NCBI GenBank assembly: GCA_030447315.1 | Contig: JAUJPD010000009.1 | Location: 36,140 to 70,591 of the forward strand | Direction: 5' to 3' | Source of the DNA: Actinomycetota bacterium | GTDB taxonomy: Bacteria; Actinomycetota; CADDZG01; WHSQ01 | Length of the DNA: 34,452 nt | In this document: positions 1-34,452 of the stretch, in pieces | How the letters are laid out: the number at the start of each line of letters is the position of its first letter | How positions within the stretch are numbered: position 1 is the first letter of the stretch | The notes under the pieces: generated by a model | The model's input: the letters and a program-made list of their open reading frames with translations, nothing else | Told to the model about the DNA's origin: nothing | Database searches by the model: none | Position numbers and translations under genes: made by a program

Positions 1-605
1 GCCGCGCGCGAAGCCGTGAACTGAGCATCGGCGAACGGGACCTTGGCGGGAAGAGCCTTCCTCGCGTCTGTGGTCGAGAAACCCTCGCGGGGCACCGCCA
101 CGATCGGCACAAGACGTTCGCTCGGGTCGATGCGGAAGTACTTCAGATCTCCCGCGGCCCCCTGATAGCACACCACCAGGCCTCCGAGGAGGGCCGGCAG
201 AACGTTGTCGGGATGGCCCTCGATGCTCGTCGCGAGCTGAACCATCTCTATCTGGGGCACCGTCCTCCCGGTCACCGCGCGCGCCGCGAACAAACCCCCC
301 ACCACCGCGGCCGCGGACGAGCCCAGCCCCGCCGCAAGCGGGATGGGGTTCTTCACGTGCACAGCGAACCCGGGCGGGCGCCGTCCGACGTGGTCGAAGA
401 AAGCGTTCATCGACCTGATCACGAGATTGGTGTCGTCCGCGGGAAGGCTGTCGGCGCCCTCACCCTCGACGACGATCTCGACCGAGTCCCGTCGCGGCTC
501 GATGTCTATCTCCAGGTGCATCTGGATGGCCACACCGAGCGCATCGAAGCCGGGACCGAGGTTCGCAACGGTGGCGGGAACTCGTACCTTCACTGCTGCC
601 GGCAT
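1..605 (-). CDS. thrB: Homoserine kinase, 3' end cut by window edge
   Basis: Phosphorylates homoserine to O-phosphohomoserine, the substrate of threonine synthase, in the cytoplasm. The reverse strand reads from an ATG at 605 through about 201 codons and leaves the window without a stop. The N-terminus matches GHMP kinases: VPATVANLGPGFDALG at residues 9-24 is the substrate and fold signature, and PIPLAAGLGSSAAA at 87-100 is the ATP-binding glycine/serine loop. EGHPDNVLPALLGG further on is also typical of ThrB. The gene is the third member of hom-thrC-thrB, with 68 bases between the thrC stop and this start. About one third of the usual 300-residue protein is missing beyond the edge. Identity is confident from motifs and context together. 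Confidence 0.95.
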   Translation of the reverse strand, partial: MPAAVKVRVPATVANLGPGFDALGVAIQMHLEIDIEPRRDSVEIVVEGEGADSLPADDTNLVIRSMNAFFDHVGRRPPGFAVHVKNPIPLAAGLGSSAAAVVGGLFAARAVTGRTVPQIEMVQLATSIEGHPDNVLPALLGGLVVCYQGAAGDLKYFRIDPSERLVPIVAVPREGFSTTDARKALPAKVPFADAQFTASRA

Positions 606-673
606 GTGCGGACTCTATTCTTTCCTCACATCCCCGAACATGAAGCTTCCCGGCGATGAGCCGGAGCGCCGAG

Positions 674-1747
674 TCAGCCCAGATCTAGCTCCTGGAGGAT
701 GGGCCCCAGCTCCGCCGGGACCAGCTTGGGCCGAGCGGCCCCCGCGATGGCCCAGTCGGGATCTTTGAGACCATGCCCCGTCAAGACGCAGGTCACCACG
801 CACCCCGGTGGCACGAGATCGCGCTGTTTCAGCTGGCGCAGCCCGGCCACTCCCGCCGCAGAGGCCAACTCGACGAAGAGCCCCTCCTCCGCCAGGTTTC
901 GATACGACTCCACGATCTCTTTGTCTCTCACGGAATAGATCCCACCGCCCGAAGAAGCCGAGGCTTCGGTGGCTCCTATCCAGGATGCCGGATTGCCGAT
1001 CCGGATCGCGGTCGCCACCGTCTTGGGGTCTGCAACCGGCTCGCCGCGCACTATGGGAGCGGCCCCCTCGGCCTGGAAGCCGAACATCTTGGGCAAGGTC
1101 TGCGACCAACCAGCACGTTTCGCCTCTCGGTATCCGCGCCAGTAGGCGGTGATGTTGCCGGCGTTGCCCACCGGCATAACGTGGAGGTCCGGACTCCGGC
1201 CGAGGGATTCCACGATCTCGAACGCGGCCGTCTTCTGGCCCTCGATCCGGAACGGGTTCACGGAGTTGACCAGAGTGATCGGGTACGCCTGCGCCATCTC
1301 CTTCGTGAGGTTGAGCGCCAGATCGAAGTTGCCGTCGATCTCGAGGACCCGAGCGCCGTGGACCAAAGCCTGGGCGAGTTTCCCCAGCGCGACGTTGCCC
1401 TTGGGTATCAAGACGGCACACGTCAGCCCGGCCCTTCCCGCGTAGGCCGCAGCCGACGCGCTCGTGTTGCCGGTAGAGGCGCATACGACGGCCTCGGAGC
1501 CCTCCTCAACCGCCTTCGAGATAGCCAACGTCATGCCGCGGTCTTTGAAAGAGCCGGTTGGATTGAGGCCTTCGTACTTCAGCCACACCTCCGCGTTCAT
1601 CTCTTCGGAGAGACGTTCCGAATGGAGGAGCGGAGTGCCCCCTTCGTGCAGGGTGACGATCGGGGTCTCGTCGCTCACCGGCAGATGATCGAAGTAACGG
1701 CGGATGATGCCGGTGGGGGCGCTCCCCGCCCGCTGCTCGGTCCTCAT
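674..1747 (-). CDS. thrC: Threonine synthase
   Basis: PLP-dependent lyase that converts O-phosphohomoserine to threonine and phosphate. The protein has 357 residues, the size of the short bacterial class. TGSFKDRGM at about 64-72 carries the Schiff-base lysine (K68), and ASTGNTSASAAAYAGRAG provides the serine/glycine phosphate-binding loop. The C-terminal part has the usual fold II glycine-rich stretches (PVGNAGNITAYWRG and CVLTGHGLKDPD, the latter binding the cofactor). The ATG overlaps the stop of hom by four bases (ATGA), so the two are probably translationally coupled. thrB follows on the same strand. No broken residues are visible. Confidence 0.97.
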   Translation of the reverse strand: MRTEQRAGSAPTGIIRRYFDHLPVSDETPIVTLHEGGTPLLHSERLSEEMNAEVWLKYEGLNPTGSFKDRGMTLAISKAVEEGSEAVVCASTGNTSASAAAYAGRAGLTCAVLIPKGNVALGKLAQALVHGARVLEIDGNFDLALNLTKEMAQAYPITLVNSVNPFRIEGQKTAAFEIVESLGRSPDLHVMPVGNAGNITAYWRGYREAKRAGWSQTLPKMFGFQAEGAAPIVRGEPVADPKTVATAIRIGNPASWIGATEASASSGGGIYSVRDKEIVESYRNLAEEGLFVELASAAGVAGLRQLKQRDLVPPGCVVTCVLTGHGLKDPDWAIAGAARPKLVPAELGPILQELDLG

Positions 1748-3036
1748 GCCTCGGAGGTTCCCTCCACGCGCATGGTCGAAGCGATCTCTTTGACGGCATC
1801 CAAAGACTGCAGCTCGTCGAAAGTGGCGCGATGGCGGCCCTCGGGGGCAACGTGGGTGATCAACACCAACGTCGCCTGATCTCCCGAGCCCTCCTGGCGA
1901 ACGCTCGCGATCGAGATGTCGTGGCGAGCGAAGGAGCTTGCGACCGCCGCCAGCACACCGGGTTGATCGAGCACCGACAGAACGACGTAGTAACGCACCG
2001 GGGCTTCGGCTGTGGGTCTGATCGCGGCCTTGGTCCCGTAGCCGGCGCTGATGGTGGAGCGGCCGCCGGAGACTATGTTGCGGGCGATCTCCACGACGTC
2101 GCCCGCTACCGCGGAGGCCGTTGGTGCTCCACCCGCGCCTCGGCCTAGAAACATCAGCTCGCCCACGTTGTCGCCCTCGACGAAGATCGCGTTGAACACA
2201 TCTCGGACCGAGGCCAGAGGATGCGTGCGAGGCAACATCGCGGGGTGGACCCGAGCCGCGACCTGCCCCCCGTCCGCCTCGGCCACCGCCAACAGCTTCA
2301 CCTCGTAGCCGAGCTCGTGGGCGGCGGACACGTCTTCGGCGGTAACGCTGCTGATGCCCTCACGCTGGACGTCACCCGACACGACCGTCGCGCCAAAGGC
2401 CACCGTGGCGAGGATCGCCAGCTTGGCGGCGGCATCGTGCCCATCGATGTCGGCGGACGGATCGGCTTCGGTGTAACCCAGTCGGTCGGCTTCGGCCAGT
2501 GCCTCGGCCAACGACTCGCCCGTCTCGGACATGCGGGTGAGGATGAAGTTGGTCGTCCCGTTGACTATGCCCATGACTCTCCGCACCCGGTCGCCGGCAA
2601 GAGACTCTCGCAGAGGCCGGATGATCGGGATGCCTCCTCCGACCGCGGCCTCGAACAGCAGGTCGACGCCGGCCGCAGCCGCCGCCTCGAGCAACTGCGC
2701 GCCGCCGGTAGCCAGAAGCTCCTTGTTCGCCGTGACCACGTGTTTGCCCGACGCGATCGCAGCGAGGATGAGGCCACGGGCGGGTTCGACCCCGCCGATG
2801 GCTTCCACGATCACCTGGATCGAGGGGTCACCCACGACCTCCGCCGGCTCCGTCGTCACGGTTGCCCCGGCTAGATCGACCTCTCGCGCTCTGGCCACGT
2901 CTCGCACCGCGACGCTGACGACATCTATCGGAGCTCCCACTCGGGCCGACAGCTCGTCGCGATGCTCCCTCAAGATGCGCAGGGTCGCCCCGCCGACCAC
3001 TCCGCAGCCGAGCAAGCCGACCCGTATCCCATCCAC
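1744..3036 (-). CDS. hom: Homoserine dehydrogenase with C-terminal ACT domain
   Basis: Reduces aspartate semialdehyde to homoserine, the branch point to threonine and methionine. The NAD(P)-binding Rossmann loop is GLLGCGVVGG at the N-terminus. VVTANKELLATGG and the segment ending TNFILTRM (in GIVNGTTNFILTRM) are family signatures, and DIDGHDAAAKLAILA contains the catalytic Asp/Lys region. The last 80 residues form an ACT domain (YYVVLSVLDQPGVLAAVASS), which usually mediates threonine feedback inhibition. I prefer the GTG at 3036, giving MDGIRVGLLGCG and about 430 residues. The frame stays open to an ATG at 3096, but those 20 extra residues do not resemble the family and no ribosome site precedes either start. 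The gene heads the hom-thrC-thrB operon and diverges from the glycosylase gene across 73 bases. Confidence 0.96.
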   Translation of the reverse strand: MDGIRVGLLGCGVVGGATLRILREHRDELSARVGAPIDVVSVAVRDVARAREVDLAGATVTTEPAEVVGDPSIQVIVEAIGGVEPARGLILAAIASGKHVVTANKELLATGGAQLLEAAAAAGVDLLFEAAVGGGIPIIRPLRESLAGDRVRRVMGIVNGTTNFILTRMSETGESLAEALAEADRLGYTEADPSADIDGHDAAAKLAILATVAFGATVVSGDVQREGISSVTAEDVSAAHELGYEVKLLAVAEADGGQVAARVHPAMLPRTHPLASVRDVFNAIFVEGDNVGELMFLGRGAGGAPTASAVAGDVVEIARNIVSGGRSTISAGYGTKAAIRPTAEAPVRYYVVLSVLDQPGVLAAVASSFARHDISIASVRQEGSGDQATLVLITHVAPEGRHRATFDELQSLDAVKEIASTMRVEGTSEA

Positions 3037-3109
3037 GTGATGAACGCTAAACCGCGCGACGGTCGGCCAGATGCAGTGAGCAAGGAGCGGGCGCATCTAG
3101 GGTGTCGAT

Positions 3110-3943
3110 GTGCCAGAGCTACCAGAGATGCAAGCCCTAGCCGAGCGTTTGGACGTTGCGTTCGGGAGCCGGACCCTCGTGAGCTTCGACCTCAAGCAGT
3201 TCTCTTCTTTGAAGACGGTCGAGCCCAACCCGCTTGGTCTACGGGGCCGCCGACTCGATCGGGTGGGACGTCGAGGAAAGTACCTGTTGTTCGAGTTCGG
3301 GGACACGCGGCTGGTGGTACACCTGTCGCAAGGCGGCCGGATCGACCTCGAATCCCCGGCCAAGGCCACCAAGCCGAAGGGTTCTGTCGCTCGTTTGGTG
3401 TTCGAACCTAACGACGGATTGCTGATCAAGGAATACGGAACGGAGCGCAAAGCCGCCGTCTGGATCCTGGCTCAGGACGAAGAGGGACCGCTGGAGAAGC
3501 TTGGTCCCGAGCCTTTCTCGCAGGAGTTCGAGAAGCTCGTCATGTCGAGCGACGATCGGCGTCGTATACACACGTTGCTTCGCGACCAGCGCTTCGTCGC
3601 GGGGATCGGACGAGGTTTCAGCGACGATGTCCTGCATGACGCTCGGTTGTCCCCTTTCGACTCACTAGCATCGCTCGGCGACGCCCGAAGGAGGCAACTG
3701 GTGGCGTCAATCAGGAGCGTGCTCGACGAGGCGACCACGCGAGAGCGGGATCGAACAGGCGGACTCCCCGCCAAGATGGGAGATCGGTTCCTGATTCACA
3801 ATCGTCACGGTGCTCCTTGCCCCCGCTGTGGAGACCCCTTGCACCGGATCTCCTACGAGTCGCATGAGGTCACCTACTGTGCGACCTGCCAGACCGGAGG
3901 ACGGGTCCTGGCGGACCGCAGGATGTCGAGGCTTCTGAAATGA
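3110..3943 (+). CDS. Fpg/Nei-family DNA glycosylase/AP lyase
   Basis: Bifunctional base-excision repair enzyme for oxidised bases. The GTG start gives MPELPEMQ, in which Pro2 becomes the catalytic nucleophile after Met removal and Glu3 is the general acid. K57 in RRGKYLLF is the conserved beta-hairpin lysine. The helix-two-turn-helix reads VAGIGRGFSDDVLHDARLSP (163-182). It has GRGF where classical Fpg has GNIY, so an actinobacterial Nei-like enzyme is possible and I leave the symbol empty. The C-terminal zinc finger is complete: C237-x2-C240-x16-C257-x2-C260, followed by the substrate-contacting GGR. The length of 277 is normal. The stop overlaps the next glycosylase gene (ATGA), so the two repair genes form one transcription and translation unit. 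The start is fixed by the invariant PELPE. Confidence 0.93.
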   Translation: MPELPEMQALAERLDVAFGSRTLVSFDLKQFSSLKTVEPNPLGLRGRRLDRVGRRGKYLLFEFGDTRLVVHLSQGGRIDLESPAKATKPKGSVARLVFEPNDGLLIKEYGTERKAAVWILAQDEEGPLEKLGPEPFSQEFEKLVMSSDDRRRIHTLLRDQRFVAGIGRGFSDDVLHDARLSPFDSLASLGDARRRQLVASIRSVLDEATTRERDRTGGLPAKMGDRFLIHNRHGAPCPRCGDPLHRISYESHEVTYCATCQTGGRVLADRRMSRLLK

Positions 3944-4830
3944 AGAGGAGCTTCAGCTCGGGAGGGAGCCTGGATCTGGGCTTGACGCTGCGTTCCCTCG
4001 TCCATGGTGGCGGTGATCCCACCATGCGTCTGACGCGCAACGAGACCTGGCGAGCGACGCGAACGCCCCTCGGTCCGGCCAGCGAGCATCTCCGGGTAGT
4101 CAACGGCATCGTCGAGGCCGAGGCCTGGGGGCCGGGGGCGGAGTGGTTGCTCGAGCAGGCCCCCGCGCTCGTTGGGATGGACGACCGCGCCCAACCATTC
4201 GCTCCTCGACACCCGCCGCTGCGCGATCTCCACCGCTTGCATCCGGGCCTCCGCATCGGTCGTTCTCGTGCGGTCGTGGAATCGATGGTCCCGACGATCC
4301 TGGAGCAGAAGGTGACGGGGGCCGGAGCCCGCCGTTCGTTCCGCTCTCTCGTGTGCAAGTACGGTGAGCCGGCTCCAGGTCCCCTCGGGCTGCGCCTTCC
4401 GCCCGCCTCTGATCTGCTGGCGGCGCTTCCGTACGAAGACTTTCACCCCTTCGGGGTCGAACGCAGGCGCGCACAGACGATCAAGATCGCCTGCTCCTAC
4501 GCGAAACGGCTCGAGGAAACGTGCGACATGGATATCGAGAGCGCCCGCAGGCGGCTGTTGGCGTTGCCCGGCGTTGGGGTGTGGACGGCCGCGCTCGTGG
4601 CGGGAACGGCCTGGGGAGACCCGGACGCGGTCGAGGTGGGAGATCTCCACGTTCCGAATACGGTCTGCTGGTTCCTGGCTCGGGAACCCAGAGGGACCGA
4701 CGACAGGATGCTCGAGCTCCTCCAGCCCTACACGGGGCAGCGAGGCCGGGTAATCCGGCTCATCGGAGCTTCCGGGGTGCGCTCCCCGGTACGGCCTCGG
4801 GCCGAGGTGGTCAGCTACGCCCGGATCTAG
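3940..4830 (+). CDS. AlkA-like HhH-GPD DNA-3-methyladenine glycosylase
   Basis: Monofunctional glycosylase expected to remove alkylated bases such as 3-methyladenine. The helix-hairpin-helix LLALPGVGVWTAALV lies at 206-220. It is followed by DPDAVEVGDLHVPN, where D235 is the catalytic aspartate of the HhH-GPD family. Upstream, ESMVPTILEQKVTGAGA (114-130) is the conserved helix pair of AlkA-like proteins. The first 100 residues are a poorly conserved N-terminal domain. There is no iron-sulfur cysteine cluster after the GPD motif, which argues against an EndoIII/MutY type. The protein has 296 residues. The start codon overlaps the previous glycosylase stop by four bases, so the pair is probably co-expressed. 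The exact substrate range cannot be read from sequence. Confidence 0.88.
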   Translation: MKRSFSSGGSLDLGLTLRSLVHGGGDPTMRLTRNETWRATRTPLGPASEHLRVVNGIVEAEAWGPGAEWLLEQAPALVGMDDRAQPFAPRHPPLRDLHRLHPGLRIGRSRAVVESMVPTILEQKVTGAGARRSFRSLVCKYGEPAPGPLGLRLPPASDLLAALPYEDFHPFGVERRRAQTIKIACSYAKRLEETCDMDIESARRRLLALPGVGVWTAALVAGTAWGDPDAVEVGDLHVPNTVCWFLAREPRGTDDRMLELLQPYTGQRGRVIRLIGASGVRSPVRPRAEVVSYARI

Positions 4831-4865
4831 ACGCCGGCTGCCTCGAGAACAGCCGACGATCGGGC

Positions 4866-5353
4866 TTACTTGACTACGACGGTGCCCGTCATCCCGCGCC
4901 CGGTGGGAAGGCCGTGGATCCGGCAGTAGTAGTCGAAGGTGCCGGCCTCTTTGAAGGTGAACGAGTAGGTATCTCCTTCGAAGTCGCACACCTCGGAGTT
5001 GAGGGGGCTGCATTTCGGGCTCGAGTCGAACGTCTCGTCGACCGCGGTCACCGAATGGGGTTGATCCCCTATCTGGGTCCACGTCACCTTCGTACCCCGC
5101 TCGATCGTCAGCTCGTTGGGCACGAAAGCGGTGTCGATGACCTTGGCTTTGGAGCGGCCCGAGACCGCGGTCTCTCCATCACTCTGGTCGCTGGTCTCCT
5201 CCGGCTCTCGTCCGGCTGGGGCGTATCGGCGGGGGCCGATGTGGAAGCCTCCGGCGAAGGAGCTGCAACTGGATCTGCGGGCTCCTCTGATCCGCCACAA
5301 GCTCCCAGCAAGAGCAAACAGACGGCGGCTGCGGCGGTGAGATTGGTTTTCAT
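4866..5353 (-). pseudogene. Cupredoxin (plastocyanin-like) lipoprotein, frameshifted
   Basis: Copper-binding electron-transfer type protein, apparently membrane-anchored. From the ATG at 5353 the frame encodes a lipoprotein signal (MKTNLTAAAAVCLLLLGACGG, with lipobox LGAC) and a Pro/Ser/Ala-rich linker. It then runs out of frame and stops at 5108. The linker continues in the adjacent frame and leads into a complete cupredoxin domain (FVPNELTIERGTKVTW, then QPHSV, then YYCRIHG and GRGMTG) that ends in TAA at 4866. The copper ligands His, Cys, His and Met are all present. The shift lies near the C-runs of the linker (about 5210-5240) and corresponds to one missing base. Apart from that shift the domain is intact, so a sequencing error or a very recent mutation fits better than old decay. 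The sortase gene diverges from it. Confidence 0.82.
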
Positions 5354-5472
5354 AGCTGGCGTTCGTTAGGCGGGGCCATATGAGATTGGCCGTTCTTGGC
5401 CACTTCTGGTCCCACCCGCCCAATCCGGGCCTGCAACCGACTGCGAACCATGTGCATGAGCCCTTCCACCTC

Positions 5473-5503
5473 GAGGCACCCCCGATGAAGCTGAGGGTGC
5501 CTC
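5473..5503. promoter_or_regulatory. Stem-loop between divergent cupredoxin and sortase genes
   Basis: Two perfectly complementary 9-base arms, GAGGCACCC (5473-5481) and GGGTGCCTC (5495-5503), enclose a 13-base loop. The element lies in the short divergent region upstream of both genes. It has no T-tract on either side, so it is not a standard intrinsic terminator. It could be an operator dyad or an RNA hairpin in one leader. This is seen only as sequence symmetry. Confidence 0.35.
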
Positions 5504-5525
5504 CTGTCACAGCCCGCAACGTGAC

Positions 5526-6200
5526 AAGCGCCGTTTCTCCTGGTGGTTGTGGTGGCCTTTATCGCGGCCTTCGTCGGCCCCGCCCCCGAGATCTCGGAGA
5601 CTCCCAAGGTCACTCGACTGCTCAGGAAGGCCAAGCAGCAGACGGGCGATGGCCCCTCGAACACCAAGAACGGCGACTCGCCCACAGCAGGTTCCAAAGC
5701 CAAGAGCGTCAAGCAAGCATCTTCGTGACACCGCGCCGCGGTGCACGTTCGAAGTTGGGGACCCTCGAGATCCCCACGATCGGCTTGAAGAGAGCTTTCT
5801 ATGAAGGGGTTCACGGCGCGGTGGTCAAGATGGGCCCCGGCCACTGGCCGGGTACCCCATTTCCCGGCAATGCCGGCAATGCCGTCTTCGCCGGCCACCG
5901 CACGACCTACACCAAGCCGTTTGCCGATCTTGATCTCCTGGACCGCGGGGACCCCATCAGAACGACCGTGGGCAAGAACAAGCGCCTCGTACCGGGTGTT
6001 GAGGGTCTATGTCGTCCCCGAAGCCGAGTACGTGCGGTCGGTGCTACGGCAACCCAAGAACAAGAGAGCTCGCCAGATAACGCTGTTCGCATGCACTCCC
6101 AAAAGGGTTCCGGACCCATCGGATCGTGGTGCGAGCGGAGGCCCGTGCAGCATCCCCGGTAAACGAGGGCATAACCCAGAGAAAGGGGGCAGCTCAGTAA
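5526..6200 (+). pseudogene. Class E-like sortase, broken by at least three frameshifts
   Basis: Sortases are membrane-bound transpeptidases that attach proteins to the cell wall. Pieces of one appear in order in different frames. A basic KRRF stretch and a membrane segment (LLVVVVAFIAAFVG) come first, followed by a linker that reaches a stop at 5726-5728. In the next frame come LGTLEIPTIGL, GPGHWPGTPFPGNAGN and FAGHRTTY, with the catalytic His. After a shift near 5985 comes YRVLRVYVVPEAEYV and then ITLFACTP with the catalytic Cys. After another shift near 6122 come R-IVVRAEAR with the catalytic Arg and a stop at 6198. All catalytic residues survive, only the frame is lost. There may be a further shift near 5538, within KRRF and the membrane segment. 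The start is unclear; an ATG at 5485 is out of frame with the membrane helix. The class assignment is from motif style only. Confidence 0.8.
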
Positions 6201-6231
6201 GAAGGCTGCACAAAAATCGTCCGCAACCATC

Positions 6232-6239
6232 AGGAGGTG
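6232..6239 (+). promoter_or_regulatory. Strong ribosome-binding site of the first ferritin-like gene
   Basis: AGGAGGTG is a near-perfect anti-16S match. It ends ten bases before the ATG at 6250 and therefore supports that start over the inner methionines. Confidence 0.7.
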
Positions 6240-6249
6240 TACGTCAGCA

Positions 6250-6883
6250 ATGTGGAAAGAAAAAGACATGTTCGGCGGTCAGCCAGTCATGACCATCGAC
6301 AACGAAGTGGACCGTCGTAATTTCATGAAGTGGGCAGGTATCTTCGGAGTCGGCACAACACTTGCCGTTGGCGGCGTAAAGAATTTCGCGACCGCCCAGG
6401 TCCCCGACAGCGACATCGACATCCTGAACTACGCGCTCACGCTCGAGTTCCTGGAAGCCGACTATAAGCGAGGCGTCGACGGAGGGTTCCTCTCGGACGC
6501 GCGAGCTCGCGCTGGTCACCCCCATCCGGGACCACGAGGAAGCTCACGTGGGAGCTTTGACCTCCACGATCAACGACCTCGGAGGAAAGCCCGTCAAGGA
6601 GCCCAAGTTCAAGTACCCATCAGGCACCTTCGAAGACAAAGCCAAGTTCCTGGAGACCGCCTCGGTCTTCGAAGAGCTCGGTGTCGCCGCCTATCAAGGC
6701 CAGGTCACCAGGGTGAAAACGCTGGACATCCTGGCCGCTGCCGCAGCGATCGCCGGAGTGGAGTCACGTCACGCCGCGATCCTCGCCGACCTCACCGGCG
6801 GGAACCCGTTCCCGGCCCCCGTTGAGGCAACCAAGACGATGGCGCAGGTCCTCGAGGCCGCCACGCCGTTCATCAAGAGCTAA
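6250..6883 (+). pseudogene. Tat-exported ferritin-like protein (copy 1), one frameshift
   Basis: Four-helix ferritin-like protein of the small secreted family found in Actinobacteria and Proteobacteria; its biochemical role is not established. The N-terminus has a twin-arginine signal (DRRNFMKWAG followed by a hydrophobic stretch and ATAQ). The domain then starts with DILNYALTLEFLEADY. The frame breaks at about 6499, where one surplus G precedes the codons for RELALVTPIRDHEEAHVGAL. The rest reads on cleanly to FIKS and TAA at 6881-6883. Repairing that single base yields a protein of about 210 residues, closely parallel to the downstream gene (shared ALTLEFLE, EEAHV/EDAHV, FEELGVAAY and GVESRHAAI). 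An assembly error is the simplest explanation. If the mutation is real, the intact paralogue could compensate. Confidence 0.85.
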
Positions 6884-6894
6884 GGAGGCTTGGC

Positions 6895-7524
6895 ATGGAC
6901 CGTAGACGATTCATGAAAGGAACCGCGGCAGTCATCCCAGGTGCCGTTGGACTATCGATGCTTTCATCCAGATTCGCGTTCGCCCAGAGCGCGGACTTCG
7001 CGAGCGACGAGGACGTGCTCAACTACGCCCTGACGCTCGAGTTCCTCGAGTCCGAGTTCTACCGTCAAGGCAACGAGACGGGGCTCCTGTCCGGCAAGGA
7101 AGCCGACTACATCCAGACCGTCGGTGCGGATGAAGACGCTCACGTCGCGGCGCTCACCGACACCATCAACAAGATCGGTGGCACTCCCGTAGAAGCACCG
7201 GGCGTGGACTTCGGAGACGCTTTCTCCAGCAGAGAGAACTTCCTTACCACGGCACACACGTTCGAGAACCTCGGCGTCACCGCCTATCTCGGCGCGGCGG
7301 GATCCATCCAGAACAAGGACATCCTGCAGGCCGCAGCCGGGATCTTCGGGGTCGAAGCTCGCCACGCCGCGATCATCGGCCAGCTGCTGGACCTCGAGCC
7401 CGAAGGCGGGGTCTACATGGGCTCCACCGAGACGGCGCAGAGCAAGGACGAGGTGCTGGCCGCGGCGGCTCCGTTCCTCGCCGGTGCCTCCGCGATGTCC
7501 GGTGGCGCCGCAGTCACCAAGTAG
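6895..7524 (+). CDS. Tat-exported ferritin-like protein (copy 2)
   Basis: Intact 209-residue paralogue of the preceding gene. MDRRRFMKG is a twin-arginine signal, followed by a hydrophobic h-region and the cleavage-like FAFAQS. The mature part is helical with the ferritin-like carboxylate/His pattern: LNYALTLEFLESEF, then ADEDAHVAALTDTI, then VEARHAAIIGQLL. These glutamates and histidines could bind two metal ions, but whether it stores iron or acts in stress protection is unknown. The start has an excellent ribosome site (AAGGAGG, seven or so bases upstream). The gene begins 11 bases after copy 1 ends, so both come from one message, which stops at the terminator at 7548-7577. Its frame is undamaged, in contrast with the three genes upstream. 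Confidence 0.92.
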   Translation: MDRRRFMKGTAAVIPGAVGLSMLSSRFAFAQSADFASDEDVLNYALTLEFLESEFYRQGNETGLLSGKEADYIQTVGADEDAHVAALTDTINKIGGTPVEAPGVDFGDAFSSRENFLTTAHTFENLGVTAYLGAAGSIQNKDILQAAAGIFGVEARHAAIIGQLLDLEPEGGVYMGSTETAQSKDEVLAAAAPFLAGASAMSGGAAVTK

Positions 7525-7547
7525 CTCGCAGCACCACGTTTCCTACG

Positions 7548-7577
7548 AAAAGGCCCCGGCGATCGCCGGGGCCTTTT
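7548..7577. terminator. Intrinsic terminator, bidirectional
   Basis: The arms are AAAAGGCCCCGGC (7548-7560) and GCCGGGGCCTTTT (7565-7577), with a GATC loop. The palindrome carries a terminal T-run on both strands. It ends the ferritin-like operon (+) and can also stop transcripts of the convergent protease gene (-). Confidence 0.93.
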
Positions 7578-7602
7578 CCGTGCCGGCTTGCGGCCCACGA
7601 TC

Positions 7603-8949
7603 CTAGTGCCGGTGCCTTATCGCGCCCGATCGCGTAGCGGCACATGGATTGAGCTCGTCTACGAACCCCCGGGGCGCGACTGCCTCGTAAGACCCAGGCT
7701 TGTCCGGTAAACGGACGCGATAACGCCCGAGGTCGTCGGAGACGGTCTTCGTCACAAGCTTCCTGCCAGCCGTCGTATTACGGAAGATGCGCACAGTGGC
7801 CGACCGGGTGCAAGGGCGGTAGCCGTCGGGACTTCTTACAGAACCGGATGCGAGGACGTGCCGGGTCAGCGAGAGCGAGATGGTCATGTCGTGAGGAGCC
7901 GGTTGAGTAGGCAGGGCCTGAACGTCGACGCTCGACGTCGCCTCATAGAACGCGTGCGCCTCACTCCCGAAGTAAGGGCCGTGAATAGTCTCGGGATCAC
8001 CTTCGTAGGCATAGCTCGATACCGAGTTGACCATCCCTCCGCCGGTGACCCACCCTCCGCCACTCGCGCCCTGAGTCATGTCGCAACCCATGGCGAGCGG
8101 AAACGGCTCGGTCGTGTAACCAGCCGAGTCGCGGTACTCCACGGTGGCCCGACAGCGATAGAGCCTCTCGCCGTCGAACGGAACTGTCTTGGGATAACCG
8201 AAGGAGGAAAAGGTTTGAGCCCAATCCCGATTGAACGTGATGCCGCGCCAGCCAAAAGCCTCGCCGAGTGCTACCCCCTGGTCGTCGCGCGCTATCTCGA
8301 CGGCTCCGATATCGAAGCGGACATCGCCCTTACCGGCTTGGGTCGAGGAATGGTATTGATCCGTCACACCGAAAGCAGTGGCCTCCCAGTAGCCGAACGG
8401 CGCCTCCCCCAAGCGATATCCAGGGGCGAACGCGACGGCATCCGCGGCAACCCCATCTGGACCCAACAAACAATGAGCCGCTGTGACGACGAGGCTGTTG
8501 TCTTGGTCGGGCACGATGGTGCCGGAGCAAGTTGTGGTCCCCGCCGGGAATCGGATGAACAGCCGGCCGTGAGTCACGTAGGGGAAGACGGAGGGGTCGG
8601 TGACCTCCGTTCGCTGGTAACGAAGCCGGGGTCGCGGAAGGGGTGCCCGGCGGAGCGCGCCCGCTACTTCATAAGCCGTCCGTGCCGGAGCCCCGGCCGA
8701 GGCAGCCACCGGTTCAGCGGTGAACTCTGATGCTGCCGTCGGCGAGTCACGGAAGCCCCCGGGGGGAGCGACTAGGTCAGGAGGTTTCGCCAGGTCTGCC
8801 ACCCGCTCCCAGTACTGCTGCCCGCGGGCCTCAGTGCTGAACCAACGGCCGCTGCGGGAGTCACCTCCGGACGCCGTCGTTGGTCCGGCCCCCGCAACCA
8901 CCAAGAGAACGATCAGGAGACTGGTCGTAGTCAAGGTTCTGCTCCGCAT
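7603..8949 (-). CDS. Secreted trypsin-like (S1/V8-like) serine protease
   Basis: Extracellular endopeptidase. A classical signal peptide (residues 1-27, hydrophobic SLLIVLLVVAGAG) precedes a propeptide-like segment of about 100 residues. The catalytic triad is complete: VVTAAHC (H159), RFDIGAVEIA (D213) and QGASGGGW (S296). Cysteines near the active site (C141/C160, C266/C289) could form disulfides. After about residue 345 there is a small domain (SVRSPDGYRPC to DDLGRYRVRLPDKPGSYEA) that looks like a beta-sandwich of the carboxypeptidase-regulatory/Ig type, perhaps for binding the cell wall or substrate. The total is 448 residues. AGGAG precedes the ATG at 8949. The gene stands alone, convergent with the ferritin-like genes. 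The specific substrate is unknown. Confidence 0.9.
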   Translation of the reverse strand: MRSRTLTTTSLLIVLLVVAGAGPTTASGGDSRSGRWFSTEARGQQYWERVADLAKPPDLVAPPGGFRDSPTAASEFTAEPVAASAGAPARTAYEVAGALRRAPLPRPRLRYQRTEVTDPSVFPYVTHGRLFIRFPAGTTTCSGTIVPDQDNSLVVTAAHCLLGPDGVAADAVAFAPGYRLGEAPFGYWEATAFGVTDQYHSSTQAGKGDVRFDIGAVEIARDDQGVALGEAFGWRGITFNRDWAQTFSSFGYPKTVPFDGERLYRCRATVEYRDSAGYTTEPFPLAMGCDMTQGASGGGWVTGGGMVNSVSSYAYEGDPETIHGPYFGSEAHAFYEATSSVDVQALPTQPAPHDMTISLSLTRHVLASGSVRSPDGYRPCTRSATVRIFRNTTAGRKLVTKTVSDDLGRYRVRLPDKPGSYEAVAPRGFVDELNPCAATRSGAIRHRH

Positions 8950-9082
8950 CCCGATTGCTCCTCATCGACCGGTTCTCCTGGATCTCGATCCTAAGAGCAA
9001 CGGCGCGTGGCGGTGGTGGCGTACATCGTGTGGTGCAGAACGCCCGGCGCCGAAGTAGGCGCGACGGCTTGGCAGTGGATCT

Positions 9083-9097
9083 GGGCACCAGGTGCCC
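9083..9097. promoter_or_regulatory. 15-base palindrome downstream of lysA
   Basis: GGGCACC and GGTGCCC flank a single central A, ten bases past the lysA stop and about 135 bases upstream of the protease start. No T-tract follows. It could be a weak lysA terminator (six-pair stem with a three-base loop) or an operator for the protease gene. The rest of 8950-9106 shows nothing else I can name. Confidence 0.3.
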
Positions 9098-9106
9098 TGC
9101 CCGTGG

Positions 9107-10495
9107 CTATAGTGCCGACCCGTCCAACCGACGGTCCAGCTTCAGCACGTCGTCCAGCGTCTCGCGCCGCACGATCTCAACGGCCTTACCGTCCTCGACC
9201 ATCACGATCGGCGGTTTGGTTATCCGGTTGTAGTTGGAGGCCATCGAGTAGGTGTAGGCCCCCGTAGCGGGGATGCACAGCAGGTCCCCTTCCCGAACGT
9301 CCACCGGAAGGGGCACGTCCTTGATCAGGATGTCCCCCGATTCGCAATGCTTGCCAGCCACGGTCGTCCATAGGGTGGACTCGTCGTTCATCCGGTTCGC
9401 AAGTAAGGCCTGGTACTTGGCTCCGTACAGGGGGTAGCGGGGGTTGTCGCTCATTCCACCATCGACCGAGACGTAGACCCGGTCGGTCTGCTCTGGACTA
9501 GGTAGACCTTTTTGGTATGAGTCATCCGACGTGCCTCCGTCGACGGCGACATCGGTACGAACGCCCGGGATGCGCTTGACCGTTCCCACCTTGTACACCG
9601 TGATCGCGCTGGACCCGACGAGCGAGCGACCCGGCTCGAGCGACAACTCCGGGACCGCCAGCCCCAGCGCCGAGAACTCCCGCTCCACCGCGGCCAGGAT
9701 CCGCTGCACCGAATCCGCGGGAGGCGGGGTTATCTCATCGTCGGTGTAAGCGATGCCCAACCCCCCACCCATGTTCAGCTCGGTGGGCTCGAAGGCGAAA
9801 GCATCCTTGGCCTCCCGTAGGAAGACGGCAAGCCGTTTCACCGCCAGATCGAACGCGGCCATCTCGAAGATCTGGGAGCCGATGTGGGCATGCACACCCA
9901 CCAAGCCGGCCGACCGGAGCTCGCTCGCCCGACGCAGGGCATCGAGTGCGGCGCCGTCCGCCAGGGTGAATCCGAACTTTGAGTCCTCTTGTCCCGTCTG
10001 GATGTAGTGGTGGGTATGGGCCTCGACGCCGGGGGTTATCCGTACCAGGAGCTTGGACGTGACACCCACTCGAGCGAGACGGGAGATCTCGTCGTGGGAG
10101 TCGACGACTATCCGGCCGACGCCCAGGTCCCTCGCGGCCTCGAGCTCACCCACCGACTTGTTGTTGCCGTGGAAGAGGACGCGCTCCATCGGGAACCCCG
10201 CGGCTCGTGCCGTCTCGAGCTCTCCGCCGGTGCACACGTCAAGACTGAGCCCGAGGGCCTCGATCATCTCGCACACGGCCACACAGCAAAGCGCCTTTCC
10301 GGCATAGAAGACGCGAGCCGGCTCCAGGGCAGCCGCGTAGGACTTGGCGCGAGTTTCGAGACTCGCCCGATCCAGAACGATCAGAGGGGTTCCGAACCGA
10401 TCTGCTAGATCGACCACATCCACGCCCGCCAGCTGGAGCCTGCCATCGACCACCACGGCGGTGTCGGGCAGCACCTGAGACAAGTTGCTCTGCAT
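9107..10495 (-). CDS. lysA: Diaminopimelate decarboxylase
   Basis: PLP enzyme that catalyses the last step of lysine synthesis, meso-diaminopimelate to lysine. The alanine-racemase-fold barrel carries the PLP lysine in VFYAGKALC (K67). HAHIGSQIFE, MGGGLGIAY and LSLEPGRSLVG are the phosphate- and substrate-binding loops of fold III decarboxylases. The C-terminal domain contains the second-subunit active-site signature GKHCESGDIL. The length of 462 is normal. The gene is nine bases downstream of the PhzF-like gene on the same strand and close to argS, recalling the common actinobacterial argS-lysA-hom-thrC-thrB order, although here hom lies about 6 kb away. No defect is seen. Confidence 0.96.
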   Translation of the reverse strand: MQSNLSQVLPDTAVVVDGRLQLAGVDVVDLADRFGTPLIVLDRASLETRAKSYAAALEPARVFYAGKALCCVAVCEMIEALGLSLDVCTGGELETARAAGFPMERVLFHGNNKSVGELEAARDLGVGRIVVDSHDEISRLARVGVTSKLLVRITPGVEAHTHHYIQTGQEDSKFGFTLADGAALDALRRASELRSAGLVGVHAHIGSQIFEMAAFDLAVKRLAVFLREAKDAFAFEPTELNMGGGLGIAYTDDEITPPPADSVQRILAAVEREFSALGLAVPELSLEPGRSLVGSSAITVYKVGTVKRIPGVRTDVAVDGGTSDDSYQKGLPSPEQTDRVYVSVDGGMSDNPRYPLYGAKYQALLANRMNDESTLWTTVAGKHCESGDILIKDVPLPVDVREGDLLCIPATGAYTYSMASNYNRITKPPIVMVEDGKAVEIVRRETLDDVLKLDRRLDGSAL

Positions 10496-10504
10496 AGACC
10501 GAGG

Positions 10505-11419
10505 TTACGGCACGCTTGTAACTGTGGTGTCGAAGATGAGCTGGCAGCGTCCTCCTATGTGGACCCCATCCGCGTCCGCCTTGACGCCGATGCGACACGG
10601 TCTTCCCATCTCGATCCCTTGCTGGATCTCGAAGTCGATGGGGCCGATACGAGCTGCCAGATAGATGCCGAGAGAGGCGGCCGCCGAGCCGGTCGCCGGA
10701 TCCTCCGCAATCCCCAGTGCCGGAAAGAAACCGCGCGCTCGAACAAAACCGGCTGCCGTCGCCGTCACGCAGTAAGCCCCCGACGCCTCGGAGAGATCCT
10801 CGAGCAGAGAGGCCACCGGTCGGCAGCGTTCGAGCGCCGCGGTGTCCTTTAGGGGAACGATCAGGTGCGGGATGCCTGCATCCGAGACGGCGGCATGAAG
10901 CCGGTTGACGCTTCGACCGAGCTCCCGGGGCTCGAGGCCGACATCGGCGACGTCGATACCCAGGGCCATCGCGATCTTGTGCTCGATCTGCGGCTGCCGA
11001 TCGCGCAGGTCCGGCGACACCTTGCCCGCCCGGTGGAACCACACCACTTCATCTTCGAGAACCACGTCGGTCACTCCCGCCGCCGAGCGCTGTTGGACCT
11101 TTCCCGCAGGTAGCCGGCCAAGGTCGCGAAGGGCCCACGCGGTGCCGAGTGTCGGATGACCGGCGAAAGCCAACTCTTCTCGTGGGGTGAAGATCCTGAC
11201 CGAGTAGCGATCGGAGTCGACCGAGCTTACGAACACCGTCTCCGAGAAGTTCTCTAGGTATCCGCCTGGGGGCTGTAGGTCCTGGGCTATCTGCTGCATC
11301 TGCTCCGCGGTGAAGTCGTTCGCAGCGGGAAAGACCGCGAGCAGGTTCCCGCTTTCGGAAGGGTCGTTTGCCTTCGGGTCCACGAAGACGGAAACGATCT
11401 TGTAATCGAGCTTGCTCAC
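10505..11419 (-). CDS. PhzF-family isomerase/epimerase-like protein
   Basis: Member of the PhzF (phenazine biosynthesis-like, diaminopimelate-epimerase fold) family, 304 residues. It shows the typical YKIVSVFVD...GNLLAVF opening, the LENFSETVFV segment with the conserved catalytic-type glutamate, FAGHPTLGTAWAL, and the C-terminal half with AEDPATGSAAASLGIYL. There are no phenazine genes nearby, so phenazine production should not be inferred; most family members have unknown substrates. Its place between argS and lysA, with only three bases to the argS stop and nine to the lysA start, makes co-transcription likely. A role near diaminopimelate metabolism is only a guess based on the fold and its neighbour. 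Confidence 0.88.
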   Translation of the reverse strand: MSKLDYKIVSVFVDPKANDPSESGNLLAVFPAANDFTAEQMQQIAQDLQPPGGYLENFSETVFVSSVDSDRYSVRIFTPREELAFAGHPTLGTAWALRDLGRLPAGKVQQRSAAGVTDVVLEDEVVWFHRAGKVSPDLRDRQPQIEHKIAMALGIDVADVGLEPRELGRSVNRLHAAVSDAGIPHLIVPLKDTAALERCRPVASLLEDLSEASGAYCVTATAAGFVRARGFFPALGIAEDPATGSAAASLGIYLAARIGPIDFEIQQGIEMGRPCRIGVKADADGVHIGGRCQLIFDTTVTSVP

Positions 11420-11422
11420 GCC

Positions 11423-13081
11423 TTACATCCTCTCCGGAGCGCTCACGCCCAGAAGCCCCAGAGCGTCGGCTATGACGACTCGCGTCGCGACGCACAAGGC
11501 CAGGCGCGCCGCGGTCAGGGTCCGGTCATCGCTCACCACTTTGCAGTCTCGATAGAACGCGGTGAAGGTCGAGGCGAGCTCCTCCGCATAGTGGGTGATG
11601 CGTTGCGGGGCGCGCCGCTCCGCGGCCTCCGGTACCACCTCCTCGTAGGAAGCAAGCTTGCGCATGAGCTCGTCCTCGGCAGGATGAACCAGCGCGTCGA
11701 GCGGAGCCGTCGACGCGTCCGCTTGATGACCCTCGTCGATCGCCTTGCGAAGGATCGAACAGATACGAGCGTGCGCGTACTGAACGTAGTAGACCGGGTT
11801 CTCGGGAGCTTGCTCCTTGACCAGATCGATATCGAATTCCAACGGGGCGTCGATCGAACGGGTGAGGAACGTGTAGCGCGCCGCGTCGACGCCAACCTCG
11901 TCGATCAACTCATCGAGGGCGACGTACACCCCCTCTCGCTTGGAAGCTTTGATCTGTTCGCCTCCACGGACCAGTGAAACGATCTGAACCAGTGGGACCT
12001 CGACAGACGACCGATCGAAACCGAGCGCCTCGACGGCGGCCATGAAGCGAGCCACGGTTCCGTGATGATCGGCTCCCCACAGGTAGATGAGACGGTCGAA
12101 CCCACGCGAGAACTTATTAACGACGTATCCAAGGTCCGCAGCGGAGTATGTGGGCTCGCCGTTCGAGCGGATGACCACCCGATCCTTGTCGTCGCCCAGC
12201 CGGGAAGAGAGGAACCAGACCGCCCCGTCTCGCTCTTCGATCAAGTCTTTCTCGCGCAGCTTGTCGATCGCAGCTGTGACTTGGCCTCGCTCATGGAGCG
12301 TGCTCTCGGAGAACCAGACGTCGAAGCGGGTCCCGAAGCGCTCGAGCGAGCGCTTCGTGTTCTCGAGGATCGGCGGCCACGCCAGCTCGAGCATCCGTTG
12401 CGCGAGCTTCGCCGGCTCGGCCTCGATCATGCTGTCGCCTATCTGCTCGGCGATCATGTGGGCGATGGAGATGACGTCGTCGCCCTTATAGCCATCCTCG
12501 GGCAGGTCCGTCTCGCGGCCGAAGTGTTGGAGGTAGCGAGCGCCCACGGACGCGCCGAACAGCAGCATCTGCCGGCCCGCGTCGTTGAAGTAGTACTCGC
12601 GGATCACCTCGTGTCCCGTCGCCTGGAGCAACGACGCGATGGTGTCCCCTACCGCGGCATGACGTCCGCTGACCACGTTGATCGGTCCGGTGGGGTTGGC
12701 CGAGACGAACTCCACGTTCACCTTTCTCCCGGCGCCTTTTGTCGAACGACCGAAGCCCTCGCTCAGTGCAGCTCGCCGCACGACATCGTGCAGCCACGCC
12801 GGCGAGAGACGGAAGTTGAGGAAGCCGGGACCGGCTACCTCTACGCTTTCGACCAGGCCGGAGGGCTCTATGGCGTCCGCTAGAGCCTGAGCGACATCTC
12901 GCGGCTTGCCCACTCCCTTGGCGACGACAAGTGCGACGTTGGTCGCCCAATCCCCGTGCTCCCGGTTACGGGGCCGCTCGAACGAGGGCTCGGGAACCGA
13001 CTCAGCGGGAAGCGATCCGGCCGCTACCAACGACTCCAGGCCAGCTCGCACGAGATCGACGAGCTGATCTGTGACGACCAT
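11423..13081 (-). CDS. argS: Arginyl-tRNA synthetase
   Basis: Class I synthetase that charges tRNA-Arg. The start at 13081 (MVVTDQLVDLVRAGLESL) gives 552 residues, the normal length. The frame continues upstream but would run through the receiver gene. The N-terminal add domain includes the HGDWATNVAL stretch. The HIGH region reads SANPTGPINVVSGRHAAVGD (128-147), so the canonical HxGH is replaced by NVVS. The KMSKS region reads KASKREG (378-384). This degenerate HIGH type occurs in part of the bacterial ArgRS family. The C-terminal anticodon-binding DALR-like helices are present (YYVQYAHARICSILR onward). The start is five bases past the receiver stop, and the PhzF-like and lysA genes follow. 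Its partner tRNA-Arg(CCG) lies 450 bases upstream. Confidence 0.96.
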   Translation of the reverse strand: MVVTDQLVDLVRAGLESLVAAGSLPAESVPEPSFERPRNREHGDWATNVALVVAKGVGKPRDVAQALADAIEPSGLVESVEVAGPGFLNFRLSPAWLHDVVRRAALSEGFGRSTKGAGRKVNVEFVSANPTGPINVVSGRHAAVGDTIASLLQATGHEVIREYYFNDAGRQMLLFGASVGARYLQHFGRETDLPEDGYKGDDVISIAHMIAEQIGDSMIEAEPAKLAQRMLELAWPPILENTKRSLERFGTRFDVWFSESTLHERGQVTAAIDKLREKDLIEERDGAVWFLSSRLGDDKDRVVIRSNGEPTYSAADLGYVVNKFSRGFDRLIYLWGADHHGTVARFMAAVEALGFDRSSVEVPLVQIVSLVRGGEQIKASKREGVYVALDELIDEVGVDAARYTFLTRSIDAPLEFDIDLVKEQAPENPVYYVQYAHARICSILRKAIDEGHQADASTAPLDALVHPAEDELMRKLASYEEVVPEAAERRAPQRITHYAEELASTFTAFYRDCKVVSDDRTLTAARLALCVATRVVIADALGLLGVSAPERM

Positions 13082-13086
13082 GGCTG

Positions 13087-13464
13087 CTAGGAAGGAAGGA
13101 GGCGCTCGACCACGTCCAGGAGCTCCATCGGGTCGAAAGGTTTGGTGAGATAGTCGTCCACACCGAAGCTCTTGCCCCTGTCGACATCGGATTGCTGGGC
13201 TTTGGCGGAGAGGAACACAACCGGGATGTGCTTGATCGCCTCGTTGGCTTTGAGCTTCGCGCACGTCTGATACCCGTCGAGTCGCGGCATCATTATGTCC
13301 AGGATGATCAGGTCCGGGTGCTCCGCTACCGCTACCTCGTAGGCCTCTTCGCCGTGATGCGCGAGGAGCACATCGTAGCCCTCGACCTCTAAGTTCACCT
13401 CGAGGACGCGCAATATCGCGGGGTCGTCGTCACAGATAAGGATGCGCTTGCCCTCGGTAGTCAT
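13087..13464 (-). CDS. Stand-alone response-regulator receiver protein
   Basis: CheY-like single-domain receiver of 125 residues with no output domain. The acidic pocket CDDD lies at 11-14, the phosphoacceptor is D56 in LIILDIMMP, VVFLSAK provides the conserved Thr/Ser-position serine (S86), and K108 lies in LTKPF. All residues needed for phosphorylation are present. No histidine kinase is encoded in the window. It sits immediately upstream of argS (five bases), so they probably share a transcript. What the phosphorylated form contacts cannot be seen; proteins of this kind often act by protein-protein binding in phosphorelays. Confidence 0.93.
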   Translation of the reverse strand: MTTEGKRILICDDDPAILRVLEVNLEVEGYDVLLAHHGEEAYEVAVAEHPDLIILDIMMPRLDGYQTCAKLKANEAIKHIPVVFLSAKAQQSDVDRGKSFGVDDYLTKPFDPMELLDVVERLLPS

Positions 13465-13525
13465 GACCGCTCGATGCTACCCGTCCCGATTCCTCCAACT
13501 CATGAGGCTAAGGTTGGCCTCCCCT

Positions 13526-13597
13526 GCCCTCGTAGCTCAGGGGATAGAGCACTCGCCTCCGGAGCGAGGTGCGCAGGTTCGAATCCTGCCGGGGGCA
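13526..13597 (+). tRNA. tRNA-Arg (anticodon CCG)
   Basis: A full cloverleaf can be drawn. The acceptor arms GCCCTCG (13526-13532) and CGGGGGC (13590-13596) pair, with discriminator A at 13597. The D arm is GCTC...GAGC. The anticodon arm CTCGC / GCGAG encloses loop CTCCGGA with anticodon CCG. The T arm GCAGG / CCTGC encloses TTCGAAT. The CCA tail is not encoded. It reads the arginine codon CGG, frequent in this GC-rich DNA. The 3' end abuts a recombinase remnant on the opposite strand. Confidence 0.96.
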
Positions 13598-13605
13598 CCT
13601 TGATC

Positions 13606-14120
13606 CACTTATTCGAACTCGGGCGTGAGAAGAGAGCCGCGAACACGTCCGTGAACTCGGCCCGCTTGACTTTGCCGTCTTCAACATAGACGGCCTTGAG
13701 AACGGCCTGGTTGAATCGACGACGTACCTTGGGGTTCGCTTTGAGATATGCAGCATGGCAGCTCCCTGCAAGACGCATGGCGGCGGTGGCCTCTGCCCGA
13801 GGTGCCCTCGTAGCCTGGCTCAGGGCAGGCGCAGCAGCTTCTGACCGAGCGCGGCGAGCGGTTTGGTCAGTGTGACGTAGCTCGCTGGCAGTCTCCTGGC
13901 GCTCGACGATCTCTTCCTCGAGCTCTTTCACTCGACCCATTCCTTCGGGAGCTGGCCTTTGATACAGATCGTCGAGCGCCATCACATACGGTGCGCACTT
14001 CGTCTTGTGGCGCAGCGAGTTCTTCTGCCCGGTGCCCTTGGCCAGTGTCAGCGACAGTTGAAGTTCCCGCGCTGCCCGCAGTGCAGCAGTCCCGAGCGAG
14101 GTCAGGGGATAGAGGCAGTT
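13606..14120 (-). pseudogene. Remnant of a large serine recombinase (C-terminal part)
   Basis: Only the C-terminal end of a site-specific recombinase is left. An open frame from about 14120 includes KTKCAPYVMALDDLYQ, which resembles the end of a zinc-ribbon recombinase domain. A charged coiled-coil stretch (RVKELEEEIVERQETASELRH) follows, and then RRRFNQAVLKAVYVEDGKVKRAEFTDVFAALF, matching the RRLFNQAFFEKIYVDEDG-type terminus of actinobacterial serine recombinases (motif recalled from the family, not searched). The resolvase catalytic domain is missing, and the frame is closed by a stop at 14121-14123. The frame then runs antisense through the tRNA to 13500, where no real protein is expected. 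It marks an old integration event next to tRNA-Arg. The rest of 13598-14174 shows nothing else. Confidence 0.75.
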
Positions 14121-14174
14121 TCACTCATCGGGCCTCCTCACGTTCGGCGGCCCCGGCGGGTTACACAGAGGGAG

Positions 14175-14630
14175 ATGACGAGGACCCTGCCGCCGTTCGC
14201 ACTGCTCGTGGAAGAGCACGGCACCCAGTTGCTGCGGCATGCTCGACGGTTGGCAGGCTCAGAAGCCGAGGACCTCTTGCAGGAGGCCTTGCTCAAGGCT
14301 CTGCGGTCGTACCCCAGGCTCAGGAACGGTGATCACTTGCGGGCATGGCTCTTCCGCGTGCTGACGACGACCGCTTTCGACCGCTGCAGAAAGGTCACTC
14401 CCCTGCCGCTGGCTACCGTGCCCGAGCGCGCGAACGACCCCGAGCTATACGACGACGCATTCGGTTCGTTGCTGGAGGGACTGACCGACACCTCCCGCGC
14501 GGCCCTGGAGCTCCGGTTCGTCCAGGACCTTTCGTACAACCAGCTGGCGGAGCGTCTGGGCATATCTCCAGAGGCGGCCCGCCAACGAGTCTCGAGCGCG
14601 ATCCGGACACTCCGCGGGAGGATCTCATGA
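14175..14630 (+). CDS. ECF-type RNA polymerase sigma factor
   Basis: Small sigma-70 family protein of 151 residues. Region 2 reads LVEEHGTQLLRHARRLAGSEAEDLLQEALLKALRSYPRLRNGDHLRAWLFRVLTTTAFDRCRK, with the DLLQEALLKA core-binding helix and the -10 recognition helix. Region 4 reads LELRFVQDLSYNQLAERLGISPEAARQRVSSAIRTLR, a helix-turn-helix for the -35 element. I chose the ATG at 14175 because the homology begins there and a purine-rich stretch precedes it; the open frame runs further upstream into the recombinase remnant. The next gene, an O6-alkylguanine methyltransferase, overlaps it by four bases (ATGA). No anti-sigma gene is adjacent, so its control is unclear. It may respond to alkylation damage, which is inference from the pairing. 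Confidence 0.9.
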   Translation: MTRTLPPFALLVEEHGTQLLRHARRLAGSEAEDLLQEALLKALRSYPRLRNGDHLRAWLFRVLTTTAFDRCRKVTPLPLATVPERANDPELYDDAFGSLLEGLTDTSRAALELRFVQDLSYNQLAERLGISPEAARQRVSSAIRTLRGRIS

Positions 14631-15190
14631 CACTGTCCCAAGAGCTACTCGAGCAGCTTGCCGAAGATGCGTCTCAAGAGGGCCTCAACGACGCGTTCTT
14701 CACCGAGTTTCTGAGTCCGGTGGGAAACCTCATCGTGGTGCAGAGCAGGTCCGGAATCTGTCGGGTCGCGTTCGACGACGAGCGTAAGGAAGATGTTCTC
14801 GCACAGGTTGCTCGTGTGATCGGGCCACGCATCTTGTGGTCAAGCGAGCTGACGCGAGCCGTCGCGGAGGACTTGGAGGCTTATTTCACCGGCCAGGTCC
14901 AGGACCTCGCCGTGCCTGTGGATCTAGCGCTCGTCGCATCGGAGTTCCGTCGCCGGGTGTTGCAGGACCTTCGCAACATCGGGCCGGGGACCGTGGCGAC
15001 GTACGGAATACTCGCCGAAGCGGTCGGGGCGCCCAGGGCTGCACGAGCGGTCGGCACTGCTTGCGCCAGGAACCCGATCCCCATCGTCCTCCCATGTCAC
15101 AGGGTTGTTCCTTCGGCCGGAGGGGTCGGCGCCTATATCGGCGGGTGTGCAAAGAAACGGTGGCTTCTCGAGTTCGAAGGCGCGCTCTGA
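14627..15190 (+). CDS. ogt: Methylated-DNA-[protein]-cysteine S-methyltransferase (Ogt type)
   Basis: Suicide repair protein that moves an alkyl group from O6-alkylguanine to its own cysteine. The active site is IVLPCHRVVPSAGGVGAYIGG with C157. The DNA-binding helix region, VATYGILAEAVGAPRAARAVGTACARNPIP, is typical, including the arginine finger. The length is 187 residues. The start at 14627 overlaps the sigma factor stop, so the two are translationally coupled. The first 24 residues (MTLSQELLEQLAEDASQEGL and a little beyond) precede the usual Ogt beginning at FFTEFLSPVGNLIVV. They form a short acidic amphipathic extension that could contact the sigma factor, which is speculative. No Ada-like regulatory domain is present. 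Confidence 0.93.
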   Translation: MTLSQELLEQLAEDASQEGLNDAFFTEFLSPVGNLIVVQSRSGICRVAFDDERKEDVLAQVARVIGPRILWSSELTRAVAEDLEAYFTGQVQDLAVPVDLALVASEFRRRVLQDLRNIGPGTVATYGILAEAVGAPRAARAVGTACARNPIPIVLPCHRVVPSAGGVGAYIGGCAKKRWLLEFEGAL

Positions 15191-15268
15191 CCGCACCGAC
15201 TCTTCCACCCCGACCCGCTCACCCGCCTGCGTGAGGCTGTATGAGGGAAACAGGCGTATCTTCATGCG

Positions 15269-16660
15269 ATGCAAGCCAGAGACAAACGTTCCTCCGGGCG
15301 TGGAGTGTCGCGTCGCCGCTACATGTTCCGCCGCGCGGGAGCGCTGGTCGCGCTATGCCTCTCGCTCGGCGCTGTCCTCTTCATCGTTACCGAGAAGAGG
15401 AGAGAACCGGTGTCGGCGAACGTGGCAGGCTCCGACGCGTTCACCACTCCTGCGCCCGAACCCGATACCGAGGCCCCTGGCGTGGAGGTCACCTCCGACA
15501 CGAAGCAGCTCGAGCCTTTCGATCCCGTGAAGCTCGAAGGCGAGGTGGATGAGGACTCCACGCTGTCGATAGCAGGCCAGCGCAGGAAGGTGTCGGCGGG
15601 TGCCTTCGCCATCACCCTGCCCCAGCCGCCTCGCGTAGCGACCAAACTACGAGCCCGCGACGCTTCGGGCAACGTGACCGAAGAGATGCTCGAGTTCTCG
15701 ATCAAGTGGCCCCCGATGAGAGCGGTGCACGTCAGCGGGTATGCGTGGGCCAGCCCAAGCTTTAGAAGGACGTTGTTGAAGATGGTGGACGACCGCCTGA
15801 TCAACACGATCCAGCTCGATCTGAAGGACGAGTCGGGGGCCATCGCTTACGACTCGAGGGTCCGCCTTGCGCGCGCTATCGAGGCCCCAGCGCAGATCTA
15901 TGACCTCGACGACGCCCTCCGGACGCTGCATCGAAAAGGCGTCCGTGTAGTGGGACGCATCGTCTGCTTCCGCGACCCGATCCTGGCAACAGCTTCCTGG
16001 CCTCACCACAAAGAGAGAGTCATCCAGACGGCAGCCGGCGCGCCGTACACCGATTACGGCGGTTTCACGAACTTCGCCGAAGAGTCGGTCCGTGACTACA
16101 ACATCGATGTCGCAGAAGAAGCCGCCCGCGCCGGGATCGACGACGTCCTGTATGACTATGTACGTCGGCCCGACGGCGCACTCTCGAACTTCCGCTTCCC
16201 CGGTCTCCGGAGCTCTCCCGAAGCAGCCATCGAAACCTTTGTGGGTCAGACTCAGAAGCGGCTGGCGCGGTATGGAACGAAGCTCGGCTTATCGGTGTAT
16301 GGCATCGCAGCTACTCGACCGACAGAGATAGCGCAGCCGATCAACCGGTTGGCGCGCCGGGCCGATTACATCTCGCCGATGATCTACCCGTCGCACTGGG
16401 CACCGGGAGAGTACGGCGTGGCGCAGCCCGAGTCCCAGCCCTACGACATCGTTTTTCGCTCGTTGAAAGACTTCCAGAAGAAGCTGAAGGGAACGGACTC
16501 CAAACTCATCCCCTGGCTGCAGGACTTCTCTTTGGGAGTGACGTACGGGGCGAAGGAGGTCCGGGCGCAGATAGATGCGGCCGCCGACCGCGGGATCAAC
16601 GAGTGGATCCTGTGGGACCCAAAGGTCACTTACACGTCGGCCGCGTTAGCTCCCAGGTAA
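15269..16660 (+). CDS. Membrane-anchored putative glycoside hydrolase (DUF4015 type)
   Basis: Protein of 463 residues. A basic N-terminus and one membrane helix (about 23-41) are followed by a proline-rich linker and a small beta-rich segment (about 80-145, with LRARDASGNVTEE resembling an Ig-like repeat). The main domain from about 150 to the end looks like a TIM-barrel of the DUF4015 putative glycosyl hydrolase family. RAVHVSGYAWASP is the first strand, NTIQLDLKDESGAI, VVGRIVCFRDP, DDVLYDYVRRPDG and DYISPMIYPSHW are later strands with likely catalytic acids, and GINEWILWDPKVTYT is the last. The active side would face outside the cell. The substrate is unknown. No strong ribosome site is seen at the ATG, so the start is tentative. 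Confidence 0.82.
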   Translation: MQARDKRSSGRGVSRRRYMFRRAGALVALCLSLGAVLFIVTEKRREPVSANVAGSDAFTTPAPEPDTEAPGVEVTSDTKQLEPFDPVKLEGEVDEDSTLSIAGQRRKVSAGAFAITLPQPPRVATKLRARDASGNVTEEMLEFSIKWPPMRAVHVSGYAWASPSFRRTLLKMVDDRLINTIQLDLKDESGAIAYDSRVRLARAIEAPAQIYDLDDALRTLHRKGVRVVGRIVCFRDPILATASWPHHKERVIQTAAGAPYTDYGGFTNFAEESVRDYNIDVAEEAARAGIDDVLYDYVRRPDGALSNFRFPGLRSSPEAAIETFVGQTQKRLARYGTKLGLSVYGIAATRPTEIAQPINRLARRADYISPMIYPSHWAPGEYGVAQPESQPYDIVFRSLKDFQKKLKGTDSKLIPWLQDFSLGVTYGAKEVRAQIDAAADRGINEWILWDPKVTYTSAALAPR

Positions 16661-16753
16661 GCCTCGCTAACACCAAACCGGGCTCCCTCACCGGCCGGCG
16701 GGGGGCCGTGCAGCAGGCGCGAGAAGATCGACCCGTCCTAGGATCGGGGTCCC

Positions 16754-17509
16754 GTGAGCTCATTCGATTACCTCGAGCAGAACCAGGTCAGCTGGACCAA
16801 GGCCGCTCCCGACTACGCCGAGGCAGGCCGCAGGAACTGGGCGGGCGAGCCCGCCTGGGGCATCTGGTCGGTTCCGGAAGAAGGCGTGGGAGTGCTGCCC
16901 GACGTCGCGGGGCTCGACACGCTGGAGCTGGGGTGCGGCACCGGATACGTCTCCTCCTGGCTGTTTCGCCGGGGTGCGCGGCCGGTTGGCCTCGACCCGA
17001 CCTGGGCCCAGCTCTCAACCGCCCGCTCGCTCCGGGAAGAGTTCGGGCTTCACTTCCCCCTGGTCGCCGCCGCGGGTGAGGCCATCCCGTTCGCGGACGC
17101 CTCTTTCGATCTCGTCATCTCGGAGTACGGCGCCAGCATCTGGAGCGATCCGTATCTGTGGCTGCCGGAAGCAGCGCGCGTTCTGCGGCCCGGCGGCGCC
17201 CTCATCTTCTTGGTGAACGGCACGCTGCTCATGCTGTGTGCGGAGGACGACGAGAACGTCGCGGCTGAACCGACCATGCGACGCGACTACTTCGGCCTCC
17301 ATCGCGTGGAGTGGCCGGACGACGATGCGATCGAGTTCCATCTCGGCTATGGGGATTGGATACGTCTACTGCGCGCCAACGGCTTCGAGGTGGAGGACCT
17401 GATCGAGATCCGGCCCCCCGCCGACGCGACCTCGACGTACAGGTACGTCTCACTGGACTGGGCGCGGCGGTGGCCCTCGGAAGAGGTGTGGAAGGCCCGC
17501 AAGAAGTAG
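16754..17509 (+). CDS. Class I SAM-dependent methyltransferase
   Basis: Protein of 251 residues with a Rossmann methyltransferase core. Motif I is TLELGCGTGYVSSWL (56-70), binding SAM. The acidic residue of motif II is in PVGLDPTWAQLSTAR. AAAGEAIPFADASFDLVISEYGAS contains motifs III and IV, and LPEAARVLRPGGALIFLVNG is the post-I signature of the methyltransferase 11 family. The C-terminal 70 residues are less conserved and may set substrate choice. A GTG at 16754 is the start, with a G-rich stretch just upstream. The gene runs in the same direction as the glycoside hydrolase, 93 bases after it, and is convergent with the PPOX gene. The methylated substrate cannot be deduced. Confidence 0.9.
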   Translation: MSSFDYLEQNQVSWTKAAPDYAEAGRRNWAGEPAWGIWSVPEEGVGVLPDVAGLDTLELGCGTGYVSSWLFRRGARPVGLDPTWAQLSTARSLREEFGLHFPLVAAAGEAIPFADASFDLVISEYGASIWSDPYLWLPEAARVLRPGGALIFLVNGTLLMLCAEDDENVAAEPTMRRDYFGLHRVEWPDDDAIEFHLGYGDWIRLLRANGFEVEDLIEIRPPADATSTYRYVSLDWARRWPSEEVWKARKK

Positions 17510-17524
17510 GCAGCCTCGGACCTC

Positions 17525-17908
17525 TTACGCCCTCTGGCGGTCAGGGGCGACCTTGAGGATGACGCGCTCGGTCTGGATGGCGGCTGGGTCGTAAGCGTTG
17601 CCCGTGTACTTCATGCTGAGGTCGTCGATGTGGCGGCGCGCCTCGTCACCGGTCACGGTCTCGGCAACCCGGCCTCGCACCTCGACATAGTCATAGGAGT
17701 TCTCGTGGTCCCAGATCACGACGGACACACGCGGGTCTCGCTGGACGTTGCGATACTTCGCCCTTCCGGTCTCGGTGTTGATCAATACGAACTCATCATC
17801 CGCATCCACCCACATCACGTGCGTCGCAGGCGAACCATCCTGCAGAAGCGTTGTGATCGTGGCGAAATTCGCCTTCCGCGCCAGCTCTTTGACTTTGTCT
17901 TCGATCAT
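17525..17908 (-). CDS. PPOX-fold F420/flavin-dependent oxidoreductase family protein
   Basis: Small split-barrel protein of 127 residues, in the pyridoxamine-phosphate-oxidase-like superfamily. ARKANFATITTLLQDGSPATHVMWVDADDEFVLINTETGRAKYRNVQRDPRVSVVIWD is the standard N-terminal barrel of the actinobacterial PPOX class F420-dependent group. VRGRVAETVTGDEARRHIDDLSMKYTG closes the fold. Such proteins use F420, FMN or haem, and the cofactor cannot be settled here, although F420 is common in Actinobacteria. AAAGGGTG precedes the ATG at 17908. The gene stands between a convergent methyltransferase and the anti-sigma gene, about 100 bases downstream of the latter. It is most likely an independent housekeeping or redox gene. 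Confidence 0.88.
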   Translation of the reverse strand: MIEDKVKELARKANFATITTLLQDGSPATHVMWVDADDEFVLINTETGRAKYRNVQRDPRVSVVIWDHENSYDYVEVRGRVAETVTGDEARRHIDDLSMKYTGNAYDPAAIQTERVILKVAPDRQRA

Positions 17909-18008
17909 CGGGAATCACACCCTTTCTACGGCGACAGGGCTCCAAGTAGTACCTTGCACCAACCTACGCTGCTTGCGGGAGCTGTCCAGACCTGCTGGCC
18001 CAGCGGGG

Positions 18009-18848
18009 TCAGTGATCGACGTGTTGCGGATCGATCACGCCTCGCATCAGCACGCGCCCGCTCCTGGCAGGGTCACCATCGTCCTTCTCCACGGTCACCA
18101 CCAGGTCGGGGAAGGCCTTGGGGTCGACGCCGATCTGGAAACTGAATGTGATGTCGTCGGGCTTAACGATCCGGAAGGACCCCGCAGAGACATCGCCCCC
18201 GCGACCCACCAGCCAGAGCTCGTAATGGTTGCCGGGCGGTGTCACCGCCAGATCCCGGGTTCGAAGCAAGAACTTGTAGTTGTCATGACGGAAGTGGACC
18301 AGCTCCAGATCCGCCGAACCTTGCTGCGGATCGAAGCTGACGAGCTGCATGTCGTGGCCGTCGGGCACACCGGGCTCTCCCGATGCAACCTGCAGCTCCT
18401 TCACCCGCTCCCGCAGATCACCTACCTGGCGGTAGGAGGTGATGGCGAACAATGCCGCTGCCACTGCCGCAGCAGCCAGCAACCCGGCCCCCGTTCTGCG
18501 ACCCCACCCGCCCGCAGGCGTGACGACCGGCGCAACCGGAGTGTCCTGTAGAGCGCGGCTCAGCGCGGCCTCTTCGAGATGAGCGGGGGGCGGTGGCGCC
18601 AGGGCCGCATCCCGAACGACCTGCGCAACATGGTCGAGCCGGACCAACTCGAAGACATCGGCCTCCAGGTTCTGTGGCACGTCTTCGGTCACTTCCGTCT
18701 CCTTCAACAGTTCCACTACTCGCCGGCGGCGAAGAGCCACGGCGCTACAGCGCGAACAACTTGCAAGATGTGCCTGGACCGTGGGGGCAACCCCGTCATC
18801 CTCGAGAACGTGGTCCCACAGCTCCGCGTCCAGATGGCCGTCGCTCAT
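18009..18848 (-). CDS. RskA-like transmembrane anti-sigma factor
   Basis: Protein of 279 residues that should hold the upstream ECF sigma factor inactive at the membrane. The N-terminus has a zinc-binding anti-sigma signature, H27-x3-C31-x2-C34 (in AHLASCSRC). One membrane helix follows at about 119-138 (GAGLLAAAAVAAALFAITSY). The outer domain matches RskA-type proteins (NHYELWLVGRGGDVSAGSFRIV and later VVTVEKDDG). Release would be by proteolysis, as in known RskA/SigK systems, but no protease gene is adjacent. The ATG at 18848 overlaps the sigma stop by four bases. The frame continues upstream, but only the 18848 start gives the signature at the proper place. Confidence 0.9.
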   Translation of the reverse strand: MSDGHLDAELWDHVLEDDGVAPTVQAHLASCSRCSAVALRRRRVVELLKETEVTEDVPQNLEADVFELVRLDHVAQVVRDAALAPPPPAHLEEAALSRALQDTPVAPVVTPAGGWGRRTGAGLLAAAAVAAALFAITSYRQVGDLRERVKELQVASGEPGVPDGHDMQLVSFDPQQGSADLELVHFRHDNYKFLLRTRDLAVTPPGNHYELWLVGRGGDVSAGSFRIVKPDDITFSFQIGVDPKAFPDLVVTVEKDDGDPARSGRVLMRGVIDPQHVDH

Positions 18849-19411
18849 CGAGTCTCTCCTTCGACCAGGCCCGCTTCGAGGAACGCCGGCTCCAGCTTCG
18901 AGAGAGCCAGCTGGATGCGGGTCTTGACGGTTCCCAGCGGGATCCCGAGGGTGCGGGCCATCTCCGACTGAGTGAACTGGCACACGTAAGCGAGCTCGAT
19001 CACCTTCTGCTGCTCGAGGGGCAGATCCTGCAGGATCTTCGAGATCTCCCAGGTCCGCCAGGCTGCCTGGTCATCGAGATGGCCGGGACCACTACCCTCT
19101 ACCTCTTCGACCGGGACCGGCTGCCTGAGAGACTTCCGGTAGAGGTCGGTGGCGACGTTGCGGGCGATCCCGAAGATCCACGAGCGGGCGGCGCCGCGAG
19201 AGGCATCGTACGTTCCGGCGGCCCGCCAGATCCGCAGCGTCACCTCCTGGACCAACTCCTCCGCCAGCTGCCGGTCCCCCTGCATCCACCGCAGACCCAA
19301 GGAGTACAGCGGCTTCTCGAAGCTTCGGTACAGCTCGCGGAGCGCGTTCGTGTCTCCCCGTGCAACATCTGCAAGGAGATCCTCGTCCCGGTCGATCTCT
19401 CGAACCTTCAC
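18845..19411 (-). CDS. ECF RNA polymerase sigma factor (SigK-like)
   Basis: Sigma factor of 188 residues. Region 2 is clear: ALRELYRSFEKPLYSLGLRWM, then AEELVQEVTLRIWRAAGTYDASRGAARSWIFGIARNVATDLYRK. Region 4 follows with LPLEQQKVIELAYVCQFTQSEMARTLGIPLGTVKTRIQLALSKL. The start is GTG at 19411; an in-frame TAG lies just upstream, so no longer start exists. A GGAGG-like site lies about 13 bases before it, a little far. The anti-sigma gene follows with an ATGA overlap, so stoichiometric expression is likely. The signal that it answers is not visible. Resemblance to SigK/RskA is by architecture, not by a search. Confidence 0.92.
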   Translation of the reverse strand: MKVREIDRDEDLLADVARGDTNALRELYRSFEKPLYSLGLRWMQGDRQLAEELVQEVTLRIWRAAGTYDASRGAARSWIFGIARNVATDLYRKSLRQPVPVEEVEGSGPGHLDDQAAWRTWEISKILQDLPLEQQKVIELAYVCQFTQSEMARTLGIPLGTVKTRIQLALSKLEPAFLEAGLVEGETR

Positions 19412-19546
19412 TTCTTCCCACTACCCTCCTGGAGCCGCTAAAGGATTGGTTTCTAGGTCTTTCTCGCGAGGTCTTTTGCGTTCTGTGGACCCAATCCCGC
19501 GCTATTTGTCGGCTGAGCCCCTCAAAACGGTCGGGTTTTGGGAGAT

Positions 19547-19945
19547 TCAGGGGGAGCCCCACCAGCGGCGGAGTGCGGCGACGATGCCACCCGTGGGTCT
19601 CGAGCTCGCGTCGCTTGTGACACCCGAGCGCGACAGACCAAGCTCGCGCTCCAGCACGTATCCGGGCTTGGCGCCGAGGCTCCAGGCTTTCACTTCGGCC
19701 CCCTCGAATCGCAAGACCGCCGGCACCGAACGCACGCGATACGCCTGCGCGATCTCCGGATCGCCATCGATATCGACCTTTACGAACGCGATCTCGCCAT
19801 CCCATCGCTCCGACAGGTCCCGCAGCACCGGCGCGATCTGGTGACACGGGCCGCACCAGTCCGCGTAGAAGTCCACGACGACGGGGATGTCTCTCTCGAG
19901 AACCTCCGCGCGGAAGTTCTCCGCCGTGACCTGCAACACGCTCAT
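19547..19945 (-). CDS. Thioredoxin
   Basis: Cytoplasmic thiol-disulfide oxidoreductase. The core reads VVVDFYADWCGPCHQIAPVL, with redox cysteines C31 and C34 in the standard WCGPC, and the cis-proline loop is VRSVPAVLRF. The start at 19945 (MSVLQVTAENFRAEVL) is preceded by GAGGGAGAG at good spacing. An upstream ATG at 19990 would add 15 unrelated residues. The total is 132 residues, with a C-terminal tail of about 25 residues (SRSGVTSDASSRPTGGIVAALRRWW) beyond the usual end. It is followed by the sigma/anti-sigma pair on the same strand after 135 bases. A link to redox sensing by that pair is possible but unproved. Confidence 0.92.
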   Translation of the reverse strand: MSVLQVTAENFRAEVLERDIPVVVDFYADWCGPCHQIAPVLRDLSERWDGEIAFVKVDIDGDPEIAQAYRVRSVPAVLRFEGAEVKAWSLGAKPGYVLERELGLSRSGVTSDASSRPTGGIVAALRRWWGSP

Positions 19946-20095
19946 GAGCTCTCCCTCATCGAAACGATCCCCTGCCTCCCGCGGTGCCACGTGGTGTGTC
20001 GGTCCTCCGCGGCTCGACCCTGTTGCTTGTGTTCGACCCTCGGCCCCTCCTCGTACTGCTCCGAGGTCGATGTCCGAGACTCGCCCCGCGGCCCT

Positions 20096-21454
<1,359 letters not shown>

Positions 21455-21471
21455 CTAGCTAGTTCGGATCA

Positions 21472-22053
21472 TCAGACGATGGCGACGCCGGCCGCACTCA
21501 TCGTTGCCAGAGCGTGCTCACCATCTTGAGGTTGGAGGTTGACGGGTCGTACGGCCTCCTGCACAACCACCGTCTCGAATCCTTTAGCAGCCGCATCCAT
21601 CGCGGTCTCTTTCACACAGTAATCGGTGGCAAGCCCCACAACGACGACCCGGTGCATCCCCTGCCGGCGCAACGAGTCCTCGAGTGGGGTCTGTTCGGTG
21701 ACACCCGTCTGTGGGTCCCTGACGTTGAATCCCGAGTACCCATCCTGGCCGTCGCTGCCCTTCTGCACGATCTCGCCTTTCACCTCGAGATCGGGATGGA
21801 ATTGCGCCCCCCACGTCTCTTGCACGCAGTGGACCGGCCAGATACCGCCGTCCTTCTCGAAGTGGGGGGTGGAGGCCGGATGCCAATCCTGCGTGTACAC
21901 CAAGAACGCTCCGGCCTCGGCGGCCTTCTTTATCTCGTCGTTCACAACCGGGACGATCTCTTGGGCCCCCGATACATAAAGGCTCCCGTTCGGATCCGCA
22001 AAATCGTTCTGCACGTCAACGACGATCAGCGCGGTGTGCGGGTCATAGGACAT
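21472..22053 (-). CDS. pncA: Nicotinamidase
   Basis: Hydrolyses nicotinamide to nicotinate, supplying pncB. The catalytic triad is present as D13 (in VVDVQNDF), K98 (in IVQKGSDG) and C146 (in GLATDYCVKETAMDA). The metal site is TQDWHPASTPHF. Starting at the ATG at 22053 gives 193 residues (MSYDPHTALIVVDVQNDF), the usual length. Two further in-frame ATGs at 22062 and 22065 are possible, and no clear ribosome site decides among them. The order pncA-pncB on one strand is functionally coherent. An AidB-like dehydrogenase gene lies about 90 bases upstream on the same strand, separated by a hairpin. Confidence 0.94.
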   Translation of the reverse strand: MSYDPHTALIVVDVQNDFADPNGSLYVSGAQEIVPVVNDEIKKAAEAGAFLVYTQDWHPASTPHFEKDGGIWPVHCVQETWGAQFHPDLEVKGEIVQKGSDGQDGYSGFNVRDPQTGVTEQTPLEDSLRRQGMHRVVVVGLATDYCVKETAMDAAAKGFETVVVQEAVRPVNLQPQDGEHALATMSAAGVAIV

Positions 22054-22118
22054 GAGGGCCATCATAAAGAGGCCGAAACCGCGCCCTTCGAAGAGAAGAT
22101 CCAGGCGAGCGCGAACCC

Positions 22119-22139
22119 GCGGCCCCTGCGGGGGGCCGC
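22119..22139 (-). terminator. GC-rich hairpin after the AidB-like gene
   Basis: Arms GCGGCCCC (22119-22126) and GGGGCCGC (22132-22139) pair perfectly around a five-base loop, starting 19 bases after the dehydrogenase stop. There is no T-run, so it may be a weak or factor-assisted terminator or a processing hairpin upstream of pncA. Confidence 0.45.
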
Positions 22140-22157
22140 TGCCGAACAAGGAAACCC

Positions 22158-23837
22158 TTAGAGGGTCGAGAGCTCCTCGTCCATCGCCAGCTCGAGGTGA
22201 GAGGGGGCCGGGGCCGGAACGAGGCCCCGTTCCGCGAGCCTCGTGGCGGCGGCGATGGTTCGCAGGTCACCCCGAGAAGAGGCCCACTCGCCTTGCAGAC
22301 AGAGCCGAGCGCACGCGTAGGCCGCGGCGACGCCGACTGCGAAGCTGCGAGCTTGGCCGGCGGCAGCTTCGGCGTCGTCAATGCGTGCACGCTCCTCCAA
22401 CAGCCTCAACGCGGCTTTCGTCTCGTGGACGGGAGCCTCCAGCAAGGGGTGCTTGCATCGGGCCAGGGCCTCGTTGGCGTCTTCGATCAGCACGCTCAGC
22501 GCATCCACGCGCACGACGGCACGCAAGAAGTCGAGTGCCATGACGTTCGTGGTTCCCTCCCAGATCGGTATGACATGCGTGTTGCGCACGAGGGCCGGGA
22601 TCGTCGAGTCTTCGCAGTAGCCCACCCCTCCGATCGCCTCCATCGCCTCGGTCACACCCGCGATCGACCAGCGACCGGTAGCGAGCTTCGTGATCGGAGT
22701 CAGCCCTCGCAAGAGCGCCACCTCGCCGTCGGACGCGGAGCCATGTTCTATCCGCCCCATCAAATCGCAACATCGCATCGTCAACGCGAGGGAAGCTGCA
22801 TGGTCCACCGCCAGGTCCGCGAGCGTCGCCCGGTGAGCCGGGAGTTGCGCCAAGCGAGACCCGAAGGCCTCCCGAACCTCCGCGTGAGCCCTCGCCCAGG
22901 CCAGGCCGCGGCCCAAGGCGCCCGTAGCGCCCAGCGCGTTATGGATACGAGTGATGTTCAGCATCGTCGCGATCCGTCTGACGCCCCCTCCGTCAAGAGG
23001 ATCTCCGACCGGATAGGCCAGCGCACCCTCCAGCTCTAGCTCCGCAGTGGGAAGAGCTCGGGTGCCCAACTTGTCCTTCAGACGGCGCACCGTGATCGCG
23101 TTGCGATGGCCGTCGTCGAGCATCCGATGGATGCGGAACAAAGCAAGACCCCGCGAACCGTCGGAGGCCCCCTCCGGCCGCGCCAGGGTGAGGGCCATCT
23201 CGGAAGTGGTCGCGCTCGTGAACCACTTCGTGCCGTACAGGCGCCATGACCCGCCCTCTTCCCGACGAGCCACCGTCCCGGTGCGAGAGACGTCGGAGCC
23301 GCCGGTGGTCTCGGTCATCCATTGACCGCTGGTCCACGCCGTAGCCGGGTCGCGGCTCGTCAAGCGTCCTACGACACCGATGTCATCGAGGTCCCCGTGC
23401 AACAGAAGAGTGCGCGCGGCTCCGTCGGTCATGGCGACAGGGCAGCTGTAGAGAGCAGACGAAGGCCCCCACATGTGCAGCAGAGCGGCCCACACGATGC
23501 GCGCCTTCGCCGCGTAATCCGTGTCCTCGTAAGGCAGCGCCGTCACCCCCGCCCGTATCCCGATCTTGCCCAACTCGGTGTAGGCGTCGGAAACGATGAT
23601 CTCGTCCATGCGCTCACCCCACGGGGCATAAGGAACGAGCTTGGGGGGCTCGCTCTCCGCCCGGGCGGCAAGAGCGAGCGTGGCGGGGGCCGTGGCCGTC
23701 TCTCCCACTCGAGACAACTCAGGCACGGCGAAGGAGAAGGCTTCGTCGCCGAGGTGGAAGTTCACGGATTCCCTAAGGGCGCGGTCGCCCCCCCATGCGT
23801 CGGGCAAGAGCGGCGGTGCCTGCAGGGATGGCGGCAT
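22158..23837 (-). CDS. AidB-like acyl-CoA dehydrogenase
   Basis: FAD-dependent acyl-CoA dehydrogenase fold of 559 residues, longer than the ordinary 380 and consistent with the AidB-like subgroup. QWMTETTGGSDVSRTGT is the characteristic flavin-side motif (AidB proteins have MTEKQGGSDV-like sequence). LYGTKWFTSATTSEMALTLARPEG is the middle beta domain. EAIGGVGYCEDSTIPALVRNTHVIPIWEGTTNVMALD is the C-terminal signature with the acidic catalytic-type position. E. coli AidB is induced by alkylation and binds DNA, but AidB-like proteins in other bacteria may simply oxidise acyl-CoAs, so the role is open. The start at 23837 (MPPSLQAPPLLPDAWGG) is chosen because homology begins there; the frame is open far upstream. 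It diverges from the ABC gene with only 24 bases between starts. Confidence 0.88.
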   Translation of the reverse strand: MPPSLQAPPLLPDAWGGDRALRESVNFHLGDEAFSFAVPELSRVGETATAPATLALAARAESEPPKLVPYAPWGERMDEIIVSDAYTELGKIGIRAGVTALPYEDTDYAAKARIVWAALLHMWGPSSALYSCPVAMTDGAARTLLLHGDLDDIGVVGRLTSRDPATAWTSGQWMTETTGGSDVSRTGTVARREEGGSWRLYGTKWFTSATTSEMALTLARPEGASDGSRGLALFRIHRMLDDGHRNAITVRRLKDKLGTRALPTAELELEGALAYPVGDPLDGGGVRRIATMLNITRIHNALGATGALGRGLAWARAHAEVREAFGSRLAQLPAHRATLADLAVDHAASLALTMRCCDLMGRIEHGSASDGEVALLRGLTPITKLATGRWSIAGVTEAMEAIGGVGYCEDSTIPALVRNTHVIPIWEGTTNVMALDFLRAVVRVDALSVLIEDANEALARCKHPLLEAPVHETKAALRLLEERARIDDAEAAAGQARSFAVGVAAAYACARLCLQGEWASSRGDLRTIAAATRLAERGLVPAPAPSHLELAMDEELSTL

Positions 23838-23861
23838 GCCGTCGAGCTTATTCTCCAACAC

Positions 23862-24776
23862 ATGACCCCGGCCGCTATCGAGGTGCGCGCGCTCAAGAAA
23901 TCCTATGGCGATTTCGACGCGGTCAAGGGGATCGACCTTCGGGTCGAGCAGGGCGAGATCTTCTCTCTTCTGGGTCCGAACGGCGCCGGAAAGACGACCA
24001 CGGTCGAGATCCTGGAAGGCCACCGCACGCGCAGCAGCGGCGAGGTAACGGTCCTCGGCCACGATCCGGGCGAGGGGGAGCGCTCGTACAAAGCCAGGAT
24101 CGGGATCGTGCTGCAGGAGACCGGGGTCGAGCGATTCCTGACCGTCGCCGAAGCCATCGATCGGTTCCGAGGCTTCTATCCGAACCCGCGTCCGCTCGAC
24201 GAGATCATCGAGGTCGTCGGATTGCAAGAGAAACGCAACGACAGGGTGCGCAAGCTGTCGGGTGGGCAACAACGCCGTCTGGACGTTGCGATCGGACTAG
24301 CCGGAGATCCCGAGCTGCTCTTCCTGGACGAGCCGACCACCGGCTTCGACCCCACCGCCCGCCGGAACGCATGGGAGATGGTGCGCAACCTGGCCGGCCT
24401 CGGCAAGACCGTCTTTCTGACCACCCACTACATGGACGAGGCCCAGCATCTTGCCGATCGTGTGGCGATCATCGTGGGGGGCCGGATCGTCGCGGAGGGA
24501 CCGCCCGGCTCGCTGGTGGGGGACTCAGCCACGCAGACCAAGATCCGCTTCAGGCTGCCCCCGGGGTCGCCGCCACTCCCGTCCGCCGCCGCCCAGGCGT
24601 CACGCAGCCACGACGAGGTGGCCCTTAGAACCTCGGAGCCCCTGCCGGTGCTGCACGCCCTCACCGAGTGGGCGATCGAGAACGACGTTGCGCTGCAAGA
24701 GCTGTCGGTCAGTCAACCTTCCCTCGAAGACGTCTACCTGGATCTGACGCGCCCGGACCACGGAGGCGACCCGTGA
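23862..24776 (+). CDS. ABC-2 type transporter ATP-binding protein
   Basis: ATPase of an exporter, 304 residues. Walker A is GPNGAGKTTT. The Q-loop lies in GIVLQETGVERFLTV, the ABC signature is KLSGGQQRRLDVAIGLAGDPELLFLDEPTTGFDP with Walker B, and the H-loop is FLTTHYMDEAQHLADR. The C-terminal 80 residues (about 225-304) are the extension found in drug- and lipid-exporter ATPases. The ATG at 23862 (MTPAAIEVRALKKSYGDF) matches the family start. The stop overlaps the permease start (GTGA). It opens a five-gene same-strand cluster that ends with the ATP-grasp protein, and diverges closely from the AidB-like gene. The transported substrate is unknown. Confidence 0.94.
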   Translation: MTPAAIEVRALKKSYGDFDAVKGIDLRVEQGEIFSLLGPNGAGKTTTVEILEGHRTRSSGEVTVLGHDPGEGERSYKARIGIVLQETGVERFLTVAEAIDRFRGFYPNPRPLDEIIEVVGLQEKRNDRVRKLSGGQQRRLDVAIGLAGDPELLFLDEPTTGFDPTARRNAWEMVRNLAGLGKTVFLTTHYMDEAQHLADRVAIIVGGRIVAEGPPGSLVGDSATQTKIRFRLPPGSPPLPSAAAQASRSHDEVALRTSEPLPVLHALTEWAIENDVALQELSVSQPSLEDVYLDLTRPDHGGDP

Positions 24777-25501
24777 ACGCGGTGGCCATGACGCTGAAGC
24801 AATTCGGCTACGAGAACAAAGCTTTCTGGCGCAACCCCGCGGCCGCGTTCTTCACCTTCGTGTTCCCTCTGATGTTCCTGGTGATCTTCAACGGCCTCTT
24901 CGAGGAGACCCAGTTCTATGTTCCCGCGATCGGGGCCTTCGCTGTCATCACCGCTTGTTTTACGAACATAGCCATGGGCGTGACCATCGCGCGCGACCAG
25001 GGCGTGTTGAAACGGATCCGTGGCACACCGTTGCCCGCCGCCAGCTACCTGGTCGGGCGGGTTCTTCACGCGGTCTTCATCGCTCTGATCTTGGTCGGGA
25101 TCGTCACCCTGGCAGGTGCCCTCTTCTACGGCGTTGATCCGCCATCCGACCCCGGCCGATTCATGGCGACGCTCGCTGTGGGAGCCGCGTCCTTCTGCGC
25201 GCTGGGACTGGGGTTCACGGCCTTGATCCCTAACGAAGAGGCCGCTCCGGCGGTAGTGAACGCGGCCGTGCTGCCGCTTTCGTTCGTGTCGGACATCTTC
25301 ATCCCCTCGGACCACGCTCCGGCATGGATGCAAACGATCGCCGACATCTTCCCGATCAAGCACTTCGCTCAGGCGATGCTGGCATCGTTCGATCCGACCT
25401 TCCAGGCGTGGACATCCACGGACCTCGTCGTCCTCGGAATCTGGGGAGGCGCAGGACTGCTCGCCGCATTGCGATTCTTTTCGTGGGAACCTCGCCGCTG
25501 A
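24773..25501 (+). CDS. ABC-2 type transporter permease
   Basis: Integral membrane partner of the preceding ATPase, 242 residues. A short cytoplasmic start (MNAVAMTLKQFGYENKAFWRNPAAAFFTFVFPLMFLVIF) leads into six predicted hydrophobic segments. These include PAIGAFAVITACFTNIAMGV, VLHAVFIALILVGIVTLAGALF, FMATLAVGAASFCALGLGFTAL and VVLGIWGGAGLLAALRFF. RIRGTPLPAASYLVGR matches the conserved ABC-2 cytoplasmic loop. The GTG at 24773 is preceded by GGAGG and overlaps the ATPase stop. The end overlaps the next gene's start by 19 bases, which supports a shared message with the esterases. Such half-size permeases work as dimers. Confidence 0.93.
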   Translation: MNAVAMTLKQFGYENKAFWRNPAAAFFTFVFPLMFLVIFNGLFEETQFYVPAIGAFAVITACFTNIAMGVTIARDQGVLKRIRGTPLPAASYLVGRVLHAVFIALILVGIVTLAGALFYGVDPPSDPGRFMATLAVGAASFCALGLGFTALIPNEEAAPAVVNAAVLPLSFVSDIFIPSDHAPAWMQTIADIFPIKHFAQAMLASFDPTFQAWTSTDLVVLGIWGGAGLLAALRFFSWEPRR

Positions 25502-26583
25502 CGGAACGGGCGGTCCGCGATCCCCTGGAGCCGCTCGTCGGCGACCACCACGTCGTGTTCCGTCTGGCGGATCAAGACGCCGCTCTCGAGAAGGTCGAGC
25601 TGTCTCAAGAGGTGAGACGACCGCGCCTCGGCCCCCCCTTCGCGTACGAGCCAGAGTCGCGCCTGTGGGCACTCCGGTTCGACCGCCCCGATGCCGACCG
25701 CATGGAATACATGTTCCACCTGATCCACCGCGACGGGGCGGAGGAGTGGATCGGTGACCCGGGCAATCCACTCGTCGCGCCTGGGCCCTTCGGCGCGAAG
25801 TCGGTGATCGAGTGGCCGGGTTACTCGCCACCCCCGTGGCTCCAACAAGAGGCTCCGTCGGGCACCAAGAGAGAGATGACGATCACCACCCGGTCGCCCC
25901 GCGCCGCCTTCAGGGTCATCGTGTGGTCGGCGCCGGGCCTCGAAGACGATGCTCCTGCTCCCCTGCTGGTCGTGCACGACGGGCCGGAATACGACGAGCT
26001 CTCCTTGCTGACGAGCCTGCTGGAGATCAGATGCGCAGACGGGGAGTTGCCGAAGCTACGGGCCGCGTTGATCGCCCCGGTCGACCGCAACAACAGCCTG
26101 TCGGCGTCGGCCGCGTATTCACGCGCCTTCGCCTACGACCTTCTTCCCGGCATCGAGCGCTCTGCCCCCACGCCCCACGGCCGCTCGATGCGGATCGGCA
26201 TGGGCGCGAGCCTCGGCGGGCTATCGATGCTCCACATCCACCGCTCCGGACCGGCAACCTTCGGGGCACTGTTCCTTCAGTCCGGCAGCTACTTCCGGCA
26301 GCGCTATGACAGCCAGGAGTCTGACTTCCCGCGCTTCCGCCGCATCTCGCGCTTCGTTGGTCAGGTGCTCACGGCCGAGGAGTGGGCGCATCCCATCCCG
26401 GTGACCATGACCTGCGGCACGATCGAAGAGAACCTCGCCAACAACCGGGCCGTGCGCGCCGCCCTCGCTCGCCAGGGTTATGAGGTTTCGCTGATAGAGA
26501 ACCGGGACGGCCACAACTGGGTGGGGTGGCGTGACACCTTCGACCCGCACCTCGTTCGCCTGTTGCAACAGATGTGGGCATGA
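25483..26583 (+). CDS. Enterochelin-esterase-like alpha/beta-hydrolase
   Basis: Protein of 366 residues of the Fes/esterase D-like type. The N-terminal part (about 1-125) is beta-rich, resembling the early-set domain of Fes proteins (EYMFHLIHRDGAEEWIGDPGNPLV). The catalytic domain follows, with PLLVVHDGPEYDELSLLTSLLE as the early strand, the nucleophile elbow MGASLGGLSML (S243), and a C-terminal IENRDGHNWVGWRD with a likely catalytic histidine. The start is GTG 25483, which overlaps the permease stop; no ATG fits. No siderophore synthesis genes are present, so the label esterase is safer than enterochelin esterase. The stop overlaps the next hydrolase (ATGA). Confidence 0.87.
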   Translation: MGTSPLTERAVRDPLEPLVGDHHVVFRLADQDAALEKVELSQEVRRPRLGPPFAYEPESRLWALRFDRPDADRMEYMFHLIHRDGAEEWIGDPGNPLVAPGPFGAKSVIEWPGYSPPPWLQQEAPSGTKREMTITTRSPRAAFRVIVWSAPGLEDDAPAPLLVVHDGPEYDELSLLTSLLEIRCADGELPKLRAALIAPVDRNNSLSASAAYSRAFAYDLLPGIERSAPTPHGRSMRIGMGASLGGLSMLHIHRSGPATFGALFLQSGSYFRQRYDSQESDFPRFRRISRFVGQVLTAEEWAHPIPVTMTCGTIEENLANNRAVRAALARQGYEVSLIENRDGHNWVGWRDTFDPHLVRLLQQMWA

Positions 26584-27320
26584 GACGCGAGCACATCAGC
26601 CTCCCGGCGCCGTCGCTCGGAGGCAACGGAGACGTCATCGCATACGGAAGCTACGGACGCCCGCTGCTGGTGTTCCCTTCGCAGCAGGGCCGGGCATGGG
26701 ATTACGAGAACAACGGGATGATCGGTGCCGTCGCCGAGCTCGTGAACGCGCGGCGGCTGAAGGTCTATTGCGTGGACAGCTACGACGCGGGGAGCTGGGA
26801 CCGAACCGACGTCTCGATCGAAGAGCGCGCCCGGCTGCACGGCTGGTACGAAGAGTGGATCCTGAGCCAGGTGGCGCCGTGGATCCATCGCGACTGCGGT
26901 GGCTTCACCGAGATCATGGTGACCGGCTGCAGCTTCGGCGCTTATCACTCCGCCAACTTCGCCCTGAAGCGCGCCGACCTCTTCCCCGTGGCCATCTGCC
27001 TCAGCGGCGTGTATGACGTCTCGGTCCTCGGTTGGGGCGAACAAGGCGACGCCCTCTATTTCAACAACCCGATGGTCTACGTTCAACATCTCGGAGGGGA
27101 CCACCTGGAATGGCTACGCGGGCGCGCCAACCTCGTGCTGGTATGTGGCCAGGGCCAGTGGGAAGACACCACCGGCGCCCTGGATAGCACCAGAGCTTTC
27201 GCGGCGATCCTCGGCTCCAAGGGCATCCGCCACGAGCTTGATATCTGGGGGCATGACATCCCTCACGACTGGCCGTCGTGGCGCCGCCAGATCGCGCACC
27301 ACCTGCCGAGGTTCTGCTAG
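26580..27320 (+). CDS. Second alpha/beta-hydrolase (COG4947-like esterase)
   Basis: Protein of 246 residues. RPLLVFPSQQGRAWDYENNGMIGAVAELVNARRLKVYCVDSYDAGSWD resembles uncharacterised esterases of the COG4947 group. The nucleophile elbow is VTGCSFGAYHSANFAL (S118). LVLVCGQGQWEDTTGALDSTRAFAAILGSKGI and IWGHDIPHDWPSWRRQI provide the acid and histidine regions. No signal peptide is present, so it acts in the cytoplasm. The start ATG at 26580 overlaps the upstream esterase stop; a GTG at 26574 is possible. It lies 40 bases before the ATP-grasp gene. The two hydrolases share a fold but little sequence, suggesting distinct substrates or sequential steps. Function is unknown. Confidence 0.85.
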   Translation: MRREHISLPAPSLGGNGDVIAYGSYGRPLLVFPSQQGRAWDYENNGMIGAVAELVNARRLKVYCVDSYDAGSWDRTDVSIEERARLHGWYEEWILSQVAPWIHRDCGGFTEIMVTGCSFGAYHSANFALKRADLFPVAICLSGVYDVSVLGWGEQGDALYFNNPMVYVQHLGGDHLEWLRGRANLVLVCGQGQWEDTTGALDSTRAFAAILGSKGIRHELDIWGHDIPHDWPSWRRQIAHHLPRFC

Positions 27321-27360
27321 ACCGCTCGCCCGTCCGGGACCCCCCGCCTATGCTCGTCTG

Positions 27361-28605
27361 ATGGCACGGAACCACCTCGTCGGGTTGCTCCTCGGTACTG
27401 AAGAGGACTGGCCGAGCGCGTTCGAGACGGTGATGAAACGGCTCGATCCGAAGATCTCCTACGGCGGCGAGACCCACACCGTCCAGACCGAGCGGATAAC
27501 CATCGAGCCGTTCGACCTGAGAGCGGTGCCGCGTTACGGGCTCGTCATCGACCGCCTCGCCCACTGGTACTACGTGCCGCGCGAATGGTTGAAGAAGGTT
27601 GCTTTGATGAACGACGTCTATCTCATGAACAATCCCTTCACGTTCCAGTCGATGGAGAAGCATGCGGCCTACGCCGCGATGATCCGGCTCGGTCTAAAGG
27701 TGCCCGAGACCTGGCTGCTGCCCAGCAAGAAGCCACCTGACAACCCACGCTTCCCCTATACAGCGGCCAGATACAACGAGCCATTCGACCTGGATGAGAT
27801 CGCACAAAGGGTCGGCTATCCCCTGTTCATGAAACCGTTCGACGGCGGCGCCTGGGTCGGGGTCACCAGGATCAAAGACGTCGACGAGCTCCATCGGCGT
27901 TACGACGAATCAGGCGAGCGGCTGATGCATCTGCAGGCATCGGTCGAGAACTTCGAGGTCTTCGCCCGCTCACTGTCGATCGGAGCGGAGACGATGGTCA
28001 TGCGTTACGACCCGTCCCAGCCGATCCACGGGCGCTACCAGGTGGAGCACGGGTTCCTTGCCCCCGCGGTCGGGCGTGAGGTGGTAACGATCGGGCGTCT
28101 CGTCAATGCGTTCTTCCTGTGGGAGTTCAACTCGTGCGAAACCCTCATCAAGGACGGCGAGGTCTTCCCGATCGACTACGCGAACGCGTGTCCGGATGTC
28201 TCCTTGACCAGCCTGCACTACTACTTCCCGTGGGCCATCAAGTCGCTGATCAAGTGGGCCCTGTTCTGTGCGGTCACGGACCGTCAGATGCAGATCGAGA
28301 TGACGATGAAGCGTTACTTCGACATCGGCGACCGCACCGACCTGAGCTACGAAGACAAGTTGGCGGAGTACGGCCGTCTCGCCGACGAGCACTTCCAGAC
28401 CGAGCGCTATCAGGATTTCCTCGAGACCTATGTGCCCGAGATAGACGAGGTGATGCTCGAGTACGTGGCGGGGGCAGGATTCGATCGGCTACTGGTCGAG
28501 ACGGTGAGATCCACCTTTCCGGCCCACGAGCACGAGAGGTTCATCGCCCACTACCGGGGACTGCTCGCGTTGTGGGTGAAGGACCAGGTGGGGATCTCCG
28601 CCTAG
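27361..28605 (+). CDS. ATP-grasp domain protein of unknown function
   Basis: Protein of 414 residues. The central part looks like an ATP-grasp ligase: AAYAAMIRLGLKVPETWLLPS precedes the first lobe, GYPLFMKPFDGGAWVGVTRIKD contains the ATP-binding lysine and glycine-rich loop, and FFLWEFNSCETLIKDGEVFPIDYANACPDVSL has acidic residues and an asparagine suited to Mg-ATP. The C-terminal 120 residues are helical and unfamiliar. ATP-grasp enzymes join a carboxylate to an amine or thiol via an acyl-phosphate, so a ligase making a small peptide or modified metabolite is plausible. It ends a cluster that includes an exporter and two hydrolases. The ATG at 27361 is the natural start after a 40-base gap. 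Neither substrate is known. Confidence 0.82.
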   Translation: MARNHLVGLLLGTEEDWPSAFETVMKRLDPKISYGGETHTVQTERITIEPFDLRAVPRYGLVIDRLAHWYYVPREWLKKVALMNDVYLMNNPFTFQSMEKHAAYAAMIRLGLKVPETWLLPSKKPPDNPRFPYTAARYNEPFDLDEIAQRVGYPLFMKPFDGGAWVGVTRIKDVDELHRRYDESGERLMHLQASVENFEVFARSLSIGAETMVMRYDPSQPIHGRYQVEHGFLAPAVGREVVTIGRLVNAFFLWEFNSCETLIKDGEVFPIDYANACPDVSLTSLHYYFPWAIKSLIKWALFCAVTDRQMQIEMTMKRYFDIGDRTDLSYEDKLAEYGRLADEHFQTERYQDFLETYVPEIDEVMLEYVAGAGFDRLLVETVRSTFPAHEHERFIAHYRGLLALWVKDQVGISA

Positions 28606-28612
28606 CTGGCGA

Positions 28613-29599
28613 CTAATAGAGGTCGGAGAACTGCGCGAGCTTCTTGCGGCGGTGGATCGCGTCGATGATCCGGACGGTGCCGGAACGTGAGCGCATCACG
28701 ATCGATTGGGTGCGGGCGCTCTCGCCCGAGTACTGGACGCCTTTGATCAGATCACCGTCGGTGATCCCGGTAGCGGCGAAGAACACGTCATCTCCAGACA
28801 CGAGATCGTCGGCCGTCAGGATCCGATCGAGGTCGTAGCCGGCCGCCAGAGCGGCCTCGCGCTCGTCTTCGTTGCGCGGCCACAGTCGTCCCAGGATGAC
28901 GCCACCCAGGCACTTGATCGCGGCCGCGGCGATGACACCTTCGGGCGTACCGCCGATCCCGACCAGCATGTCGACACCGGAGTTTTGGCGGGCCGCGCTG
29001 ATGGCGCCTGCGACATCGCCGTCGCTGATGAACCGGACGCGGGCTCCGGCCTCGCGTACCTCTTTCACGATCTGGTCGTGACGGGGCCGCTCCAGGATCA
29101 TGACCGTGATGCCCGAGACATCGGTGCCCTTCACCTTCGCGAGCCGCTCGAGGTTGTCGGTCAAGGGAGCATCCAGGTCCAGCGCATCGGCGGCTTCGGG
29201 CCCGGCGGCGATCTTCTCCATGTACAGGCAGGGGCCGGGATCGAACATCGTTCCGCGCTCGGCCAGCGCGACCACGGCCAATGCCCCGTTCATGCCCTTG
29301 GAGGTCAAGGTCGTGCCGTCGATCGGATCGACCGCGATGTCGACTACCGGGGGCTCCCCGTTGCCGATCTTCTCGCCGTTGTAGAGCATGGGCGCGTTGT
29401 CCTTCTCGCCCTCGCCGATGACCACCACCCCGTCCATGGGGACGGTGTCCATCAGGAGCCTCATCGCATCCACGGCGGCTTGATCGGCCGCCTCTTTGTC
29501 GCCCCTGCCCATCCACCTCGCGGCTGCCAGCGCGGCCGCTTCGGTCACGCGCACGAGCTCGAGGGCGAGGTTGCGATCCGGGTTCACGTTGTCTGACAC
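28613..29599 (-). CDS. glpX: Class II fructose-1,6-bisphosphatase
   Basis: Gluconeogenic phosphatase that converts fructose-1,6-bisphosphate to fructose-6-phosphate, metal-dependent. The protein has 328 residues. [36 protein letters not shown] is the family N-terminus. [17 protein letters not shown] and [12 protein letters not shown] hold the metal- and phosphate-binding acidic residues. [20 protein letters not shown] is the glycine-rich signature. GTG at 29599 is the start, with AAGGA about 14 bases upstream. It is convergent with the ATP-grasp gene, with only seven bases between stops, and is not part of that cluster. Lithium-sensitive inositol phosphatases share some motifs, but this sequence is the GlpX type. 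Confidence 0.96.
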
Positions 29600-29661
29600 G
29601 CCGTCAGCCTATTCCTTAGCGATCCCGCGTCCCCTGTCGGGGATAGAGAAGAGGACCGTCC

Positions 29662-31101
29662 TTAGCAGGAAGGCAGTGGGAAGAGGCAGCGCGTCTCGCG
29701 GATCTTGTCCGGCTTCTCGAGAAGCCGGTCGCCCGCCGATTGCTTTATGAAGATCGGGTTCGCAACGGGCTTCGGGCCCCCCAGCGGGTTCTTCAGGGTC
29801 GTGTCGCCCGAGACCACGAAGATCCTGCCCTGGTGGTCGAAGTTCACGGTGAAGAAATCGCCGAGGCGACGGTCGCCGGCTTCGAAGCTGGTGCTCGCGT
29901 TGCAGGCGGTCCCACTCAGACAGATCTTGCCCAGGTGGATAGGACGCCCGGACGCGTTGGCCGTCTGGAACTGAGGTGCGACGAAGCGCTTGGACCCGTC
30001 GGTGCACGTGACGCGAGAACCGTGACCGTTGGTCGTATAGGCGACGTAGACATTGAACATGTTCTCTTTGCCGGCGATCGTCTGGTACCACGTCACCGCC
30101 ACCCGACCGTCGTCGCCGGCCACGATCCACGGCCACAGCGCGTCGCCCTTCGGTGTCGGAATCTCGATAGGCGCGCTCGCCCACTTCTTGGTCTGGCGGT
30201 TGAAGTAGTTGAACGTCACCTCGCCGTCAGGGTCGGTGTCCTTCGAGCCGGAATAGCCCCCGGCATTCGCGGCATAGATCCAACCGGCCCGGTCGGCCGC
30301 GACCGCTCCGAAGAACTGCGTGGAGTCGCCCAGGGCCGCGGGGTAGCTCTCCCACGTCTTGCCGTCGTCGGGAGAGATGGCAACACCACCCGCGTCGAGG
30401 GGGCCGAGCAAGCCGGCCTTGGGGTTCAGTGGGTCGACGATCAGCTTGCTGTCGGCCGGGAAATTGGTGCTCACGAGCTTGAAGGTCAGGCCTCGGTCGG
30501 TGGAGCGCCACAGCTGCTTGGGAAGGTTCACGTAAAGAAAGACCTCGCCGTCCTCGGCCCCCGTGACCCAGGGCCGGTCTCCCGACGCTGCGATGGGATT
30601 GGCGGTCGGCCACGACTGGCCGTCATCGGGACTGCCGTACACCGCGACGTTGGCCAGGTTGATCTCGACGTTGTAGAGGTTGCCGCCCGCATCCATGGTG
30701 AGGTCGGGATCGGAGAAGCCGCTCGAGGTCGCGCTGTGCGGGCCCTCGGGAGCCCCGGCCAGTCCGATGTAGTCCCACGTCTTGCCGCCGTCGTCACTGC
30801 GCCAGTTGAGCGTCTGGTTGTAGTAGCTGCGCAGGAAGTCCGATCCTCCCGAAGCCGCCTGCGGGTCCTTGTAGATGTGCGTCGTGCCGGCGTGGGCGGA
30901 CACGATGATCGATCCGTCCTGAGCGACGACGCTGACAGGCTCGCCTCCCGCCCGCTGCTTGTCGATGAACGTCGGCTTCGAGAACTTCAAGGGAGCCGGT
31001 TTGACCGAGGGGCAAGCGACCGTGGACGACTCCGCATAACCGAGGGGCAGAAGGCCCGCGAAGAGGGCGGGAACCAGCAGAAGACGGAGTCTCTTGCGCA
31101 T
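29662..31101 (-). CDS. Secreted BNR/Asp-box repeat (sialidase-fold) protein
   Basis: Extracellular beta-propeller protein of 479 residues. MRKRLRLLLVPALFAGLLPLGYAES is a signal peptide. Asp-box motifs recur: RSDDGGKTWDYIG, GSPDDGQSWPTAN, RSTDRGLTFKLVS and SPDDGKTWESYP. They mark the propeller blades of sialidase- or sortilin-like proteins. No RIP motif or catalytic Glu/Tyr of true sialidases is clear, so enzyme activity should not be assumed. The ATG at 31101 is preceded by AAGGG; the frame is open upstream to 31200. The C-terminus holds cysteine pairs, as expected outside the cell. It diverges from the NlpC/P60 gene. It may bind a surface polymer or have lost its activity. Confidence 0.85.
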   Translation of the reverse strand: MRKRLRLLLVPALFAGLLPLGYAESSTVACPSVKPAPLKFSKPTFIDKQRAGGEPVSVVAQDGSIIVSAHAGTTHIYKDPQAASGGSDFLRSYYNQTLNWRSDDGGKTWDYIGLAGAPEGPHSATSSGFSDPDLTMDAGGNLYNVEINLANVAVYGSPDDGQSWPTANPIAASGDRPWVTGAEDGEVFLYVNLPKQLWRSTDRGLTFKLVSTNFPADSKLIVDPLNPKAGLLGPLDAGGVAISPDDGKTWESYPAALGDSTQFFGAVAADRAGWIYAANAGGYSGSKDTDPDGEVTFNYFNRQTKKWASAPIEIPTPKGDALWPWIVAGDDGRVAVTWYQTIAGKENMFNVYVAYTTNGHGSRVTCTDGSKRFVAPQFQTANASGRPIHLGKICLSGTACNASTSFEAGDRRLGDFFTVNFDHQGRIFVVSGDTTLKNPLGGPKPVANPIFIKQSAGDRLLEKPDKIRETRCLFPLPSC

Positions 31102-31272
31102 GCACGAGCCCTTCGGACGGTGGCGGATCGGCTGCCTCCTAGGTTCGTGGCCGAGCCTCTTCTTCCTGCTTCTGTGACTCCTGTTACCTACCGATGCCAA
31201 AGTCCGTTTCTGCAGGGAATTACACGCGCGCCATTGATCAAGGTGAGGCTGGTGAGCCTCGATAGCACCTTC

Positions 31273-32307
31273 ATGACCTGGACATCTCGGACGATCCTGT
31301 CGCTACTTGCTGCAGTGATGGTCGCGTCCGCCATGCCCGTGGCGCAGGCGCAGACCTCGCCGGTGCCGGACTGGGTGAAGCCGGCTCTGCGCTACCTCGT
31401 CGAGCAGGGTTACCTCGAGCGCGACAGCTTCCGCGCCAACCGATCGATGGATCGAGCCGATTTCAAGCGACTCATGAAAAAAGCCTTCGGGGGCGGCTAC
31501 ACCAGGGAGCGCGGGACGGTTCTGGCGGGAGAGGTGTCGGCGGCTCTGGTGCGGAAGCTCGGCAAGAGCTCGATCGCAAGCATGCTCACCGCCGCCGAAT
31601 CGCCCGACGGGTGGCAACCGAGCGTCGGTAGTCGGTTCGGCTCCGAGGTCGTTGCCCGCGAGCTGGGCCTTCGCCACGATCGACCGACCACCGAGGAGAA
31701 GTTCGAGGCCGCCGCCGGGCAACCGATGCGCCAGGCCGACATCGTGTGGGCGGTATGGAAAGCCAAGACCGCGCCGTCGCTGTATTCAGCGGACGCTCTG
31801 ACGGGCTTCGAGCTTGCCAACTACTCCGGCGAGCGCCGTCGAGTGCTGGGCTTCGCGCTCTCCCTGGTGGGAACGCCGTACGTGTGGGGGGGCGAGTGGC
31901 CGGCGCAAACCCACTCCGGCTACCCCTACGGAGCACAGCCCGCAGGCGGGATGGATTGCTCGGGATTCATCTGGTACGTGCTCCAGAAGAAGTCCTCCTC
32001 CTACTCCCCCATCGAGCGGCCTTACGACGGCTGGAGCATCCCGGAGCGCTCCTCGTACGACATGGCCGGAGCGATCCCGCGCGACCGGCGTCTGGGACTC
32101 AAAGAGCTCAGGCCCGCCGACGTGGTGTTCTTCGCGCCCGACGGCCGTGACGCCAAAGCGTCGAGCATCTATCACGCCGGCCTCTACCTCGGCAACGGTT
32201 GGATGGTCCACTCTTCTGGGAGCCGGGCCGGGATCAGCTTGGCGGAGATCGGCTCGGGCTCGTGGTGGAACGACCAATATGCGTGGGGCCGCCGCATCAT
32301 CAAGTAA
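31273..32307 (+). CDS. Secreted NlpC/P60 (C40) peptidoglycan hydrolase
   Basis: Cell-wall endopeptidase of 344 residues. A signal peptide (MTWTSRTILSLLAAVMVASAMPVAQAQ) is followed by an N-terminal region of about 155 residues that is helical and unfamiliar, perhaps an SLH-like or wall-anchoring part (RADFKRLMKKAF, then a long helical segment). The C40 domain begins at about 190: ALSLVGTPYVWGGEWP, the catalytic cysteine C229 in GGMDCSGFIWYV, the histidine H301 in IYHAGLYLGNGWMVHSSG, and a third polar residue in the same stretch. The chosen ATG gives the best signal peptide, but in-frame GTG codons at 31240 and 31249 are alternatives. A short hairpin (31245-31260) overlaps that leader. It is convergent with the L,D-transpeptidase fusion, both acting on peptidoglycan. 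Confidence 0.88.
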   Translation: MTWTSRTILSLLAAVMVASAMPVAQAQTSPVPDWVKPALRYLVEQGYLERDSFRANRSMDRADFKRLMKKAFGGGYTRERGTVLAGEVSAALVRKLGKSSIASMLTAAESPDGWQPSVGSRFGSEVVARELGLRHDRPTTEEKFEAAAGQPMRQADIVWAVWKAKTAPSLYSADALTGFELANYSGERRRVLGFALSLVGTPYVWGGEWPAQTHSGYPYGAQPAGGMDCSGFIWYVLQKKSSSYSPIERPYDGWSIPERSSYDMAGAIPRDRRLGLKELRPADVVFFAPDGRDAKASSIYHAGLYLGNGWMVHSSGSRAGISLAEIGSGSWWNDQYAWGRRIIK

Positions 32308-32316
32308 AGCCTTTGC

Positions 32317-32347
32317 GACAGAACCGGCGCTGAGCTCCGGATCTGTC
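32317..32347. terminator. Hairpin between convergent wall-hydrolase and transpeptidase genes
   Basis: Arms GACAGAACCGG (32317-32327) and CCGGATCTGTC (32337-32347) pair in ten of eleven positions around a nine-base loop, between the two convergent stops. There is no T-run on either side, so it would be a weak or Rho-assisted bidirectional terminator. Confidence 0.45.
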
Positions 32348-32360
32348 TCACCGCGCGGTG

Positions 32361-33650
32361 CTAGGTGCGGACGTAGAGGGGCATCCCTACCGGGTTGCGG
32401 TAGAAGAACTTCTTCTCCACGTAGCGAGGGATGCGCACGCAGCCGTGGCTGGCCGGATAGGTCGGGACCGAGTCGCTGCCGTGCACGGCATAGCCGCCGA
32501 CGAAGTAGTTGGGCCACCACAAGGTGCCGAGGCGGCTGACCCTCTTACCGGCGATCTTCCGCACGATGCTGAAGTCCCCCCGCGGCGTGTGTGCCTTGTA
32601 GGTCTCGCCGTCGACGGTGTAGTACTCCTCGTTGCCGCTGGAGATCGGAGTGGTGTGGCGGACCTTGCCGTCTCTGACCTCGAACATCACCTGGCGAGAG
32701 ATGTCGACGTGGACATATCTGTTGGGGCTACGCCGGGGGGCCTGCGGCGGACCGGTCTTGGCCAGCATGATCATCTCGCCCGGTGTCATCACGCCGTCAC
32801 GGGCCAGACGCTTGGTCTTCTGAAAGGCATAGGTCGCCTGGAGCGTGGCGTAGCCGAAGGAACCATCGGGCGCACCTGCTGGATAGGTTCCTCGGTTCAG
32901 GAGCTTCTGGAGATGTTTCACCTCGGCCCCCGTATTGCCCGGCCGCAGGGTGACGTCGTAGCGGATCGGGCGCACCTTGGTGAGACTTTCGATCGTGCGC
33001 AGCTCGAAGCCCCTGCGGCGGAGGCCACCGATGATCCCCTCGAGCGCCTTCCGATGGTTCTGGCGCCACAGATCCAACGACATGATGGATCCGGCGCGGG
33101 CTTGTCGCACGACGCGTCTCTTGACGGCCTTGGGCGAACCGGCCCCGGGACGGTAGGTCCAGTGGACCGAGCGGTATCCCATCGATCCCGCGATCCGAAG
33201 GACGCGGGCATCCCGGGCGTTCTGCGGCGCGCGCAGGAACGGGCGCGGGCGCTCTCCCACGTTCTGTAGGACGTTCTCGGCCCTCTGGATCGAGTTGCGC
33301 AGTTGCTCGTCCGACAGAGATGTGAACCGCTGGTCGCCGTAGCCCCTGTTACCGAGCGTGTGTCCGGCCGCCCGCGCTGAACGGGCCCTCTTCTTGTGGT
33401 GGCGGACCCAGTACCCCGGTAGGAAGAAGGAGGCCCGGGCGTTTCCATCTTTCAGGGTCTGAAGCACCTTCGAGAAGCCCTGGGGCTTGATCGCGCCGTT
33501 GAACGTGAGCATGACCACTCGCGCCTGGGGGCCGATCACCCATTCCGAGGGGGGATAGACCGCGGCCGCCCTCACGGGAGATGAGGCGGCCAGCAGGGCG
33601 CCGAGCTGAGCGCCGACCATGGCGGCAGCGAGCGTCTTCTTTGACCACAT
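32361..33650 (-). CDS. Degenerate polysaccharide-deacetylase domain fused to L,D-transpeptidase
   Basis: Exported wall protein of 429 residues. A signal peptide (about 1-30) is followed by a NodB-like deacetylase fold (45-225), a peptidoglycan-binding domain (238-285, with PDGSFGYATLQATYAFQ) and a YkuD transpeptidase domain (310-429). The transpeptidase is complete: H390 in YAVHGSD, and SHGCVRI at 401-407 with C404. It should make 3-3 crosslinks or attach proteins. The deacetylase part has lost its metal-site motifs: LTFDDGP reads LTFNGAIKP (48-56), and GNHTYSH reads GNRGYGD (100-106). This suggests a structural or glycan-binding role. The ATG at 33650 gives a good signal peptide; an in-frame ATG at 33668 is possible. 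Confidence 0.88.
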   Translation of the reverse strand: MWSKKTLAAAMVGAQLGALLAASSPVRAAAVYPPSEWVIGPQARVVMLTFNGAIKPQGFSKVLQTLKDGNARASFFLPGYWVRHHKKRARSARAAGHTLGNRGYGDQRFTSLSDEQLRNSIQRAENVLQNVGERPRPFLRAPQNARDARVLRIAGSMGYRSVHWTYRPGAGSPKAVKRRVVRQARAGSIMSLDLWRQNHRKALEGIIGGLRRRGFELRTIESLTKVRPIRYDVTLRPGNTGAEVKHLQKLLNRGTYPAGAPDGSFGYATLQATYAFQKTKRLARDGVMTPGEMIMLAKTGPPQAPRRSPNRYVHVDISRQVMFEVRDGKVRHTTPISSGNEEYYTVDGETYKAHTPRGDFSIVRKIAGKRVSRLGTLWWPNYFVGGYAVHGSDSVPTYPASHGCVRIPRYVEKKFFYRNPVGMPLYVRT

Positions 33651-33773
33651 ATGGGCGGAAGTGTACATAGCCGCCAGGGTCGACTGCGGGCTCAGGATCT
33701 TCAGCAGAGCAGGAGATCGAGATCCGACGACGAAATCACCGCCCAGCAGGGGGCCCATCACCCCAAACACCAG

Positions 33774-33778
33774 CGGAG
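33774..33778 (+). promoter_or_regulatory. Ribosome-binding site of the PPC-like secreted protein
   Basis: GGAGG lies six bases before the ATG at 33785, which fixes that start over an in-frame GTG at 33779. Confidence 0.7.
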
Positions 33779-33784
33779 GTGCTC

Positions 33785-34399
33785 ATGAAGTCTCGCTCGG
33801 TTCGCACGCTGGCAGTCCTGGCCTCGGCCGGAATGATCGTGGGCGCGTTCGCCGCCGCCCCCGCCGACGCCGCCAAAAAGAAAAAGAAGCCGTTCAACTG
33901 CGCCCCCGCCACCGCCACCGCGCCGGCCAAGGGCCATTCCAGCAACGCCGCCGACGCGTCGAAGGCCGCTGTCGTCAACGTCACCGCTGCGGCAACCGCC
34001 GAGGCCCCTCTCGTGACCGAGTTCAAGCACGGTCCCGCCTTGTCCGAGGCTCACGCGGAGGACACCCAGTACTTCGCCTACCAGGTGGTCTCCAAGACCC
34101 CCGGCCAGGGCCTGTACGTCAAGTTGGAGTGGCCCGGCAAGATGAGCGACATCGACCTGTACATGTACGACGCTAGCGGCGAGGAGGTGGCACTGTCGGG
34201 CGCATTCAACCCGGTCGCCGTCCCCGGTTTGCTGGATTCCAACGGCAATGGAGGCGTGGGCTTCGAGACGATCCCCGGGTTCCCGGCCGACCCTTGCTCC
34301 CCTTACACGATCGAGAGCAAGGCGTACGCGACACCCGGCGAGCCCATGAAGATCTCGGTATGGCTGGGCGAGGCCACGGACAAGTACACCAAGCCGTAG
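33785..34399 (+). CDS. Small secreted protein with PPC-like beta domain
   Basis: Exported protein of 204 residues. The signal peptide (MKSRSVRTLAVLASAGMIVGAFAAAPADA) ends before a lysine-rich stretch (KKKKK). A low-complexity Ala/Thr/Pro linker follows, then a beta-sandwich-like region with YFAYQVVSKTPGQGLYVKLEWPGKMSDIDLYMYDASGEEVALSG. That region resembles bacterial pre-peptidase C-terminal (PPC) domains, which often ride on secreted proteases. Here the domain stands alone, so it could be a surface or wall-binding protein. Two cysteines (in FNCAP and DPCSP) may pair. The gene diverges from the transpeptidase fusion and ends in a strong terminator. Function is not known. Confidence 0.8.
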   Translation: MKSRSVRTLAVLASAGMIVGAFAAAPADAAKKKKKPFNCAPATATAPAKGHSSNAADASKAAVVNVTAAATAEAPLVTEFKHGPALSEAHAEDTQYFAYQVVSKTPGQGLYVKLEWPGKMSDIDLYMYDASGEEVALSGAFNPVAVPGLLDSNGNGGVGFETIPGFPADPCSPYTIESKAYATPGEPMKISVWLGEATDKYTKP

Positions 34400-34420
34400 A
34401 GCTACAGAACTGGACTCAAG

Positions 34421-34452
34421 AGAGACCGGGCTTCGGCCCGGTCTCTTTTTTT
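34421..34452 (+). terminator. Intrinsic terminator
   Basis: Arms AGAGACCGGGC (34421-34431) and GCCCGGTCTCT (34436-34446) enclose a TTCG tetraloop and are followed by a run of T at the window edge. It ends the PPC-like secreted protein gene. Confidence 0.95.

Follow-up and report, generated by a model that had tools for sequence, protein, structure and literature searches.

The window analysed here, a stretch of 34,452 nucleotides from an Actinomycetota bacterium (GCA_030447315.1, contig JAUJPD010000009.1), encodes a protein of 429 residues in which a NodB (CE4 polysaccharide deacetylase) fold, a PG_binding_1 domain and a YkuD L,D-transpeptidase domain share one reading frame. On the evidence of its motifs, the NodB half is a conserved CE4 pseudoenzyme, a conclusion which a previous, sequence-only reading of the same DNA had reached and which holds after two corrections, concerning motif MT3 and the second Asp of motif MT1. 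CE4 pseudoenzymes are a known kind of protein, as are multidomain L,D-transpeptidases; what is new is the covalent fusion of the former to a PG_binding_1–L,D-transpeptidase, an architecture which, as judged from the genomes sampled, is restricted to one lineage of little-known, uncultured Actinomycetota. The best explanation of the whole, to which we assign a probability of roughly 0.6, is that the protein is an L,D-transpeptidase carrying a conserved, non-catalytic CE4 barrel as a module for holding wall glycan.

Table 1. Positions of the fusion gene, its domains and its motifs in the window, and of DUF3105-like neighbours of fusion genes at other loci.
Feature	Position	Strand	Basis or remark
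Whole gene P0001, (predicted) secreted pseudo-deacetylase–PG_binding_1–L,D-transpeptidase	32361..33650	-	8 full-length members in 7 genomes, window gene included
Signal peptide, residues 1-28	33567..33650	-	Read by eye: hydrophobic core, AxA-like site VRA|AA; low model pLDDT
NodB (CE4) fold domain, metal site lost, residues 32-228	32967..33557	-	Pfam PF01522; VIA-align
MT1 remnant T49-F-N-G-A53 (canonical TFDDG / TFDAG)	33492..33506	-	NodB alignment
MT2 remnant N101-R-G-Y-G-D106, both metal His replaced (R102, D106)	33333..33350	-	NodB alignment
MT3 R140-A-P-Q-N144, Arg and Pro retained	33219..33233	-	NodB alignment
MT5 region M190-S-L-D193-L-W-R196-Q-N-H199-R200, His replaced by Asp	33051..33083	-	Fusion and NodB alignments
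PG_binding_1 domain, residues 237-296	32763..32942	-	Pfam PF01471 match, residues 240-290
YkuD L,D-transpeptidase catalytic domain, residues 308-428	32367..32729	-	Pfam PF03734; 232-428 matches 4lpq
YkuD active-site motif S401-H-G-C404-V-R406	32433..32450	-	S401, H402, G403, C404 and R406 invariant in 8/8 fusions
DUF3105-like genes	L211:7865-8710, L005:110-952, L209:5442-6476, L210:8840-9511	same as fusion	Pfam for 2/4, similarity for the rest

Domain architecture and predicted fold

The coordinates and strand that the sequence-only reading gave for the gene are correct; its two-domain description is incomplete, the PG_binding_1 domain lying between NodB and YkuD. All three Pfam matches exceed the curated cut-offs (Polysacc_deac_1, residues 42-161, E 3.4e-20; PG_binding_1, residues 240-290, E 1e-8, 35.7 bits vs a cut-off of 23; YkuD, residues 311-425, E 2.4e-14), and the architecture is therefore no chance result. 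Across the eight full-length fusions YkuD is over its cut-off in every case, and PG_binding_1 is under it in two (L005 and L006). Against the PdaB equivalog TIGR02764 (NCBIfam) the window protein scores 97.9 bits, under the cut-off of 237.4. The transpeptidase motif, which had been called a perfect SHGCVRI, is indeed intact, and H390, H402, G403, C404 and R406 are invariant across the alignment of the eight fusions.

The fusion product is probably exported, a conclusion that draws on N termini read by eye as signal peptides or as lipobox-like, the latter being LGASC in the homologues L007 and L008, where it stands in place of a signal peptide. An upstream in-frame ATG at 33668 would extend the N terminus of the window protein by six residues, and a search of the window for AGGAGG was of no help in choosing the start codon.

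The AlphaFold2 model of the window protein (pLDDT 93.7, pTM 0.88) was made with a 53-row alignment, A2, comprising the eight fusions together with separate NodB and PGB–YkuD relatives. An earlier model, from the eight sequences, had a pLDDT of 68.5 and a pTM of 0.45, and its Foldseek list agrees with that of the better model. Structure prediction had been proposed as a check of the sequence-only reading, with a lack of similarity to NodB as the outcome that would tell against it; the NodB fold is plain in the model. The fold landmarks that had been said to remain do so, G79, W81, G96, N101, P142 and Y159 being conserved as in unfused relatives. VIA-align was run on the Foldseek list, Z differences within 1 being treated as ties. 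The NodB part aligns with 4m1b (BA0150, a PdaB-like protein of Bacillus anthracis) at Z 27.7 and rmsd 1.6 over 193 residues, with 4l1g at Z 27.3 and with 7bkf at Z 25.5; since the 4m1b score is tied with those of live CE4 enzymes, we claim no closer kinship to pseudoenzymes than to live enzymes. The PG_binding_1 and YkuD part (residues 232-428) aligns at Z 30.2, with 42% identity, with an L,D-transpeptidase of Xylanimonas (PDB 4lpq, residues 123-326), whose solved chain begins after residue 122.

Loss of the deacetylase motifs

Motif residues were counted in an alignment of 41 NodB domains, eight from fusions and 33 unfused, domains shorter than 170 amino acids having been dropped beforehand. 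None of the fusions has both metal-binding His residues of MT2, compared with 30 of the 33 unfused domains; taken singly, the first is retained in 1/8 fusions vs 31/33 unfused domains and the second in 0/8 vs 30/33. The MT5 His is absent from all eight fusions, its position being occupied by an acidic residue or Gln (Asp193 in the window protein), and is present in 30/33 unfused domains. The MT1 Asp is retained in 2/8 vs 29/33 (Asn51 in the window protein), the second MT1 Asp in 0/8 vs 19/33 and the MT3 Arg in 6/8 vs 29/33. Many different amino acids replace the motif residues in the fusions. The NodB half of the window protein thus has the fold of an active CE4 enzyme, but neither the Asp-His-His triad nor the catalytic Asp and His. 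A CE4 fold with lost catalytic motifs is found in 8/8 fusions, which form one clade and show purifying selection (see below). Consistent loss of the metal site among orthologues is what the pseudoenzyme proposal had predicted, and an orthologue with an intact site, named beforehand as contrary evidence, does not occur among the eight.

The individual substitutions described by the sequence-only reading fared unequally. Those of NHTYSH to NRGYGD, which replaces both metal His, and of LLHD to MSLD, which places Asp193 at the CE4 MT5 His, are borne out by the alignment. The change of RPPYG to LRAPQ is misregistered, the aligned motif being R140-A-P-Q-N, with the Arg and Pro of MT3 retained. For the change of TFDDG to TFNGA, the TFNGA is present, but the absence of the second Asp does not by itself mark a dead enzyme: it is common to the closest unfused relatives, which have TFDAG (or TFDAE) and, with the exception of L142, both His. 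The second Asp was probably missing before the fusion, i.e. its absence would be ancestral. Some enzymes, e.g. BsPdaA and BaPda, also lack it according to PMC5855634, and the inactive proteins in a table of that paper are without the MT2 His. Among the nearest to the fusions in the tree are unfused TFDAG NodBs of Actinomycetota (L194, L195, L030, L027, L200 and L207), which have the GRW/GKW and GN landmarks in common with the fusions but, unlike them, retain both metal His and the MT5 His. No YkuD was found in the NodB frame of L030 or L027 (by frame scan) or of L194 (by Pfam), the L194 protein carrying LysM.

Three unfused domains do not have both His: that of L142 and, in L183 and in L184, that of the second NodB protein. 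The L142 gene (1261-2199, +), an unfused NodB of G021, retains TFDAG but only the first of the two MT2 His, and has Glu at the MT5 His, possibly a halfway state. L183:2029-3357 (-) and L184:2022-3344 (-), from two genomes of the window's class (G021 and G016, respectively), encode proteins with a C-terminal NodB-like domain devoid of the catalytic motifs, situated in L183 after a glycosyltransferase group 1 match; each adjoins or overlaps a frame with a motif-retaining NodB.

The CE4 pseudoenzymes in the literature surveyed are mainly from Bacillus. BA0150, like the window NodB, has the fold without the Asp-His-His triad; it is termed metal-less and a pseudoenzyme across passages of PMC6115787, PMC10967932 and PMC5855634, the second of which also calls it catalytically inert. 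It differs from the window protein in retaining the catalytic Asp and His, as a passage of PMC5855634 states, and its solved chain is a single NodB domain with no fused transpeptidase. BA3943 (PDB 7bkf, 6hpa and 6hm9) has the NodB fold and is a 'CE4 family pseudoenzyme' by PDB title; going by those titles it has no transpeptidase fusion, unlike the window protein. No description of a NodB–YkuD fusion was found in the open-access literature searched.

It is very unlikely, in our view, that the NodB domain of the fusions is still an enzyme, either metal-free or with a different site. PuuE allantoinase, described in part of PMC10967932 as a NodB fold functioning without metal, keeps this possibility alive, and the invariant R196 and R200, the near-invariant H199 and the presence of Gln or an acidic side chain in place of the MT5 His would be compatible with it. 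However, no Asp, Glu, His or Cys is invariant at the catalytic positions of MT1, MT2 and MT5 in the eight fusions, and PuuE, according to the same part of that paper, retains the MT4 Asp and the MT5 His, the latter being lost from every fusion.

Distribution, descent and gene neighbourhood

Full-length fusions, eight genes in all, occur in 7/61 genomes of the first survey, with two copies in G001. The same seven genomes account for the 7/16 genomes of the order and for the 7/396 genomes of a phylum sample, for which up to four candidates were scored per genome. NodB and YkuD are found in one frame only in the eight fusions among the ORFs of 159 loci (21 loci with duplicates). A single-sequence search of genome contigs found no relative of the window protein; an alignment-based contig search gave at least 80 loci, and the two full-length fusions among the matches listed, L038 (from the MAG of an uncultured actinobacterium) and L039 (from an Actinomycetota MAG), are the genes already counted in G007 and G009. 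The second copy in G001 (L032:435-1730, +) is more divergent, with ~50% identity to the window protein, and a second copy was looked for and not found in the window's own genome. A fusion with a live NodB was sought nearby among the candidates for which a locus was available, and the ORFs of these 159 loci contain none. Creation of the fusion by a missing stop or an assembly error is rejected in view of the occurrence of eight copies in seven genomes, forming one clade in both trees.

That clade has a support of 98/100 in the NodB tree and of 99 in the YkuD tree, and the groupings L001+L003, L005+L006 and L007+L008 are seen in both. The simplest reading would be a single fusion event followed by vertical descent, with which the presence of glpX near the fusion in G000, G001, G007 and G011 agrees. 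Conservation of the NodB codons falls from position 2 to 1 to 3 in all eight pairs listed; for the most similar pair that includes the window protein the values are 0.82, 0.73 and 0.42, respectively, 55 of 90 four-fold sites in NodB differ, and amino acid identity is 66% for NodB vs 83% for YkuD. The reading frames of all eight fusions are free of internal stops. As judged from these comparisons, the NodB half is under purifying selection and is less constrained than the YkuD half.

A PF01522 survey of 24 genomes of the class found no NodB other than the fusion genes in G000, G001, G007, G009 and G011, whereas G008 and G014 have further NodB matches besides the fusion. The other nine genomes of the order have unfused NodB only (seven) or no NodB (two); these absences are provisional, as completeness across the order's genomes ranges from 68 to 100%. 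The pattern suggests that part of one Actinomycetota order gave up NodB deacetylation yet retained the fold. The window's own genome has four YkuD genes.

An NlpC/P60 family wall-hydrolase gene (31300-32307, +) is convergent with the fusion gene in the window; NlpC/P60 adjoins the fusion in G000 and G001, and there is no clear counterpart beside the fusion in G007. A DUF3105-like gene lies upstream of the fusion in G001, G009, G007 and G011, and was not found beside the fusion in the window. Just beyond the window end on the same contig, at ~11590-11700 of L208, a run of unknown bases lies next to a secreted-protein gene (33779-34399), giving X in translations.

Possible roles of the NodB half

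We propose that the protein is an exported L,D-transpeptidase which would make or exchange 3-3 type peptide cross-links in peptidoglycan. One ancestral TFDAG-type NodB would have been joined to a PG_binding_1–YkuD protein, once within this taxonomic order, and would have lost its metal His pair, its MT5 His and, usually, its catalytic Asp, the barrel and groove-side landmarks then being retained as a non-catalytic module for holding wall glycan. Together, the NodB barrel and PG_binding_1 may dock YkuD on the glycan strand, close to the stem peptides that it would join. The sequence-only reading had likewise suggested a glycan-binding or spacing module that would position the cross-linking domain. 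Selection has maintained the dead half, probably so that it holds or positions the enzyme on wall sugars, and the covalent tie of a dead CE4 domain to a YkuD cross-linker names the activity that it probably serves. This fusion also makes the role testable by deletion of one domain.

BA0330 and BA0331 of B. anthracis are, according to PMC4505593, putative CE4 deacetylases with no activity detected which bind to purified peptidoglycan and lend stability to the wall, and their morphological phenotypes are complemented by versions without the catalytic Asp. Both are lipoproteins with an Fn3 domain, and BA0330 retains the metal and catalytic motifs, in each respect unlike the window protein. As they keep the metal motifs, the two proteins are a precedent for the proposed role and none for such motif loss.

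Against a glycan-holding role, the protein already has a dedicated PG_binding_1 for peptidoglycan binding, the MT1 Asp and MT3 Arg survive in 2/8 and 6/8 fusions, respectively, and NodB diverges faster than YkuD, as might be expected of a spacer under loose constraint. A barrel serving as a mere spacer, or persisting as a slowly decaying passenger with no binding role, would likewise accord with the variety of letters that replace the motif residues and with the other N-terminal regions on a number of the order's unfused L,D-transpeptidases, the one on contig C3 of the window's own genome being without a NodB match. Such a barrel is nevertheless unlikely given the purifying selection and the eight uninterrupted reading frames, and because newly invariant residues cluster where the motif loops used to be. 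These residues are G52, G103, R196 and R200; R196 and R200 are invariant in 8/8 fusions and H199 is present in 7/8, all three being absent from seven unfused relatives. Ten barrel positions are conserved in at least 7/8 fusions with a residue absent from those seven relatives, and the motif windows contain eight of these ten as against 6 of 24 shared conserved positions (Fisher p 0.006), a clustering that is suggestive only, as the windows were set after the positions had been seen and the rows are related.

Outside the barrel core the new invariants are P34, E36, W37 and G40, with R230 and D232 in the linker to PG_binding_1. They could be interdomain contacts, and the pTM of 0.88 suggests that the domains are held in a fixed arrangement, as might be expected were NodB to regulate the transpeptidase by gating, by autoinhibition or by docking a partner protein, with no glycan binding of its own. 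A synteny comparison found no partner gene beside the fusion common to all genomes, which argues against this proposal, and we consider it improbable.

The emptied pocket might have been rebuilt as a recognition site (G52, G103, R196, H199 and R200) which reads glycan acetylation or local structure and so gates or places 3-3 cross-linking. We offer this tentatively and rate it as possible but doubtful; if true, a hydrolase active site would have been turned into the sensor of a cross-linking enzyme, and this in a lineage several of whose genomes seem to be without a live NodB deacetylase.

The same domain types are also found unfused: G055 has a separate NodB gene in which the metal and catalytic residues are intact (L024:846-1436, +), convergent with a separate PGB–YkuD gene (1501-2103, -).
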